Shown one piece after another: positions 1 through 64,000 of a DNA stretch of 64,000 bases (its first letter is position 1; each line of letters begins with the position of its first letter). The notes below the pieces were generated by a model. That model had not been told where the DNA came from. It did not search any database and saw nothing but the letters and a program-made list of their open reading frames with translations. This DNA is from Stenotrophomonas indicatrix. Its GTDB lineage: Bacteria > Pseudomonadota > Gammaproteobacteria > Xanthomonadales > Xanthomonadaceae. A program made the translations under genes and the position numbers. Where the stretch lies: contig CP168152.1 of NCBI GenBank assembly GCA_041545745.1, forward strand, positions 2,168,001 to 2,232,000, written 5' to 3'.

Positions 1-1331
1 CCCACTACGATCTGCTGACCGGACTGCCCAACCGGGTGCTGCTGGGCGAGCAGACCTCCGAAGCCATCGAGGAAGCGCGCGATCGCGGCACCTCGCTGGC
101 CATGCTGTTCATCGACCTGGACGGCTTCAAGAACATCAACGACAGCTTCGGCCACGCCACCGGCGATGCGCTGCTGAAGGCTGCTGCAACCCGGCTGCAC
201 CAGAACCTGCGCAACAACGACCTGTTCGGCCGCTTCAGTGGCGACGAGTTCATCGTGGTGCTGCGCGACCTGGCCGAGCCGGAAGATGCCGGCCATGTAG
301 CGCGCAAGCTGATCAATTCGCTGGCCGAACCACTGCGCCGCGGCGATACCACCTTGAAGGTGGGCGCCAGCGTGGGCATCGCGATGCTAGGCGAGAGCCA
401 GACCGACTTCGATTCGCTGCTCCGTGCAGCCGACGCGGCGATGTACGCGGCCAAGGAAGCCGGTCGCAATACCTATCAGTATTACAGCCAGGACGCGCTG
501 GCGCGGATCCAGCGGCGGTTGGAGATCGAGCACGGCCTGCATGGCGCCATCGAGCGCGACGAGTTCAGCCTGGCCTATCAGCCGCTGCTGCACGCCCATC
601 ACGGCGAGCCGCCGGCAATTGAAGCGCTGCTGCGCTGGCATCGTCCAGGCATCGGCTATTGCAGCCCGGCAGAGTTCATTCCGATTGCCGAAAAGTGCGG
701 CGAGATCGTCCGCATCGGCGACTGGGTATTGTCCGAAGCCTGTCGCCAGGCGGCCGCGTGGGATCGTGCCGGCCTGCATTTCGAGCGCATTGCGGTGAAC
801 GTGTCGGCGGTGCAGTTGCGTGATCGTGGTTTTGCCGAACGTGTGATCGAAATCTGCCACGCGCACGGCTGGCCGCCGCAGCGGCTGGAGCTGGAGCTGA
901 CCGAATCTGCGTTGATCCGTGACACCGACATCCTGCGCCACTGCTTCGATGTGCTGGAACGGCACGGCGTGCCGCTGGCGGTGGATGACTTCGGTACCGG
1001 CTTCTCCAACCTCAACTACCTCAACCGCTTCCCGGTCGGCCGCCTGAAGATCGATCGCAGTTTCGTGCAGGGCATGCTGCATGATTCCGGTACCGCCGAA
1101 GTCACCCAGGCCATCGTGCACCTGGGCCACGCGCTGGGCATGAAGGTGGTGGCCGAGGGCGTGGAAACGCACCAGGAAGAAGACATGCTGCGCCGCCAGG
1201 GCTGCGACGAGATCCAGGGCTACCTGTACTCGCGCCCGCTCAGCCCGCGCGACCTGGCGCAGTGGCTGCGCCAGCAGCACCTCGCGCCAGGTCGAACCGA
1301 TGCGGCCAGCGAAGTGATGCTGGCGCGCTGA
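1..1331 (+). CDS. GGDEF-EAL cyclic-di-GMP signalling protein (5' truncated by window)
   Basis: The reading frame is open from the first codon at position 3, so the true start lies upstream. A diguanylate cyclase domain comes first (FIDLDGFKNIND, then SGDEF at 237-251 in place of canonical GGDEF). An EAL phosphodiesterase domain follows, with EALLRW from 621 and DDFGTG from 983. EAL signature residues look intact, so c-di-GMP hydrolysis is plausible. Ser at the first GGDEF position is tolerated in some active cyclases, but activity cannot be judged from sequence. Any N-terminal sensory domain is outside the window. The gene ends just before a long SMAG repeat array. Confidence 0.95.
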   Translation, partial: HYDLLTGLPNRVLLGEQTSEAIEEARDRGTSLAMLFIDLDGFKNINDSFGHATGDALLKAAATRLHQNLRNNDLFGRFSGDEFIVVLRDLAEPEDAGHVARKLINSLAEPLRRGDTTLKVGASVGIAMLGESQTDFDSLLRAADAAMYAAKEAGRNTYQYYSQDALARIQRRLEIEHGLHGAIERDEFSLAYQPLLHAHHGEPPAIEALLRWHRPGIGYCSPAEFIPIAEKCGEIVRIGDWVLSEACRQAAAWDRAGLHFERIAVNVSAVQLRDRGFAERVIEICHAHGWPPQRLELELTESALIRDTDILRHCFDVLERHGVPLAVDDFGTGFSNLNYLNRFPVGRLKIDRSFVQGMLHDSGTAEVTQAIVHLGHALGMKVVAEGVETHQEEDMLRRQGCDEIQGYLYSRPLSPRDLAQWLRQQHLAPGRTDAASEVMLAR

Positions 1332-1344
1332 GGCGCCGCGACCC

Positions 1345-1850
1345 TGCTCTGGTGGGTGCCGACCGTTGGTCGGCACTGATGCCTGCACGCGCGATCATCC
1401 ACGCATGGCGTGGATCTACTGACGCAGCCTGGCTCTGGTGGGTGCCGACCTTGGTCGGCACTGATGCCTGCACGCGCGATCATCCACGCATGGCGTGGAT
1501 CTACTGACGCAGCCTGGCTCTGGTGGGTGTCGACCTTGGTCGGCACTGATGCCTGTGCGCGCGATCATCCACGCATGGCGTGGATCTACTGACGCAGCCT
1601 GGCTCTGGTGGGTGCCGACCGTTGGTCGGCACTGATGCCTGCACGCGCGATCATCCACGCATGGCGTGGATCTACTGACGGAGCCTGGCTCTGGTGGGTG
1701 TCGACCTTGGTCGGCACTGATGCCTGTGCGCGCGATCATCCACGCATGGCGTGGATCTACTGACGCAGCCTGGCTCTGGTGGGTGTCGACCTTGGTCGGC
1801 ACTGATGCCTGTGCGCGCGATCATCCACGCATGGCGTGGATCTACTTTGG
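1345..1850. repeat. Tandem array of six 85-86-bp SMAG/REP dimer units
   Basis: Six near-identical units begin at about 1345, 1431, 1516, 1601, 1687 and 1772. Each holds two palindromes: one of the form TGCCGACC-tt-GGTCGGCA (or a TGTCGACC variant), and one perfect hairpin ATCCACGC-atg-GCGTGGAT followed by CTAC, which is GTAG on the minus strand. GTAG-headed palindromes are the SMAG family of S. maltophilia. Units differ by a few substitutions and by one extra G in copies 1 and 4. The last GTAG supplies the stop codon of the minus-strand gene that follows. This stretch of about 500 bp carries no protein gene. Confidence 0.93.
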
Positions 1851-2369
1851 TGCGGCAACCAGCCTCTGCGCAAATTCGGACCGCAGCCGTGCGCGCACTG
1901 CTTCGACTACGTTGGCATAGCGTCGCCGCTGGATGTAAAAGCCCATATAGAACAGCAGCAGGGCCACCAGCATCGGCGACGCCGACGGGCGGACCAGAAT
2001 GATCGGTACCAGCATCAGCGTCAGGCCCAGCGCGAACCAGCTGCACAGCCCGACCACCCGCACCTCCTGGCGCCGCGCGTCGATCATCACCCGACCGCGC
2101 ATCAGCGGAAAATAGCGACCGCCGAAGCTGGGTGCGAAGCTCTCGCGAAAGGCGATGCTGCCGTCAGGCAGCGCATGGAACACCAGACGCAACCAGGTGT
2201 CGGTCGGCAGGTCATGCTCCAGGCCAGCGAGCGAAAGCTGGGCCAGCTCTGCAGGCGTGGCAGCGATGCGCTGGTTGAACAGGGTGATGCCGGTACGGAA
2301 GAAGAATGGCGCCCACATCACCAGCAGCAGGACCTCGATCAGCAGCAAGGTAATCAAGGCGATGGCCAT
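1842..2369 (-). CDS. Small membrane protein of unknown function (175 aa)
   Basis: The predicted protein starts with a hydrophobic segment (about residues 2-20, ALITLLLIEVLLLVMW). A second hydrophobic hairpin lies near residues 108-145, and a basic C-terminal tail follows (RRRYANVVEAVRARLRSEF). I do not recognise the family. Its TAG stop is formed by the GTAG end of the last SMAG repeat, so the repeat array abuts or has trimmed the gene's 3' end. Codon use matches the neighbouring core genes, which supports a real gene. Confidence 0.75.
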   Translation of the reverse strand: MAIALITLLLIEVLLLVMWAPFFFRTGITLFNQRIAATPAELAQLSLAGLEHDLPTDTWLRLVFHALPDGSIAFRESFAPSFGGRYFPLMRGRVMIDARRQEVRVVGLCSWFALGLTLMLVPIILVRPSASPMLVALLLFYMGFYIQRRRYANVVEAVRARLRSEFAQRLVAAPK

Positions 2370-2413
2370 CGGTCTTCCATGAATGGGGCCGGGGGATCAT
2401 GCCACGTGTGCAG

Positions 2414-2440
2414 TTGCATCCACGCATGGCGTGGATCTAC
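2414..2440. repeat. Single SMAG palindrome
   Basis: The same ATCCACGC-atg-GCGTGGAT-CTAC hairpin as in the array at 1345-1850, here as a single copy between two minus-strand genes. Its GTAG end again forms the TAG stop of the upstream minus-strand small gene. Confidence 0.9.
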
Positions 2441-2652
2441 TTCAGCGCATCCCCATCCAGTCCCAGGTCCCAGGCCAACCCCAGCAGGTCGTCGCCGGCC
2501 AAAACCGGGGCAGGGCGCGCATCGGCCAGCTTCTGCAGCTCCTGCATTTCTTCCCGGGCTACCTCTTCCAGCTGCCGCAGCTGCTCACGGACGCCCGCAT
2601 TGCGCGGGCGCTCGTTCTCGTTGATCGGGGGCAGGGCGCGGATCAGGGTCAT
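2437..2652 (-). CDS. Small hypothetical protein (71 aa)
   Basis: A short acidic protein beginning MTLIRALPPINENERP, followed by a predicted helix rich in Glu and Gln (REQLRQLEEVAREEMQELQKL, about residues 22-42). No family is recognised. The frame remains open upstream of this ATG, but upstream residues are low-complexity and overlap the terminator of the chemotaxis gene, so 2652 is the preferred start. The stop codon comes from the SMAG element at 2414-2440. Confidence 0.6.
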   Translation of the reverse strand: MTLIRALPPINENERPRNAGVREQLRQLEEVAREEMQELQKLADARPAPVLAGDDLLGLAWDLGLDGDALK

Positions 2653-2693
2653 GGTGCGCTTGCAGGATGCATCCAAAGGCGGGTCACACGCAA

Positions 2694-2720
2694 AGGCCCC
2701 GGCAGAACCGGGGCCTCGCA
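2694..2720 (-). terminator. Intrinsic terminator of the chemotaxis transducer gene
   Basis: A perfect 9-bp stem AGGCCCCGG / CCGGGGCCT with a 5-nt loop (2694-2716). On the minus strand it is followed by TTTGCG. It lies 35 bp past the stop of the methyl-accepting protein gene. Confidence 0.7.
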
Positions 2721-2750
2721 CGCTGCCGGAAGGGGCAGCGGACATCAGGA

Positions 2751-3941
2751 TCAGAACAGCTCGACCGTACCGGCGCCCATGCTCTGCTGGGCAACAGGCT
2801 TGTGCGGCGGACGCTCCCATTCGCTGCGCAGTTCGCGCAGGCGGCTGCCGGTGCGCTGCAGGGCAGAGGCGATTTCTTCGTCGAACACGCCGCCGTTGCG
2901 ATGCAGCAGTTCCTGCAGGGCCACCGCTTCGCGATTGATCGCGGTCAGGCGGTCCAGGTGGGTATGCACGCCGCCCAGCGCCTGGGTAGCGATGTCCTCG
3001 AACTGCAGGGCGCGCACGGCTTCGGCCACGCTGCCGTCGATCGAACGGGCGCAGTCGGACACTTCGCGCATGCCGTCACCCAGCGACGCATTGATCTGCG
3101 CCACGTTGTCCAGCATCGCCGCCGCTTCCTGACGCGCTTCACGGGAGCGGTCCATATCGCGCGAGGCCATGTGCGAAACCGTCTCGCGGACCTTGGCGAT
3201 GGCGTCCTTGGAGCTGTGTGCCAGCTTGCGGATCTGTTCGTTGAAGGTGGTCGAACGCTCGGACAGGTTGCGGACCTCGTCGGCAACCACGGCGAAACCA
3301 CGACCGGCTTCACCGGCACGCGCAGCTTCGATGGCGGCGTTCAGGGCCAGCAGGTTGGTCTGGTCGGCAATCGACTTGACGTCTTCCAGCAGGGCGAAGA
3401 TGCCATCCAGGTGCTGCGCCATCTGGTCGATGTGCTGCACGGTGGTGCTGCTCTGGCCGCTCACCTGTTCCAGCGCTTCCACCAGCTGTTCCATGCGGTG
3501 GCTGGCGTGCTGGGCGAAGCGGGCAACGTCGAGGCCGGCGCCGCCTTCGTCACCGGCGCGGTCGACGATGCGCGACAGCGCTTGGCTCTGCTGGCGCGAC
3601 TTGCGGTTCATCGCATCGAAGCTGCCGCCGAGGCTGGAGACGGCCTGGCGGATCAGGTCGCGGGCGCGTTCCACTTCGCCACGCGAACCGTCGATCTCGT
3701 TGCCGACGAAGTTGCGCAGTTCGGTCAGCAGCTGGTCCTGCTCACGCAGGACACGGGCATGTTCCGGGGAACGGTGCGCCTGGGCGCGGGCGGTCCACCA
3801 CGCAAAGCCGAGCCAGCTCAGCGTCATCGTGGTCAGGATCGCCCAACGCAGGGCGACCGGCCATTCGAAACCGATGGCGAAGGGGAGCAGCAGGGTCAGA
3901 GCCAGGGGGGCGGCCAGACGGATGAAAATGCGTGAGTACAT
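2751..3941 (-). CDS. Methyl-accepting chemotaxis protein with short N-terminal membrane anchor
   Basis: 396 aa. Two closely spaced hydrophobic helices lie in the first 50 residues with almost no periplasmic loop, so ligand sensing outside the cell is unlikely. A helical linker follows. The highly conserved hairpin tip ([15 protein letters not shown]..., then [16 protein letters not shown]) at about residues 187-231 binds CheA and CheW. No HAMP domain is evident. The protein is shorter than classical transducers. A GTG 21 nt upstream could extend it by 7 residues. The ATG at 3941 is preferred because it directly precedes the first membrane helix. Confidence 0.9.
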
Positions 3942-4038
3942 GGACGTTCTCGGGAGGTGCACGGAGGATGTATCGGCCGTACCCCCCTTCTCTTTAACGT
4001 CGATGTGCTCTCTGAATGCGCCGATTTTCTGGCGCCGT

Positions 4039-4059
4039 CCGCCGGGCCATGCCCGGCGG
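4039..4059. repeat. SMAG-type palindrome
   Basis: CCGCCGGGC-cat-GCCCGGCGG hairpin in the gap between the chemotaxis transducer gene and hflD. It belongs to the GCCGGGC class of short palindromes found repeatedly in this window. Confidence 0.7.
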
Positions 4060-4070
4060 GCTCGCGGCCC

Positions 4071-4685
4071 TCAGGCCAGCTGCCGGTCCACGGCCTCGAC
4101 CATCGCCTTGCGGCTGAGCAGGAAGTCCCAGTAGCTGCCACCCAACTGCCGCCACAGTACGGCGGCGCGCACGGCGGCCAGCAGCAGTGCACGGATCTCG
4201 GCGACCACGCCGGCCTGGCCCAGGTAATGCGGGTTGCCCTGCACCATGACCCGCGGCTTGAGGTGGCTGATGGTGTCTGCATACAGGCCGCCCAGCGCGG
4301 CCAGTACATCCGGGTGGCCGCTGTCACCCAGCTCGGTGGCCTGGCGCTGGGCGCGCTCGATGCCCGAAGCGACCTTGTTCACGGTGGCGCCGTCCTGCAC
4401 GAAGCGTCGCTCCAGCTGCAACACCGACAGGGCCAGCTTGGGCAGGATCGGGTCCTGGCCCTGGCTGCGGAAATAATTGTGCAGCAGGCGCAGGCCGGAC
4501 TTCAGCGCGTGCCGATCGCCAAAAACCGCCTGCGGCGAGGACGCATCGATACGGAACACGCTGTCCACGGCGGTGCGCACGGCAGCGGCGTCGGAATGGC
4601 CGGTATCGGCGATACGGCGTACCTGCTGCAGGGCCTGGGCAATGCCGGCCAAAGCCAGAACGCGGTCGTCGACAGTGAAACTCAT
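4071..4685 (-). CDS. hflD: HflD homologue (high-frequency lysogenization protein)
   Basis: 204 aa, the usual HflD length. The sequence is typical of the family, starting [22 protein letters not shown] with VFRIDASSP and [18 protein letters not shown] further on. In E. coli HflD is a membrane-associated protein that destabilises lambda CII; its housekeeping role is unclear. The start ATG overlaps the mnmA stop (ATGA), so it is the last gene of a nudJ-mnmA-hflD operon, the same order as in enterobacteria, where purB normally follows. Here purB is absent downstream. Confidence 0.95.
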
Positions 4686-5824
4686 GCAGCGATTACCTCA
4701 AAAGGAGAAGGGGTGGTGCGCAGGCGCTGTTCCAGCGGCGCGTCGGTGGCGGCGATCACCGCGCCACCCAGGCAGACCTCACCGTCATACAGCACCAGGG
4801 ATTGCCCGGGGGTGACTGCACGCTGCGGCCGGTCGAAGGAAACTTGCACGCTGCCGTCGTCCAGCACGTTTACCGTGCACGGCTCATCCGGCTGGCGGTA
4901 GCGGGTCTGCGCGGTGCATTCAAAACGCCGTGCCGGTGGCGCGCCGGCGATCCAGTGCGCGGTTTCCGAGCGCAGCCGGTTGGACAGCATCCATGGGCTG
5001 TCGCGATCCTGGTCCACGTACAGCACATTGCTGGCCACGTCCTTGCCGACCACATACCAGGGAGCGGCAGGGCGGCCGCGCACGCCGCCGATGTTCAGGC
5101 CTTCGCGCTGGCCCAGGGTGAAATAGAACACGCCAGGATGTTCGGCGATCACGCTGCCATCGCTGGGGTCGAGGATCTGCCCGGTTTTGGCCGGGAGGTA
5201 GCGGCCAAGGAACTCGCGGAAATCGCGCTCGCCGATGAAGCAGATGCCGGTGGAGTCCTTCTTGGCGTGGGTCGGCAGGCTCACGTCGCGCGCAATCCGG
5301 CGCAGGTCGCTCTTTTCCAGGTCGCCAATCGGGAACAGCGTGGCCGCCAGCTGTTCCTGCCCCAGCTGGTGCAGGAAGTAGCTCTGGTCCTTGGAACGGT
5401 CGGCGCCGCGCAGCAGCAGCCACTGATGGCCGCGCTGGGCAATGCGCGCGTAGTGGCCGGTGGCGATCCGCTCGGCGCCCAGCTCGCGGGCCGCATCGAG
5501 GAAGTGCTTGAACTTCACTTCGCGGTTGCACAGCACGTCCGGGTTCGGCGTGCGGCCGGCGGCGTACTCGGCCAGGAAGTGCTCGAACACCCCCTGCCAG
5601 TACTCGTTGGAGAAATCGCGGAAATGGAATGGGATGCCCAGCAGCCCGCAGACAGCCACCGCATCGCGACGATCATCTTCGGCGCGGCAGTCACCGCTGC
5701 CGTCGTCGGCCCAGTTCTGCATGAACAGACCGGCCACGGCCTCGCCCTGCTGTACCAGCCGCCAGGCGGCCACGGAAGAGTCCACGCCGCCAGACACGCC
5801 AACCATCACCCGTGGGCTGCTCAT
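4682..5824 (-). CDS. mnmA: tRNA-specific 2-thiouridylase MnmA
   Basis: 380 aa. It catalyses 2-thiolation of U34 in tRNA-Lys, -Glu and -Gln. The PP-loop motif GVSGGVDSS is at residues 9-17. The catalytic cysteines are Cys99 ([12 protein letters not shown]) and Cys195 ([12 protein letters not shown]). The family signature GHYAR is near residue 123. The start is the ATG overlapping the upstream nudix gene's stop codon (ATGA), which excludes a longer in-frame extension. It lies in an operon with nudJ and hflD. Confidence 0.98.
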
Positions 5825-6282
5825 GCGACCTCCCGGACCAGTGCAAGCGGGTAGCGCTGGCCGGCCAGGTAGTCGGCCAGCACCTGCCAGACCAGCGGGC
5901 TGCGCTGGCGTCCGGCGGCCGCCTGAAGTTCGGCCGGGGTCATCCACAGCGCCCGATCGATGCCGGCATCCAGCGGCCGCGCGGGGTCGTGCGAGACCGG
6001 GCGCGCGGCATAGCAGAAGCGCAGGAACGGGGTGCCGTCAGTGGCGGTCCACTGGTAGCAGCCGATGAAGGCGGTCAGTTCCACCGTCCAGCCGGTTTCC
6101 TCGACGGTCTCGCGCAGGGCGGCCGCAGCCAGGCTTTCGCCCGGCTCCAGGTGCCCGGCCGGTTGGTTCAGCACCTGCCGGCCTTCAATGGTCTCTTCCA
6201 CCAGCAGCACCCTGCCACCGTCGACCACCACGGTGGCGACGGTTGCATGCGGTGCCCAGCGCGGGTCCGGCGAGGTGTTCAA
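5821..6282 (-). CDS. nudJ: NUDIX hydrolase, NudJ-like
   Basis: 153 aa. The Nudix box (G43-x5-E-x7-RE-x2-EE-x-GW, about residues 43-65) is complete, so a Mg-dependent pyrophosphohydrolase is expected. E. coli NudJ acts on nucleoside tri- and diphosphates and thiamine pyrophosphates. Position directly before mnmA and hflD with overlapping start and stop codons is the same as for E. coli nudJ, and that is the reason for the symbol. Confidence 0.9.
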
Positions 6283-6283
6283 C

Positions 6284-6793
6284 TCAGAGGTCGTCCTTCT
6301 TGGTCAGCTCCAGCTCCATCGCATCGGCGGTGCGGATGGCCGCATCGATGGCGTCGCTGAGCTGGTCGGAGGTGGCGGCGGCATCGATCTTCACCACGAA
6401 CATCGCGGTCGATTCCTGCTTCACCCAGCCGCCCATCTTGGCGTCCTGCGAGTCTTCCAGCAGGCGGTTGGCCACGGCCACCGGGAACTGCTTGGTCTGC
6501 GAGGTGTAACCCGGCGACCAGATCTCACGGATGTTGTGGGTGCCGAAGTCTTCCACCGACGAGCGCACATAGACGATCTGGGTGCGATCGCCTTCGACGT
6601 CGAACACCATCTGGTAATCGCCGTCCTCGTCCACCTCGAAGGTGTAACCCAGCTTTTCCAGCTGGCGGGCGATGGCCTTGTCGGCCTTCGCACTGTCAGC
6701 GGCGGTTGCGGCGCCAGCGGCGCCAGCGGTGCCGGCGGTGCCGGCAGCAGCAGCCAGGGCGATCAGCAGGGCGGAGAGAAGGGTCCTTTTCAT
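6284..6793 (-). CDS. Secreted protein, possible YbjN-like domain
   Basis: 169 aa with a clear signal peptide (MKRTLLSALLIALAAAAG, followed by an Ala/Gly/Thr-rich run to about residue 33). The mature part contains LEKLGYTFEVDEDGDYQMVF and an acidic C-terminus ending LTKKDDL. The fold pattern is reminiscent of YbjN-type domains, but I cannot prove the assignment. An upstream in-frame extension exists, but the signal peptide fixes the start at 6793. The stop lies next to the nudJ start, so it may be the first gene of the same transcript. Confidence 0.75.
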   Translation of the reverse strand: MKRTLLSALLIALAAAAGTAGTAGAAGAATAADSAKADKAIARQLEKLGYTFEVDEDGDYQMVFDVEGDRTQIVYVRSSVEDFGTHNIREIWSPGYTSQTKQFPVAVANRLLEDSQDAKMGGWVKQESTAMFVVKIDAAATSDQLSDAIDAAIRTADAMELELTKKDDL

Positions 6794-6894
6794 GAAGATC
6801 CTGTGAAACCGAGAGTGTGGGAAGGTGCAATTGTGACGGCGGGCGTCCGTGCCGTCCATTCCGCGCAGGGCCTGCGCAAGGCCGACTCACCCCT

Positions 6895-6900
6895 TATAAT
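6895..6900 (+). promoter_or_regulatory. Perfect -10 box placed 6 nt before the clpS start (leaderless mRNA candidate)
   Basis: TATAAT at 6895-6900 is followed by six bases and then ATG at 6907. With normal -10 to start-site spacing, transcription would begin at or within a base of the A of the ATG. No Shine-Dalgarno sequence precedes the codon. No strong -35 is visible. Confidence 0.55.
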
Positions 6901-6906
6901 CGGCAG

Positions 6907-7233
6907 ATGCCTCGCGAGTCCGCCCCCGATTCCCACCACGAGCACGGCGTTGCCGTGGAGCCCGCGCGCCCGGAAGTGGCGCCGCCGCCGTTCTATCAGG
7001 TCATGCTGCTCAATGACGACTACTCCCCGATGGATTTCGTCGTGGACGTCCTGCAGCAGTTCTTCAACATGGACCTGGACAAGGCCACCCAGGTGATGCT
7101 GCACGTCCACACCCGTGGCCGTGGCGTCTGCGGTGTGTTCACCCGCGAAGTGGCCGAAACCAAGGTGGCCCAGGTCAACGAGTATGCGCGGATGAACCAG
7201 CACCCGTTGCTGTGCACGATGGAAAAGGCCTGA
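6907..7233 (+). CDS. clpS: ClpS adaptor of ClpAP, N-end rule recognin
   Basis: 108 aa. The conserved core [22 protein letters not shown] and the HTRG, VCGVF and TREVAETK stretches are present, and the ligand-binding region for N-terminal Leu, Phe, Tyr or Trp looks normal. The N-terminal extension (about 28 residues, acidic and His-rich) inserts into ClpA in the known mechanism. The start at 6907 is chosen because a TATAAT box lies only 6 nt upstream, which leaves no room for an earlier codon in this transcript. clpA follows, but a convergent aminoglycoside-kinase-like gene lies between. Confidence 0.96.
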
Positions 7234-7244
7234 CCTGGCGCGGC

Positions 7245-7267
7245 GTGCCCACCAAGGTGGGCATCTA
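7245..7267. repeat. SMAG-type palindrome after clpS
   Basis: GTGCCCACC-aa-GGTGGGCAT hairpin between the convergent clpS and the phosphotransferase-like gene. It may also serve as a bidirectional transcription barrier. Confidence 0.55.
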
Positions 7268-7278
7268 TCAGGTTCGAT

Positions 7279-8091
7279 TCACGCCTCCGCCAGCGCCTGC
7301 AGGGCCATCACGGCCACCGCCTCATCGATGTCGGCCGGGTCGCCATCATTCCGGAACCACACCGCAGACAGCCCGGCACTGGCCGCGATCCAGCGCAGCA
7401 GGCGCTCGCGCTCGATATCGGCCAGCCGGCAGACCTGTTCCAGCCGGGCGGCGAACCGCTCGGGTCGCGTCGCAACGTGGATGTCCGGCCCGCACAGGTC
7501 CGGGTTGCTGAACATCGTGGTGTAGTCGAACGCGCGGTCGCCCAGCAGCCGCTTCGGGTCGATGGCCAGCCAGCCCCGTGCGCCGAAATCCAGCACGTTG
7601 TCGTGGTGCAGGTCGCCATGCAGTGGCCGTATCTCCTGCTCGTCCTCCAACAGTGCCATCGCCAGCGATCTGCACTGTTCCAGCAATGGCGGCAGCGGCG
7701 CCCTTGCCTGCAGCAGATCCGCGAACCATCTACGCAGGCAGACCAGATCTTCTGGCGGCGCGCTCCGTGGCCGGTGCAGCTGCTGCAGGACCTGGCACAG
7801 GATCATGGTGCAGGCGTCGTCCTCGCCCTTGATCGAACGTTGCCGCAGCGAGTCGCCGTGCGCCCGTTCGATCAGGATCGCCGGTCCCTCGTGGGCCAGC
7901 AGGCGTGCGGCACCGTCGCCGTTCCACCAGCGCAGCAGGCGATGGCCGTTCTGTTCCTCTGTCTCCGTGCTCACCTTCAACATGGCCGCCTCGCCAGAGG
8001 CGGTCAGCACCGGCCAGAGCCGGGCATGGGGGGTACGGATCGAAGGACCATCACGTCGCAATCGCCAGCGGCTCAGGTAGGGTTCGCTCAT
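7279..8091 (-). CDS. APH(6)-type aminoglycoside phosphotransferase family protein
   Basis: 270 aa. A kinase fold of the aminoglycoside/hydroxyurea phosphotransferase family is suggested by the catalytic loop HGDLHHDN (158-165) and the metal-binding Asp in AIDPK (Asp178). The nucleotide-binding Lys is probably in AMLKV (Lys39). Streptomycin 6-kinases share the arrangement GWLAIDPKRLLGDRAFDYTTMF. Members of this family are intrinsic in S. maltophilia, but whether this one confers resistance is not shown by sequence. It is convergent with clpS and lies between clpS and clpA. Confidence 0.85.
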   Translation of the reverse strand: MSEPYLSRWRLRRDGPSIRTPHARLWPVLTASGEAAMLKVSTETEEQNGHRLLRWWNGDGAARLLAHEGPAILIERAHGDSLRQRSIKGEDDACTMILCQVLQQLHRPRSAPPEDLVCLRRWFADLLQARAPLPPLLEQCRSLAMALLEDEQEIRPLHGDLHHDNVLDFGARGWLAIDPKRLLGDRAFDYTTMFSNPDLCGPDIHVATRPERFAARLEQVCRLADIERERLLRWIAASAGLSAVWFRNDGDPADIDEAVAVMALQALAEA

Positions 8092-8229
8092 GGTGAGTGT
8101 GCTGTCCTGGAGTGAACGATGATCAAGCGGTTCGCACTGCTAACGCCATCTGAACGTCGCAATCCGCTAGGGTGATGGAAATCGCGTAGTCAGGCCGCAT
8201 ATTGTCCCCAACTGCCGCCGGAGTAATCC

Positions 8230-10512
8230 ATGTTCAGCAAAGACCTCGAACACACCATCGGCCAGTGCTACAAGCGCGCCCGTGAGGCCCGACATGAGTT
8301 CATGACGGTCGAACACCTGCTGTTGGCACTGCTCGACAACCCGTCCGCCCAAGCCGTACTGAAGGCGTGCGGCGCCGACGCCGACCGCCTGCGCCAGGAG
8401 CTGGAACAGGCCATCGAGGCCTCCGTGTCCCGCCTGGCCGAAGATGACGGCCGCGATACCCAGCCGACCCTGGGCTTCCAGCGCGTGCTGCAGCGGGCCG
8501 TGTACCACGTGCAGTCCTCCGGCAAGAAGGAGGTCACCGGCGCCAACGTGCTGGTCGCCATCTTCGGCGAAAAGGACTCCCACGCCGTCTATTACCTCAA
8601 CCAGCAGGATGTCACCCGGCTGGATGTGGTCAATTACCTGTCCCACGGCATCGCCAAGCTGGGCGAGGAGGGCGAGCAGCCCTCGTCGTCCGAGGGCGAG
8701 GGCCGCATGGAAGGGGGTGAGGGCGAGCCCAAGGGTGATGCCCTGACCGAGTTCGCCAGCAACCTCAACGAGCAGGCCCGTGCCGGTCGCATCGACCCGC
8801 TGGTCGGCCGTGCCGACGAGATCGAACGCACCATCCAGGTCCTGTGCCGTCGCCGCAAGAACAACCCGCTGTACGTGGGTGAGGCCGGCGTCGGCAAGAC
8901 CGCGATTGCCGAAGGCCTGGCCCGACGCATCGTGGAAGGCTCGGTGCCGGACGTGCTGGCCGATGCGGTCATCTATTCGCTCGACCTCGGCGCGCTGGTG
9001 GCCGGCACCAAATACCGTGGCGACTTCGAGAAGCGCCTGAAGGGTGTGCTGACCGCGCTGAAGAAGGTGCCCAACGCGGTGCTGTTCATCGACGAGATCC
9101 ACACCATCATCGGCGCCGGTTCGGCGTCGGGCGGCACCATGGACGCCTCCAACCTGATCAAGCCGGCATTGGCGTCGGGCGAGCTGCGCTGCATCGGTTC
9201 GACCACCTTCCAGGAATACCGCGGCATCTTCGAGAAGGACCGGGCGCTGGCCCGTCGCTTCCAGAAGATCGATATCGTCGAGCCGACCGTGGGCGAGACC
9301 TACGAGATCCTGCAGGGCCTGAAGTCCAAGTATGAAGCCCACCACGGCGTGACCTACGCCGACGAGGCGTTGCAGGCTGCGGTCGACCTGTCGGTCAAGC
9401 ACATCGCCGACCGCCTCCTGCCGGACAAGGCCATCGACGTGATCGATGAAGCCGGTGCCCGCCAGCGTCTGCTGCCGGAAGATCAGCGCAAGGAGCTGAT
9501 CGACGTCGAAGAGGTCGAGGCCATCGTCGCCAAGATGGCGCGCATCCCGGCCAAGCAGGTCAGCGCCACCGACAAGGATGTGCTACAGCACCTGGAGCGC
9601 AATCTGAAGATGGTGATCTTCGGCCAGGATCCTGCCATCGGCACCCTGGCGTCGGCCATCAAGCTGGCGCGCTCGGGCCTGGGCAATCCGGAAAAGCCGA
9701 TCGGCAACTTCCTGTTCGCCGGCCCCACTGGTGTCGGCAAGACCGAGGTGACCAAGCAGTTGGCGCTGCAGCTGGGCATCGAACTGGTCCGTTTCGACAT
9801 GTCCGAATACATGGAGCCGCATTCGATCAGCCGCCTGATCGGTGCCCCTCCGGGCTACGTCGGCTTCGACCAGGGTGGCCTGCTGACCGAGAAGATCGTC
9901 AAGACACCACACTGCGTGCTGCTGCTGGATGAAATCGAGAAGGCGCACCCGGACATCTTCAACATCCTGTTGCAGGTGATGGACCGCGGCGTGCTGACCG
10001 ACACCAATGGTCGCGAAGCCAACTTCAAGAACGTGGTGCTGGTGATGACCACCAATGCCGGCGCGGCGCAGGCCTCGCGGCGCTCGATCGGTTTCACCAA
10101 GCAGGACCACGCCACCGATGCGATGGAGACCATCCGTCGTGCGTTCACCCCGGAATTCCGCAACCGCCTCGATGCGGTGGTGCAGTTCCAGCCGCTGGGC
10201 TTCGAGCACATCCTGCGCGTGGTCGACAAGTTCCTGATCGAGCTGGAGATGCTGCTGCAGGAGAAGCACGTCAGTCTGTCGGCCACCCCGACTGCGCGCG
10301 ACTGGCTGGCCCACCACGGTTTCGACCCGCTGATGGGTGCCCGCCCGATGGCGCGGGTGCTGCAGGACAAGGTCAAGCGCCCGCTGGCCGACGAGCTGCT
10401 GTTCGGCAAGCTGGTCAACGGCGGCAAGGTCAGCATCGACGTGCGCAACGACGAACTGGTGGTCGAGGCGCAGGCCGAGCCGGAGCGGCTGTTGCCGGCC
10501 ACGGTGGAGTAA
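8230..10512 (+). CDS. clpA: ATP-dependent Clp protease ATP-binding subunit ClpA
   Basis: 760 aa, the usual length. An N-terminal ClpS-docking domain (residues 1-142) is followed by a low-complexity acidic linker. D1 has Walker A GEAGVGKT (217-224) and D2 has Walker A GPTGVGKT (498-505). The RSIGF loop that docks into ClpP is present (618-622). It unfolds substrates, including N-degron proteins handed over by ClpS, for ClpP. Aat, which creates N-degrons, is encoded about 1 kb downstream on the other strand. Confidence 0.98.
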   Translation: MFSKDLEHTIGQCYKRAREARHEFMTVEHLLLALLDNPSAQAVLKACGADADRLRQELEQAIEASVSRLAEDDGRDTQPTLGFQRVLQRAVYHVQSSGKKEVTGANVLVAIFGEKDSHAVYYLNQQDVTRLDVVNYLSHGIAKLGEEGEQPSSSEGEGRMEGGEGEPKGDALTEFASNLNEQARAGRIDPLVGRADEIERTIQVLCRRRKNNPLYVGEAGVGKTAIAEGLARRIVEGSVPDVLADAVIYSLDLGALVAGTKYRGDFEKRLKGVLTALKKVPNAVLFIDEIHTIIGAGSASGGTMDASNLIKPALASGELRCIGSTTFQEYRGIFEKDRALARRFQKIDIVEPTVGETYEILQGLKSKYEAHHGVTYADEALQAAVDLSVKHIADRLLPDKAIDVIDEAGARQRLLPEDQRKELIDVEEVEAIVAKMARIPAKQVSATDKDVLQHLERNLKMVIFGQDPAIGTLASAIKLARSGLGNPEKPIGNFLFAGPTGVGKTEVTKQLALQLGIELVRFDMSEYMEPHSISRLIGAPPGYVGFDQGGLLTEKIVKTPHCVLLLDEIEKAHPDIFNILLQVMDRGVLTDTNGREANFKNVVLVMTTNAGAAQASRRSIGFTKQDHATDAMETIRRAFTPEFRNRLDAVVQFQPLGFEHILRVVDKFLIELEMLLQEKHVSLSATPTARDWLAHHGFDPLMGARPMARVLQDKVKRPLADELLFGKLVNGGKVSIDVRNDELVVEAQAEPERLLPATVE

Positions 10513-10517
10513 GGGTG

Positions 10518-10536
10518 TGCCGGGCATAGCCCGGCA
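10518..10536. repeat. SMAG-type palindrome after clpA
   Basis: TGCCGGGC-ata-GCCCGGCA directly after the clpA stop codon. Confidence 0.6.
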
Positions 10537-10547
10537 GCGGAGGCAGC

Positions 10548-10574
10548 GACAGGGCGGCGCAGGCCGCCCTTGTC
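10548..10574 (+). terminator. Hairpin downstream of clpA
   Basis: Stem GACAGGGCGGC / GCCGCCCTTGTC with a short loop. It lies between the convergent clpA and the secreted-protein gene and could stop both transcripts. No long T tract follows. Confidence 0.5.
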
Positions 10575-10591
10575 GTGTCAGCTCTCAGCTC

Positions 10592-10987
10592 TCAGCGGCT
10601 GCGCTGGCGGGTCATGCGCTTGAAAGTGTCGGCTTCGAGGGGCTCGACCCGCTCGATCGTGCAACTGGCGCGATCGGTTTTCAGCACGCTGCGCGAGCCA
10701 CCGCACAGCTGGTTGCTTTCACCCTGGGTTTCAAATGCCAGCCGCCGCGAGGTCACGGCGCTGCTGCAGGAGGCTTTGAACACCACGCGGTAGTGCTGGT
10801 CACCATTGCGCAGCAGCACATCGCGATCGGCGCCGGCGCGGACGATCTGCTGGTCTTCGCTCAAGGCAATGCAGCTGTCACCGGTGGTGGCTGGCGGCGT
10901 GTCGGCCGCCTGGGCGGCGGGTGCGATCAGGGCGGCAGTGATGAGTGCGAGGGCAGCGAAGCCAGCGGACAGGGAAGGCATGTTCAT
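10592..10987 (-). CDS. Hypothetical secreted protein (131 aa)
   Basis: A signal peptide is evident (MNMPSLSAGFAALALITAALIAPAAQA, residues 1-27). The mature domain holds four cysteines (SCIALSED, KASCSSA, NQLCGG, RASCTIER). The pattern of paired cysteines around short beta-strands resembles small lysozyme-inhibitor-like or DUF6491-type secreted proteins, but I cannot assign a family. Two adjacent ATGs (10987, 10981) are possible starts. The frame is open further upstream, but the signal peptide argues against a longer protein. Confidence 0.65.
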   Translation of the reverse strand: MNMPSLSAGFAALALITAALIAPAAQAADTPPATTGDSCIALSEDQQIVRAGADRDVLLRNGDQHYRVVFKASCSSAVTSRRLAFETQGESNQLCGGSRSVLKTDRASCTIERVEPLEADTFKRMTRQRSR

Positions 10988-11133
10988 GGCGGGGGCAGGG
11001 GTGGCGATCCGGACTGGATCGGATGCCACGATGACGCCACTGCCGCGAATGCGAATCTGCCGCAAGCATGGCTGACCGATGTCACGGTGCATTCGGTCAG
11101 GGTGCCGTCCGGCAGGGCCGGATTTCAGGCATG

Positions 11134-11165
11134 ACAAAAGGCCAGCGTCCAGGGCTGGCCTTGTC
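11134..11165 (-). terminator. Intrinsic terminator of infA
   Basis: A perfect 9-bp stem AAGGCCAGC (11138-11146) / GCTGGCCTT (11154-11162). On the minus strand it is followed by TTTTGTC. It lies 25 bp beyond the infA stop. Confidence 0.8.
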
Positions 11166-11189
11166 GGGGTGGCGCAAGGCGCCAGCCGC

Positions 11190-11408
11190 TTACTTCATTC
11201 GGTAGGTGATACGACCCTTGGTCAGGTCGTACGGGGTCATTTCAACCTTGACCCGGTCACCGGTGAGGATGCGGATGTAGTTCTTGCGCATGCGGCCGGA
11301 GATGTGGGCGATGATTTCGTGCCCATTTTCCAGACGAACGCGGAAAGTGGTGTTCGGCAGCGTCTCGCTGACGGTGCCCTCGAACTCGATGGAATCGTCT
11401 TTCGACAT
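11190..11408 (-). CDS. infA: Translation initiation factor IF-1
   Basis: 72 aa, nearly invariant sequence ([19 protein letters not shown], then [19 protein letters not shown]). It is a single S1-type OB-fold that binds the ribosomal A site during initiation. As in many gammaproteobacteria it sits between aat and clpA. It lies downstream of aat on the same strand and has its own terminator. Confidence 0.99.
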
Positions 11409-11494
11409 GTAGTCCTGTGCGGTTCAGAAAACGGCCACGTTGGGCCTAAGGCGCAGCATTTTACGCGTCAAACGCCCAGCTTGCAAAGATTGCG

Positions 11495-12235
11495 TTATTC
11501 CCCGGCAAAATCCGCCGCCGGCACGCGCCCGACCAGCTGGGTCCAGGCACCATCCCGGCCCGGCGCCTGCACCGCACTGCGGACCTGCTCCAGAAACGGC
11601 GCGCGCGGCAGGTGCTCGGCCCCCATGCGCAGCAGGTGCGGGTTCTCCACCTGCGCATCGATCAGTGGCCAACCCCAGCCGTGCAGCGTGCGTGCCAGTG
11701 CCGCCAGCGCCACCTTGGAGCCGCCGCTGGCGCCACTGAACATGCTTTCGCCGAAGAACATCGCACCGATGGCCACGCCATAGATGCCGCCGACCAGCGT
11801 CTGCCGGTCCCACACTTCGAAGGAATGCGCGAAACCCAGGTCGTGCAGCTGGCTGTAGGCATCCACCATCGCCGGGCTGATCCAGGTGCCGTCCTGGCCG
11901 GGGCGGGGCGCGCTGGCACAGGCACGCATCACCTCGCTGAAGGCAGTATCGGCGGTCACTTCCCAGGTGCTGCCGCGCAGCTGCCGGCGGAACCTGCTGC
12001 TCAGGTGCACGCCATCGGTGCGGAACACCATGCGCGGGTCCGGCGACCACCACAGGATCGGCTCGCCCTCGCTGAACCACGGAAAGATGCCGCCGGCATA
12101 GGCGTTGAGCAGGCGCAGCGGGTGCAGGTCACCGCCCACGGCCAGCAGTCCATCGGGTTGGCGCAGGGCGGTCTCGGCTGGCGGGAAGGGGGCATCCGGC
12201 GCATCGGCCAGGCGCCAGGGCAGCTGACGGGTCAT
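11495..12235 (-). CDS. aat: Leucyl/phenylalanyl-tRNA--protein transferase
   Basis: 246 aa. It adds Leu or Phe to N-terminal Lys or Arg, creating N-degrons for ClpS-ClpAP. The signature stretches GLLAVGGDLHPLRLLNAYAGGIFPW, WWSPDPRMVF and FGESMFS are intact. The ATG at 12235 (MTRQLPWRL) is chosen over an upstream in-frame ATG because homologues start there. It is encoded divergently from the DUF1963-like gene, upstream of infA on the same strand. Confidence 0.97.
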   Translation of the reverse strand: MTRQLPWRLADAPDAPFPPAETALRQPDGLLAVGGDLHPLRLLNAYAGGIFPWFSEGEPILWWSPDPRMVFRTDGVHLSSRFRRQLRGSTWEVTADTAFSEVMRACASAPRPGQDGTWISPAMVDAYSQLHDLGFAHSFEVWDRQTLVGGIYGVAIGAMFFGESMFSGASGGSKVALAALARTLHGWGWPLIDAQVENPHLLRMGAEHLPRAPFLEQVRSAVQAPGRDGAWTQLVGRVPAADFAGE

Positions 12236-12306
12236 GCCGGCATTGTATTCGTCGTGGCGATGCGCGATGTCTGGCACCATCACGCACTACCGGCAAGGAG
12301 CCCCGC

Positions 12307-13575
12307 ATGAGCGATCCGATCACCGCCATCCTCGATGCGCACGATGCGCCGCGCACACGCAATGACAGCCTGGCCATGCTGTTGACCCTGGCCAGCGAAG
12401 ACCGTCCCCAGCTTGGCGCGCTGCTGCTGCGGGCGCTGGACCGCCGCTCGCCCAGCTCCACCTTCCTCGACACCGCCTTGGATCTGCTGCCGGACGAGGC
12501 TGTCGCCCCGGTCTGTATTGACGCCTGGCGGCGCTATCGTGACGGCGAGCGCGGCGAGCTGCTGACCAGCGTGCTGGAGTTTGCCAGCTACCAGGCGCCG
12601 CACACGCTGCAGGACGATTGGGAGGCGCTGCTGGAGGTCGCCATCGAGGATCACATCCAGCTGGCCTTGCAGGTCTGGCAGGCATTGCCGCCGTCGGTTG
12701 CGACTGACTGGGCGCATCGGTTGACCGAGGCAGACGACGATCGCGAACTGGAGCGGGCCAAGGCAGTGCTGCTGGCCACCCAGCCGGAGACCCACGCCGC
12801 CGCCCGTGGCTACCTGGCCGACTGGAGCGACCTGGATGCCGAGGTCTGGGCGCACTGGGCGGGCCTGGCCGATGGCCCGCGTCTGCGCCGCCTGCATGGC
12901 CAGCAACCGCTGCACCTGCGTTTCGGGCGCGAACAGCATCGCGCACAGGTGGCCGAAGAGCCTGCCTGGCGCAAGCGGATCTGGCGGCTGCATCCCACCT
13001 GGAATGGTGGTCAGGTGCATCATGCCGGGCATATGGGCGGCCTGCTCGATGCCGTGTGTGGCAGCTGTCAGGCACCGCTGCAGCGCTTGCTGCAGACCGA
13101 CGCTGCGGCGCTGGAGGAAGGCGCGGCCGGCTCGATCACCCTGGGCCTGTGCCTGGACTGCTGCGGCTGGGAAGATCCGCCCGTGCGTTTCTATCGCCAC
13201 GATGCGGAAGGTCTGCCGAGCTGCCACCCCAGCCAGCACTGCGAAGTGCCGATCAATCCCACCGACAGCGGCGACCTGCTGCAGGCCGAAGTGGGTCTTG
13301 CCGCGATGGACAGCCCTCGCTGGCAGCAGCAGGACTGGGGCCAGTCCAATCACCGGCAGAACCTGTCGCGGGTGGGTGGCGCACCGAGCTGGGTGCAGAG
13401 CGCGCACTACCCGGCGTGCATAGATTGTGGCGAGCAGATGCCTTTCGTGATGCAGCTGGACTCAACGTTGCCGACCACCAATGAAGGCATGGTGCTGTGG
13501 GGTAGTGGCGGCATGCTGTACAGCTTCTGGTGCGCGAAGTGCCGGGTGAGCGGGCACTTCTGGCAATGCACCTGA
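12307..13575 (+). CDS. DUF1963/YwqG-like protein with N-terminal helical repeats
   Basis: 422 aa. The N-terminal half is helical and repeat-like. The C-terminal half has the pattern RVGGAPSWVQSAHYPACIDCGEQMPFVMQLDS and a final GxGGMLYSFWCAKC, as in DUF1963-type proteins. Four CxxC pairs (CGSC, CLDC, CIDC, CAKC) suggest one or two bound zinc ions. Biochemical function is unknown. A convincing Shine-Dalgarno sequence (CAAGGAG) precedes the ATG. Confidence 0.75.
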   Translation: MSDPITAILDAHDAPRTRNDSLAMLLTLASEDRPQLGALLLRALDRRSPSSTFLDTALDLLPDEAVAPVCIDAWRRYRDGERGELLTSVLEFASYQAPHTLQDDWEALLEVAIEDHIQLALQVWQALPPSVATDWAHRLTEADDDRELERAKAVLLATQPETHAAARGYLADWSDLDAEVWAHWAGLADGPRLRRLHGQQPLHLRFGREQHRAQVAEEPAWRKRIWRLHPTWNGGQVHHAGHMGGLLDAVCGSCQAPLQRLLQTDAAALEEGAAGSITLGLCLDCCGWEDPPVRFYRHDAEGLPSCHPSQHCEVPINPTDSGDLLQAEVGLAAMDSPRWQQQDWGQSNHRQNLSRVGGAPSWVQSAHYPACIDCGEQMPFVMQLDSTLPTTNEGMVLWGSGGMLYSFWCAKCRVSGHFWQCT

Positions 13576-13600
13576 GCGCCGCATCCCCGCCATTGCTGTG

Positions 13601-13623
13601 GTAGATGCCAACCTTGGTTGGCA
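13601..13623. repeat. SMAG palindrome
   Basis: GTAGATGCCAACC-tt-GGTTGGCA, a complete GTAG-headed element between two convergent genes. Confidence 0.8.
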
Positions 13624-13636
13624 GGCTTCTCCGGCG

Positions 13637-14761
13637 CTACGGTTCCGCACGAAACGGGCCATGCCCCTGCAGCTCCTGCTGGTAGCGCCGCACATCGCGT
13701 CGCTCCTGTCGGCACCAGTCCTGCAGTGCCTCGGCGAAGTCCGCGTCGGCTACCCAGTGCCGGCTGCGCACGATGGTGGGCAGGAAGCCGCGTGCCAGCT
13801 TGTGCTCACCCTGCGCGCCCGGCTCGAAGCGGGCTATCCGCTCGCGCAGGCAGTATTCGATGCTCTGGTAGTAGCAGGCCTCGAAGTGCAGGCCGGGCAG
13901 GGTGGCGCCGCCCCAGTAACGGCCGTAGAGCGTGTCGCCACCACGCAGGCACAGCGCACCGGCAATGGGTTCGCCGTCCTGTTCGGCCAGGAACAGCACC
14001 AGCCCTCGGCCCAGTGAAATCGCCAAGTGGCGCAGGAACGCTTCGGTCAGCGCTGGCGCGTTGCCGTATTCCAGGAAGGTCTGCAGGTAGAAGCGGTACA
14101 TGGCTTGCAGATCGGCGCGGCTCGCTTCGTCGCCATGCACCACCCGGAAGCTGATGCCCTGTCGGGTGACCTTGGCCCGCTCCTGGCGGATGTTCTTGCG
14201 GTGCTTGTGGTTCATGGCGTCGAGGAACTGCTCGAACGTGCTCCAGTCGCCCGGGTTCTGCCATTGGAACTGGATGTCCTCGCGCAGCAGCCAGTCGTCG
14301 CCGAAGGCGGTCTCGTCAGCTGCCGTGTGGAAATTGATGTGTGCCGACGACACGCCGAGTGCGGGCATCTGTTCGCGCAGTGCCGTCAACAGCATGGTGC
14401 GCTGCGAATCGTCACGGGCCAGCAGGCGCGGGCCGGTCACCGGCGAGTACGGCACCGCGCCGAGCCACTTCGGGTAGTAGTCGCGTCCGTGCCGCGCATA
14501 GGCATTGGCCCAGGCGTGGTCGAACACGAACTCACCGTGGGAATTGGTCTTCAGGTAGCCGGGAACGGCGCCGACCAGGGTGTGGCCGTCCCACAGGGTG
14601 AAGTGCTGCGGCTGCCAACCCCAGTCCTCGCGCAGGCAGCCGTAGGTTTCCAGGCCGGCAAGGAATGCGTGGCTGACGAACGGGTTGCGGCCATCGTGCA
14701 GGCTATCCCAGTCGGTGGCGGGAACGGGCTGCAGGGAGTCGAGGAAGCGGGCGGTGGGCAT
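13637..14761 (-). CDS. FemAB-like / GNAT-fold peptidoglycan-type acyltransferase family protein (PF04339-like)
   Basis: 374 aa. The sequence has the traits of the FemAB-like family: GYLKTNSHGEFVFDHAWANAY, MNHKHRKNIRQERAKV and the C-terminal HKLARGFLP. The substrate is unknown; Fem proteins use aminoacyl-tRNA, whereas bacterial PF04339 members are uncharacterised. Being near aat, another aminoacyl-tRNA-using transferase, may be coincidence. No signal peptide is present, so a cytoplasmic enzyme is expected. Confidence 0.85.
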   Translation of the reverse strand: MPTARFLDSLQPVPATDWDSLHDGRNPFVSHAFLAGLETYGCLREDWGWQPQHFTLWDGHTLVGAVPGYLKTNSHGEFVFDHAWANAYARHGRDYYPKWLGAVPYSPVTGPRLLARDDSQRTMLLTALREQMPALGVSSAHINFHTAADETAFGDDWLLREDIQFQWQNPGDWSTFEQFLDAMNHKHRKNIRQERAKVTRQGISFRVVHGDEASRADLQAMYRFYLQTFLEYGNAPALTEAFLRHLAISLGRGLVLFLAEQDGEPIAGALCLRGGDTLYGRYWGGATLPGLHFEACYYQSIEYCLRERIARFEPGAQGEHKLARGFLPTIVRSRHWVADADFAEALQDWCRQERRDVRRYQQELQGHGPFRAEP

Positions 14762-14956
14762 GGGGAGAGGATAGGGCAGGTGAGGTAATCAGTGCCAAAC
14801 GTTCTCGTTCGTGGCGTTCTGGCGCCGCAATTGGCCCTGAGGGTTTTACGAAAACTGCAGCAATGTGGAGTGAAGTGCTGATCCCTAGCGGATGGATGGG
14901 CAACGCTCAGATGCGCGCACGCAAGCGTGCATCAGTCCATCGCACAGGAGTTAAGC

Positions 14957-16489
14957 ATGAAACGGAGATCTATCATTCCGACGGCAGTTCTTGGGCTACT
15001 TCTCGCAGCATCTAGTTCCTGCCCTGCTGCGTCCGTCGAAGTTGTTCCGCCAGAGCAGGCCACAGATGTGGCGCTTGATCTTATGTTGACCCGGGAGGGG
15101 CAGCGCATGCTTGACCGCTTCCAGCTGGCACGCTCCAAGTCGGCCAACCTTGCCGTGACGGCGTCGGTTGATCTGGTGCGGCAGGTACTGGTCATTGATC
15201 TGGATCGGCGGATTCTGGATGGCGAAGACGATCACTCGTTTGAGGATATCGAGCAGCGGATCAGGACTGCGCTGGCAGCTTATGCACTGCAGGCTGGTGC
15301 GGGGGAAGTAGTGACCGAGATCGTCTACGGGGGGAAGCCTTACTCGCACTACTTTCAGCGCGACTTACAGTTCAGGCAGGGGGTGGCGCCATTAGGAAAC
15401 TCGGTACTTGTGTCAGCCAGTCATGGCCTGGTGAGCATTCATCCCGGCCGGGAGTGGGAATTCCAGCGTCCGCTCAGTCACGGCATTCGAGAGGATCTCA
15501 TCACTCCCGGGTACGCGGAGGAGCTGCAGACCTTCCTTCAGGACAGGGGTTCGGCGTCAGTGTATCGGGCTCGCCGCAATACGGGCGATCTTCACCCGGA
15601 TTCGATGAGGCCGTGGAGTGAGATGTCCGCACGCTATCATCTTATGAACCTGCTCCCTGACCGCACCGACATCTGGCATCACTTTGCCAACAGTACGGAG
15701 AGGGATAGGGAGGTAAAAGACGACATCAGGTCGCGGCCTTACTACGCCAATCATCTGGCGGTGGAGGGCATGCTCAGCCTTCATACCAATGCAAGCGACT
15801 CACCCTCTGCCCGAGGCACGCGAGCGTACTACCACGCAAACAAGCAAGCAGATCGTGAATTGGGCGATATGGCGCTGTGCTATATGCATGAACTCATTAC
15901 TGCGCAGGACGCATACACAGAGTTTCCAGTTGCGGCAAAGTCAGAGGCCGCCCGCCATGGCGAGAACGGGTTCGCACACATGCCCTCGGTTGTGATCGAG
16001 ATGGCGTTCCACACAAATGCTGAAGACGCAGCCGCCTTGCTGGATCCAGTGTTCCGCACTGCCTCCATGAAGGGAGTCGAGAAGGGCTACCGGCTCTTCC
16101 GCGAAGGCAAGGGCTGCGTTCCGTTGAAGGCCGAGCCCATCCAGGGAATCCAGTTGCCCCAGGGAAGCTCACAGCAGGTTGATGTCGCCTTCGAGGGCTA
16201 TCCGCAGTACCCCATCGAACTGGTCACCACGAACGTGGGCTGCCCGCCCGGATGGACCTGTAGCGACGGAAAGGTTCACATCACTACCCCCGACGACAAA
16301 CCCAGCCAGATCACCCTGCGGTGCGAGAACGCCGGGAGTGCGCCAATTCTGTGGGATACGCGGGTCGTGGACGCCGATGGCGTGAAATCGCCGTCTGTGC
16401 GCCACGTCGTGCAGTGCATCCGAACGTCGCGCGGATCGAATGGGGCTCCGATCAGCCCTGCCGGTGTGGAGCCCGCGACGGCAGGTTGA
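14957..16489 (+). CDS. Probable exported N-acetylmuramoyl-L-alanine amidase-like protein (Amidase_3 variant)
   Basis: 510 aa. A signal peptide runs to about residue 25 (MKRRSIIPTAVLGLLLAASSSCPA). The central domain resembles Amidase_3 zinc hydrolases: a first His in VLVSASHG, a candidate Glu ligand in GIREDLITPGYAEEL, SLHTNAS for the second His, and the catalytic-Glu motif PSVVIEMAFHTN. The usual DPGHGG is altered. A C-terminal region of about 130 residues with three or four cysteines looks like a beta-sandwich. Codon use is less GC-biased than in neighbours, so acquisition by transfer is possible. The ATG at 14957 with GGAG upstream is the preferred start. Confidence 0.7.
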   Translation: MKRRSIIPTAVLGLLLAASSSCPAASVEVVPPEQATDVALDLMLTREGQRMLDRFQLARSKSANLAVTASVDLVRQVLVIDLDRRILDGEDDHSFEDIEQRIRTALAAYALQAGAGEVVTEIVYGGKPYSHYFQRDLQFRQGVAPLGNSVLVSASHGLVSIHPGREWEFQRPLSHGIREDLITPGYAEELQTFLQDRGSASVYRARRNTGDLHPDSMRPWSEMSARYHLMNLLPDRTDIWHHFANSTERDREVKDDIRSRPYYANHLAVEGMLSLHTNASDSPSARGTRAYYHANKQADRELGDMALCYMHELITAQDAYTEFPVAAKSEAARHGENGFAHMPSVVIEMAFHTNAEDAAALLDPVFRTASMKGVEKGYRLFREGKGCVPLKAEPIQGIQLPQGSSQQVDVAFEGYPQYPIELVTTNVGCPPGWTCSDGKVHITTPDDKPSQITLRCENAGSAPILWDTRVVDADGVKSPSVRHVVQCIRTSRGSNGAPISPAGVEPATAG

Positions 16490-16498
16490 GTGCTTTGT

Positions 16499-16524
16499 GA
16501 AGCGGGCGCTTTCGCGCCCGCTTC
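16499..16524 (+). terminator. Strong hairpin after the amidase-like gene
   Basis: A perfect 11-bp stem GAAGCGGGCGC / GCGCCCGCTTC around a TTTC tetraloop, 10 bp past the stop codon and between convergent genes. The following T tract is weak. Confidence 0.65.
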
Positions 16525-16559
16525 GAGTCAACCATTCCTCGACGCTACAGAAGCCAGCC

Positions 16560-17594
<1,035 letters not shown>

Positions 17595-17763
17595 TCATAG
17601 AGTGGCGGCTGGGGCAGGGCGATTCAAGCCGATGAACAGAACAGCGCCATCCACGGGCGGTTTCGGGCCCTGTCCCCGCTTGTGCGGTAACGGATAACTG
17701 AAAACTGACGCCGTCTCGTTTATTATCAAACACTAACAGCGCATTCCAAAGGTATGGTCTAAG

Positions 17764-20127
17764 GTGGCGAAGCAGGTCCCCGAACGCTCCAAGTCCGACG
17801 ACAAAAAGGCATCGCGTCGCTCGGCGGCGGCGGCCACGACCGACAATCCACGCCGTCAGCGCCTCTGGCGCGACCTGGGTCTGATCGCCATCGCGCCGGC
17901 GCTGCTGTATCTGGCTGCCAGCCTTTTCACCTATTCAGCCACCGATCCGGGCTGGTCGCACACCGGCAGCGTGGTCGCGCCGGTACACAACATGGGCGGC
18001 CGCGCGGGTGCGTGGATTGCCGACGTGCTGCTGCAGCTGTTCGGCTACATCGCCTTCCTGCTGCCGGTGGTGCTGGGCGCGCTGGCCTGGATCGCGATGT
18101 TCGGCCTCAAGCGCGAGAGCAAGGGCGAGAACGATCTGGACCCCGCATTGCGGCTGGTCGGCCTGGTCGGCTTCCTGATCGCCGGCACCGGTTTCCTGCA
18201 CGTGCGCCTGTTCAGTGGCGACGTCTCCCATGCCGGCGGCATTCTCGGCAAGCTGGTCGGCAATTCGCTCAGTGTGGGCTTCGGCGCGCTGGGTGCGAAC
18301 CTGTTCGTGCTGGTGCTGCTGCTGGCCTCGATCACCTTGGCCACAGGCCTGTCCTGGTTCGTGGTGATGGAGAAGATCGGTCGCGGCGTGATGTCACTGG
18401 CGCCGTTGCTGGAGCGCAAGAAGGAGCAGGCCACCGAGTGGCAGCAGACCCGCGTGATGCGCGAGGAGCGCCAGGAAGTGCGCAAGGCCGATGCCGAAGT
18501 GCGCGCCAAGCGCGAACCGGTGAAGATCGAACCGCGCCCCGAGCCGGTGATCGAAAAAAGTGATCGGGCCAAGCGCGACAATCAGATCCCGATGTTCCGT
18601 GGCGTCAACGGCGACGGCTCGGACCTGCCGCCGCTGGCCCTGCTGGATGATCCCAAGCCGCAGCCCGTGGGCTATGACAAGGACACCCTCGACGCGCTGT
18701 CGCGGCAGATCGAATTCAAGCTCAAGGATTTCCGCATCGATGCACAGGTGGTCGGCGCCAACCCCGGCCCGGTCATCACCCGCTTCGAGATCGAGCCGGC
18801 GCCGGGCATCAAGGTCAGCCAGATCAGTTCGCTGGACAAGGACATCGCCCGCGGCCTGTCGGTCAAGTCGGTGCGTGTGGTCGATGTGATCCCGGGCAAG
18901 TCGGTGATCGGCCTGGAAATCCCCAACGTCACCCGCGAGATGATCTACCTGTCCGAGTTGCTGCGCTCGAAGGAGTACGACAAGTCGGCCAGTTCGCTGA
19001 CCCTCGCGCTGGGCAAGGACATCGCCGGCCGCTCGACCGTGGCCGACCTGGCGCGCATGCCGCACCTGCTGGTCGCCGGTACCACCGGCTCGGGCAAGTC
19101 GGTGGCGGTCAACGCGATGGTGCTGAGCCTGCTGTTCAAGGCGTCGCCGAAAGACCTGCGGATGCTGATGATCGACCCGAAGATGCTCGAACTGAGCGTC
19201 TACCAGGGCATCCCGCACCTGCTGGCGCCGGTGGTCACCGACATGAAGGAGGCCGCCAACGGCCTGCGCTGGTGCGTGGCCGAGATGGAGCGCCGCTACA
19301 AGCTGATGAGCGCGGTAGGCGTGCGCAACCTGGCCGGCTTCAACAAGAAGGTGAAGGACGCGCAGGACGCTGGCCAGCCGATGATGGACCCGCTGTTCAA
19401 GCCGAATCCGGAGCTGGGCGAGGCGCCGCGGCCGCTGGAGACGCTGCCGTTCATCGTCATCTTCATCGACGAATTCGCCGACATGATGATGATCGTCGGC
19501 AAGAAGGTCGAAGAGCTGATCGCGCGCCTCGCGCAGAAGGCGCGTGCGGCCGGCATCCACCTGATCCTGGCCACCCAGCGCCCGTCTGTGGACGTCATCA
19601 CCGGCCTGATCAAGGCCAACATTCCCACCCGCATCGCCTTCCAGGTCAGCTCGAAGATCGATTCGCGCACCATCCTCGACCAGTCCGGCGCGGAGACGCT
19701 GCTCGGTCACGGCGACATGCTGTATCTACCACCCGGCACGGCGATGCCCGAGCGTGTTCACGGCGCCTTCGTGTCCGATGAGGAAGTGCATCGCGTGGTC
19801 GAGCACCTCAAGGCAATGGGGCCGGCCGACTATGTCGACGGCGTGCTGGACGAAGTGCAGACGATGGGCGATGGCGTGGTGGTCGGTGCGACCGGCCTGC
19901 CGGAGACCAGTTCCGGTGGCGGCGATGAGTCCGACCCGCTGTACGACGAAGCACTGCGCGTGGTCACCGAGACCCGTCGCGCTTCGATTTCCGGCGTGCA
20001 GCGTCGCCTGAAGATCGGCTACAACCGCGCGGCGCGACTGATCGAGGCCATGGAAGCGGCCGGTGTGGTCAGTTCGCCCGAACACAACGGTGACCGCACG
20101 GTGCTGGCACCGCCGCCGCCGAAGTAA
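17764..20127 (+). CDS. ftsK: DNA translocase FtsK
   Basis: 787 aa beginning with GTG. Four membrane helices lie in about residues 40-205, a short basic/acidic linker follows, and the RecA-like motor has Walker A GTTGSGKS at 439-446 and Walker [10 protein letters not shown]. The C-terminal winged-helix gamma domain (from about residue 722; [39 protein letters not shown]) reads polar DNA motifs and activates XerD. Its target site dif appears in the same window near 40.7 kb. The linker is short compared with E. coli FtsK. Confidence 0.98.
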
Positions 20128-20168
20128 GTCGAGCCCTGCCGCACTCCCGACGTCCAAGGAACCGACGC

Positions 20169-22109
20169 ATGCTTCAACCCGTTTCCTGCGCGCTGGCGCT
20201 GGCCTGCCTGCTGGCAGCCGGCCCGGCGCTGGCCGATGCCGCCGCGACGGTTGCACCTGCGGTCGCGCCGCCGTCCACCGGCAGCGATGCCGAGGCCAGC
20301 AACAACTTCAGCTTCGTCCGCTATCGCGCCGACTACCAGGTGCGTGCCGATGCCGGCAACGTACAGACTGAAACCTACGAGATCCTGCTCAAGACCAAGG
20401 CAGCGGTGGAGCAGTTCAGCCAGGTGCGGTTGAGCTACAGCGAGAAGATGGAAACGCTGGACGTGGTCAACGCCTACACGCTGACCGCCGACGGCCAGCG
20501 TCGCGAGGTGCCGGCTGACCGCATCTATACTCAGGAAAGCTATTCCAGCGCCTCGGCCGCGATGTATGCCGACCGCAAGGTACGGGTGATCGTGTTCCCC
20601 AACCTGGCGCCGGGCACGCGGCTGTTCTATCAGGTGCGGCGCACCCAGCTGACGCCGTACTTCCCGGGCTACTTCGGCCTGTGGGAAACCTTCAATGTGT
20701 TCACCCAGTACGACGATGCCGAGGTGACGCTCAGCGCGCCGGCCAACCTGCCGATGCACGTGGACAGCCGTGGCGTGCAGGGCAGTGATCGCCCGGTGGT
20801 GAAGAACGGCCAGGCGCAGTGGCGCTGGCGCTACCAGCGCCGCGAGCCGATGCAGGCGCAGAACTGGTCGGCGGCGGTGTGGGAGTTCGGGCCGAACATC
20901 ATGGCCAGTACCTACCGCGACTGGGCGCAGATGGGTCGCGCCTATCAACTGAAAGCAGGGCCGGCCGCACAGGTCACCCCGGAGATCCAGGCGCTGGCCG
21001 ATGAAGTCACCGCCGGCATCAGCGACCGTCGCGCGCAGGCGGATGCGCTGTATCGCTGGGTCGCGCAGAACATCCGCTACGTGGCGGTGTACCTGGGCAA
21101 TGGCGGCCTGGAGCCGAACAGCGCGCAGAGCATCCTCGACAACCACTATGGCGACTGCAAGGACCACGTAACGATCCTCGAGGCGCTGCTGGCGGCCAAG
21201 GGCATCACCAGTTCGCCGGTGCTGATCGGTGCCGGCGGTGGGCCAACGCTGCCGAAGATTCCGCTGCTGGGCCGCTTCAACCACGCCATCACCTACGTGC
21301 CCGAGTTCGATCTGTACCTGGATTCGACCAGTGCCTGGGCGCGCTTCGGCCAGTTGCCCGATGGCGACCTCGGCGCGCCGGTGCTGCACACCCGCGATGC
21401 CACTCTGGCGCGCACACCTGCCAACGACCCGCAGCGCAACGCGACGGTGATGGACGTGCGTTTCACCTTTGACGCGCAGGGCAACCTGCGTGGCGAGACG
21501 GTGCCGCAGCTGAGCGACAACGCCGAGATCGGCATGCGCGCGCAGTTCGCCCAGCTCAATGCACAGAACCGGGCGCGCGCTGAAGAATCGATCATGGCCG
21601 CGTCCGGTTTCGATGGCCGCGGCCAGCTGCAGCTGCAGGGTGTGCCGGTCGACCTGACCCGGCCGTTCGGCTATCGCATGGCGTTCCAGGCCGAGGACTA
21701 CGTGGACTTCGATGTGGCCGGCGGCATGGCCGTGCCCGATCCGCCCGGTGGTGAATCGGTGCGCGGGCTGTATGCCAGTGCCTCGGCGCCGGACAACGAG
21801 ACGCCGTTCTACTGCAATGCCAGCCTGCGCGAGGAAACCTATCGCCTGCAGTTCCCGGCCAATGCCCCGATCATCGCGGTTCCGCGCAGCCAGCGGTTTG
21901 CCAATGCGGCCGGCGAGTACCGGGTCGACTGGAGCCGGCAGGGCCAGGAAGTGACCGTGCATCACCGCCTGCAGCAGAACGCGGTGCGCGGCGCCGAGGC
22001 GCTGTGCCAGCCGCAGGACTATGCCGCGTTCCGCGCACTGTTCCGCGAGGTACGCCGCGGCTTCCGTGGCCAGGTGCTGTACGGCAAGCTGCCGGGCACT
22101 GGTGGCTGA
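20169..22109 (+). CDS. Exported DUF3857 / transglutaminase-like protein
   Basis: 646 aa. A signal peptide is followed by a DUF3857 beta-rich domain (about residues 45-240). A transglutaminase-like fold then shows Cys330 in NHYGDCKDHV, His in RFNHAITYV and Asp in YLDSTSAW, the complete Cys-His-Asp triad. A C-terminal beta domain ends the protein. Substrates of this family are not known; a peptidase or transamidase role in the periplasm is inferred. It is inserted between ftsK and lolA and is probably co-transcribed with them. Confidence 0.9.
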   Translation: MLQPVSCALALACLLAAGPALADAAATVAPAVAPPSTGSDAEASNNFSFVRYRADYQVRADAGNVQTETYEILLKTKAAVEQFSQVRLSYSEKMETLDVVNAYTLTADGQRREVPADRIYTQESYSSASAAMYADRKVRVIVFPNLAPGTRLFYQVRRTQLTPYFPGYFGLWETFNVFTQYDDAEVTLSAPANLPMHVDSRGVQGSDRPVVKNGQAQWRWRYQRREPMQAQNWSAAVWEFGPNIMASTYRDWAQMGRAYQLKAGPAAQVTPEIQALADEVTAGISDRRAQADALYRWVAQNIRYVAVYLGNGGLEPNSAQSILDNHYGDCKDHVTILEALLAAKGITSSPVLIGAGGGPTLPKIPLLGRFNHAITYVPEFDLYLDSTSAWARFGQLPDGDLGAPVLHTRDATLARTPANDPQRNATVMDVRFTFDAQGNLRGETVPQLSDNAEIGMRAQFAQLNAQNRARAEESIMAASGFDGRGQLQLQGVPVDLTRPFGYRMAFQAEDYVDFDVAGGMAVPDPPGGESVRGLYASASAPDNETPFYCNASLREETYRLQFPANAPIIAVPRSQRFANAAGEYRVDWSRQGQEVTVHHRLQQNAVRGAEALCQPQDYAAFRALFREVRRGFRGQVLYGKLPGTGG

Positions 22110-22219
22110 ATCGCCGATCAGCGATCAGGGCGTCATAATGGCGTCCTGATCGCCCATTCATCTTTTGCCGGGCACACTGGCACCCAACTTTCCTGGCCGC
22201 GCGCCCACAGGATTCCTGC

Positions 22220-22858
22220 ATGAACCTTCGCCTCCGCCGTTTCCTCGCCACCACCACCCTGGCCGTGGCCTGCGCCGCTGCCGGCAGCGCCTGGGCCGGC
22301 GCCCGTGATGACCTGAAGACTTTCACCACCGGCCTGAAGGGCCTGGATGGGCAGTTCAGCCAGCAGGTGTTCGACAGCCGTGGCAAGGTCAAGGAATCCA
22401 CCAGCGGCCGCGTCGCCCTGTCGGCACCGCGCCTGTTCCGCTGGGAATACGTGCGCCCGCACGAGCAGCTGATCGTGGCTGATGGCAAGAAGGTGTGGAT
22501 GTTCGAGCCGGACCTGGAGCAGGCGACCGTGCGCGAGCAGGGCAAGGAAGAGCAGAACAGCCCGCTGACCGCGCTGATCAACCCGGCACTGCTGGAGCAG
22601 CAGTACGACGTCAGCGAAGAGGCCGCGCAGCGCGACGGCCTGCAGTGGCTGTCGCTGTCGCCGAAGCGCGAGACCGAAGCCAGCTTCCAGTACGCCGCGC
22701 TCGGCTTCAATGCCCAGGGTCTGGCGAAGATGGAGATTACCGACGCCGTCGGCCAGCGCACCGTGATCAGCTTCAGCGGCTGGAAGCGCAACCCCAGCTT
22801 CGCCGCCAACACCTTCCGCTTCACCCCGCCGGCCGGCACCGACGTCATCGGCAACTGA
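22220..22858 (+). CDS. lolA: Outer-membrane lipoprotein carrier LolA
   Basis: 212 aa with a signal peptide (cleavage after SAWA at residue 26). The mature half-barrel has typical LolA features: GLDGQFSQQVFDSRGKVKESTSGRVALSAP and LFRWEYVRPHEQLIVADGKKVW. It ferries lipoproteins from LolCDE to LolB. It lies between ftsK and rarA as in many gammaproteobacteria. Confidence 0.97.
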   Translation: MNLRLRRFLATTTLAVACAAAGSAWAGARDDLKTFTTGLKGLDGQFSQQVFDSRGKVKESTSGRVALSAPRLFRWEYVRPHEQLIVADGKKVWMFEPDLEQATVREQGKEEQNSPLTALINPALLEQQYDVSEEAAQRDGLQWLSLSPKRETEASFQYAALGFNAQGLAKMEITDAVGQRTVISFSGWKRNPSFAANTFRFTPPAGTDVIGN

Positions 22859-22863
22859 TCGCG

Positions 22864-23020
22864 GTCGCCGGGCATGGCCCGGCGCAAACTGCTCTGGTGG
22901 GTGTCAACCTTGGTTGACACGTTTCTGATCTGCCGGCCAGCGGCCGGCACTACCGATCATGGTCCGCCGGGCACGGCCCGGCGCTACCGCCGTTGGTAGG
23001 TGCCAACCTTGGTTGGCACG
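22864..23020. repeat. Cluster of five SMAG palindromes between lolA and rarA
   Basis: Five hairpins of different sequence classes fill the gap: 22866-22884 (CGCCGGGC type), 22901-22920 (GTGTCAACC type), 22931-22954 (TGCCGGCC type with GTAG on the minus strand), 22964-22986 (CCGCCGGGC type ending CTAC) and 22996-23019 (GTAGGTGCCAACC type). Several sequence classes side by side argue against one recent local duplication. Confidence 0.85.
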
Positions 23021-23029
23021 CTCTCGCGG

Positions 23030-23035
23030 TACAAT
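23030..23035 (+). promoter_or_regulatory. -10 box 6 nt before the rarA GTG (leaderless candidate)
   Basis: TACAAT at 23030-23035 is followed by six bases and the GTG at 23042. The -35 region would fall inside the adjacent SMAG palindrome (for example TTGGTT at 23009). No Shine-Dalgarno sequence is seen. Confidence 0.45.
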
Positions 23036-23041
23036 GACCGG

Positions 23042-24403
23042 GTGCCAAGACATCGTTCCACTTCATTCCCCGGACCCGATCTGCTGAGTGTCGATCGGGA
23101 GCACATGCGCCCGCTGGCCGAGCGCATGCGCCCGCGCACCCTGGACGAAATGGTCGGGCAGAAGCGTCTGCTCGCGCCGGAGAGTGCGCTGCGTCGCGCG
23201 GTCGAATCCGGGCGGGTGCATTCGATGATCCTGTGGGGGCCGCCCGGCTGCGGCAAGACCACGCTGGCGTTGTTGCTGGCTGAATACTCCGACGCCGAAT
23301 TCCGTGCCATTTCCGCGGTGCTGTCCGGCCTGCCGGAGGTGCGCCAGGTGCTGGCAGAGGCCGCGCAGCGCTTCGCCGAAGGCCGTCGCACGCTGCTGTT
23401 CGTCGACGAAGTGCATCGCTTCAACAAGGCGCAGCAGGATGCGTTCCTGCCGCATATCGAGCGCGGCACCATCCTGTTCGTTGGCGCCACCACCGAGAAC
23501 CCGTCGTTCGAGTTGAACTCCGCGCTGCTGTCGCGTTGCCGCGTGCACGTGCTGGAAGGCGTCTCGCCGACCGACATCGTTGAAGCGCTGGAGCGTGCAT
23601 TGGGCGATCGCGAGCGTGGCCTCGGCGAGGAACACATCGAGGTTGCGCCGGAGCTGCTGCTGGAAATCGCCACCGCTGCCGATGGCGACGTGCGTCGTGC
23701 GTTGACCCTGCTGGAAATCGCCGCCGAACTGGCGGGCGGGGAGGGCGGTCGCATCACCCCGCAGACCCTCACCCAGGTGCTGGCCGACCGCACCCGCCGC
23801 TTCGACAAGGGCGGCGAGCAGTTCTACGACCAGATCTCTGCGCTGCACAAATCCGTGCGCAGCTCCAATCCCGATGCCGCGCTGTACTGGCTCACGCGCA
23901 TGCTCGACGGCGGCTGTGATCCGTCGTATCTGGCACGCCGGCTGACCCGCATGGCCATCGAAGACATCGGCCTGGCCGACCCGCGCGCACAGAGCATGGC
24001 GCTGGAAGCGTGGGACATCTACGAGCGGCTGGGCAGCCCGGAGGGCGAGCTCGCCTTCGCCCAGCTGGTGCTGTACCTGGCCAGCACCGCCAAGTCGAAT
24101 GCCGGCTATGCCGCCTTCAACCAGGCCAAGGCCGATGTGCGCGACAGCGGTACCGAAGAAGTGCCACTGCACCTGCGCAACGCACCGACCAAGCTGATGA
24201 AAGAGCTGGGCTACGGCGCCGAGTACCAGTACGACCACGACGCCGAGGGCGGCATCGCGCTGGACCAGACTGGCTTCCCCGATGCGATGGGCGAGCGGGT
24301 GTACTACAACCCGGTGCCGCGCGGGCTGGAGATCAAGCTGAAGGAAAAGCTGGACCGGCTGCGCGCTGAGCGCGAGGCGGCGAGGGCGGCCAAGGGCGCA
24401 TAG
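23042..24403 (+). CDS. rarA: Replication-associated recombination protein RarA (MgsA) AAA+ ATPase
   Basis: 453 aa from GTG. Walker A GPPGCGKTT, Walker B LLFVDEVHRFNK and the sensor stretch GATTENPSFELNSALLSR are all present. The C-terminal tetramerisation region LHKSVRSSNPDAALYWLTRML and VPLHLRNAPTKLMKELGYG match RarA. It acts at stalled forks with SSB. An in-frame ATG at 23105 could also be used. The GTG at 23042 is preferred because a -10 box sits 6 nt upstream and homologues have a short N-terminal lead. Confidence 0.95.
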   Translation: MPRHRSTSFPGPDLLSVDREHMRPLAERMRPRTLDEMVGQKRLLAPESALRRAVESGRVHSMILWGPPGCGKTTLALLLAEYSDAEFRAISAVLSGLPEVRQVLAEAAQRFAEGRRTLLFVDEVHRFNKAQQDAFLPHIERGTILFVGATTENPSFELNSALLSRCRVHVLEGVSPTDIVEALERALGDRERGLGEEHIEVAPELLLEIATAADGDVRRALTLLEIAAELAGGEGGRITPQTLTQVLADRTRRFDKGGEQFYDQISALHKSVRSSNPDAALYWLTRMLDGGCDPSYLARRLTRMAIEDIGLADPRAQSMALEAWDIYERLGSPEGELAFAQLVLYLASTAKSNAGYAAFNQAKADVRDSGTEEVPLHLRNAPTKLMKELGYGAEYQYDHDAEGGIALDQTGFPDAMGERVYYNPVPRGLEIKLKEKLDRLRAEREAARAAKGA

Positions 24404-24490
24404 CCCGGTTCGCTTCATGCAAGGTTTCTCATTGCCCTGCCTGTACGCATTTGGCAGACTGCGCGGCCCCGTTTTTCAAGGAACGATGCC

Positions 24491-24892
24491 GTGCAGGAAA
24501 TGATTCTGCCGTTGAAGCGCTACGCCCAGTTCGAGGGTCGCGCCAATCGCCGCGAGTACTGGATGTTCCAGCTGTTTCTGTTGCTGGCGGGAACTGCGGT
24601 GGGCTTGATCGCGCTGACGGTGGCGCTTGTGGCTGGTCTTGTGCTGGACGCCGATTCCAGCTGGATGGCCGGAATCACGATCGGGGCACTGGCGCTGGTG
24701 GGTCTGCTCTGGCTGGCCACGATCGTGCCGCTTATCGCAGTGACTGTGCGCCGCCTGCATGACTGCGGCCAGTCCGGCTGGCTGTATCTGCTGGCCCTGG
24801 TGCCGGGTGGTGGCCTGGTGATCCTGATCTTTGCGCTGCTGCCAGGCACGCCGCAGGACAACCCGTACGGCCCGGTGCCTACTGGCCCCTGA
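24491..24892 (+). CDS. DUF805 family membrane protein
   Basis: 133 aa starting at GTG 24491 with AAGGA eight bases upstream. The family pattern RRLHDCGQSGW after three hydrophobic helices, plus the N-terminal FEGRANRREYWMF, identifies DUF805 (YhaH/YhaI-like). It is an inner-membrane protein of unknown role. An in-frame ATG lies 9 nt further on. Confidence 0.9.
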   Translation: MQEMILPLKRYAQFEGRANRREYWMFQLFLLLAGTAVGLIALTVALVAGLVLDADSSWMAGITIGALALVGLLWLATIVPLIAVTVRRLHDCGQSGWLYLLALVPGGGLVILIFALLPGTPQDNPYGPVPTGP

Positions 24893-24915
24893 GGTCGCCA
24901 ACGTCGCCTCATGCA

Positions 24916-24942
24916 ACGAAGCCGGCTCTGAGCCGGCTTCGT
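24916..24942. terminator. Bidirectional terminator between convergent genes
   Basis: An inverted repeat ACGAAGCCGGCTC / GAGCCGGCTTCGT is followed on the plus strand by CGTTTCTG. It separates the DUF805 gene from the convergent secreted-protein gene. Confidence 0.7.
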
Positions 24943-24975
24943 CGTTTCTGCGCTGCTGTCAGTGGTGCCGGGCTG

Positions 24976-25350
24976 TTACTGCAGTACGCAGTCGCCCAAC
25001 GCCAGATAGTCCGATCCCGAGCTGAACTGCAGCGTGCAGCTGGCGGTGAAGGAAACGCCTTCCTCCATCGCTGCAAGCTTGGCGTTCTGCTCGTCATCGG
25101 AAGCGGTCAGGCGGGCCAGCACCTGGCCATCCTCGTCGCCCGCCTCAAGGATCGGCTCGCCCTGCAGGTTGCTGGAGGCGCCCAGGCTCACCGCCGTGAA
25201 CTGCACGGTCTGGTTGAGCTGTTCCAGTCCAAGGGAGGAATAGCCGGCCTCTTCATAGGCCGAATACAGCCCGGCAAGGCTTGGCGCGGCGTGACCGGCC
25301 AGCGGAGCGAGGAGGCCGGCAAAGAGTGCGATCAGTGCTTTGTGCTTCAA
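24976..25350 (-). CDS. Small exported protein, probable OB-fold tRNA_anti-like
   Basis: 124 aa. Translation probably starts at a TTG (25350, reading LKHKALIALF) because it gives a clean signal peptide ending GHAAPS. No ATG in frame fits. The mature part (LNQTVQFTAVSLGASSNLQGEPILEA, then two cysteines in ASCTLQF and LGDCVLQ) resembles tRNA_anti-like OB-fold secreted proteins. The function of that family is unknown. It is divergent from the Fur-box-preceded esterase gene. Confidence 0.6.
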   Translation of the reverse strand: MKHKALIALFAGLLAPLAGHAAPSLAGLYSAYEEAGYSSLGLEQLNQTVQFTAVSLGASSNLQGEPILEAGDEDGQVLARLTASDDEQNAKLAAMEEGVSFTASCTLQFSSGSDYLALGDCVLQ

Positions 25351-25483
25351 GGTGTTCTCACAATCATGGGATCCGATCCCATGCGGGTTGTGGAGCTGAT
25401 GGGCGGGTCCAGGCAGGCACCCGCGAGGGCGGGGCGATTCCTGCGCCCCGTTGGCAGGAAAAGTAGATGAACCCGGACTTCCG

Positions 25484-25524
25484 GCGCAAGCGCTGGCGCA
25501 AGCGCTGGCGCACGTACTGGCGCG
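25484..25524. repeat. Short 12-bp direct repeats in an intergenic region
   Basis: GCGCAAGCGCTG occurs twice in tandem (25484-25507) and is followed by degenerate GCGCACGTACTGG. The unit is partly self-complementary (GCGCTTGCGC-like), so the stretch could form cruciforms. It lies between the divergent genes at 25350 and 25611. Confidence 0.7.
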
Positions 25525-25551
25525 CGCGTGATACACAGTGTGACGTTTGAT

Positions 25552-25570
25552 CGATGTGATAATCATTCGC
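25552..25570. promoter_or_regulatory. Fur-box-like site upstream of the iron operon
   Basis: The core TGATAATCATT matches the centre of the Fur consensus; I count 12 of 19 positions over the full 19-mer. It lies about 40 bp before the GTG of the IroE-like esterase gene, in the promoter region. Iron-repressed expression of the downstream genes is inferred. Confidence 0.6.
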
Positions 25571-25610
25571 GTTTAAGGTAGACTGCGGTCCCTTGTGAAC
25601 CGGTGGCCGT

Positions 25611-26660
25611 GTGCCGCTTTCGCCGTCACTGATGAAGTCTTCCGTCCTGCCTCCGTGCCGCGGCCCGCTGCTGTCCGGCCTGGCCGCCTTGATGATGGGC
25701 CTGCTCCTGGCTACCCCGTACGCATACGCGCAGCAACGCAATCCGCTGCAGAAGATGGGCCAGACCGTGCTCGATGCACCGGCGGCCAGCTATCGCTTCG
25801 AGCGTTTCGTGATCGACAGCCCCGACCAGCAGCGCCGCTGGCGGGTGAATGTGGCGATTCCGGCCAAGGCCGCCAAGGCGCCATCGCCGGTGCTGTACGC
25901 ACTGGACGGCAACGCCGTGGCGATGGTGCTGGACCAGCCGCTGCTGGCCGAGCTGGCCGCACGCAAGGCGCCGCCGGTGCTGGTGCTGATCGGCTACGAC
26001 AACGACCTGCGCATCGATTCGGCGTCGCGCACCCGCGACTACACCGCGTGGATCGATCGCGCCGATGATGAAAGCGGCAGGACGCAGGCTGTCGGCGGCG
26101 GCGCAGCGGCCTTCCTGGACATGATCGAGCGCCGCATCAAGCCCGAAGTGGAACGCCGCGCCAACATCGATCGCCAGCAGCAGGCCCTGTGGGGCCATTC
26201 GCTGGGCGGCCTGTTCGTGCTCAGCAGCCTGTACACCCGTCCGGCCGCCTTCCAGTACTACCTCAGTGCCAGTCCGTCATTGTGGTGGAGCCAGGGGGCG
26301 CCGCTGGGTGACATCGAGCAGCAGTTCGTGCAGAACGTGCATGGCCAGCCAGCAAAGGTGTGGCTGATGCTGGGCGGTGCCGAGCGCGTCGGCGACCGTG
26401 GCAAGCGCGACATGAGCAATCCGCGCGTGGTCGCGCATCTGCGCCGCATTGGTGGCGCCACCCCGGATGCGGCGATGCAGCTGTCCGAGCGCCTGGGCAA
26501 GGTGCCGGGGCTGAGCGTGCAGTACCGCGAGTTCCCGGGCCTGGGCCATGGCCCGATGCTGCCGGCGTCCTTCCACGCGGCGCTGCATGAACTGTATGGC
26601 TTGACCGATCGCAGTGCCGATGACGGCCAGTCAACCGGTGGTGACAACGCCGCCGAATGA
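25611..26660 (+). CDS. IroE/Fes-like alpha/beta hydrolase (putative siderophore esterase)
   Basis: 349 aa from GTG (an ATG at 25632 also fits). A hydrophobic N-terminus ending TPYAYAQ indicates export. The nucleophile elbow GHSLGG (195-200, Ser197) and a C-terminal GLGHGPM with the catalytic His are seen. The spacing and the SASPSLWW segment are typical of esterase D/IroE-type enzymes that hydrolyse ferri-siderophore esters. A Fur-like box precedes it, and a FecCD-type transporter follows. The actual siderophore substrate is unknown. Confidence 0.8.
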   Translation: MPLSPSLMKSSVLPPCRGPLLSGLAALMMGLLLATPYAYAQQRNPLQKMGQTVLDAPAASYRFERFVIDSPDQQRRWRVNVAIPAKAAKAPSPVLYALDGNAVAMVLDQPLLAELAARKAPPVLVLIGYDNDLRIDSASRTRDYTAWIDRADDESGRTQAVGGGAAAFLDMIERRIKPEVERRANIDRQQQALWGHSLGGLFVLSSLYTRPAAFQYYLSASPSLWWSQGAPLGDIEQQFVQNVHGQPAKVWLMLGGAERVGDRGKRDMSNPRVVAHLRRIGGATPDAAMQLSERLGKVPGLSVQYREFPGLGHGPMLPASFHAALHELYGLTDRSADDGQSTGGDNAAE

Positions 26661-26781
26661 ACCCCTCGCACGGCAGTGCCGTGCGACCCCACTACCCAGG
26701 CGGACTGTCGATGTGCAGTGGCCAAGGCAACCGATGAATCCCGCGCCACGAGGCGCGGCCTACGTGTGCAAGGAGCCTTCC

Positions 26782-28161
26782 ATGTCGTTCCGTCCGTCTT
26801 TCCGTCTCACTTCCCTGGCTGCCGGCCTGCTGCTGGCAGTTACAGCCACCGCACAGCCGGTGTTCGACCAGCCGGCCAGCGCTACCTTCAAGGGCCAGGT
26901 TGTCTCACGCGGTGAGAACGTGGTTCCCGGCAGCACCGCCGATGTCACCGGCCGCGGCTTCGTGCCGGGCCAGCAGGTCAGCCTGCTGCGTGGCGATACC
27001 GTGCTCAACAGCCAGCCGGTGGTGGTCGATGCCGATGGCAACTTCAAGACCCAGCTGGCCATTCCGGCCGACGCGGTGCCGGGCACTCACCCGGTGATGG
27101 TGCGCGCCAGCCAGCCGGCCGCCGCAGCCGTGCTGAAGCTGCGTGTGTCGCCGCAGCTGCCGCTGTCGGGCCAGGCGAAGTTCGCCACCCAGTCCAACAA
27201 GCTGGTGCCGGGCCTGTACCAGTCGGCCTACAGCGCCGCCAGCAACGCAGTGTTCGTGACCTCGGCCGTCGGCCGCCCGCCGGTCACCCAGTCGCAGCTG
27301 CTGAAACTGGACCCGAAGTCGCTGAAGGTGACCAAGGCCATCACCCCGGCGCAGGTGCCGGGCAGCACCAACGGTGCAGTGTTCGCGGTGTATGGCGTGG
27401 GCGTGGATGATGCCAATGGCAACGTCTGGGTCAGCAACACCCGCCAGGACACCGTGGCCGTCTATCGCCAGGCGGATCTGTCGCTGGTCCACCAGTTCCC
27501 GGTCGGTACCGTGCCGCACGCTCGCGACGTCGTGGTCGACAGCACGCACGGCAAGGTGTTCGCCTCGGCCACCGGCGAAGACCACTTGTCGGTGTTCGAT
27601 GCGAAGACACTGAAGGCACTGGAGCCGATCACCCTGGCCTCCGGCGTGGACGATGAGAAATTCGTGCCGATGAGCCTGGTGCTGGATGAGCCAAGCGGCA
27701 AGCTGTTCACGGTCAGCATCGGTACGCCGGAAGCGGCGGTGATCGATGTCGCCAGCGGCAAGGTCGACAAGGTCATCGACCTGGGTAATTCGATCAGCGC
27801 TTCGGGCGTTGCATTCGATGCCGAGCGCAACCGCCTTTACGTGGCCTCGCAGGGTACCGACAACCTGCTGGTCGTCGACGTGGCCAGCGGCAAGGTCGTG
27901 CACGACGTGCCGGTCGGCGCCGGCGCACTGAACGTGGCCTTCGATGCGAAGAGCGGCCTGGCCTACGTCACCAATCGCGGCGCCGGCACGGTCACTGCCG
28001 TCGATCGTGATGGCAAGGTGGTCGGCAACCTCGATGGCGGCACCTTCCCGAATCACGTCCGCGCCGATGGCAAGGGCAATGTCTTCGCCGTGAACAAGTC
28101 GCGTGGCGCTGAGGATCCGAAGGGTGACCGCATCACCCGCATCAGCCTGCGCCAGCCGTAA
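26782..28161 (+). CDS. YncE-family exported beta-propeller protein
   Basis: 459 aa with a signal peptide ending TATAQP. An Ig-like module (about residues 30-130, SRGENVVPGSTADVTGRGFVPGQQVSLL) is followed by a seven-bladed propeller with repeated IDVASGKV, LYVASQGTDNLLVVD and AYVTNRGAGTVTAVD motifs, as in YncE. E. coli YncE is induced under iron limitation, which fits the surrounding genes. AAGGAG six bases before ATG 26782 fixes the start; the frame is open further upstream but lacks such a site. Confidence 0.85.
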   Translation: MSFRPSFRLTSLAAGLLLAVTATAQPVFDQPASATFKGQVVSRGENVVPGSTADVTGRGFVPGQQVSLLRGDTVLNSQPVVVDADGNFKTQLAIPADAVPGTHPVMVRASQPAAAAVLKLRVSPQLPLSGQAKFATQSNKLVPGLYQSAYSAASNAVFVTSAVGRPPVTQSQLLKLDPKSLKVTKAITPAQVPGSTNGAVFAVYGVGVDDANGNVWVSNTRQDTVAVYRQADLSLVHQFPVGTVPHARDVVVDSTHGKVFASATGEDHLSVFDAKTLKALEPITLASGVDDEKFVPMSLVLDEPSGKLFTVSIGTPEAAVIDVASGKVDKVIDLGNSISASGVAFDAERNRLYVASQGTDNLLVVDVASGKVVHDVPVGAGALNVAFDAKSGLAYVTNRGAGTVTAVDRDGKVVGNLDGGTFPNHVRADGKGNVFAVNKSRGAEDPKGDRITRISLRQP

Positions 28162-28211
28162 GCCACAGGGCAGGGCGGCACCCCGCCGCTCTGCCAGCAA
28201 GGAGAATCTGC

Positions 28212-29258
28212 ATGAACATCGCTTCCCGCCTGCGCCAGTGCGCGCTCCCGATTGCCGTTTCATTGGTGCTGGCCGCCTGTGGCGACAAAGCGCCGCCGTC
28301 TGCCGGCAACCCAGACGCAGCAGCACCGGCGGCCGCCACCGCCAAGGCGGCAGTACTTCCCGCGGGTTGGCAGCGGGTGGCAGGCAGCGACGTGCCGGCA
28401 CTGCCGGGGCAGCAGGCGGTGCTGCCGACCAAGGTGCAGTCCGACGATGGCGCCGATGTGGAAGTGGGTGACAGCAGCCGGATCATTGCCGGCGGTGACG
28501 ACATCATCGCAGTGATCGAGGCGCTGGGGCTGGGCAAGCAGGTGTTCGCCGCGCCGACCAACACCACCACCCACGCAGGCCTGGCTGCGCCGCACCAGTT
28601 CCTGTTCAACCGCACGACCGGCGTGGAGGGCGTGCTGAGCCTGCAGGGCTCGCTGTTCATCGGCAACAGCCTGCGTCGCCACACCGAACTGGCAAAGAAG
28701 CTGCGCGAAGTGGGCGAGCCTGCAGTGGTGATCGATGACCTGCAGCCGGCGCCGGACAAGGTGCGCAAGATCGCCGCCGTGCTCGGCGTGGCCGACGCAG
28801 GGCAGACCCTGGCCACGCAGGTGCAGCGCCAGCTGGATGAGGCCGCCGCGATCGGCAAGGGTCTGGCGCATGCGCCGCGGGTGATTCATGTGTCGGCGAC
28901 GGGAGCGGGCGGTTCGCCCACCGTGGCCGGCGCCGACAGCGCATCGGCCAAGCTGATCGCACTGGCCGGGGGCCTCAACATCGGCACCGAGGCCGGCGTG
29001 GCCAACTATTCGCAGCTGAGCAACGAAGGCGTGGTCGCGGCGGCGCCGGACGTGATCCTGGTGACCGAGCACGACCTGCAGCTGTTCGGTGGCGCTGAAG
29101 GCCTGTGGAAGGCCTACCCGACGCTGAAGCAGACCCCGGCCGGACAGGCCAACCGGGTGTGGGTGATGCCGGATGCGCAGTTGAAGTACGCCAGCATCGG
29201 TTCCGGTGCGGGCGCGTTGGCCCTGGCCCAGGCGCTGGCGGCGCTGCCGAAGGCATGA
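28212..29258 (+). CDS. hmuT: Haem/siderophore ABC transporter substrate-binding lipoprotein (HmuT-like)
   Basis: 348 aa. A lipobox LAAC (Cys at about residue 22) gives a lipid anchor rather than a free periplasmic protein, followed by an Ala/Pro-rich tether. The binding-protein domain starts near residue 90 (SSRIIAGGDDIIAVIEALGLGKQVFA) and has the class III cluster pattern of HmuT/BtuF proteins (LSNEGVVAAAPDVILV). The stop overlaps the permease start (ATGA). Haem is the likeliest ligand, but ferri-siderophore or cobalamin cannot be excluded. Confidence 0.8.
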   Translation: MNIASRLRQCALPIAVSLVLAACGDKAPPSAGNPDAAAPAAATAKAAVLPAGWQRVAGSDVPALPGQQAVLPTKVQSDDGADVEVGDSSRIIAGGDDIIAVIEALGLGKQVFAAPTNTTTHAGLAAPHQFLFNRTTGVEGVLSLQGSLFIGNSLRRHTELAKKLREVGEPAVVIDDLQPAPDKVRKIAAVLGVADAGQTLATQVQRQLDEAAAIGKGLAHAPRVIHVSATGAGGSPTVAGADSASAKLIALAGGLNIGTEAGVANYSQLSNEGVVAAAPDVILVTEHDLQLFGGAEGLWKAYPTLKQTPAGQANRVWVMPDAQLKYASIGSGAGALALAQALAALPKA

Positions 29259-30298
29259 CTCCTGCGGATCGGCGCCGCCGTCGCGGGCGGACGATGTTGT
29301 TGATTGCGCTGATCGCGCTGCTGGGCGCGGTGCTGGCGTCGTTCGCCGTGGGTCCGCTGCGGCTGCCGCCGCTGGAAGTGATGCAGGCGCTGGCGGTGAA
29401 GCTGGGCCTGCTGGATCCGCAATCGGTCAGCAGCCGTGACCTGGCCGTGGTCTGGCAGCTGCGCATTCCGCGTGCGCTGCTGGGTGCCATGGTAGGGGCG
29501 GCGCTGGCGATGGCCGGCGCCAGCCTGCAGGGTCTGTTCGGCAATCCGCTGGCCGATCCGGGCATTGTGGGTGTCAGTCAGGGCGCTGCGTTGGGCGCGG
29601 TGGCGGCGATCGTGCTCGGTGCCGCGGGTGCAGCCGGTTGGCTGGTGCCAGTGGCGGCGTTCGCTGGCGGTGCTGCTGCGATCGGGCTGACCTACGCCTT
29701 GGCCCGACCAGGCAAGGGCAGTGGCAATGCCACGCTGTTGCTGGTGGGCATTGCGATGGCCGCATTCTGCTCGGCATTGATCGGTTTCCTCACCTACATC
29801 GCCAACGAAAGCGAACTGCAATCGCTGGTGTTCTGGCAGATGGGCTCGTTGGCGCGGGCCAACTGGGCTGATGTGGTGGCGGTGCTGCCGCTGTTCGCCA
29901 TCGGCGCGTTCGCACTGCATCGCCTGGCCACGCCGCTGGACATGCTGGCGCTCGGCGAGCGCCAAGCACAGCATCTGGGGCTGGACGTGGCGCGTACACG
30001 GCGCCTGCTGGTGGCCTTCAGTGCGCTGCTGGTCGGCGCTGCGGTAGCGTTCGCTGGCTCGATCAGTTTCGTCGGCCTGGTGGTACCGCACGTGGCACGC
30101 TTGCTGGTTGGCCCCGGCCATCGCTGGTTGCTGCCGTTGTCGGGCCTGCTGGGTGCGCTGCTGATCGTGGTGGCCGATACCGCTGCACGCACCCTGGATC
30201 CGCCTGCGGAGATTCCGCTGGGCCTGTTCTCGGCCGCGCTGGGCGCACCGTTCTTCCTGTGGCTGGTGCTGCAGCAGCGTCGCAAGGCGGCCGCATGA
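29255..30298 (+). CDS. hmuU: FecCD-family ABC transporter permease (HmuU-like)
   Basis: 347 aa with about ten predicted membrane helices. Family signatures are GAALAMAGASLQGLFGNPLADPGIVGVSQGAALGA near the N-terminus and AFAGSISFVGLVVPHVARLLVGPGHR later. The ATG overlaps the lipoprotein gene's stop, and its own stop overlaps the ATPase gene's ATG, so all three are translationally coupled. Confidence 0.92.
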   Translation: MTPADRRRRRGRTMLLIALIALLGAVLASFAVGPLRLPPLEVMQALAVKLGLLDPQSVSSRDLAVVWQLRIPRALLGAMVGAALAMAGASLQGLFGNPLADPGIVGVSQGAALGAVAAIVLGAAGAAGWLVPVAAFAGGAAAIGLTYALARPGKGSGNATLLLVGIAMAAFCSALIGFLTYIANESELQSLVFWQMGSLARANWADVVAVLPLFAIGAFALHRLATPLDMLALGERQAQHLGLDVARTRRLLVAFSALLVGAAVAFAGSISFVGLVVPHVARLLVGPGHRWLLPLSGLLGALLIVVADTAARTLDPPAEIPLGLFSAALGAPFFLWLVLQQRRKAAA

Positions 30299-31056
30299 GC
30301 GCTTTTCTGCAATTGCGCGATGTGGTGGTGCGTCGCCAGCAGCGCGAGATTCTGCATGGCATTACCCTTGCGTTCCAGCCGGGCACGGTGACGGCGCTGG
30401 TGGGCCCCAATGGCGCCGGCAAGTCGACGTTGCTGGGTGTGGCGGCCGGCGATCTGCGCGCCGACGGTGGCGACGTGCATCTGCACGGACGACCGCTGCG
30501 CGACTACAAGGCCGGGCCGCTGGCACGCGAACGTGCGGTGATGCCGCAGGAACACGGCGTGCGCTTCGCCTTCAGCGTGGAAGAAGTAGTGGCGATGGGG
30601 CGCCTGCCGCATCCGCCGGACCCGCAGGTGGACGATGCGCAGGTGGAAAGCGCAATCGATGCTGCCGAACTGCAGGCACTGCGGCTGCGCGAAGTGCAGC
30701 AGCTGTCGGGCGGTGAATCGGCACGGACCACCTTCGCCCGCGTGCTGGCACAGGACACGCCCTTGCTGCTGCTGGATGAACCCACGGCTGCGCTGGATCT
30801 GCGCCACCAGGAGCGCACCCTGCGCAGCGTGCGCGCCTGCGCCGAAGCGGGCGCGTGCGTGATCGTGGTGCTGCATGACCTCAACCTGGCGGCCGGGTAC
30901 TCCGATCGCATCGTGCTGCTGGAACAGGGCAGGGTGGCGGCTGACGGCACGCCTTCGGAGGTGCTGACCGAGGCCAATCTGCAGCGCGTCTACCAGCAGG
31001 ACGTAGTGGTGCTGCAGCATCCGCGCCGCGGTGTGCCGTTGGTGGTGGTGACCTGA
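30295..31056 (+). CDS. hmuV: ABC transporter ATPase (HmuV-like)
   Basis: 253 aa. Walker A GPNGAGKST, signature LSGGESAR, Walker B LLLLDEPTAALD and the switch His in VVLHDLNLA are all intact. It energises the HmuTU-type importer encoded just upstream. The start ATG at 30295 overlaps the permease stop codon. Confidence 0.92.
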   Translation: MSAFLQLRDVVVRRQQREILHGITLAFQPGTVTALVGPNGAGKSTLLGVAAGDLRADGGDVHLHGRPLRDYKAGPLARERAVMPQEHGVRFAFSVEEVVAMGRLPHPPDPQVDDAQVESAIDAAELQALRLREVQQLSGGESARTTFARVLAQDTPLLLLDEPTAALDLRHQERTLRSVRACAEAGACVIVVLHDLNLAAGYSDRIVLLEQGRVAADGTPSEVLTEANLQRVYQQDVVVLQHPRRGVPLVVVT

Positions 31057-31124
31057 GGCGAAGCGGGCATGCCAGGCTGTGCCGCGTATCATGTGCGGCT
31101 CGATTTTTTCAAAGGAATGGCTTG

Positions 31125-31874
31125 ATGAATCTCTCCCGCCCGCGTTGCGCGCTGTTTGTCGCCTTGATCGGCGTTGTCGGCGCTGCAAGCGCCGCTGCAA
31201 CCAGCAAGGTTTCGTTGATGACTGCATCCGAGCAGGCGTCGCTGATTGAGACACGGCATTCGACCGGCGAGGGTGCAGCGGTTTCATCGTTCACCACCGA
31301 GTACTTCGGCAATGGTGAGATCGGCATGGCCTGGGAGGACAAGCGTGTGCTGCTGTTGTGCAAGAAAGCGGCCTACCTCAATCTGCCTGGGATGAAGCCC
31401 GACGCCAGCAAGCTGTCGGTCGAACAGCGGCAGATGGTGGCGTACGAGGCGATGATGGCCGGCTTCGGCGGCATTGCTGCGCTGGGCGCGGTCACCGGCG
31501 AGTCGATCGAAGTGGCCAATGACGGCACCGAGACGCGTCGCCTTGGTGAATCCAAGTGGGCCTACGGCGTGGAGCGCTACGAGGTGGCCACCCAGCGCAT
31601 GCCGGACGGCGCCTTGCGTGTACGCGTGCGCAAGCAGGCGACGGTCAATAACGCAAAGCCGTCCGCGCCGGGTGACACCTTCAGTACCGATGAAGACCAG
31701 GCAGCGCGCCTGGCCGAACTGGCGCCCACCGGCAGCTGGACCGAAGTGCTGATCCATGGCGGTCCGCGCAAGCCGCGCACCGACCCGGCGATGTCCCTGA
31801 AGGGCTGGGTGTCGACCGTCGAGCAGCAAGCGGCGACCGTGGGTGACGCCCGCCGTCTGCACGACTGCAAGTAA
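31125..31874 (+). CDS. Hypothetical exported protein (249 aa)
   Basis: The signal peptide ends near residue 24 (GVVGAASAAATS). The mature part is soluble with no recognised domain; it contains a Gly/Ala-rich helix (AYEAMMAGFGGIAALGAVTG) and ends RRLHDCK. AAAGGAATGG precedes the TTG-ATG start. Its last 145 bp are duplicated at 33193-33337, on the far side of an inserted low-GC segment. The chance that it belongs to the iron operon is low, because 68 bp and a separate promoter-like region lie between. Confidence 0.75.
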   Translation: MNLSRPRCALFVALIGVVGAASAAATSKVSLMTASEQASLIETRHSTGEGAAVSSFTTEYFGNGEIGMAWEDKRVLLLCKKAAYLNLPGMKPDASKLSVEQRQMVAYEAMMAGFGGIAALGAVTGESIEVANDGTETRRLGESKWAYGVERYEVATQRMPDGALRVRVRKQATVNNAKPSAPGDTFSTDEDQAARLAELAPTGSWTEVLIHGGPRKPRTDPAMSLKGWVSTVEQQAATVGDARRLHDCK

Positions 31875-31875
31875 G
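31731..31875 (+). repeat. Left copy of a 145-bp direct repeat (gene 3' end)
   Basis: The 3' terminal 145 bp of the exported-protein gene. It matches 33193-33337 without gaps; I count 9 mismatches (about 94% identity), and most keep the reading frame. Confidence 0.92.
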
Positions 31876-32061
31876 GGCGTTTGGGGAACTCAAGATATTC
31901 AGTCTTGAGGCGCAATCCTGGCTAGGCTCATGGGCGAAGCCGATGTGGAGCGTCAGGGGTACCTATGTTGTACTGCTGAATGCCCAGTATGCGTGGCTGA
32001 CCTGCTCGGGCCCAAGGCTATGATGTTGACGGCAGTGGCCGCACCTTTCTGCGAGGCGCGG

Positions 32062-32931
32062 CTAGTTGTAAAGCAGTGTCAGCCGCTCCTCTGTCATTCT
32101 GCGATGGCAAGTGAGAACGTCAATTTTCTCAACGATCGGCAGGGACTCGTAACCTTTTCCATCAACATCGCTGCAGGTTCTGATCTTCTCGACAATCCAC
32201 TCGCGCTGCGACCTCCGCATGCGTAGGCGCTGCTGTGTCGAGAGCGCCCTCCAGAAGGAGTTGAGGTCTCTATCCACAATGTAGAAATCGGCAGCGACCA
32301 CTGCCAGACGACGCTCAAGGATGATGTCGCTGTCCGCTATCGTGATCGCAATGGTTGACAGTAGGACTTGTGGAAATTGCAGGCCAGACAGCTCGACAAT
32401 GGCTGGCCTCCTTCCGTCAAATTCAACCCCAAATCTAAAATTTCCCCAGAAAATTCCCTTGTCGGTGAGTTGCGCGTGGCCGCGTGTCGTGACGTCCTTG
32501 GAGCGTTGATCCCTGCGTATCAAATTCATGGTGTGATCCGGAATTTCAAACTCTATCGTGGCTTCACACTCGATGAGCGCAAAGGCGCTTTCTGACGCTT
32601 TGGTCTGGGTGACTCTGAGATCGATTGGAATCGAATCAACCAATTCCTCCAGGTCGTCGGTTGATCTGCGGGGCGTTGAAAGTTGGGATAGTCCCTCTAC
32701 ATACATGCGATCCTGGGCTTCGGATCTTACTTTTTCCACTGCTTTCGCGATTACATCAGGCTGGTTGCAGTGGAAGTTGTTTGGATTCTCTCGGACAAAT
32801 TCCGGTCCGGTGGTGAAGATGTGAATGAGATTGGTCGATGTCAGTATGAGAGCGAGGATATTCAAAGTCAGGCCGTTTTTGCTTCTCGGGATCGATCTTC
32901 GGGTGCTTGCGCAGGTGGCGTACGAAATCAT
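32062..32931 (-). CDS. Unknown protein with N-terminal membrane segment, lower-GC insert
   Basis: About 289 aa if it starts at ATG 32931; the start is uncertain and the frame is open to 33171. A hydrophobic segment (LTLNILALILTSTNLIHIFTTG) near the N-terminus would anchor it. The rest is soluble and mixed alpha/beta (AVEKVRSEAQDRMYVEGL, GIFWGNFRFGVEFDGRRPAIVELSG). No family is recognised. Base composition and codon use are clearly less GC-rich than the flanks. It lies between the two copies of a 145-bp repeat, so it is probably foreign DNA. Confidence 0.6.
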   Translation of the reverse strand: MISYATCASTRRSIPRSKNGLTLNILALILTSTNLIHIFTTGPEFVRENPNNFHCNQPDVIAKAVEKVRSEAQDRMYVEGLSQLSTPRRSTDDLEELVDSIPIDLRVTQTKASESAFALIECEATIEFEIPDHTMNLIRRDQRSKDVTTRGHAQLTDKGIFWGNFRFGVEFDGRRPAIVELSGLQFPQVLLSTIAITIADSDIILERRLAVVAADFYIVDRDLNSFWRALSTQQRLRMRRSQREWIVEKIRTCSDVDGKGYESLPIVEKIDVLTCHRRMTEERLTLLYN

Positions 32932-33192
32932 TGGGTGCGCCTGGTCGCCCAGGCAAGTGCTTGTAGCCTTGTGCGCAGATCCAGGTCTGCCATCTGCCCG
33001 AGAAAAGCGTGGTTGCACGGATCTTTGCGCTGTTGCGACGTCCAAGCGAGTGATCCGCAGGCAGGCTGTGCGGCGGGGCTTTAGCGACATCCTTGCGACG
33101 AGGGCTTGTCTGGCCAAGCCAGAGCTCACCAAGTAAGCGGCGGCGAAACGGCATGAGTCGCCATATGCCATGGGGTGAGATTGCCATTAACT

Positions 33193-33337
33193 GGCAGCTG
33201 GACCGAAGTGCTGATTCGTGGCGGGCCGCGCAAGCCGCGCACCGACCCGGCGATGCCCCTGAAGGGCTGGGTGTCGACCGTAGAGCAGCATGCCGCGACC
33301 GTGGGTGATGCCCGCCGTCTGCACGACTACAAGTAAG
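33193..33337 (+). pseudogene. Truncated 3' fragment of the 31125-31874 gene
   Basis: The right copy of the 145-bp direct repeat. In frame it encodes the last 47 residues of the exported protein (GSWTEVLIRGGPRKPR... to RRLHDYK) plus the TAA stop, with no start or signal peptide. It looks like the remaining 3' end of a second gene copy whose 5' part was replaced by the low-GC segment. Confidence 0.85.
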
Positions 33338-33358
33338 CAGCCTGGCGTCCTGGGTTGC

Positions 33359-33382
33359 AGCCACCCATGGGGGTGGCTCTAC
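33359..33382. repeat. SMAG palindrome
   Basis: AGCCACCC-atgg-GGGTGGCT-CTAC, a GTAG-headed element on the minus strand between the gene fragment and the EF-G leader region. Confidence 0.8.
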
Positions 33383-33421
33383 TTTGGGGCTCATCGTTCC
33401 ATCCATGCGCGCAATATTCAC

Positions 33422-33449
33422 TTGCGCACCAGATCCACAGGTCTAGAAT
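33422..33449 (+). promoter_or_regulatory. Promoter of the EF-G paralogue leader
   Basis: TTGCGC (33422-33427), 16-bp spacer, TAGAAT (33444-33449). An ATG follows 7 nt after the -10 box, so the first leader ORF would be translated from a leaderless or nearly leaderless transcript. Confidence 0.55.
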
Positions 33450-33456
33450 GCGCCGC

Positions 33457-33546
33457 ATGAACCGGATGCCGCTCCTGAAGTTTTTCACCCTGACCCGCGC
33501 AAGCGCGGAACGGGCGTGTCTGCCTGGAGCCCCACGAGGCCGCTGA
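33457..33546 (+). CDS. Putative 29-aa leader peptide (first)
   Basis: MNRMPLLKFFTLTRASAERA and nine more residues. It begins 7 nt after a -10 box. Its TGA stop (33544-33546) lies in the loop of a hairpin AGGCCGC/GCGGCCT (33537-33555), and an intrinsic terminator follows 26 bp later. This is the layout of ribosome-dependent attenuation. No run of a single codon is obvious, so sensing of slow translation in general is more likely than of one amino acid. It is not proven to be translated. Confidence 0.4.
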   Translation: MNRMPLLKFFTLTRASAERACLPGAPRGR

Positions 33547-33571
33547 TCGCGGCCTTCGCTGGACCATCCAC

Positions 33572-33596
33572 AGAGCGCCCTCCGGGGCGCTCTTTT
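33572..33596 (+). terminator. Intrinsic terminator in the leader (possible attenuator)
   Basis: AGAGCGCCC / GGGCGCTCT stem with a TCCG tetraloop followed by TTTT. It is located inside the untranslated leader, about 145 bp before the EF-G paralogue start, with no full gene upstream that would need it. Confidence 0.75.
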
Positions 33597-33646
33597 CGTT
33601 TCCGCTTTCCATCCCTCAACCCGCTCCACCGCAAGGAGAACGTGCC

Positions 33647-33691
33647 ATGCACCAGATCGCCGAGACCGAACGCCAGCCGCACACCCTGTAG
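33647..33691 (+). CDS. Putative 14-aa leader peptide (second)
   Basis: MHQIAETERQPHTL with an excellent Shine-Dalgarno (AAGGAG, 8 nt spacing). Its stop codon falls inside the loop of an 11-bp hairpin GCCGCACACCC / GGGTGTGCGGC (33676-33709), which would open or form depending on ribosome position. It lies 49 bp before the EF-G paralogue ATG. Whether it is translated is unknown. Confidence 0.45.
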   Translation: MHQIAETERQPHTL

Positions 33692-33740
33692 CCAACCGGG
33701 GTGTGCGGCCCCCGAAGTTGGCCCAGCAGGAACCCATCTC

Positions 33741-35777
33741 ATGAACACCCATACTCTGTCGCGTCTTCGCAACCTCGGCATCATTGCCCACATCGACGCT
33801 GGCAAAACCACGCTTACCGAACGCCTTCTGTGGAAGACCGGCGAAATCCACCGCGTCGGTGAAGTGCACGACGGCAACGCGACCACCGACTTCTCGGCGA
33901 TCGAACGCGAGCGCGGCATCACCATCGGCGCCGCTGCCGTGCACGCGCAATGGGCGCCGCGCGATCTGCCGCTGCATCAGCTGACCCTGATCGACACACC
34001 CGGCCACATCGACTTCGCCATCGAAGTCGAGCGCTCGCTGCGCGTGCTCGACGGTGCCGTGGCCGTGTTCTCGGCCGTGGACGGCGTACAGCCGCAATCG
34101 GAAACCGTGTGGCGCCAGGCGCGCCGGCATGGCGTGCCGTTGATTGCGTTCGTCAACAAGATGGATCGCATCGGCGCTTCGTTCGATCGCGTGCTGGAGC
34201 AGCTTCAGGAGAAGCTGCGGGCGCGCCCTTGGGCGCTGGGCGTACCTTTGGGCAGCGAAGGTGACTTCCATGGCTGGGTCGACCTGGTCGATGGCCGCGT
34301 GCTGCACTGGCAGGACGGAGGCGCAGCGACGGTGACGGCATGGAGCGACGCCGAGCGCGCGCAATGGCAGCCGCAGCGCAATGCGCTGGTCGAAGCCGTG
34401 GCCGACCATGACGATGTGCTGGCAACGGCATGGCTGGAAGGCCGTGACATCGACGCGGCGATGCTGCGCGCAGCGATCCGTCGCGCGACGCTGGCGGGCG
34501 CGGGCGTGCCGGTACTGGCCGGCGCTGCGTTCAAGGACAAGGGCATCGAAACGCTGCTGGATGCGGTGGTCGATTACCTGCCGTCGCCGCTGGATCGTCC
34601 TGCGGTCACTGCTGAAGGCGAGGGCGGCGACGTCCTGCTGCCGCCGGACCCGGACGGCCCGTTGGCGGGCCTGCTGTTCAAGATCACCCACCAGCAGCAC
34701 GGCGCGTTGAGCTTCGTGCGGCTGTACTCGGGCACCTTGAAGGTGGGCGACAACGTGGCCAGCTCGCAGCACCCGCAAGGGCGTCGCATCAGCCGGCTGG
34801 TGCGTGTGCAGGCCGACCAGACCCAGGACATCGGGCAGGCCATGGCCGGCGACATCGTGGCGGTGCTGGGCTGGAAGGATGCGGTCAGCGGTGAAACGCT
34901 GAGCGGGCGAGGGCAGCCGTTGCTTCTGGAGAGCATCCAGGCGCAGGCCCCGGTGCTGGCATGGCGGTTGGAGCCGGCCCGTGCGGCTGATCTGATCCGG
35001 TTGGCGCAAGGTCTGGCCAGCCTGGCCCAGGAAGATCCCTCGTTCCGGGTGGAAACCGATCGCGACACGGGTGAAACCCTGGCCTGGGGCATGGGCGAGC
35101 TGCACCTGGAAGTGATGGTCGAACGCCTGCGCAGCGAATGGAAGCTGGACATCGGCATTGGCGCGCCGCGCGTGGCTTACCAGGAGACGCCGCAGCGTGC
35201 CGTTGAAGGTGTTGTGGGCCGGTTGGTCAAGCAGACCGGTGGTCAGGGCCAGTTCGCGCACGTGGTGCTGGATGTGGTGCCGCGCGACGACGGCGAGGTC
35301 GTGTTCAATGACCGCATCGTTGGCGGCGTGGTGCCGCGCAACTTCATCGCTGCGGTGGAGAAGGGCGTTCGTGCCGCGCTGTCGGAAGGCCCGCAGGGTC
35401 ATCCGGTGGTCGGCATCGAGGTCAGCCTGGTGGATGGTCAGACCCACGCGAAGGACTCGTCGGAGATGGCGTTCCATCGGGCGGGCAGCGAGGGCATCAA
35501 GGCCGCGCTGGCGGCCAGCGGCACGCAGTTGCTGGAGCCGGTGATGGCGGTGACGGTGCATTCGCCGTCCGCCTCGGTGGGTGACGTGGTGGGCGATCTG
35601 AATCGTCGCCATGGCCGCGTCGCCCGCATTGACGACCAGGACGGTCGCGCCGAAGTCAGTGGTTTCGCGCCGCTGGCGCAGCTGGTCGGTTACACGACCT
35701 CGCTGCGTTCGCTGAGCCAGGGACGCGCCAGCAGCGAATCGCACCTGCATGGCTACGAGCCGGTGCGTGCATCGTAA
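33741..35777 (+). CDS. Elongation factor G paralogue (EF-G2-like translational GTPase)
   Basis: 678 aa, all five EF-G domains. G1 AHIDAGKTT, switch I RGITI, G3 DTPGH and G4 NKMD are intact. Domain III has GELHLEVMVERL, and domain IV/V end with GYTTSLRSLSQGRASSE. It is about 25 residues shorter than housekeeping EF-G and stands outside the str operon, as EF-G2 proteins do. Possible roles are translocation under stress, ribosome recycling or ribosome protection; sequence alone cannot decide. The ATG at 33741 is preferred as the GTPase domain starts directly after it. Confidence 0.92.
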   Translation: MNTHTLSRLRNLGIIAHIDAGKTTLTERLLWKTGEIHRVGEVHDGNATTDFSAIERERGITIGAAAVHAQWAPRDLPLHQLTLIDTPGHIDFAIEVERSLRVLDGAVAVFSAVDGVQPQSETVWRQARRHGVPLIAFVNKMDRIGASFDRVLEQLQEKLRARPWALGVPLGSEGDFHGWVDLVDGRVLHWQDGGAATVTAWSDAERAQWQPQRNALVEAVADHDDVLATAWLEGRDIDAAMLRAAIRRATLAGAGVPVLAGAAFKDKGIETLLDAVVDYLPSPLDRPAVTAEGEGGDVLLPPDPDGPLAGLLFKITHQQHGALSFVRLYSGTLKVGDNVASSQHPQGRRISRLVRVQADQTQDIGQAMAGDIVAVLGWKDAVSGETLSGRGQPLLLESIQAQAPVLAWRLEPARAADLIRLAQGLASLAQEDPSFRVETDRDTGETLAWGMGELHLEVMVERLRSEWKLDIGIGAPRVAYQETPQRAVEGVVGRLVKQTGGQGQFAHVVLDVVPRDDGEVVFNDRIVGGVVPRNFIAAVEKGVRAALSEGPQGHPVVGIEVSLVDGQTHAKDSSEMAFHRAGSEGIKAALAASGTQLLEPVMAVTVHSPSASVGDVVGDLNRRHGRVARIDDQDGRAEVSGFAPLAQLVGYTTSLRSLSQGRASSESHLHGYEPVRAS

Positions 35778-35786
35778 AGAAAGCGC

Positions 35787-35817
35787 AAGGGAGTCCGTTC
35801 GCGGGCTCCCTTTCTTT
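35787..35817 (+). terminator. Intrinsic terminator of the EF-G paralogue gene
   Basis: Stem AAGGGAGTCC / GGGCTCCCTT (one G-T pair) followed by TCTTTG, 10 bp after the stop codon. Confidence 0.8.
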
Positions 35818-35837
35818 GTGTGCTGGCGGGGCCGTAA

Positions 35838-35889
35838 CCACGCATGGCGCGTATCCACCCAGGGAAGTAGATCCACGCCATGCGTGGAT
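35838..35889. repeat. SMAG element pair
   Basis: A complete GTAG-ATCCACGC-cat-GCGTGGAT element (35867-35889) lies next to a degenerate inverted partner ACCACGCATGGCGCGTATCC (35839-35858). Confidence 0.8.
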
Positions 35890-36014
35890 GTGTCCCCTTC
35901 GTGCGCGACGCACGGCACTGCATTGCAACAAAACTGCAGAAAAAGCTGGATTAAAGTGATGCCTCACGATAAATTGCGCACCCCCCGTTGCTTGCCGCCG
36001 CCCGCACCCTGCCC

Positions 36015-36287
36015 ATGCGTGATGACAATGATCCCGGAACCCTGGAGCTGACCCTGCCGCGCAAACGCGGTCGGCCGCCCAAGTTCGGGTACGCAATGAG
36101 CGACGCACAGCGGGCCGCACGCTATCGAGCGCGCCGCGCAGGGCAGGCCAACCATGCCGATGTGCGGCACTGCAGCGACATGGTCCTGCTGGACAAGATC
36201 CGTGCGGCAGTCAGTGCGCGCGACACCGAACTGGCCGGCTTCCTGGTCCACGTACTGTGGCAGCGTTACCCGTTGCAGCTGAAATAA
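36015..36287 (+). CDS. Small basic protein with AT-hook-like motif (90 aa)
   Basis: MRDDNDPGTLELTLPRKRGRPPKFGY: the RKRGRPPK core is an AT-hook-type minor-groove binder. It is followed by a basic helix SDAQRAARYRARRAGQ and a helical C-terminus (LLDKIRAAVSARDTELAGFLVHVLWQRYPLQLK). It could be a small DNA-binding regulator; no family name is recognised. A TTG 27 nt upstream is an alternative start. Confidence 0.65.
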   Translation: MRDDNDPGTLELTLPRKRGRPPKFGYAMSDAQRAARYRARRAGQANHADVRHCSDMVLLDKIRAAVSARDTELAGFLVHVLWQRYPLQLK

Positions 36288-36377
36288 GTCGGCCGCGGGG
36301 TGGCCGTTGTCACCTGCCTTGTTGATAATGCGGGATTCAGGTTGTTCCCGCTGGCGCGCCCGGGATGGCAGGCGCGC

Positions 36378-37154
36378 ATGATCGACATGGTTTCCACGAT
36401 GACCACCACCAGCGACACCACCACCGAAGCTGCGCCGAGCAGCGCGCCCCTGTTCTACACCCGTCCGGTGCCGCTGCAGGCAGACCTGCACGCCGATCTG
36501 CGCATCCTGCCGGGCAAGCTCGAGTTCGCTGCCAGCAGCAACTCCATCCCGCTGGTGCTGGGCGAGTTCTCGCTGGCGCTGCACCACTTCCCGATCCTGT
36601 TCGCAGGCCCGAGCGCGGTGCCGATGGCCGCCGTGGGTGTAACCACCGACAATCTGTTCATCACCGATGGCCTGTGGGACGACGAGACCTACATCCCGGC
36701 CTACCTGCGCCGCCACCCCTTCATCTTCATCGACACCGGCGCGGACAATGACTTCCTGCTCGGCATCGACGAAGAGAGTCCGCGCATCGTCCGTGGCGGC
36801 GAAGAAGGCCAGCCGCTGTTTGTCGATGGCAAGGCCACCGACATGGTGCAGCAGGCGCTTGAGTTCTGCGGCCAGTTCACCCGCGAGCACGAACAGACCC
36901 AGGCATTCTCCAAGGCACTGGTCGACAACGGCCTGCTGGTCGAGCGCAATGCAACCGTGCGCCTGCCCGATGGTCGCGAGTTCAACCTCAACGGCTTCTT
37001 CGTCGTCGATGTCGAGAAGTTCATTGCGCTGCCGGATGCGACCGTCATCGAATGGCACCGCAACGGCTGGTTGGCGCTGATCCACCAGCACCTGATGTCG
37101 CTGGGTCGCTTCAACGACCTGACCCGCCGCCAGGCAGGCCGCAACGCCGCCTGA
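36378..37154 (+). CDS. SapC family protein
   Basis: 258 aa. It matches the SapC-like family (PF07277): ASSNSIPLVLGEFSLALHHFPILF, DETYIPAYLRRHPFIF and the C-terminal LPDATVIEWHRNGWLALIHQHLMSLGRFNDL. SapC is linked to S-layer loci in Campylobacter, but most proteobacterial members are uncharacterised and often lie near TonB receptors. Several ATGs (36378, 36387, 36399) are possible starts. The gene is convergent with the hybrid kinase. Confidence 0.85.
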   Translation: MIDMVSTMTTTSDTTTEAAPSSAPLFYTRPVPLQADLHADLRILPGKLEFAASSNSIPLVLGEFSLALHHFPILFAGPSAVPMAAVGVTTDNLFITDGLWDDETYIPAYLRRHPFIFIDTGADNDFLLGIDEESPRIVRGGEEGQPLFVDGKATDMVQQALEFCGQFTREHEQTQAFSKALVDNGLLVERNATVRLPDGREFNLNGFFVVDVEKFIALPDATVIEWHRNGWLALIHQHLMSLGRFNDLTRRQAGRNAA

Positions 37155-37155
37155 T

Positions 37156-39483
37156 TCAGGGCGCCGGCGCGGCTCTCGAGCCCCGGGAGCCGCGCCACGT
37201 TCGCAGCTCGGCCAGTAGCTGGCGCGCATCGCCCCAGAGGGGCGGCACGCGATCGCCCAGCTCCCATAGTTCGCCGGCGCGTGCATCCATGCCGCCCGCG
37301 TTGAGCATCTGCAGCACGCCCTGCAGGCGATGCGCATGATGGCGCAGCTGCGCGGCATCGCAACGAGCGATCGCTTCATGCAGGCATTGCAGCTCGCGAT
37401 CGATATCTTCTTCGTAGGCGGCCACCAGTTCGCGGGCAGTGCTCTCGACGGCACGGCCGGGCACAGGCTGGCCCAGCGCCTGCAGCAGCGCGTCGGCCTG
37501 CAACGGCTTGAGCAACACCGCGTCGATGCCGGCAACCTGGCAGCGCAGCGTGTGGTCGTCGCCAGTGAAGGCGGAAAGCGCGATCAGCCGGGCGCGCGGC
37601 GCGCCTTCTGCCTCATGCAACCGCAATTGCCGGGCCAGCGCGTAGCCATCCATTCCCGGCAGACCGATGTCCAGCATCACCAGCGGGCAGGGCGCCTGCC
37701 CCTGGGCTGCCAAGGCATCTTCGGCATTGGCAGCCTCCTGCACCGTCGCGCCCCAGCGCCGCAACTGGGCGGCAATGACCTGTCGGGTCAGCGCGTGATC
37801 CTCCGCCAGCAGGATGCGCATACCGGCCAGCCGGGGCAGGGCGGACGCAGTGGTAGTGGCAGGCGCATCTTCCTGCACCTGCCGCATGGGCAGGCGAAGA
37901 ATGAAGCGGCTGCCACGGCCATGTACGCTATGGACATCCAGGGTGCCGGCCATGGCTTCGGCCAGCGTGCGACAGATGGAAAGTCCCAAGCCGCTGCCGC
38001 CGCGCTGCCTGCCTGCATCGGCCTGCCGGAAGGGCTCGAACAGGGTGCTCATCTGCGCTGGCGCGATGCCGATGCCGCTGTCGATGACCTCTATCAACAG
38101 TGATGCGTTCTTCGTGGGCGCATCCAGCTGCAGGCGCAGTTCAACGCCGCCTACGTCGGTGAACTTGACGGCATTGCCGAGCAGGTTGTCGAGCAGCTGG
38201 CGCAGGCAGTCCGGGTCCGTTGCCATCATCGGGAACGGCATCTGCGGTGCGCGGAGCTGCAAGCTCAGCGCCTTCTTCTGCGCTAGGGGCGTAATGGCCT
38301 GCAGCGCCTGCGTACAGATCGCAGGGACGTTGCAGGGCACCTGCTTTGGCCGGAAAGTGCCGCTGGCCAGGCGAGAGAAGTCCAGCGTGCGGTTGAGCAA
38401 TCCGCGCAATGTCTGGCTGGCAGTGGCCGCAGCGGCCACCAGCTCGCGCTGCCCGGCTGGCAGTGGCGCTTGGCCCAGCAGGTCGATCGACGCCATGACG
38501 GCCTGGGCGGAATTGCGCACCTCATGGCTGATCATGCCCGTCATCTGCACCTGCTTCTGATCAAGACCCTGCTGCTGGCGCAGCCTGCGTGCAGCCAGCA
38601 ACGGGAATGCCAGCAGCAGGGCTGCGGCTGGCAACAGCCAGAGCGCGGTGCCATCGAGGCCTTCGCGCACCTTCTGGCCGAGCGCGGCCGGCAGCGTCTG
38701 CCGGGCCCAGCGCTGCAGCAGTTGGGCATGCTCTTCGATGGTGATGTCATCCAGTGCCACCTCGATACGATCAAGCAGCGCCTGGTCTTCGCGCCGGGCG
38801 AGCAGATGCAGCTGTGTCGAAAAATCGGCATCAACTGTCTGTAGCCGCAGACTGTGGGAGAAGTGACGCCGTGCTATCGCACCTGCAGTGGATTCCAGGC
38901 CGATCGCAGCGTCGGCAATGCCGGCATCCACGGCAGCCAATGCCGCCCGCATGCTGGGGTGCGGCAGTACAGGCACTGCAGGGTGGTGCTGTGCCAGCCA
39001 CGCTGGGTAGGGGCCTCCTTCAACAGCAGCGATGCGCAACGTACCGAGATCGGCAAACCGCCGCGGCAAACGCTCACCGATGCGGCCGGCGAGCACGCTC
39101 GCGCCGCCATGAAAGCTGCGCGATGGCGCCAGGCTGGGGCAGGGCAGGTGCGCCCCATCGTCAGCACCCATCGCCAGCACAAGATCGGCCCGTCCCTCAC
39201 AGACGGCGGCCATCGCGGCGAGGGTGCTGGGAAAAGGAACTTCGATGAAGGTCAGGCCGGAATGGCGGGCAACGAGCGCGGCATAGCCATGCGCCAGCGT
39301 CTGCAGCACCTCGGGGTCGGCAGCATCTTCGGGGGCGGGATGCAGCGTGGGGCCCGCAGCCACCCGGACCTCGCGTCCAGCCGCCCATTCTCCGTGCCGG
39401 ATGTCGCCGGCGGACGTGCAGGGAAGCAGCGTGAGCAGCGCCAGCAGCAGGCAATTGCGGACGCGCTTGAACAGCGCGGTCAC
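37156..39483 (-). CDS. BvgS/EvgS-like hybrid sensor histidine kinase
   Basis: 775 aa starting at a GTG that overlaps the response-regulator stop (GTGA). Order: signal-anchor, one periplasmic substrate-binding-like domain (about 35-265), a membrane helix (about 283-303), HisKA with MISHEVRNS, HATPase with DNLLGNAVKFT, DSGIGI and GSGLGLSI, a receiver domain (MRILLAEDH, VMLDIGLPGMDGY, KPL) and a C-terminal HPt domain with HAHRLQG. BvgS normally has two Venus-flytrap domains plus PAS; here there is one and no PAS. Signal unknown. Confidence 0.92.
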   Translation of the reverse strand: MTALFKRVRNCLLLALLTLLPCTSAGDIRHGEWAAGREVRVAAGPTLHPAPEDAADPEVLQTLAHGYAALVARHSGLTFIEVPFPSTLAAMAAVCEGRADLVLAMGADDGAHLPCPSLAPSRSFHGGASVLAGRIGERLPRRFADLGTLRIAAVEGGPYPAWLAQHHPAVPVLPHPSMRAALAAVDAGIADAAIGLESTAGAIARRHFSHSLRLQTVDADFSTQLHLLARREDQALLDRIEVALDDITIEEHAQLLQRWARQTLPAALGQKVREGLDGTALWLLPAAALLLAFPLLAARRLRQQQGLDQKQVQMTGMISHEVRNSAQAVMASIDLLGQAPLPAGQRELVAAAATASQTLRGLLNRTLDFSRLASGTFRPKQVPCNVPAICTQALQAITPLAQKKALSLQLRAPQMPFPMMATDPDCLRQLLDNLLGNAVKFTDVGGVELRLQLDAPTKNASLLIEVIDSGIGIAPAQMSTLFEPFRQADAGRQRGGSGLGLSICRTLAEAMAGTLDVHSVHGRGSRFILRLPMRQVQEDAPATTTASALPRLAGMRILLAEDHALTRQVIAAQLRRWGATVQEAANAEDALAAQGQAPCPLVMLDIGLPGMDGYALARQLRLHEAEGAPRARLIALSAFTGDDHTLRCQVAGIDAVLLKPLQADALLQALGQPVPGRAVESTARELVAAYEEDIDRELQCLHEAIARCDAAQLRHHAHRLQGVLQMLNAGGMDARAGELWELGDRVPPLWGDARQLLAELRTWRGSRGSRAAPAP

Positions 39484-40106
39484 AGGGCCTCCAGCTGCTG
39501 CCGCATGGCGAAGATCTCCGCGTCGTTGCGCAGCCCCAGCTTGCGCAGCGCGGCAATCTTCTGCGTGCTGACGGTCTTCACGCTGCGATGCCGGTGCAGG
39601 GCAATTTCCGAGACGGTCAGCCCGTCCAGAACCAATCGAATGACCTCGCGCTCATTACGGCTCAGGGCATCGCAGGGCGTCAGCAACTTGCACGAAGGCG
39701 GTATCCGGCAAAGCCCTTGCGAGACGCGCACAACCGCCTCGGAGAGTTCAGCCAAAGGCTCGGATTTGCCGACAAAGCCGCTGATTCCCGCATCCAGCAG
39801 GTGGTTGATGATCGCCACCGAGTTCTGCCCGGCGAAGCCAAGCAGCGTTACCCGCGGCAACGCCTGTCGCAGATGCTGGACGAGCTCGGCGCCGCTGATA
39901 TCACCCGGCGCCAGGGTGATATCGATGATGGCCACATCCGCGTGGCATTGCTGCAGGGCCAGCACGAAGGCCTGGCTGTCACTGTGGCTGGCGACGATCT
40001 CGAAGCGGCTGTCGTTGCCGAGATGAAAGGCCGTGCCGCGGCGGACGACGTCATGGTCATCGAGCAGCGCCAGGCGAAGCCGGCGCGGTGCAGGGAATCC
40101 GTTCAT
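39480..40106 (-). CDS. BvgA/EvgA-like response regulator (NarL/LuxR type)
   Basis: 208 aa. The N-terminal receiver has acidic LLDDHDVV and the likely phospho-acceptor in VAIIDITL. The C-terminal LuxR-type HTH (ALSRNEREVIRLVLDGLTVSEIALHRHRSVKTVSTQKIAALRKLGL) binds DNA. It is translationally coupled to the downstream hybrid kinase, its predicted phosphodonor through the HPt domain. An in-frame ATG at 40172 would add 22 residues without homology; 40106 is preferred. Targets are unknown. Confidence 0.9.
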   Translation of the reverse strand: MNGFPAPRRLRLALLDDHDVVRRGTAFHLGNDSRFEIVASHSDSQAFVLALQQCHADVAIIDITLAPGDISGAELVQHLRQALPRVTLLGFAGQNSVAIINHLLDAGISGFVGKSEPLAELSEAVVRVSQGLCRIPPSCKLLTPCDALSRNEREVIRLVLDGLTVSEIALHRHRSVKTVSTQKIAALRKLGLRNDAEIFAMRQQLEAL

Positions 40107-41234
40107 GCGCAGCAGTGTTGTCAGCGCCGAGTGGCGTGGTGCCCATTCTGGCGCTGCTGTCGCGTCGAGCATCGAAAACGTTCGATTTTTGAGACTTTTC
40201 CTAGAGCGGAGTTGGTAGAAGTTGAAGTCTTGTGTCGGCAATGACACGGCGTGAGCGCGGTGCAGTAGCCTGATGCGTCCACCAACTTCTGAGTTGCGTC
40301 CGCAGGCGCGCGCGAGCTGCGTGTGCTGCGGACGCTGACAATGCATAGCGCTGGCTGGACGCCAGCACCGAGGGTGCCGGCCCAAAGTCGAGGCGGTCGA
40401 TGGGCCTGAAGGGATCAATTAACGTGACGCGTCACGGCGACGGGATTGCTGGGCGGTGAATTCTGCAGGACTTAGGGCGTGGGTGACGCTCAGAATTCAA
40501 CGCTCGCCCGGTGAGGTGCGCATGGTTGATGGGGGGTTGAGCGTGCCGACCCGTGGTTGGCGGTGCTACAAGGATGAGTTGTTGTGAGTCTGGGCGCTGC
40601 CGGCGACCAAGGCTGCGGTGGCTGGATGGCTGGAGATAGAAGCTGCGGTGATGCTGGGGTGTCCTGGGGCGGTCGGTTGGAAGACGCGTCGGATGCCCAG
40701 TCGCTGAGAACATAATATACATTATGCGAAATGCTGTTTCAGGCTGCGGCAGCGTTCGTGTCTTCTGCTTGGCAATGGCTCCGGCTCTGGCTTGGCTCTC
40801 AAGGTCTTCTACATGAGCCTCGCCAGCGCGCGTGTGGTGAGCACCTTCCGCCGATTGAGCGGAAGCGTTGGAATTTCCCGCGGCTGACCACCGGATTTTG
40901 ACGCTGGTGAATCTTGCAACCATCGGAGTGCTTGCGGTTGGCGGCATTAACAGTGCCTGGAGTGAGCGGTTTGAAGGTTTGCGGCGAGCCATCGAGGCCG
41001 CTTAGCAGTCGTCGACGGTGAGGACTGAGGCGCCGACGGCTGTTAGTTCGGTGCCATCGGCACTTCCCGAGCGTCAGCTGGTACAGCCATCCCAGAAAGT
41101 GCAGAATCTGCGCTGCATCAATGGAATGCTCTTCCGTCGAATTGAGGGTGGCTGGGAGAACCTGCCGAATTCAAATTGTGATGCGAACTTGATAGCCCAA
41201 CGATCTCATATCCACTTCTTAAGGGGAATTTCTG
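40107..41234. other. 1.1-kb stretch without a convincing gene, containing dif
   Basis: Between the response regulator and the P-loop ATPase gene there is no ORF with good codon use or a ribosome site. It contains the dif-like site at 40705-40732 and several short inverted repeats (for example GAATTC-centred arms near 40460 and 40495). It also holds a short frame near 40880-41003 (ending INSAWSERFEGLRRAIEAA) that may be a gene remnant. From dif rightwards base composition becomes less GC-rich. Confidence 0.7.
40705..40732 (-). other. dif: dif site (XerCD chromosome dimer resolution site)
   Basis: On the minus strand: XerC arm ATTTCGCATAA, 6-bp centre TGTATA, XerD arm TTATGTTCTCA. The inner bases of both arms and the centre equal the E. 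coli dif (GCATAA-TGTATA-TTATGTT). The XerC arm is close to that of other gammaproteobacteria. The outer four bases of the XerD arm (CTCA) differ from the usual AAAT. That is what would be seen if a filamentous phage or other Xer-using element had recombined here. dif marks the replication terminus region. Confidence 0.88.
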
Positions 41235-42479
41235 ATGAAGGCAACGGACGTTTTTACCCCGCAGCGGCTACCGACAGTCACATTGGTTACGGATCATCTC
41301 AAGGGGATGAAGACAACGTACGATCGTGCGATTGAAGAAGGCGGAAAGCTTGTCCGCGTCGTCGGGCCCTCAAAGTCGGGGAAAACCGTCTTCATTAAGA
41401 GCGCCGCAGGCACCGAGAACACCGTTATCGTTACCGGGGCTGGCGTCACCTCTCCCGACTTGCTGTGGACACGCATACTTCATGCTATTGGGAGCGACAC
41501 GGGGCAATCCGCCGAGAGAGTTGAGGTCATGTCCGGGGGATACAAAGTCTCCGGCGAGGTGGAAGGCAGCATCCTAGTCGCCAAGGCCAAAGCGAATGGA
41601 GAGGTGAGTCGAGGAAAATCTTCTGAGGCCTCACTGACTCAGACAAAGGCAATCGATCTGTTGCAAGTAGTCATAGCAGATTTGGCGAATAGCGGACTTA
41701 CCATCTTCGTCGACGATTTCCACTACATCCCAACGGATGTCCAAACCGCTCTCGCACAGCAGATCAAGCGCGCAGTCGAAGCAGGTGTGCGGATAGCGAC
41801 GGCTGCCGTTCCGTTTCGATCGGAAGATGTTCTACGCGCCAACGACGATCTTCAAGGTCGGATTGTAGACTTTAACTTCAAGTACTGGTCAGACGACGAG
41901 CTTGTTGCTATTGCAAAGCAGGGTTTCGTGACGCTGAACGTAGTCTGCTCGGACGACTTTGCACTTTCCATGGCACAAGAGGCAGCCGGATCTCCGCAGC
42001 TTATGCAATCCCTCTGCTTAGAGGCGTGCTATGCAATTGGCGCGTCAGAGACTGCTGAGCGGCCAATACAAATTCCTGACGAAAGAGGATTTCTCGCCCA
42101 GGTATGCAATGCGGCATCAAAGGTCGTTGACTTCAGCACGACGATCAACGTAATGCGGGAAGGCCCACTCATTCGCGGCAACCCACGAAAAGCATACGTG
42201 TTGAAGGACGATACGGCTGAGGACGTTTATCAGATATTGGTCAGGGCCATCGCAATGGACCCGCCGAAGCTCCACTTTAGCTACTCTGACATGCAGGTCA
42301 GAGTTGCGGCACTTTGCAAGAGCGATAGTCCTCACTTTTCGGATTCATGCTTCCATATGGCAAGACTTGTAAACGACCGTTCAAACTCCGACAAGCTAGA
42401 TTGGAATGCTGAGCAACACCGGTTGAGTATTCGAGATCCATATCTTTTGTTTGGCATCCGTTGGGGCGGCAATCGCTAA
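41235..42479 (+). CDS. P-loop ATPase of unknown function in accessory island
   Basis: 414 aa. Walker A GPSKSGKT (44-51), Walker B LTIFVDDFHY (Asp160, Asp161), and an AAA/STAND-like continuation (RIATAAVPFRSEDVLRANDDLQGRIVDFNFKYWSDDEL). The C-terminal part ends with a possible winged helix (PKLHFSYSDMQVRVAALCKSDSPHFS). A good Shine-Dalgarno (AAGGGG) precedes the ATG. Codon use is much less GC-biased than in the core genes, typical of recent transfer. Similar stand-alone ATPases occur in phage-defence and mobile-element contexts, but function is not established. Confidence 0.8.
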   Translation: MKATDVFTPQRLPTVTLVTDHLKGMKTTYDRAIEEGGKLVRVVGPSKSGKTVFIKSAAGTENTVIVTGAGVTSPDLLWTRILHAIGSDTGQSAERVEVMSGGYKVSGEVEGSILVAKAKANGEVSRGKSSEASLTQTKAIDLLQVVIADLANSGLTIFVDDFHYIPTDVQTALAQQIKRAVEAGVRIATAAVPFRSEDVLRANDDLQGRIVDFNFKYWSDDELVAIAKQGFVTLNVVCSDDFALSMAQEAAGSPQLMQSLCLEACYAIGASETAERPIQIPDERGFLAQVCNAASKVVDFSTTINVMREGPLIRGNPRKAYVLKDDTAEDVYQILVRAIAMDPPKLHFSYSDMQVRVAALCKSDSPHFSDSCFHMARLVNDRSNSDKLDWNAEQHRLSIRDPYLLFGIRWGGNR

Positions 42480-42794
42480 GCTCGCCTACTCTAGAAGCTT
42501 GCAGGGTAAGGCGGCGTCTCCGGGAACATCCTCATGGGGCGTTTCCTGACCTCAGTCAGTGCGTGTGGCATCGAGATTTTTGCCTTGGTGCCCTGCTTTG
42601 TTACGCACGCGCACGTAGTGCCTTAGGGCGCCAAGCACCTGTCGGCGCCAAAAAGCGCCGCCCCCCCCTGGTCTTCCTTTCCTCGCTCACGGCCCTCAAG
42701 CAATCGCTGCCCCTTATCAATGACCGAACGAACGAGGTCTGTAAGAGCGCATGCATACTTGATACTTCCATGGGAGGGAGCAGAGGCTCTCTAC
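42480..42794. other. Gap of about 315 bp, no supported gene
   Basis: An ORF crosses the region on the plus strand, but it has poor composition, no ribosome site and overlaps the ATPase gene. I see no clear terminator. The stretch separates the ATPase gene from the convergent small gene and membrane-protein gene. Confidence 0.5.
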
Positions 42795-42992
42795 CTAGGT
42801 GGTCGCCAAAACAACCGAATCCCCATAGTCGGGATATGAAGTCAGAAGCCTGATCTCCTCGCTAGCGTTAAATTCCCGTCCCATGAAGTGCCTATGCAGT
42901 TCATCTTGGAGAAAGGCTAAGAATGGTTGGTCTCCGATGAAGAGGCGAAGTTCATCAGCAAGCCTCCTTTTATCCGGGAAACTCCCATGCAT
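42795..42992 (-). CDS. Small unknown protein (65 aa)
   Basis: Starts MHGSFPDKRRLADELRLF with GGGGAG nine bases upstream. An ATG at 43043, overlapping the end of the membrane-protein gene, would give 82 residues. Predicted helical, then a beta-like end (EEIRLLTSYPDYGDSVVLATT). No family recognised. It follows the membrane protein gene closely and would form an operon with it. Confidence 0.45.
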   Translation of the reverse strand: MHGSFPDKRRLADELRLFIGDQPFLAFLQDELHRHFMGREFNASEEIRLLTSYPDYGDSVVLATT

Positions 42993-43026
42993 CCGTCGAT
43001 GCTCCCCGCATCTATTATGAGAACTC

Positions 43027-43758
43027 CTATTTCCCGAATGCATCGCGCCTGCTCTTCGCAAGAAACGAGCCTGCAAGCCAAGACGCGGAGAAGCCCAAGA
43101 TGCCTGCGCCTGCGGGAGCCAGGATATTCTGAAGCAATTCCGAGGGCGGTTTTGACCCAGTGATAGCTATCACGACCGTGCCAGCCAGGGCGCCGGCACT
43201 CATGAAGGCGATGGCGGTCAATAGAGATATCCGGGAACGGGACTCCATTGTCTGATGTTTGAACTTTGAGATGCCCTGGACGCGCCCCTCAATTCGATGG
43301 GACTCATAGCCTGCAACGATCAGGTCAACCGCAATCTCATCACCCGCGTTCAGCACTGCGGTATGCACTGAGAATCCCTGCTCATTAATCTTGAGCTCAA
43401 CGTGCTCGCTCAGCTGCGGTGGACTACAGTAACCAACGTTTGCGCTCAGCAGGCGAGCTCCGCCCGTAAGGGAAACACCAATTGGATGAACTACATCCGC
43501 CCCAGGTATGGGCATCCTTCCACAATTGGTGAGAAAGAACCTATAGATCGCCACGTCCCTCACCTTCTCCCCATGGAACAGTATTTCCACGGCCCCTTGG
43601 GCAACTTCCTTCACTGAAACCAGATGACTAGATAGCTCCAAACCACAGCCAATTGCTGAGATCTTGCGCTGAAGTGCGTAGATGCCTATCGAGACAGCGA
43701 TGGCGAATACCGCCACGTAGATCCCTATCCAACCCACAGTCAAATAGCCGTCACCCAT
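43027..43758 (-). CDS. Unknown membrane protein (243 aa) in accessory island
   Basis: An N-terminal membrane helix (YLTVGWIGIYVAVFAIAVSIGIYAL), a soluble beta-rich middle domain of about 140 residues (EVAQGAVEILFHGEKVRDVAIYRFFLTNCGRMPIPGADV) and two C-terminal helices (SLLTAIAFMSAGALAGTVVIAI and a Gly/Ala-rich one). A strong GGGAGGGGGG precedes ATG 43758. No family recognised. The composition is less GC-rich than the core. Convergent with the ATPase gene; whether the two act together is open. Confidence 0.7.
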   Translation of the reverse strand: MGDGYLTVGWIGIYVAVFAIAVSIGIYALQRKISAIGCGLELSSHLVSVKEVAQGAVEILFHGEKVRDVAIYRFFLTNCGRMPIPGADVVHPIGVSLTGGARLLSANVGYCSPPQLSEHVELKINEQGFSVHTAVLNAGDEIAVDLIVAGYESHRIEGRVQGISKFKHQTMESRSRISLLTAIAFMSAGALAGTVVIAITGSKPPSELLQNILAPAGAGILGFSASWLAGSFLAKSRRDAFGK

Positions 43759-44323
43759 ACACCCCCCTCCCAAGTATGTAAGTAGGCTCACATTCTACTA
43801 GCCCGTGGGTAGTTAGGATCAGGAATTGAGCGTGGCAGCCACGCGGATTGAGAGATGCGCCGATCCACCTGACCCGGTTTCGACTGGTGACGTATTTGCC
43901 TTGCTCCCGGCGCGCCCGTCCGGGCATCCGCGCCAAATATCACCACAAATCGATACCGCCGACAGCCCTTGCAGCCCAAGCCTCTAGCGCCCTTCCCCGC
44001 CATACAACGATTCTGAAAACGTCGGATACGGTGACGGCATTGCCCTTACTGTATTGGCATCGCGCGCAACCGGGCGTATTCCTTGCCATGCCACCGATAG
44101 CGGGTGGCCGGGCGTCGAAAACCCGTGTCTTTGTGCTTGATTGCGCTTGCCAGCCGGCACCACCGTTGCGTGGTGCCGGCTGGCAATCCGTCTGCCGGCT
44201 ATGGCGGGCGGTGCGTGGGGGCCTTGTGCCCGCCGGTTTTGCACAAAGACCCGGTTTTCGAGCCACGCATCGTCCGCCACCTTTATCGGTGGCGGCTTCT
44301 GCTTGCACGCAAGGAGCCCCGCC
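43759..44323. other. Gap of about 565 bp with a large nested palindrome
   Basis: No supported gene. Frames on the minus strand look protein-like in places (KTRVFDARPPAIGGMARNT), but they run through the palindromes and lack ribosome sites. The right half holds the nested inverted repeats at 44117-44260. A Shine-Dalgarno for the next gene lies at its end. Confidence 0.55.
44117..44260. repeat. Nested inverted repeats around a 17-bp perfect hairpin
   Basis: Outer arms 44117-44137 (CGAAAACCCGTGTCTTTGTGC) minus one base at the end of the written match, and 44241-44260 (GCACAAAGACCCGGTTTTCG), nearly perfect complements. Inside the left half lies a perfect 17-bp stem (44148-44164 with 44171-44187; TTGCCAGCCGGCACCAC arm) with a 6-nt loop. 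No coding function fits. Confidence 0.85.
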
Positions 44324-44674
44324 ATGACCTACTCCCCCGCCCCACAGCCCATCCACGAGGCGCCCTCGGCCGGGCCTACCGTGGATCCCAACACCTTCAT
44401 CGCGCTGCTGCACAGCATCGGCTCGGGCGTGGCCGCCAACGGCCAGCCCTGGCCAGAGCGGCACCAGCTGCATGGCAGGCAGATGGCACTGGCCGATGCC
44501 GACTGTTCGCTGACAGGCCTGCGCGTGGTGCTGGAAGTACTACTGGCCGCAGAACGTACCCGCCAGAATGGTGAGCCAGAGCAATACGTCGGCGATCGGG
44601 TGATGGAAGGACTGATCATGGCCGGCCTGGGGCTTGCAGCCCACGCAAGCGAACGGCTGAAGCCGGCAGAGTGA
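44324..44674 (+). CDS. Hypothetical protein (116 aa)
   Basis: Starts MTYSPAPQPIHEAPSAGPTV after AAGGAGCCCCGCC, a good Shine-Dalgarno. A proline-rich N-terminus is followed by a helical domain (ADCSLTGLRVVLEVLLAAERTRQNGE and VMEGLIMAGLGLAAHASERL). It resembles short conserved proteins found in integrative elements, but I cannot name a family. It lies directly after the nested palindrome. Confidence 0.65.
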   Translation: MTYSPAPQPIHEAPSAGPTVDPNTFIALLHSIGSGVAANGQPWPERHQLHGRQMALADADCSLTGLRVVLEVLLAAERTRQNGEPEQYVGDRVMEGLIMAGLGLAAHASERLKPAE

Positions 44675-44686
44675 AGGACCACTTCG

Positions 44687-45175
44687 GTGGGGCCTGAAAT
44701 GAAGGTGCGCCACGGCGTGATGTGGGCGGTCTTTCTGGCGCTGGTCGTTGCAGTACAGATCCATTCGCCAGAGCCTGTTGAGCCGGAAGTGCTCGCGTAC
44801 CGTGATGTACCCGATGAGACATTCTGGACGCTGCGACGCCACGCGCTTCGATTCGCGGAGGCGCGGGCGCGGGAGGGTTTCGAGTTCCTGGATGGGACGT
44901 CCGGTTCGGCTTCCTTCCAGATCCAGTGCAAGGGTGTGCCGGTGCTGCACGTAGAGAGGCAGCCGCCGCTTCTGCTGATCCGGGTTGCGCTGGGCACCGA
45001 GCATCGGGCGCCTGCGATCTTCCCCTTGCAGGCCACGCTGCAATGGTCCTTGGTGCCGTTGAGCTATCTGGAGCAGGTCCTGTCTGGCGTGCAGGAACCT
45101 ACGCTGCAGGATCGGCTGCTGCTGACGCTTGCTGGCGATGTACCTGAGGATGCGCGGTGTGGCGTGCGGAGGTAG
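44687..45175 (+). CDS. Hypothetical single-pass membrane protein (162 aa)
   Basis: GTG start at 44687 with AAGGA eight bases upstream; an ATG at 44699 is the alternative. One N-terminal hydrophobic helix ([17 protein letters not shown]) and a soluble C-terminal part ([27 protein letters not shown]). No family recognised. It begins 12 bp after the previous stop codon, suggesting an operon. The gene is convergent with uvrA2. Confidence 0.6.
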
Positions 45176-45202
45176 TAGTACAACCCCGGCGACGCCACCG
45201 CC

Positions 45203-47854
45203 TCACCCACCCTGCCTCAGCTCGCGCGCAAGGAACGGCGCCGTCCTGCTTCCCTTGGCGCGCGCTACCTGCTGCGGCGTTCCCTTCGCCACGATGGTGC
45301 CGCCCGCAGCGCCTGCGCCAGGTCCGACGTCAATCACCCAGTCCGCCTGCATAACCGCGCGCATGTCATGTTCAATCATCACCACCGTATTGCCCGCGTC
45401 CACCAGCCGCTGCAGCTGCACCAGCAGCCTGTCCGCGTCCGATGCATGCAGGCCGGTGGTGGGTTCGTCCAGCACGTAAAGCGTGCGCCCACGCTGGCTG
45501 CGCTGCAGCTCGGTCGCCAGCTTGATGCGTTGTGCTTCACCGCCTGACAGTTCCGTGGCCGGCTGACCCAGTCGCAGGTACCCCAGGCCGATTTCCTGCA
45601 GCAACTGCAGCGGACGGGCAATGGCCTCCTCCTCGATGAAGAACGCATGCGCCTGCTCAACCGTCATCTGCAGGACCTCGGCGATGTTGCGGTCATTCCA
45701 CAGCACGGCCAGCGTGGCCTCGTTGTAACGCGCGCCGTGGCAGGTGGGGCACGGCGCATAGACGCTGGGCATGAACAGCAGTTCGACGCTGACGAAACCT
45801 TCGCCTTCGCAGGTCTCGCATCGGCCCTTGGCCACGTTGAACGAGAAACGGCCGGCATCGAAACGCCGACGGCGCGCGGCGGGCGTAGCGGCGAACAGCT
45901 TGCGCACGTGGTCGAACAGCCCGGTATAGGTGGCCAGGTTGGAGCGTGGCGTGCGGCCGATGGGTTTCTGGTCCACCTGCACTACCCGCTGGATGGCATC
46001 CACATTGCCGGCCAACCGGCCTCGGGTCGCTTCGATCACGGTCGGCGCGTCGGTGGGCGCACTCTCGGCGCTGTTGTCCTCGGGCTCATGCCCCAGGTGC
46101 AGCAGCACCAGCTCGGGCAGTGCCTGCGCCATCAGGCTGGATTTGCCCGATCCTGAAATGCCGGTCACTGCGGTCAGCAACCCCAGCGGCACCTGCGCAT
46201 CCACGCCCTGCAGGTTGTGGCGGTGGATGCCCTTCAGCTCCAGCCAGTTGCTGGCGCTGCGCTGCCGGCTGGCGGCCGCAGGCACCTGGTCGAACAGATA
46301 CCGGGCGGTGCGCGATTCCTGGACCTTGCGCAGGCCGTCGGGCTCGCCACTATAGAGAACGCGCCCGCCGTGCTCACCCGCCTCCGGGCCAACATCCACC
46401 AGCCACTGCGCGCGGCGCATCAGCTCCAGGTCGTGCTCGACAACGAACACCGAGTTTCCGCCGTCGCGCAACCGGTCCAGCGCGTCGTACAGCGCCTGGC
46501 TGTCGGCGGGGTGCAGGCCGGCCGAGGGCTCATCAAGCACGTACAGCACGCCAAACAACAACGAGCTGAGCTGCGTGGCCAGCCGCAGACGCTGCAGTTC
46601 GCCGGCCGACAGGGTGGGCGTGGCTCGATCCAGCGAGAGATATCCCAGGCCCAGGCCTCGCAGCTGGTGTACACGCGTCATGACCCCGCCTGCCAGCCGC
46701 TGCGCGGCCAAGCGCTTCTCTTCCGACAGGGCCGAGGTCAGCCGCACGTCGGGGGCTCCAGCATGGACAGGGCGGCCGCTTGCAGCCCGCTGCGTGCGAT
46801 CGCGTTTCGTGGCGCTACCGCTGGTACGCGCGCCGCGGCTGTGCGCGCTGAAATCGCCCTGCGCGATGGGCCCCAGCAGATCCGCCAACTGGTCCAGCGG
46901 CAGCCGCATGAACTCACCGATATCCACACCGGCGAAGGTGACCGAAAGTGCCTCCGGCTTCAGGCGCTTTCCGTGGCAGGCGGGGCACAGCTTGCCTTCC
47001 ATGTAGCGGGAAACGCGCTTGCGCATCAGCGCGCTCTGGGTGTTGGCAAAGGTGTGCAGCACGTAGCGGCGCGCACCGGTATAGGTACCCATGTAGCTGG
47101 GTTCCAGCTTGCGCTTCAGTGCGGCGCGAGTCTCTGCGGGCGTGAAGCCGGCATAGACCGGCACGGTTGGCGTTTCCTCGGTAAACAGGATCCACTCCCT
47201 GTCCTTCTTCGGCAGCTTCTTCCACGGTATGTCGATGTCGTAGCCCAGCGTGACCAGGATGTCGCGCAGGTTCTGGCCATGCCATGCCGGCGGCCACGAG
47301 GCGATGGCACGTTCACGGATGCTCAGCGACGGGTCCGGAACCATCAGCGCTTCGGTCACCTCGTACACATGCCCCAGGCCATGGCAGGTGCTGCAGGCGC
47401 CCTGCGGCGTATTGGGCGAGAAGTCCTCGGCGTACAGCATGGGCTGGTTGGCCGGGTACGCCCCGGCGCGCGAGTACATCATGCGCACCAAGCTGGACAG
47501 CGTGGTCACGCTGCCCACCGAGGAACGTGCATTGCTGGCACCGCGCTGCTGCTGCAGGGCCACCGCTGGCGGCAGCCCGTCGATGGCATCCACATCGGGT
47601 ACGCCCGCCTGGTCGATCAGGCGCCGCGCGTATGGCGCTACGGATTCGAAGTAGCGCCGCTGCGCCTCAGCGAAGACGGTACCGAAGGCCAACGACGACT
47701 TGCCCGACCCCGACACCCCGGAGAACACCACCAGTGCATTGCGCGGAATGGAGACATCGACATTCTTGAGGTTGTGCTCGCGCGCGCCGCGCACCTCCAC
47801 GCAACCGCTGGCTGCGGCAGCGCATGAGGATTCACCGAAAGGGTTGTTGGACAT
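45203..47854 (-). CDS. uvrA2: Class II UvrA (UvrA2-like) ABC ATPase
   Basis: 883 aa. Two ABC ATPase halves: [14 protein letters not shown] and [11 protein letters not shown]alker A motifs, [15 protein letters not shown] and [15 protein letters not shown] signatures, [10 protein letters not shown] and [11 protein letters not shown]alker B. Zinc-module cysteines ([26 protein letters not shown]) are present. After [21 protein letters not shown] the sequence jumps to [13 protein letters not shown], so the UvrB-binding region of classical UvrA is missing. That is the mark of UvrA2, linked to DNA-damage or drug tolerance. Start at ATG 47854 ([10 protein letters not shown]). Confidence 0.93.
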
Positions 47855-48021
47855 CGTTGCGTTCCTGCAGGCAGTGAGCTGTGCGCCTTGGAGTGCGCCC
47901 AAGGACGCATTTTCGCTGCTGCGAGGTGAATGTGGTGAGGGGATGTGCGGCCCCGCCCTGCGGGCCCCGCAAACCGCATCACCTGCCGACTGCAAGGGGC
48001 GCGTGGCAGCGAACGTATCGC

Positions 48022-49005
48022 TCAGATGGCGATGAGAACTTTCCCCATCACAGACCCGGCTTCAAGCGCCTGGTGCGCTTCAGCGATCTTCTGCAGATCC
48101 ACCTTCAAGCCGACATGGGGCGAATAGGCACCACTGGCAAGGCACGCAGTGATGTCCCTGATCGCGTTGTTTTTCGCTTCCTGGGGGACCGAATAGATGT
48201 ACACGAAGCGGAGCACGCATCCGTGCACCATCGCACGCAACAGTGGCAGTGAAAGCTCATCGGTTGCCTGCGCAGTCGCATAGGCGCTGATGACTCCGCC
48301 AGAGGCGAGACATGCCAGATCAAGGTCGAGATTTGCCTTCACATTGACCTCTACGATGCGATCCACGCCCGCGTTGCGGGTATGGGCGTTGATCGCGCTG
48401 GCGACATCGTCATTGAGACGGTCCAGCACCAGATCCGCTCCGGCCGCCCGGGCAATGATGGCCTGCTCGGCATTCATGACCGTGGCCGCGACCCAGGCGC
48501 CCGCCCACTTTGCCAGCAGGATGGCGGCGGTGCCGACCACCCCTGCCCCGCCTTGCACCAACACCCTTCGGCCGTTGATGTCGCCGTCCGCGAAGAGGCA
48601 GCGATGGGCTGTCAGTGCCGGAATACCCAGCGATGCACCCACCTCGAAGGAGACATCGTCGGGCAGCGGCACGGCGTGCCCAGCCGGCACGACCACGAAC
48701 GCCGCAGCTGTCCCGCTCGCCCTGCCGTACTGGGCCTCATAGATCCATACGCGCTGGCCTATACGGCCCACCTCTTCCGGGTCGCCGACCGCATCGATGA
48801 CACCGGCACCGTCCTGGTGGGGAATGATCCGTGGAAAGGGCATCGGCGCGGAGAATCCTGTGCGGGCCTTGAGGTCTGTGGGGTTGAGCCCCGACATGTG
48901 CACCCGAACCCGAACTTCGCCCGGCCCCGGTTGTGGGGCGGGCAGCTCTGCAACGTAAAGCACCTCATCAGCCGGGCCTTGGCGGTCGTAATACGCAGCT
49001 CTCAT
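48022..49005 (-). CDS. NADPH:quinone reductase-like zinc-independent MDR oxidoreductase
   Basis: 327 aa. MDR fold with HVHMSGLNPTDLKARTG and the nucleotide-binding VLVQGGAGVVGTAAILLAKWAGAWV. Zinc-binding cysteines are absent, as in quinone oxidoreductases. It probably reduces quinones or electrophilic enals with NADPH. The start MRAAYYDRQG at 49005 is preferred to an ATG 57 nt upstream. It is divergent from an HxlR regulator, a common pairing for electrophile-responsive control. Confidence 0.92.
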   Translation of the reverse strand: MRAAYYDRQGPADEVLYVAELPAPQPGPGEVRVRVHMSGLNPTDLKARTGFSAPMPFPRIIPHQDGAGVIDAVGDPEEVGRIGQRVWIYEAQYGRASGTAAAFVVVPAGHAVPLPDDVSFEVGASLGIPALTAHRCLFADGDINGRRVLVQGGAGVVGTAAILLAKWAGAWVAATVMNAEQAIIARAAGADLVLDRLNDDVASAINAHTRNAGVDRIVEVNVKANLDLDLACLASGGVISAYATAQATDELSLPLLRAMVHGCVLRFVYIYSVPQEAKNNAIRDITACLASGAYSPHVGLKVDLQKIAEAHQALEAGSVMGKVLIAI

Positions 49006-49087
49006 GCGTTTTCTCTCTGATTGCGAAGGGGTTCCCTTCCGGGCCAGCACTATCAGAGGCAAGCGGCTAATTTACAACCAGGCACAC

Positions 49088-49115
49088 TTTGTATATATAG
49101 GGATACAAAGTATCC
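49088..49115. promoter_or_regulatory. Overlapping palindromes, putative HxlR operator
   Basis: TTTGTAT-n8-ATACAAA (49088-49109) overlaps GGATAC-aaa-GTATCC (49101-49115). They sit in the AT-rich divergent gap between the oxidoreductase and the HxlR gene, 14 bp before the regulator start. A dimeric winged-helix regulator binding here would repress both promoters. Confidence 0.65.
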
Positions 49116-49128
49116 TATTGGAGTGGTG

Positions 49129-49461
49129 ATGCCCCCTGACCTGCCATCTGAGTACCGATGTGCCGTAGAAGTGACCGTCGACATCGCCGGCGGCAAGTGG
49201 AAGCCGTTGATCGTTCACTACCTGCTGAGCGGAACCAAACGGTTTGGGGAACTGCGAAAGCTGATCGGCGGCGTGACCCAGCGCTCGTTGACCTTGCAGC
49301 TGCGCGAGCTTGAGGCAAGCGGCATCGTGCGGCGCGAAGTGTTTGCAGAAGTTCCGCCGCGTGTTGAATACACGTTGACGCCGCTGGGCACCACGCTGGC
49401 GCCGACGCTGGAAGCAATGAAGGTGTGGGGAGAACACTATCTGGCCAGCAAGAGCGGCTAG
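49129..49461 (+). CDS. HxlR-family winged-helix transcriptional regulator
   Basis: 110 aa. Typical HxlR pattern: Cys10 in YRCAVEVTVDIAGGKWKPLIVHYLLSG, then RFGELRKLIGGVTQRSLTLQLRELEASGIV and YTLTPLGTTL. A conserved N-terminal Cys is the redox sensor in several HxlR members. It probably controls the divergent oxidoreductase gene. ATG 49129 is chosen, as upstream in-frame codons run through the operator palindrome. Confidence 0.92.
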   Translation: MPPDLPSEYRCAVEVTVDIAGGKWKPLIVHYLLSGTKRFGELRKLIGGVTQRSLTLQLRELEASGIVRREVFAEVPPRVEYTLTPLGTTLAPTLEAMKVWGEHYLASKSG

Positions 49462-49718
49462 CGTCTGCGAGCTCAAGCGCCGAGTATGCAGACCGCAATG
49501 ACGCCGTCTCGAGACAAGCAATGGGTGAATCAAGTGGCTGCCGACGTCGCTGCCTGAGGATGCTGTCAACATCGGCGAGACACACGATATGCACACAAAT
49601 AAAGTTCTGACGGATGAGGCGCGCACGACGGCTTTCATCAATGCACCTCCCTGTCTGAGGGCTCTCAGCAGCTCCCTGCCGAAGCAGGTGAGTTCGCCGC
49701 CTCCAACTGCGCAACGCT

Positions 49719-50486
49719 TCAGCGCTTCCTGATTGCCGACTGGCTAAGAACCTGGCCTTCGTTGGTCACCATGCAGAGAAAACGCCCGTCTGGATAGTCG
49801 ATGATCAGCTCGCTGGACGTTTCCCCAACCGGCACCTTCGTTACCAGCGCACCTTGATCGCCCTTGCGTGCGTTGCAGGCCCCCAGGAGGGTATCGCTGC
49901 TGGCGCCGGAAAGCCGTCCTGCCTTGGAGACATTGCGGAACACCGCCCTGCAGCCGCCGCTCACCCAAACGGAGTGCCGCGACAAACCCCACGTTTGGCC
50001 TTCGACGCAGCGGGCGTGGCTGAGCTGGCTTTGAATCCGCACGTCGCCGGACGTGTCCATATCGCACGACGTCTGTTCCTTGTCGCGGGATTCGCAGGTC
50101 ACCTCGGAGGGGAGATTTCCATCGTCCCGATGGCTGCGATGATGGGGCTGCGCTGTCTCTCCAGTGACGGGGCCATCTACCTGGCAGACACCGTTGGCTC
50201 CGCCCTTGCCCGTGTACGAAAGCTGGACACCGCCATCTGCCGCAGCACTGATGGACAGGGTCACGCCGCTGCGGGAATCGCGGGCTTCGTAGTAATTGTC
50301 ATTGAAGCGCTTGAGAGACGTTTCCCGGCCTTGAACATAGACCGGGCCGCCAGCATCGGCGTGTACATCCAAGCCGCCTGGGCAACTGCCATTGAAGAAT
50401 GGAACTGCGGCTGCTGCGCTGAGCGGGAAGGCAGCCAGACAGAAAAGTACCGGGGCGATCAGGCGTCTACGAACGTGTGCAACCAT
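49719..50486 (-). CDS. Secreted DUF3011-containing protein
   Basis: 255 aa with a signal peptide ending SAAAAVP. A DUF3011 module (VTCESRDKEQTSCDMDTSGDVRIQSQLSHARCVEGQTWG... SGGCRAVF) lies in the middle, with conserved Cys residues. The C-terminal part is beta-rich. Role unknown; such proteins are common in Xanthomonadaceae secretomes. Start at ATG 50486, as the signal peptide follows directly. Confidence 0.85.
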   Translation of the reverse strand: MVAHVRRRLIAPVLFCLAAFPLSAAAAVPFFNGSCPGGLDVHADAGGPVYVQGRETSLKRFNDNYYEARDSRSGVTLSISAAADGGVQLSYTGKGGANGVCQVDGPVTGETAQPHHRSHRDDGNLPSEVTCESRDKEQTSCDMDTSGDVRIQSQLSHARCVEGQTWGLSRHSVWVSGGCRAVFRNVSKAGRLSGASSDTLLGACNARKGDQGALVTKVPVGETSSELIIDYPDGRFLCMVTNEGQVLSQSAIRKR

Positions 50487-50647
50487 GGATGCGCTCCTGC
50501 GCTGAAAGGATCAATTACAGTCTGGGTCGCCAGATTTGTACAGGGGAAAGACGCGCTGTCGGGCCGTGCTGCCGACAACAAATATTGGGTGGCCCGCCGA
50601 CGGCCGCGAAGGACCATCGACAGGCTGCCCATGTCATCGTCAGGCCA

Positions 50648-53600
50648 TTAGAACTGCCAGACAGCCGTTGCCTTGATGGCATTGTCCGACGACCCGCTGG
50701 CAAGCTGGCCGTTGTAGGCAATGTCAAACGTCAGGTTCTTCCGGATCTGGAAGAGCATGCCCACATCGACCACGGCGGCATTGCGCGAGAGCGGGACACC
50801 ATTCACAACGAAATTCGTTGTGCCCTCGGCGAAGCGCAGGCTGCTTGAAGGATCGACGTAGCCCGAAGCGTGCCGCCACCCCAGCGCGCCGTGCAGCGAG
50901 AACGCGTCGCCCTGAAGCGTGCCGTTCCAGGTGCCCCGTGCGCCGAGCGTGGTCAGCGTGGTGTTATGGCGGGCATCGTCAACTACCAGGGCGTTCGTAT
51001 CGCCCTGTTCCTGGAAACCGTCGGTGCGCAAACGCACGTAGGCCACCTGGGCAAACGGCTCGATTGATTTCGTCTCGGAGCCAATCGGATAGCCCACCTC
51101 GACGAACGCCTGGCCCAGATGGGCCTTCGCTTGCCCGGTGACAAACCCGCTCCCATCGAGCAGGCTGGCCTGGCGGTCCACATCCAGCTTTTGCCGCGTA
51201 TCGGCCACGCCTGCCCGCAGCTTGAACGCCCCCATCCCGGCACCACCGTACAGCCCGAAGGTGACGTCGTCGCCGGAACTGCGCACCATGCGCGAGGATT
51301 TCAGCGACGTGTGAGTCGATCCTGCCACCAGGCCGATTCGTCCCTGCTCACCAATCTGTCGGTCGGCACCGGCCATGACGCCGCTGACCGTGCTTTTCAC
51401 GCGCGCGGTCCCGTTGTCACCATCCAGGTGCCCCCACGCGCCGACGAAGTGTGCCCACAACGACCACGGCGTGTCTTCGCTGCCCCTCAATGCGCCAGGA
51501 CCGGTTTCGCCCTGCCGCAAGCGGCCAGTTACTGCTTCGCGCAGGTAACGGCTGTGGTCGATCCATGCGGCCTGTGCGCTGGCGTAGGCCTCACCGGACA
51601 GTTCCACGGCCCGCTCACGCACCGCCAGATCGGTAGGCTGATTGATGACGGTCAGATAGACGGGGTTGGTGACGGGCAGCTCCTGGACAGCCACCAGCAC
51701 GGCCTGCTCGTTCGGTGTGCTGCCCACTTCGGGCAGGGAACGGACCTGGGTGACATCGACATAGGCGCTCTGGCCGTCGTAACCGGCCTGCAGCCCCAGC
51801 ACGGCCGACAACTGCGGCAGGCTGTTTGACAACGTGTACGTACCGGTAACCCCCTGATCGGCACTGAGCAGGGTGTAACGCGTACCTGGCGTGAAGCCGG
51901 CGGCGGTATTGGCGAACTGGATGTTCAGCACGCTGCCCGGGTCCAGCGTCGCAGTGCCCTGGACCTTCAGCAGATCAGACTGCCCAGGTTGCGCGGCATT
52001 GATTTCGGCCAAGTGCACCGAGCCGGCCTGTGCGTGATAGTCGCCCATCACGGTCAGTGTCTGGTAGCCCGGCGACGTTGCCGCGCCCGGCCTGACCGTG
52101 CCGCCACTGGCAACGGTCAGCGCGCCCACGCTACCGCTGCCGCCCAGCGTTGCGCCGGATTGAACGCCGATCGTGCCGCCCAAAGCCTGGTTCACATAAA
52201 GCGAACCACCCTGCACAGTAGTGGTGCCGGTAAACGCCGCGCCGTCGCCATTGAAGAAGGTGGTGCCTGCAAGATGGTCGATGCTGCCGCTACCGGAAAA
52301 ACCGGGTGCGAACGCATAGGCGCTGTCAGTGTGGTTGAACGTTATTTTGCCGGTGCCCGCACCGAAGTCGACGGCTGGTGCCTCCACCGCGCCAGCCGCA
52401 CTAGGTGCGGTACCCGTCGCGCTGCCGATGACGAGCTCGCCAACCGAGCCCGCCTGTGAGGCCACGACAATCGGCCCGGTGCTCTGCAGGCTGGCGTTGC
52501 CGCCTACGTTCAGCAGGCCTTTTCCGGCGTTGCCGATGACCAATCCGCCGGCGCCTGTTGTCAGTGTAGTGTCCGCTCCATCCAGCGCCAGGGTGCCTTC
52601 CGAGCCGGCCTGTGATGCCAAAACGATTGGCCCATCGCTCTGCAGGCTGGCGCGGTCACCGACGGTCAGCAGGCCCTTTCCAGCATTGCCGATGACCAAT
52701 CCGCCGGTGCCGGTTGTCAGTGCCGTGTCCGTTCCTTCCAGCACCAGCGTGCCTTGGGAGCCGGCCTGCAGGCCCAGTGTCAATTGATTCTCCGCCGTGA
52801 AGCTGGCGCCTCCCGAGAGGTTCATCGTGGCCGCATCAGCGAAGCCGATGAATGCCGGTCCGCCAGTAGTCAGCGATGTCCCCTGCCCCGTCAGCGTGGC
52901 TGTTCCCGAAGAACCAGCGAACCCGCCAACAGAGAAGGCACCGGCGACCTGAAGGCCGGCGCCATCACTCATTTCCAGCGTGGCATCACCCAGGCGTCCG
53001 ATTGCCAATGTGGTGGTGAAGTCGAGCAAGGTCGATGGGCCACGCAACGTGATCCTGCCAGTCGATCCGCTCTCTTCGGCAACATTGTTGGCCCCGCCCT
53101 GAACCTGCATGACCGCCCCATCTGAAAGCTCCAGGCTGGCATTGCCGGAATCGCCAACCAGAAGTCCATTGGTGATCAGTACAGAATCCGCACCGGCGAC
53201 AGAAACAGTGCCGACTGCACCGGCATCCGAACCGATGCGCAGCACGCCGTCGGACGTCGCTACGGCGCCACCACTGACCGCGAAGGCCCCGTTGCCAGAG
53301 TTCCCTACGTAAATGTCACCCGTGGCCAGCGTGGTGTTCTGCCCATCCAGCTGGACCCGGCCGACGCCATCAGCGTTCTGGCCAATGAGCAGCTCGCTCG
53401 ACGTGAAGCCGGCGCCATTGGCGAGCTGGATCGAAGCCTCGCCGGAACTCCCAACGTAGGTGGTGCCATCGACATTCAGCGCTGTGCCGAGCCCATCCAG
53501 TTTCACTTGGCCGATGCTGCCGGCCTGGTCTGCGATCACCAGATCGGCACTGGTGCCCGCAGTCGCCCCAGCGCCCATGTCCAATGTGCCATTGCCCGCG

Positions 53601-54373
53601 TAACCCACGTACATGTTGCCGGCGGCTGTCAGCGCCGTGCCCTGGCCCGAAAGGCTGATCATGCCCACAGCCCCGGCCTGATCGCCGATGCCGATGTAGT
53701 CGCTGGAGGATGCGGTGGCGCCATCACCCAGGTTGAGTGAACCGCCGCCGCTAAGGCCTACATAAAGCCCGCCGGTGCTCAGCGTTGTTCCCGCGCCGGT
53801 GAGCGTGACCGTTCCCTGCGAGCCCGCTTGATCTGCGATGGTGATGTAGCCCGCCGTTACGGTCGAGCCGTTGCTAAGGGAAAGGCCGCCACTGCCCCCG
53901 TTGCCGATGCGTAGTTCGCCACCGACCTGCATTGAGGAGGCGTCAAGCGTCACATTGCCAACCGAGCCGGCCTGATCGCCAATGCCGAAGTAGTTGTTGT
54001 TGAGCATGTTCGCGCCCTCGGTGAGGGTCAACGAACCATTGCCCTCGTAACCGACATAGATCGAGGTATCGCTGCCGAAGGCAGTACCCGGCCCGAAGAT
54101 GCCGGTGCCCGTTGAGCCGGCCTGCGCACCGAACGTCACGTCGCCATCGGTAAAGACGGAGTCGCCGGTCTGCAGGCTGATCGAACCCTGGCCGGAGTCG
54201 CCGATGATGATGGGTCCGGCGACTATGCCGCCCTCTGGTGGGATATCCGGCGGCGATACATCGCCATCGATCACGACGTCCGCCATGGCAACGCCCAGTC
54301 CGCCTGCCAATGGCAGCGCCTGGCCGATGGCTACTGCCAGACAGGTCAGAACCAAGCGCTTCTGAATCTTCAT
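50648..54373 (-). CDS. Type Va autotransporter with long beta-helix passenger
   Basis: 1241 aa. Signal peptide MKIQKRLVLTCLAVAIGQALPLAGG. The passenger (about residues 35-880) is built of repeated 45-50-residue units of the form VGxxGxGxLxLxxGAxxxSxxxxIGDQAGSxGxVxLxGxGTxL. A C-terminal beta-barrel domain (about 950-1241) ends in WQF with a terminal Phe, as for BAM substrates. Likely an adhesin. Two adjacent passenger units (near 52450-52700) are nearly identical at DNA level. GGAG before ATG 54373 fixes the start; the frame is open upstream. Confidence 0.93.
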   Translation of the reverse strand: MKIQKRLVLTCLAVAIGQALPLAGGLGVAMADVVIDGDVSPPDIPPEGGIVAGPIIIGDSGQGSISLQTGDSVFTDGDVTFGAQAGSTGTGIFGPGTAFGSDTSIYVGYEGNGSLTLTEGANMLNNNYFGIGDQAGSVGNVTLDASSMQVGGELRIGNGGSGGLSLSNGSTVTAGYITIADQAGSQGTVTLTGAGTTLSTGGLYVGLSGGGSLNLGDGATASSSDYIGIGDQAGAVGMISLSGQGTALTAAGNMYVGYAGNGTLDMGAGATAGTSADLVIADQAGSIGQVKLDGLGTALNVDGTTYVGSSGEASIQLANGAGFTSSELLIGQNADGVGRVQLDGQNTTLATGDIYVGNSGNGAFAVSGGAVATSDGVLRIGSDAGAVGTVSVAGADSVLITNGLLVGDSGNASLELSDGAVMQVQGGANNVAEESGSTGRITLRGPSTLLDFTTTLAIGRLGDATLEMSDGAGLQVAGAFSVGGFAGSSGTATLTGQGTSLTTGGPAFIGFADAATMNLSGGASFTAENQLTLGLQAGSQGTLVLEGTDTALTTGTGGLVIGNAGKGLLTVGDRASLQSDGPIVLASQAGSEGTLALDGADTTLTTGAGGLVIGNAGKGLLNVGGNASLQSTGPIVVASQAGSVGELVIGSATGTAPSAAGAVEAPAVDFGAGTGKITFNHTDSAYAFAPGFSGSGSIDHLAGTTFFNGDGAAFTGTTTVQGGSLYVNQALGGTIGVQSGATLGGSGSVGALTVASGGTVRPGAATSPGYQTLTVMGDYHAQAGSVHLAEINAAQPGQSDLLKVQGTATLDPGSVLNIQFANTAAGFTPGTRYTLLSADQGVTGTYTLSNSLPQLSAVLGLQAGYDGQSAYVDVTQVRSLPEVGSTPNEQAVLVAVQELPVTNPVYLTVINQPTDLAVRERAVELSGEAYASAQAAWIDHSRYLREAVTGRLRQGETGPGALRGSEDTPWSLWAHFVGAWGHLDGDNGTARVKSTVSGVMAGADRQIGEQGRIGLVAGSTHTSLKSSRMVRSSGDDVTFGLYGGAGMGAFKLRAGVADTRQKLDVDRQASLLDGSGFVTGQAKAHLGQAFVEVGYPIGSETKSIEPFAQVAYVRLRTDGFQEQGDTNALVVDDARHNTTLTTLGARGTWNGTLQGDAFSLHGALGWRHASGYVDPSSSLRFAEGTTNFVVNGVPLSRNAAVVDVGMLFQIRKNLTFDIAYNGQLASGSSDNAIKATAVWQF

Positions 54374-54708
54374 TCGCATCTCCGGTTTCCTTGGCTGATG
54401 TGACGGAACAGGACCGATCATTACAGGCTTAGTCTCGCTGCGAGCGCCCGATGTGCTCGTGAAGATCCACCATCTCTGAACAATGCGCAGCTGATCACAA
54501 TATTCCCGGTCCAGAATGCTGCGCATGCCCCGCCTGCGGGCACCAGACTTGTCCGTACGGTGCCGACTCACTTGGCCACATGCGGTGAGCAGTTGCAGCC
54601 ATCACCAATGGCTTCGCGTGGAGAATCAAGCAGGCATGCGGTGCTGCTGCAGAAACTCGTCAGGCTTGTACAGCGGATTTTCGGTTGTCGTCTGGTGCAT
54701 CCAGCGGC
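54374..54708. other. Gap of about 335 bp
   Basis: Intergenic between the autotransporter and the convergent-oriented downstream end of the PAN-phosphodiesterase gene (both on the minus strand). It should contain the autotransporter promoter. I see no clear -35/-10 pair, hairpin or gene. Confidence 0.5.
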
Positions 54709-56142
54709 TCAGCCTGGGGCACCACAGAACGGGTGCTTGCGACCCTCGCTGGGGTTGGGGATGCCGAGGAAATCCAGGATGTGCGGCGTAGCGCCATCGA
54801 TCTGGGTCAGCGTGGCGGCACTGAGATCGCCGCGGCAGTACGCGGTGCCATTGGGCTTCCCGTAGCGGTTGTCCAGGATCAGCAGGCTGTCGCGCTCGGC
54901 TGCGCTTTGGCCACCGTGACCGCTAGCGGTACCACCATGGTCGGAAGCAACGACGATCAACCAGTTCTCCTGCAGATAGTTCGGTCGTGCGGCCAGCGCA
55001 TCCAGCACCTGGCGGATCTGCGCGTCCTCGTCAAGGATCTTGCGTTGGTAGGTGGCGCTGAGCGGGTCGTAGCAGCACACGTGGATGTCCACGTTGTGCA
55101 GGTAGTAGAAGATGGCCGTGGGCGCATGGGTCCAGGAGAGCCAGGCCTTGACCTGGTCGGTAGCCTGTTGTGAGTACTTCGGTCCATTGGCCAGCACTGC
55201 GTCGGCCGTGGCCGGCGCCAGGTTGTGGGTGATGTTGTACCAATCGCCCACCACCGCGGTCGTCGCGCCGGGGTAACTCAGCTTGATCAGGTCGAAAACG
55301 TGTGTCTCCAGCAGCGGCAGGTTGGCATCGTTGGAGGTCACACCGTGCCGGTTCGCCCAGAAGCCGGTGAACGCGCTGGCCCAGCCCGGGCCGCTGAAGG
55401 TGGATTGGCTGCCGCCCGCCAGTACGTTGGTATGGAACGCACCTTCGTCCATCAGCTCCATCAGCGTCGGCGGCTTGGCACAGCCATCGCAACGCAGGGC
55501 GTCGCCCCGGAGCCCGTCGATCCCGATGAACAACACGTGTCGATTGCCCGGAATGGGATTGGGCGTGCCAGCGACAACAGGAAGGGTGTAGTGGTCGTAT
55601 GGATTGCCGGGATAGTCGGTCTTCAGCCCGCCCACGTCGCTGGCCCGCTTGCCGCTGAGGTCGCACTTGCTGGAGAGCTTGTAGTAGTCGAATGAACGGC
55701 ACCAGCCCTTGCGCTCGTCACTACCGCAGGCAGCGGCACACTGCGCTGGCGTGACGCTGGTGAGTGACTCGTCGTTCCAACCGGGAATGGCGGCATTGGC
55801 GACGTGCTGAAAGCCTGAGAGCGGGTCAGGTCGCAGATTGTAATGGTCGTAAGGATTGCCGCTGTAGTTGTTTTTCAGCCCGACATCGCTGGCCCGCTTG
55901 TCGCTGAGGTCGCAGGCGTTGTTGTTCCTGTCGTAATCGAAGGACACACACCAGCCGCTGCGCGCATCGGCCATGCATGCACTGGCGCATTGCTCCGGCG
56001 TGGCCACCGTGAGGTGCTCATTGTTGTAGCCGGAAATGGCGGCGTTGGCGGTGCGCGAGAAGAAATCCAGAGAGCCGGCCCAGGCGGCCGGGCTGGTGAG
56101 TGCCAGCAGCACGATGCCGGCAGTGAAGCAGATGGTCTTCAT
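54709..56142 (-). CDS. Exported protein with two PAN/apple domains and a type I phosphodiesterase domain
   Basis: 477 aa. Signal peptide ends PAAWAGS. Two PAN-type domains (about 25-105 and 108-190) share ATPEQCASAC / VTPAQCAAAC, GWCxSFDY and CDLSxKRASDVG. The catalytic domain (about 200-477) is NPP/alkaline-phosphatase-like: metal Asp in LFIGIDGLRGD, nucleophile Thr in GSQSTFSGPGW, SDHGG and DGATPHILDFLGI. It probably releases phosphate from nucleotide or phosphodiester substrates outside the cell. Divergent from the porin of the phosphonate locus. Confidence 0.88.
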   Translation of the reverse strand: MKTICFTAGIVLLALTSPAAWAGSLDFFSRTANAAISGYNNEHLTVATPEQCASACMADARSGWCVSFDYDRNNNACDLSDKRASDVGLKNNYSGNPYDHYNLRPDPLSGFQHVANAAIPGWNDESLTSVTPAQCAAACGSDERKGWCRSFDYYKLSSKCDLSGKRASDVGGLKTDYPGNPYDHYTLPVVAGTPNPIPGNRHVLFIGIDGLRGDALRCDGCAKPPTLMELMDEGAFHTNVLAGGSQSTFSGPGWASAFTGFWANRHGVTSNDANLPLLETHVFDLIKLSYPGATTAVVGDWYNITHNLAPATADAVLANGPKYSQQATDQVKAWLSWTHAPTAIFYYLHNVDIHVCCYDPLSATYQRKILDEDAQIRQVLDALAARPNYLQENWLIVVASDHGGTASGHGGQSAAERDSLLILDNRYGKPNGTAYCRGDLSAATLTQIDGATPHILDFLGIPNPSEGRKHPFCGAPG

Positions 56143-56221
56143 AAAGTCCTCGTCGAATCGGGGTGGCGATCAGGCCGACGATGTGCGACTTCCTCCGCCG
56201 GCCGTGGCATTACAACGGTGC

Positions 56222-56240
56222 GCCATGACAGCGGCGAGGC
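56222..56240 (-). promoter_or_regulatory. Possible half Pho box
   Basis: CTGTCAT on the minus strand followed by GGCG and a poor second half (CACCGTT). It lies in the divergent promoter region between the PAN-phosphodiesterase and the porin genes. Confidence 0.3.
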
Positions 56241-56374
56241 CTGTAATTCAGAAAACCATAACCTCGTTTCGGTTGCCCCGAACCCCGGGAAATCCGTGAG
56301 TCACCAAGCGGGCCGAGACTGCCGCCCCAACACGACACGGCTGCGTCGCAGCTCAGAACCAAGGGGACCACTCA

Positions 56375-57478
56375 ATGACGCTCCACCGCATCAACGTGCT
56401 GACGGGCATGATTGCCTGCAGCATTGCCTGGCATGCCCAGGCAGCCGATACCATCTTCAACCTCACCGCCGACGGCGGCGGCATCAAGGTCAGCAATGCC
56501 GACAAGACCATCAACTTCCAGGTGGGCGGTCGGCTTCAGTACGATTTCGACGCGACCCGTTCCGACGACAATGGCGTGGACACGCAAGATTTCGACGTGC
56601 GTCGCGCCCGTCTTGATGTCAAGGGCAACGCGGGCGACTGGGGCTACAAGATCCAGTTCAACGTCGCCGAAAGCGACGGCTCGCAAGGTGGCAGCGCCGA
56701 GGATCTGTACGTGCAGTACAGCGGCTTCGGCAAGGCCTCAGTGCTGACCATCGGCAAGCAGCAGGAAGCATTCGGCCTGGAGCGCGTGGAAAGCGACAAC
56801 GACACCGCCTCGCTGGAGCGCAGCGCCGTGACTGAACTGCTGACACCGGTGCGCTCGGCAGGCGTATCGGTCAGCGGCAGCGGAGCCCGGTGGAGCTACA
56901 GCGGTGGCATTTACGAAGGCCAGGGTGATGGTCGCGACGATTTCGCACGTCTGGCCTTCACCGGGCGCGCCACGTGGAGCCCCTATCTCGCCGGCACTAC
57001 GGTGTTCCATCTCGGCGCCAGCTACATGAATCGCCCAGGCAGCGCCGCCCTCGCGGATCTCGTCGTTTACGGGTTGGAAGGCGCCTACAGCCAGGGGCCG
57101 TTCCACGTGCAGGCCGAGTACCTGTCTGGCGAGCGCGGCGAACAGGACCTGGATGGCGGCTACCTTGAGGCCGGCTGGACGTTGACCGGCGAAGCGCGTC
57201 CCTATGCAGGCGGGGCGTTCGGGCGCGTCGCTCCCGCTGGACGGGTCGGGGCCTGGGAAGTGGTCGCACGCTATGAGGCCGGCGATGGCAACTATACGGA
57301 CGTCGGCCTCACCCCTGTGCAGATCTATGACGGCCGCCAGTACACCGCAGGCCTGAACTGGTATGCCACCCGCAACGCCCGCTTCGGACTGTCCTATATG
57401 CATGGCGAGGCCAAGGACATCACCGGGCACCGCTTTGAGGGGAGTGAGGTCCGCACCCGTTTCCAGTATGTGTTCTGA
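56375..57478 (+). CDS. OprP/OprO-like phosphate-selective porin
   Basis: 367 aa. Signal peptide ends WHAQAAD. The mature protein has the OprP-family pattern (VGGRLQYDFDAT, DFDVRRARLDVKGNAGDWGYKIQFNV, TIGKQQEAFGLE) and a 16-strand barrel-type alternation ending in FQYVF with terminal Phe. It is expected to let phosphate or phosphonates cross the outer membrane. It precedes phnD on the same strand, with a Pho-box-like site in between. Confidence 0.92.
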   Translation: MTLHRINVLTGMIACSIAWHAQAADTIFNLTADGGGIKVSNADKTINFQVGGRLQYDFDATRSDDNGVDTQDFDVRRARLDVKGNAGDWGYKIQFNVAESDGSQGGSAEDLYVQYSGFGKASVLTIGKQQEAFGLERVESDNDTASLERSAVTELLTPVRSAGVSVSGSGARWSYSGGIYEGQGDGRDDFARLAFTGRATWSPYLAGTTVFHLGASYMNRPGSAALADLVVYGLEGAYSQGPFHVQAEYLSGERGEQDLDGGYLEAGWTLTGEARPYAGGAFGRVAPAGRVGAWEVVARYEAGDGNYTDVGLTPVQIYDGRQYTAGLNWYATRNARFGLSYMHGEAKDITGHRFEGSEVRTRFQYVF

Positions 57479-57539
57479 GTCGTGCTGATTCAGAAATCCG
57501 GAATCTTGATTCGCAAAAACCAACGTTGATGGCATGCCG

Positions 57540-57570
57540 CTGTCACATCGTGACGGCAGCATGACAGCTG
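57540..57570. promoter_or_regulatory. Pho-box-like repeats upstream of phnD
   Basis: On the minus strand CTGTCAT-gctg-CCGTCAC (57550-57567) matches the PhoB consensus CTGTCAT-n4-CTGTCAT at 7/7 and 5/7 positions. On the plus strand a further CTGTCAC lies at 57540-57546, so half-sites face each other. It is about 40 bp before the phnD start. PhoB control under phosphate limitation is inferred. Confidence 0.6.
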
Positions 57571-57605
57571 CTGCCACCCCTTTCTACGAGCCAACAAAGG
57601 CTGCC

Positions 57606-58451
57606 ATGAACCTGTTGACGAGATTCGCTCTGGCCCTGGGTCTGCCCCTGCTCCTGCAGGTGCCCCAGGCCCATGCCCTGGACAAACTGCGTATCGCCCT
57701 GATTCCCTCCGAGGACTCGCGCGCGATGATCAGGCAATCGCAGGCCCTGCTTGATGCATTGGGCAAAAAACTCGGCGTGAAGGTGGAGGGCTTCGTCGCC
57801 ACCGACTACAACGGCGTCATCGAAGCGCTGCGGTCCAAGCACGTGGACGTCGCCTATCTGGGCCCATTCTCTTACGTCAAGGCTGCACAGGTCGCCAACT
57901 GCGAAGCCTTCGCGGTCGCCGAGACGCGGAAGAATGGCACCGTCGCCTATCACAGCCAGATCATCGCCACGCCGCAAAGCGGCATCCGGTCTCTGGCCGA
58001 CCTGAAAGGCCGCAACTTCGCCTTTGTCGACCCGACTTCGACATCCGGCTATGTGTTTCCCATGGTGGCGCTGAAGGAAGCCGGCATCGTGCCCAAGGAT
58101 GACTTCAAGAATGTCATCTATACAGGAGCGCACGACGCCAACATCCTGGCCGTGAAGAACCGCCGGGTCGATGCCGCCACCGTCGCCGACCGCATTCTTG
58201 CCGCCGCGGTGGAAAAGGGCCAGATCAGCACGAACGACTACCGCTTGGTGTGGCGGTCTGCGGCGATTCCCGAATCGCCGATGGTGTGGCGCAAGGATCT
58301 GCCGGCGGCGGACAAAGCAAAGGTCAAGGCGGCGTTCCTGTCGCTGCAGGGCATGCAGTTCGGCGACCAGGGCGTGGTGACGCGCTATGTGGAAACCAAC
58401 GATCGGGCCTACGACAGCGTCCGCGCCGCGGCCAAGTTCGCGCGCGAATAA
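57606..58451 (+). CDS. phnD: Phosphonate ABC transporter substrate-binding protein PhnD
   Basis: 281 aa. Signal peptide ends QAHALDKL. Type II periplasmic-binding fold with the phosphate/phosphonate-binding pattern (IALIPSEDSRAMIRQSQALLDALGKKLGVKVEGFVATDYNGVIEALRSKHVDVAYLGPFSY and FVDPTSTSGYVFP). It captures the phosphonate in the periplasm for PhnE-PhnC. ATG 57606 gives a proper signal sequence; an earlier in-frame start is unlikely. Confidence 0.96.
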   Translation: MNLLTRFALALGLPLLLQVPQAHALDKLRIALIPSEDSRAMIRQSQALLDALGKKLGVKVEGFVATDYNGVIEALRSKHVDVAYLGPFSYVKAAQVANCEAFAVAETRKNGTVAYHSQIIATPQSGIRSLADLKGRNFAFVDPTSTSGYVFPMVALKEAGIVPKDDFKNVIYTGAHDANILAVKNRRVDAATVADRILAAAVEKGQISTNDYRLVWRSAAIPESPMVWRKDLPAADKAKVKAAFLSLQGMQFGDQGVVTRYVETNDRAYDSVRAAAKFARE

Positions 58452-58503
58452 CTGCAATGCGCAAACGCGGTCCTGCGCCGTGTTCGCCATCTGGAGCATC
58501 CAC

Positions 58504-59325
58504 ATGATTGAAGTACGCAACCTGTCCAAGCGCTACGGTGGAAACCTGGTGCTGGAGGACATCAGCTTCTCCATTGCACCGGGTGAATTCGTGGTGGTGC
58601 TCGGGCCTTCCGGCGCGGGCAAGTCCACACTCCTGCGCTGTATCAAGCAACTCACCGAACCGACAAGCGGGCAGGTCCTGGTCGAGGGACAGCCTTGCAT
58701 CGGCCAGGGTCGGCGCGCAGCGAGGCGCCTTTCCCAGCGAATTGCCATGGTATTCCAGCAGCATCACCTCACCAGCCGGCTGTCGGTGCTGAAGAATGTG
58801 CTGGTTGGGCGAATGTCACATGTGCCGCTATGGGCCTGCCTGCTGCAGTTGTTCCCGCGCCGCGACCTGGCGCTGGCGATGGATGCCATCGACCAAGTCG
58901 GCCTGGCAGACAAAGCCCGCGAACGCGCCGACCGCCTCAGCGGTGGACAGCAGCAGCGCGTGGGCATCGCACGCGCCCTGGCGCAGGAGCCGGAGCTGAT
59001 CCTTGCCGATGAACCGGTGGCGAGCCTGGACCCGAAGTCGTCCCGCTCGATCCTCACCTACATGCGGCAGATAAGCCAGCGCAACCGTATTGCGGTGCTC
59101 TGCAATCTTCATCAGATCGAGTACGCGATGGAATTCGGGCAACGGATACTTGGCATCTCCGGCGGCAGGATTGTTTTTGATGGTCCGCCCGAGGCGTTGA
59201 CGCCTGCGATCGTGGCCTCGATCTATCCGGGCCTGGCTGACGACCGCATCTCCCGCCTTGTCATGCACACTGCCGCCGAGCTGCGGCAAACACGGCTGGC
59301 GGGCTTGCGCGAGGCTACCCCATGA
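58504..59325 (+). CDS. phnC: Phosphonate ABC transporter ATPase PhnC
   Basis: 273 aa. Walker [10 protein letters not shown] (34-42), signature LSGGQQQRV, Walker [13 protein letters not shown] and switch His in [12 protein letters not shown]. Typical PhnC Q-loop [19 protein letters not shown]. The stop overlaps the phnE ATG (ATGA), so the two are translationally coupled. Confidence 0.97.
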
Positions 59326-60125
59326 GCCGTGAGTATCGCTTCGTTGCCAATCCGCCGCGCGGCCCGTTGGGTTGGTGGCTGTGGCTGCCGGTTGGCCTGA
59401 CCGCCCTGGTGACGTTGACCTGGACAATCCGTGGCACCGGCGCCGATCCGCGGCAGCTCATCGATGGCCTGCCGTGGATTGGCGATTTCATCTCGCGGAT
59501 GCTGCCTCCCAACCTGGGGTACATCCGTGAGAACCTCCTCGGTCCTGCCCTGCAGACTGTGCAGATCGCGCTACTGGGGACCGTGCTGGCGGTCGTGCTG
59601 GCCATTCCGCTCAGTTTGGCCGCCGCGCGCAACCTCTCGCCCTGGCCCTGGCTCTACCACGCCAGCCGCCAGGTACTGAACCTGCTGCGCGGCATCAACG
59701 AGATCATCCTGGCGCTGGTCTTCGTGGCCGCCGTAGGCCTGGGGCCGTTCGCTGGGGTGCTGGCGCTGGCGTTGCATGGTGCAGGCATGGTCGGGAAGTT
59801 CTTTGCCGAAGCGATCGAAGAGATCGACCCTGGTCCGGTGGAGGCAATGCGCGCCGCTGGCTGCGACACGCCCCGCATCGTCCTGTTCGCGATCCTACCG
59901 CAGGTGTTGCCGGCTTGGCTGGGCACGCTGTTGTATCGCCTGGAAGCCAATATCCGCATCTCCACCATCCTCGGCATGGTCGGTGCCGGCGGCATCGGCT
60001 TCGAATTGATCACCACGATGAAACTTTTCGAGTACGAGAACACCGCCGCTTGCGTGCTGGTGATTCTGGCCCTGGTTTTTGGCAGCGACCTGGTCTCGGC
60101 AAAGCTGCGCAGCTACCTTCGATAG
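59322..60125 (+). CDS. phnE: Phosphonate ABC transporter permease PhnE
   Basis: 267 aa, six predicted helices. The EAA loop (EAMRAAGCDTPRIVLFAILPQVLPAWL) docks the ATPase, and ANIRISTILGMVGAGGIGFEL is typical of PhnE. A single permease gene, so a homodimer is expected. The ADH gene follows after 15 bp. Confidence 0.96.
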   Translation: MSREYRFVANPPRGPLGWWLWLPVGLTALVTLTWTIRGTGADPRQLIDGLPWIGDFISRMLPPNLGYIRENLLGPALQTVQIALLGTVLAVVLAIPLSLAAARNLSPWPWLYHASRQVLNLLRGINEIILALVFVAAVGLGPFAGVLALALHGAGMVGKFFAEAIEEIDPGPVEAMRAAGCDTPRIVLFAILPQVLPAWLGTLLYRLEANIRISTILGMVGAGGIGFELITTMKLFEYENTAACVLVILALVFGSDLVSAKLRSYLR

Positions 60126-60140
60126 AGGCATCACCGCATC

Positions 60141-61256
60141 ATGCAGACCTACCGCAATCCCGTGGAGCTGTTCACGGGTGAAGGCTCCCTTTCGGCATTG
60201 CGCCGATTGCTGGCGAACGAATCCTATCTATTGCTGACCCATCCCGGAGCCGTGTTTGCGCAAGCCGCTCAGAAGGTGGAGCGCGCGGCGGGCCATGCAC
60301 CGCTGGCCATCATCGCGGAGGTGGCCGACAACCCCGACCCGCAGAACCTCTCGATGCTGTGCGAGCGCCTGCGTGCCGCACCCGAGCGCCCCACCTGCCT
60401 GGTCGCACTTGGCGGCGGCTCGGTGATCGATGCCTGCAAGGTGCTCAGTGCCACCCGCGGCGACTTCAACGCGTTGGCGCCGCTACTGGATGGACGTGCC
60501 ATCGAGTCAGTCATTCCGTATGTGGCCATACCCACCACTGCCGGGACAGGTAGCGAGGTGACCAGCTGGGCCACGGTGTGGGACCCCGCCAGTGATCGCA
60601 AGCACTCACTGGCCGACCCATTGCTCTATGCCCGCGCAGCGATCATGGAGCCGGAACTGACCGTGAGCCTGCCACGGGCATTGACCATCAGCACGGCGCT
60701 GGACGCACTCTCGCACTCCTTCGAGAGCCTGTGGAACCGAAACCGCAATCCGGTCAGCAGCGTACTCGCCATAGCCGCCGCGCGCCGCATCATCGATACC
60801 CTGCCCCGCGTCCTGGCGGCGCCCTGCAACCTGGCTTGGCGCCAAGCCCTGCAGGAGGCGGCGTTGCAGGCCGGCCTGGCGTTTTCCAATACCAAGACCT
60901 CGCTGGCGCACAACATCTCCTACCCGATCACGATGCAGAAGGGCGTGCCTCACGGAATTGCCTGCAGCATTACCTTGCCGATGCTGGTGCGCTCGATCAG
61001 CCCTGACGAGCCGGTGGCCACGGATATCGAGGCCATCCTCGGCGTGCCGCTGGCCGACGCCGGCGATGCGCTTGAGAGCTTTTTTGCCGCGATCGGGATC
61101 GATACCGATCCGCGCAGCTACGGCTACGAGGCCGGTACGTGGCACGTGTTGGTGGCCGAGGCGGCACAGGGCCAGCGCGGACGTAATTTCAACGGGAATG
61201 TGGCGCGCGTGCAGGCGCTGTATGACCAGCACTTCACCCGGGAGTTCAGCCGATGA
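60141..61256 (+). CDS. Iron-dependent alcohol dehydrogenase of the phosphonate operon
   Basis: 371 aa, group III Fe-ADH. Nucleotide-binding ALGGGSVIDACK and PTTAGTGSEVT. Metal ligands Asp and His in STALDALSHSFES, His in LAHNISYP and His in GVPHGIACS. Phosphonoacetaldehyde reductases of natural-product pathways belong to this family. In this catabolic operon the reverse direction is plausible: NAD-dependent oxidation of 2-hydroxyethylphosphonate to phosphonoacetaldehyde, the substrate of the PhnX encoded next. The stop overlaps the phnX start. Substrate not proven. Confidence 0.88.
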   Translation: MQTYRNPVELFTGEGSLSALRRLLANESYLLLTHPGAVFAQAAQKVERAAGHAPLAIIAEVADNPDPQNLSMLCERLRAAPERPTCLVALGGGSVIDACKVLSATRGDFNALAPLLDGRAIESVIPYVAIPTTAGTGSEVTSWATVWDPASDRKHSLADPLLYARAAIMEPELTVSLPRALTISTALDALSHSFESLWNRNRNPVSSVLAIAAARRIIDTLPRVLAAPCNLAWRQALQEAALQAGLAFSNTKTSLAHNISYPITMQKGVPHGIACSITLPMLVRSISPDEPVATDIEAILGVPLADAGDALESFFAAIGIDTDPRSYGYEAGTWHVLVAEAAQGQRGRNFNGNVARVQALYDQHFTREFSR

Positions 61257-62062
61257 GGCACGTGGAAGCAGTGGTTCTGGATTGGGCGGGCACCGTGGTC
61301 GACTTTGGCTCGTTTGCCCCCACGACGGTTTTCGTCGAAGCCTTCAAGCGCGCGTTCGACTTTGATATCTCTCTGGAGGAGGCGCGCCGACCGATGGGCT
61401 TGGGAAAGCGCGATCATATCCGCGCCCTCGGGTGCGACGCCGACATCGACACGCGCTGGCGCAGGCATTTTGGCAGTGCCATGACCGAGGCACAGGTCAA
61501 TTCCCTCTATGCGACGTTCATGCCGCTGCAGGTAGCCAAGGTCGCCGAGCACGCCGGCCTGATTCCTGGCGCGGGCGAGACACTGCGCTGGCTGCGCAGC
61601 CAGGGCGTGCGTATCGGCTCGTGCTCCGGCTATCCCCGTCAGGTCATGGAGGCGCTGCTGCCAGCCGCTGCCGCGCAGGGCTATGCGCCGGACCACGTGG
61701 TGGCCTCCGATGACCTGGCCGCGGGCAGCCGTCCGGGGCCTTGGATGGCGTTGGCCAACGTTGTAGCGCTGGGTGTCGGTGATGTCGCTGCCTGCGTCAA
61801 GGTGGATGACTCCGCGCCTGGTATTCACGAGGGCTTGCGCGCAGGTATGTGGACGGTGGGGCTGAGTCTTTCCGGCAATGAATCCGGCCTGACCCAAGCC
61901 CAGTTCGAAGCAGCTGACGTGGCAACCCTGGCCAAAGCGCGCCTGCACGCCAGCACGCAGTTGCGCGAAGCCGGGGCGCATTACGTGATCGACACGATCG
62001 CCGACCTGCCGCCGGTGCTGCTGGAGATCGAGTCACGGCGGGCGCGCGGCGAGCGCCCCTGA
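61253..62062 (+). CDS. phnX: Phosphonoacetaldehyde hydrolase PhnX
   Basis: 269 aa, HAD superfamily. Nucleophile Asp in VVLDWAGTVVDFG (Asp10), the Schiff-base Lys in PMGLGKRDHIRAL, and the Mg-binding loop VKVDDSAPGIHEG. C-terminal GMWTVGLSLSGNESGL and GAHYVIDTIADL match PhnX. It cleaves the C-P bond of phosphonoacetaldehyde to acetaldehyde and phosphate. Its usual partner PhnW is not encoded in this operon. Convergent with the LysR gene. Confidence 0.96.
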   Translation: MRHVEAVVLDWAGTVVDFGSFAPTTVFVEAFKRAFDFDISLEEARRPMGLGKRDHIRALGCDADIDTRWRRHFGSAMTEAQVNSLYATFMPLQVAKVAEHAGLIPGAGETLRWLRSQGVRIGSCSGYPRQVMEALLPAAAAQGYAPDHVVASDDLAAGSRPGPWMALANVVALGVGDVAACVKVDDSAPGIHEGLRAGMWTVGLSLSGNESGLTQAQFEAADVATLAKARLHASTQLREAGAHYVIDTIADLPPVLLEIESRRARGERP

Positions 62063-62066
62063 AGCG

Positions 62067-62963
62067 TCAAACAGCAGGCCGTTCGAGCTGGGCCTGGTGG
62101 CGCACCAGCTCGATGGCGGTCTTGATCAGCGAAGAGCCCAGCCGCTTGTTGGGCACCACTAGGCTACTGCTGGCCTTCATGTCTTCGCTCATGATACGGC
62201 GCGTCACGATGCCCTCGTGCGGCACGTGCTCGTCTTCGGCAACCACCGACACGCCAAGGCCCTGCGCCACTGCCTCACGTACCGATTCGCGACTGCCCAG
62301 CTCATAGGCGACGCGGGCCGGAACGCCGGCATTCGCCAGTGCGTCCAGGAATAGTCGGCGCGTCAATGACCCCTCTTCCCGGATCACCAGCTCGTTGCCG
62401 GCAAAGTCCATGACGGTCAGTGCGTCCTTGGCCGCCAATGGGTGGTGGCGAGGCAGAATGGCCATCAGCTCATACTGGTAATAATGGATTGCTTGCTGGC
62501 CCGGCTGGGCACGCGGCTGCACGAAGAAGGCCATGTCCACCGCGTCGCTGTCCAGCAAGCCCTGCACACGGTCCGAGGCGGCAAAGATGACATTGACCTT
62601 GATGTTGGGATAGATCACCCGAAGCTCGCGTAAGACACTGGAGACCCGTGCGGGGTTGACCGCCGCCACGTTCAGTTCGCCGCTCTGACTTGTGCTGTGT
62701 GACAGCAGGATCAACTCGGCATCTTTCAGATGGCCCAGTACGGCACGAAAGGACGGCAACAGCGCCACGCCCAGATCGGTCAATCGGTTGTTTTCACGCT
62801 GACGTTGGAAGAGCTTCGCGCCGCAGGCCTCTTCCAGCGCGCCGATATGACTGATCACCGATGGCTGGCTGGTCCCCAGCGCCTGCGCCGCAGCCTTGAA
62901 GCTACGGTGTTGTGCCAGCGCGCAGAACGCCCGGACCTGGACAATCGTGAGGGATGGCTTCAT
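62067..62963 (-). CDS. LysR-family regulator of the phosphonate locus
   Basis: 298 aa. N-terminal HTH (VQVRAFCALAQHRSFKAAAQALGTSQPSVISHIGALEEACGAKLFQRQ) and effector domain with SGELNVAAVNPARVSSVLRELRVIYPNIKVNV. It resembles the LysR regulators linked to aminoethylphosphonate catabolism (phnR-type). Convergent with phnX, stop codons 4 bp apart, so control of the phn operon would be in trans from its distant promoter. Inducer unknown. Confidence 0.9.
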   Translation of the reverse strand: MKPSLTIVQVRAFCALAQHRSFKAAAQALGTSQPSVISHIGALEEACGAKLFQRQRENNRLTDLGVALLPSFRAVLGHLKDAELILLSHSTSQSGELNVAAVNPARVSSVLRELRVIYPNIKVNVIFAASDRVQGLLDSDAVDMAFFVQPRAQPGQQAIHYYQYELMAILPRHHPLAAKDALTVMDFAGNELVIREEGSLTRRLFLDALANAGVPARVAYELGSRESVREAVAQGLGVSVVAEDEHVPHEGIVTRRIMSEDMKASSSLVVPNKRLGSSLIKTAIELVRHQAQLERPAV

Positions 62964-63100
62964 GGCTGCATCGAGCCTGACAAGCCAACCATACTGACAG
63001 TGGAAGTTTGCAGTTATGCGACCGGGCCCCCTGATCAGGCGGTTCCAGTGCTGGAGGGACTATCAGCGCATTGGCCAGTACTGATCGGCGAACATGCGTC

Positions 63101-63550
63101 TCAGATCGCGGCGACCTGTTGTTTGACGGCGCCCAGCAACAGATCCATTCCGGAAGGGCCCTGCTCCGCGGTGCGCTCTCCTTGAGCGAAGTCGGTCCAG
63201 TCCGCTTTCGCTATCCGACCAAGTTCGTGGAGTTCGGCTGGCAGCCACCGCATTGGCCAAAACGGCAGCCTGCGATGGCCCACCCTTCCTCGCTGCAGTT
63301 CGACCAGACCCGTATGGCTGCTCGCGCCGATGACCCTTGAATAGGCCACCGACAGCCCGTCTTCGGGCCCTTCAAGATATTGGAGAAAGTGCTCTCCATC
63401 GAAAAGCAGGACCCCGGTCACGCCAGCGTTCCGATTGAAACGCGCGGCATCGTCAACAATGGCGCACAGCCTCCCTTCCGTTTGGCCCAGTCCGTCTGCA
63501 GCGATTTCGCGGATCGCCTCGCTTGCATAAGCCACGGCCCTGATAGGCAT
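63101..63550 (-). CDS. BLUF-domain blue-light photoreceptor protein
   Basis: 149 aa. BLUF domain over about residues 3-95: Tyr in VAYASE, Asn in RNAGVTGVLLFDG, the switching Gln in EHFLQYLEG, and the FWPM segment near residue 92 give the flavin and signalling residues. A short helical C-terminus follows, with no GGDEF/EAL output domain, so it acts through a partner. AAGGAG eight bases before ATG 63550 fixes the start although the frame is open upstream. Confidence 0.9.
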   Translation of the reverse strand: MPIRAVAYASEAIREIAADGLGQTEGRLCAIVDDAARFNRNAGVTGVLLFDGEHFLQYLEGPEDGLSVAYSRVIGASSHTGLVELQRGRVGHRRLPFWPMRWLPAELHELGRIAKADWTDFAQGERTAEQGPSGMDLLLGAVKQQVAAI

Positions 63551-63727
63551 CGAAATCTCCTTGCAGGTGGCCCTACAGACTAGCCAAAGCCCTCTGGCGA
63601 ATACAGTGATGTGTACGTAGGAAACAAAACAATTCAGGGAAATGTGAAGATGAACTGGCGGCCTCGTCACACTCTCTCGCGTGAATGAGTCTGCAAACTC
63701 TGCCCATCCGTTCGGGGATACACACCC

Positions 63728-63997
63728 ATGCCTGATACCGGCCATTTCTATGTGCTTGCGCTGGACTATACCGCCGACGAACAGGGGCGAATCAAGAACG
63801 TCAATACGATCACAGTCCGTTGCAACCATTGCCGCCATGTTTCCCGCGCCGAAGCGGGGCTGGAACCTATTTCGGGCGGGACATTATTGACGTGCGGCAA
63901 GTGTGGGGCTCGCCAGGCAGTAAGCAATGCCCGATTGGTGGAGTGCGACCATATCCTCGGCCGAGGCGGGGACGCGCCGAGCGCCATCGAGCGCTGA
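63728..63997 (+). CDS. Small zinc-ribbon protein (89 aa)
   Basis: MPDTGHFYVLALDYTADEQG followed by a CNHC (TVRCNHCRHVSR) and CGKC (LLTCGKCGARQ) pair, a zinc-ribbon layout. The start of the protein is beta-rich. No family name is known to me. Complete, ending 3 bp before the window end. Confidence 0.7.
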   Translation: MPDTGHFYVLALDYTADEQGRIKNVNTITVRCNHCRHVSRAEAGLEPISGGTLLTCGKCGARQAVSNARLVECDHILGRGGDAPSAIER

Positions 63998-64000
63998 TGC

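Follow-up and report, generated by a model that had tools for sequence, protein, structure and literature searches.

Yeh is said to have described XerD-dependent integration of phage Cf2 in 2020, and a 2010 study by Hassan reportedly found that the TLC phage alters dif in Vibrio cholerae. Integration of the XerC class is well known, and TLC in Vibrio is a known case of a phage that reconstitutes dif. In the parts of the papers at hand (PMC4246890, PMC5357621), the TLC phage site becomes part of a working dif, as in the locus described here, but the host is another one and the TLC attP keeps the XerC arm next to a degenerate XerD arm. As far as the same portions go, CTX and VGJ have their homology on the XerC side, EludIMEX-1 is homologous at the XerC-binding site, the gonococcal genetic island retains the XerC arm and has a degenerate XerD arm, and none of CTX, VGJ, TLC, the gonococcal island and EludIMEX-1 belongs to an XerD-arm class (PMC4246890, PMC5357621). 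The gonococcal genetic island resembles our locus in being a Xer-integrated element that adjoins dif and in involving a divergent XerD arm. However, in the part of PMC5357621 at hand it has two flanking sites, 57 kb of DNA and type IV secretion, and these were not found here: the 10 ORFs scanned near dif matched no type IV secretion Pfam family, and there is one dif site only.

The nearest comparisons come from the host family itself. The phages Cf1c, XacF1, PSH1 and SMA9 have an attP made of the dif centre and the XerC arm, which gives the kind of junction seen here, and in PSH1 and XacF1 the gene containing attP is split on integration (for XacF1 this is ORF12, in the part of PMC4076744 at hand); our locus differs in holding only fragments of such a phage, and its far junction was not found. 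The filamentous phages phiSHP2, SMA6, SMA7 and Cf2 use the same dif as the phage studied here, but their attP is made of the XerD arm and the centre, and their prophages, which are inverted, occupy the opposite side of dif; none was found at our locus. The dif of Xanthomonas campestris pv. campestris ATCC 33913, described by Carnoy and Roten in 2009, is like ours in the centre, the XerC arm and the inner six XerD bases, and its outer XerD bases are likewise not ATTT (TCCT), the outer five being TCCTG against TGAGA here (PMC2731167, in the portion at hand). For an exchange of dif arms from both sides we found no description in our searches of the openly licensed literature, and we do not claim that it is unpublished.

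The dif site and the replication terminus

The window, by which we mean the whole stretch of 64,000 nucleotides that was analysed, contains a 28-bp site at 40705-40732 that reads, on the minus strand, ATTTCGCATAA (XerC arm), TGTATA and TTATGTTCTCA (XerD arm). Its parts are as follows.

40705..40715, minus strand: XerD-binding arm of dif (plus strand TGAGAACATAA); conserved over its inner 7 bp and unusual in its outer 4 bp; taken to be host-native from the left flank, which aligned to loci L155 and L187
40716..40721, minus strand: central region of 6 bp (plus strand TATACA)
40722..40732, minus strand: XerC-binding arm (plus strand TTATGCGAAAT); judged phage-derived, as homology to PSH1 DNA starts at the centre and passes through the arm

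The site has two 11-bp arms, a 6-bp centre and conserved inner arms, and there is one copy per chromosome. When the window was searched with a 19-bp core at up to three mismatches there was one exact match, and 0 of 100 shuffles gave any; a 24-bp core with a free centre also gave one exact match, three mismatches or fewer being reached in 1 of 100 shuffles. A genome-wide search (4,658,546 bp on 2 contigs) with the 19-bp core at up to three mismatches gave a single place, C1:2208710-2208728, and no second dif copy was found at that threshold. At up to one mismatch, the core occurs once in 83 of 91 Stenotrophomonas genomes, is missing from 8 and occurs twice in none. Position 25 of the site is a C where A is commonly conserved, a position that is not defining for dif. 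In the part of PMC2731167 at hand, the adenine at position 25 is highly conserved in proteobacterial dif sites and positions 23 and 24 are variable; binding of XerD could therefore be weaker at this site.

In order to place the site on the chromosome, polarity was sampled along the main contig at forty places of 20 kb each, and in the window, taken in three pieces. The GC skew is positive in 20 of the 22 pieces left of dif (two have the other sign) and negative in 17 of the 21 pieces right of it (four have the other sign). The motif GGGNAGGG, the FtsK guide motif (KOPS), which presumably serves as such in Stenotrophomonas, occurs 83 times forward and 12 times reverse left of dif, and 12 times forward and 81 times reverse right of it. 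Within the window, forward copies end before dif at 39137 and reverse copies set in beyond it at 43990; each side has a single exception, a reverse copy at 36007 and a forward one at 51731. On contig C1, which presumably starts with dnaA, dif lies at 2,208,719 of 4,651,465 and so opposite the presumed origin. The XerD model, which was used for both recombinases, has a full-length match at C1:623666 (354 bits, above the curated cut-off), taken as XerD, and another at C1:3970837 (278 bits, below the cut-off), taken as XerC; a third match is weak, at 26 bits. Since there is a single core, a switch of both skew and GGGNAGGG polarity, and two full-length matches to the XerD model, 40705-40732 is the chromosomal dif at the terminus of a Stenotrophomonas.

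A preliminary description of this DNA, made from its letters, had given the same 28 bp on the minus strand, exactly as they read; it had also noted that the outer four XerD-arm bases differ from AAAT, as they do at four of four positions (CTCA), and had put the locus at the replication terminus, where the polarity switch indeed lies. Neither of the two objections that it had raised against itself holds: GC skew does switch at this position, and a better dif match elsewhere does not exist in the genome at up to three mismatches to the core. Its accessory DNA of lower GC to the right of dif was borne out in that GC over 2-kb steps is 0.54-0.58 at 40-44 kb, where the phage remnant lies, against 0.64-0.67 at 33-41 kb; a second dip, down to 0.585, lies at 31-34 kb. 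No tRNA was found between 36 and 50 kb of the window.

Host and phage DNA beside dif

The DNA on the two sides of the site is made up of the following features.

40205..40704, no strand assigned: native host flank left of dif, 64% identical to the host flanks of L155 and L187; overlaps the upstream part of a response-regulator ORF (39480-40418)
40716..40799, plus strand: remnant, 3' end of a PSH1-ORF5-like regulator gene (83% to PSH1 by blastn; ORF5 residues 114-143, 77%); ORF5 contains attP in PSH1
40838..41167, plus strand: probable further filamentous-prophage DNA of about 330 bp between the ORF4-like region and zot (84.5% to L217, 86.4% to L238)
41235..42479, plus strand: P-loop ATPase of 414 aa, occupying the position ahead of zot, with a match to the candidate defence family PDC-S59
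42488..42624, minus strand: 3' end of a zot (pI) gene (tblastn to SHP2 Zot 317-404, 39%; blastn to phiSHP2 and many prophage loci)
43027..43791, minus strand: ORF of 254 aa with hardly any relatives (one protein cluster only), flanked by the zot remnant and host DNA
43951..45175, plus strand: host DNA right of the element, aligned to relatives, with conserved hypothetical genes at 44141-44674 and 44687-45175

On the left, 500 bp of flank plus 17 bp of the site were compared with L155 and L187, where host DNA stands to the left of a displaced XerD half-site; the alignment reaches the XerD arm with 309/484 and 311/486 positions identical, and identity in the last 145 columns next to the arm is 85/140 and 83/141 (59-61%). 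Several relatives have a conserved response-regulator homologue in the corresponding place, on the left of either dif or the displaced half-site. The left side of the window dif gave no match to a phage regulator gene, and no XerD-type half-site was found in 20-40.7 kb at up to 3/13 mismatches. From this alignment we judge the XerD arm of the window to be host-native. As an observation apart, four other genomes (G003, G061, G063 and G041, with loci L071, L052, L039 and L057) carry left of dif stretches of 460-542 bp that are 100% identical among the four and end 43-88 bp from dif, at differing distances; these stretches are probably an insertion sequence that favours a spot beside dif.

The right side is of phage origin from the centre onward. 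A blastn comparison of the window with 50,697 phage records matched four of them, namely two of PSH1 (40716-40799, 84 bp, 83%) and two of phiSHP2 (42567-42620, in zot, 85%), and the PSH1 homology begins at the dif centre and runs rightward through the XerC arm. In L217 and L238 the DNA matching the stretch of about 330 bp also stands right of dif. In L238 the 3' end of zot follows 133 bp beyond that stretch, and the ATPase gene can thus be seen to occupy the gap before zot. With 14 PSH1 and SHP2 proteins as queries, replication and coat genes were not found, only the ORF5-like and zot 3' ends. The best far half-site (centre and XerC arm) in 42.6-46 kb has 5/17 mismatches, which 16 of 200 shuffles equalled or bettered; with the far half-site missing, this is a remnant and not an intact prophage. 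The second dif copy bordering an integrated element, for which the preliminary description had suggested a search, was found neither by the genome core search, nor at the right end, where the half-site is no better than shuffles, nor on the left in 20-40.7 kb.

The ATPase at 41235-42479 matches PDC-S59 in PADLOC with 91.6 bits (E 1.3e-26) and has 1082 homologues among 7997 scored candidates; within the genus it has a match in 6 of 91 genomes, including this one, the other five being distant (20-32% identity). By this family match it is a candidate for an anti-phage function, and such a defence gene may be what kept the phage remnant in place. The 254-aa ORF at 43027-43791 falls in a single cluster, 100% identical on 5 contigs, the longest of them as long as this chromosome, and had no Pfam, PHROGs or PADLOC match. 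From about 43951 the host DNA aligns with that of G001, G059, G017, G035, G061, G053 and others, where it lies 3 to 12 kb right of their dif.

Two further observations belong here. A UvrA-like gene at 45203-47995 of the window has a 92% identical copy in G018 (L069) at +134 to +2722, and as that copy directly adjoins dif, the gene may be an old neighbour of dif. The second contig, C2 (G000, L074; 7081 bp), was considered as a free filamentous phage and rejected, as it is a head-to-tail dimer of a lambda fragment that also occurs as a small 'plasmid' in unrelated bacteria. A lambda fragment of this kind serves as a nanopore sequencing control, and C2 is probably such a control left in the assembly.

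Two phage classes and the outer XerD arm

Ten filamentous phages from the family (PSH1 and SHP2, both matched in the blastn search, and eight from among the matches listed) were sorted by the arm carried in attP, and they come in two mirror classes. In PSH1, SMA9, XacF1, Cf1c and XaF13 attP consists of the centre and the XerC arm, with 0-1/17 mismatches there and 4-5/7 in the inner XerD arm (PSH1, inside ORF5, has 0/17 and 5/7). In SHP2, SMA7, SMA6 and Cf2 it consists of the XerD arm and the centre, with 0-1/13 mismatches there and 6-10/11 in the XerC arm. The best XerC-type half in 100 letter-shuffled genomes has 4-7 mismatches and the best XerD-type half 2-5, and the Cf2 record annotates attP at 5499-5512, the same place as found here. 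The record of the tenth phage, fSU1 (L413), is given as a complete phage genome and holds a full dif as well as an XerD-type half, and may therefore include host DNA.

DNA of both classes is found beside dif. In G059, SHP2-like DNA (80.5% over 477 bp) lies left of dif, starting within one base of the centre. Dif sites were read in 42 of the 83 core-bearing genomes of the genus (91 searched): XerC-class DNA, recognized by half-site or gene match, stands right of dif in 22, XerD-class DNA left of it in 10, both in 5 and neither in 15. A far C half-site lies 4.0 to 8.5 kb right of dif in 12 of the 42 loci; the left stretches read in other genomes were about 5 kb (in two, 1.5 kb on each side), too short to reach a far left half-site. 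Among 120 viral contigs, a biased set picked for holding dif, phage DNA lies right in 75, left in 74 and on both sides in 47, and among the 117 genome contigs listed, from many genera, the counts are 15, 6 and 3. Displaced XerD half-sites occur in 41 loci, not mutually independent; after removal of four that lie at contig ends, 37 have readable outer bases. Among the 37 loci listed, the half-site is 5.7 to 8.0 kb left of dif in 35 and 1.5-1.6 kb left of it in the other two, L133 and L191. The outer bases of the displaced arm disagree with those of dif in 34 of the 37 readable loci and agree in 3. In at least two loci (L170, L268) the displaced arm in turn adjoins phage-like DNA, and so prophages stack. 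In L140, L142, L146 and L168, TATGCG-like bases come after the displaced half-site, offset by about two, as though an XerC arm stood behind a longer centre.

The outer end of the XerD arm varies throughout the family. Across the 42 Stenotrophomonas sites, plus-strand positions 1-3 hold 0.01-0.55 bits, and position 4 is G in 20 and T in 22. The centre is identical in 41 of 42 sites, these having been found by searching for it, and the inner positions are invariant or nearly so by construction, because the sites were found and picked by their inner sequence; positions 27 and 28, which had no part in the picking, show the common base in 40 of 42 each. We also counted the outer arm ATTT in at least 80 genome contigs whose inner site and XerC arm are identical to ours, a scan that demanded an intact XerC arm and was thus blind to variation there, and from which 37 of 117 entries without a printed title were left out. 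Among the matches listed, ATTT is present in 3 of 28 Xanthomonadaceae (= Lysobacteraceae; the set includes a Rehaibacterium and a Lysobacteraceae record) versus 43 of 52 others. Divergence of the outer XerD arm is therefore general in Stenotrophomonas and Xanthomonas, and is odd for proteobacteria at large but not for Xanthomonadaceae. With kinship ignored, the mean number of matches to ATTT in the 42 genomes is 1.47 with C-type phage DNA only (n=17), 1.40 with both types (n=5), 2.60 with D-type only (n=5) and 2.40 with neither (n=15), and the D-type-only mean speaks against a simple reading in which the phage makes the arm diverge.

Close relatives were compared in 43 pairs. Changes number 41/129 at -3 to -1 and 34/129 at +1 to +3, against 68/860 at -30 to -11, that is, rates of 0.26-0.32 from -3 to +3 versus 0.08; the 212/5160 at -150 to -31 is lowered by construction, the pairs having been picked for a similar far flank, and -30 to -11 is the fairer control. 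In the 29 pairs with phage-derived flanks there are 46/174 changes at -6 to -1 and 28/87 at +1 to +3, versus 57/696 at -30 to -7. The excess is weaker in the 12 pairs in which no phage gene was found (14/72 and 6/36 versus 23/288), and the two mixed pairs gave 3/12 and 0/6 versus 2/48. Exchange at the centre alone does not explain this excess. A pairing by 2.5 kb of upstream DNA was set aside, since small shifts blurred the ungapped comparison. Over positions -6 to +3 relative to dif, which take in the outer XerD arm with its neighbouring bases, the rate of change is about 3-4 times that of the flank at -30 to -11, with length kept. We considered a mutational hotspot in the XerD arm as a new phenomenon and set it aside; phages that bring an arm account for part of the variation.

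Probable origin of the hybrid site

We consider it very probable that the working dif of this strain is composed of a host XerD arm, the centre and a phage XerC arm, and that an old phage of the XerC class integrated here and then decayed. XerC and XerD would recombine sister chromosomes at 40705-40732 under FtsK. A phage of the PSH1/SMA9/Cf1c kind, with an attP that has no XerD arm, would have integrated at dif, leaving phage DNA on the XerC side and the hybrid site as the working dif. The far junction and most of the phage would have been lost later, the cargo ATPase surviving; with that junction gone the remnant would be beyond Xer excision, and the integration has to be read from one junction and from a PSH1 match that is short (84 bp). 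The preliminary description was close to the mark in suggesting a hybrid site left by a filamentous phage, and mistaken as to the half, which would be the XerC arm and the DNA to its right and not the XerD arm. In this genome the XerD arm continues into host DNA, which disagrees with its being the record of a phage. The notion of an XerD arm brought by a phage does hold for other strains of the family, through the second phage class (the SHP2/SMA7/Cf2 kind), which the preliminary description did not name. The comparison with related genomes that it recommended shows one core in 83 of 91, and an outer-arm difference that is common in the family.

One could suppose instead that the XerD arm does record a phage, of the SHP2/SMA7/Cf2 class, that integrated on the left, gave the outer arm and was then lost. 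Such an exchange is seen elsewhere, in the 34 of 37 displaced loci with different outer bases, phage DNA of this class stands at the left in 10 of the 42 Stenotrophomonas genomes, and the 59-61% identity of the last 145 columns leaves room for an older event of this type. Against this, the left flank of the window aligns to the arm with the host DNA beside the displaced half-sites of L155 and L187, and neither a phage regulator match nor an XerD-type half-site (up to 3/13 mismatches, 20-40.7 kb) was found there, which makes the supposition quite improbable for this strain. That 40705-40732 is a dif-like site of a phage or plasmid, the true dif lying elsewhere, would fit the phage DNA adjoining it, but can scarcely be credited for the only core match in the genome, located at the polarity switch, in a genus where 83 of 91 genomes have one core and none has two.

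For the outer bases alone, plain drift, at positions under weak constraint where a strong XerC arm is present, is a likely account and is compatible with a host XerD arm joined to a phage XerC arm. It agrees with the low information content of positions 1-3 over the 42 sites, and the arm of the window is also unlike the native ones of L155 and L187. The change rate of 0.26-0.32 from -3 to +3, however, exceeds the 0.08 observed at -30 to -11 and is more than would be predicted if that flank were neutral, although the flank may itself be constrained. Under our preferred reading of a hybrid site, the outer XerD-arm bases would hold no phage record here, lying beside host DNA and being weakly constrained in Xanthomonadaceae. 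A more speculative idea, which we regard as unlikely, is that dif in Xanthomonadaceae is rebuilt from both sides by the mirror classes of phage, and that the fast turnover of the outer XerD arm reflects a contest rather than drift, in which a new arm would hinder excision or re-integration of the same class while sparing dimer resolution.

A core DNA site of the cell cycle can thus be partly built of virus DNA and yet be the sole one of its kind in the chromosome, and many strains of the family have virus DNA next to one recombinase arm or both. Divergence of the outer arm in dif is by itself no sign of a local phage event. The arm variants are natural material for asking which dif bases are needed by XerC, XerD and FtsK.
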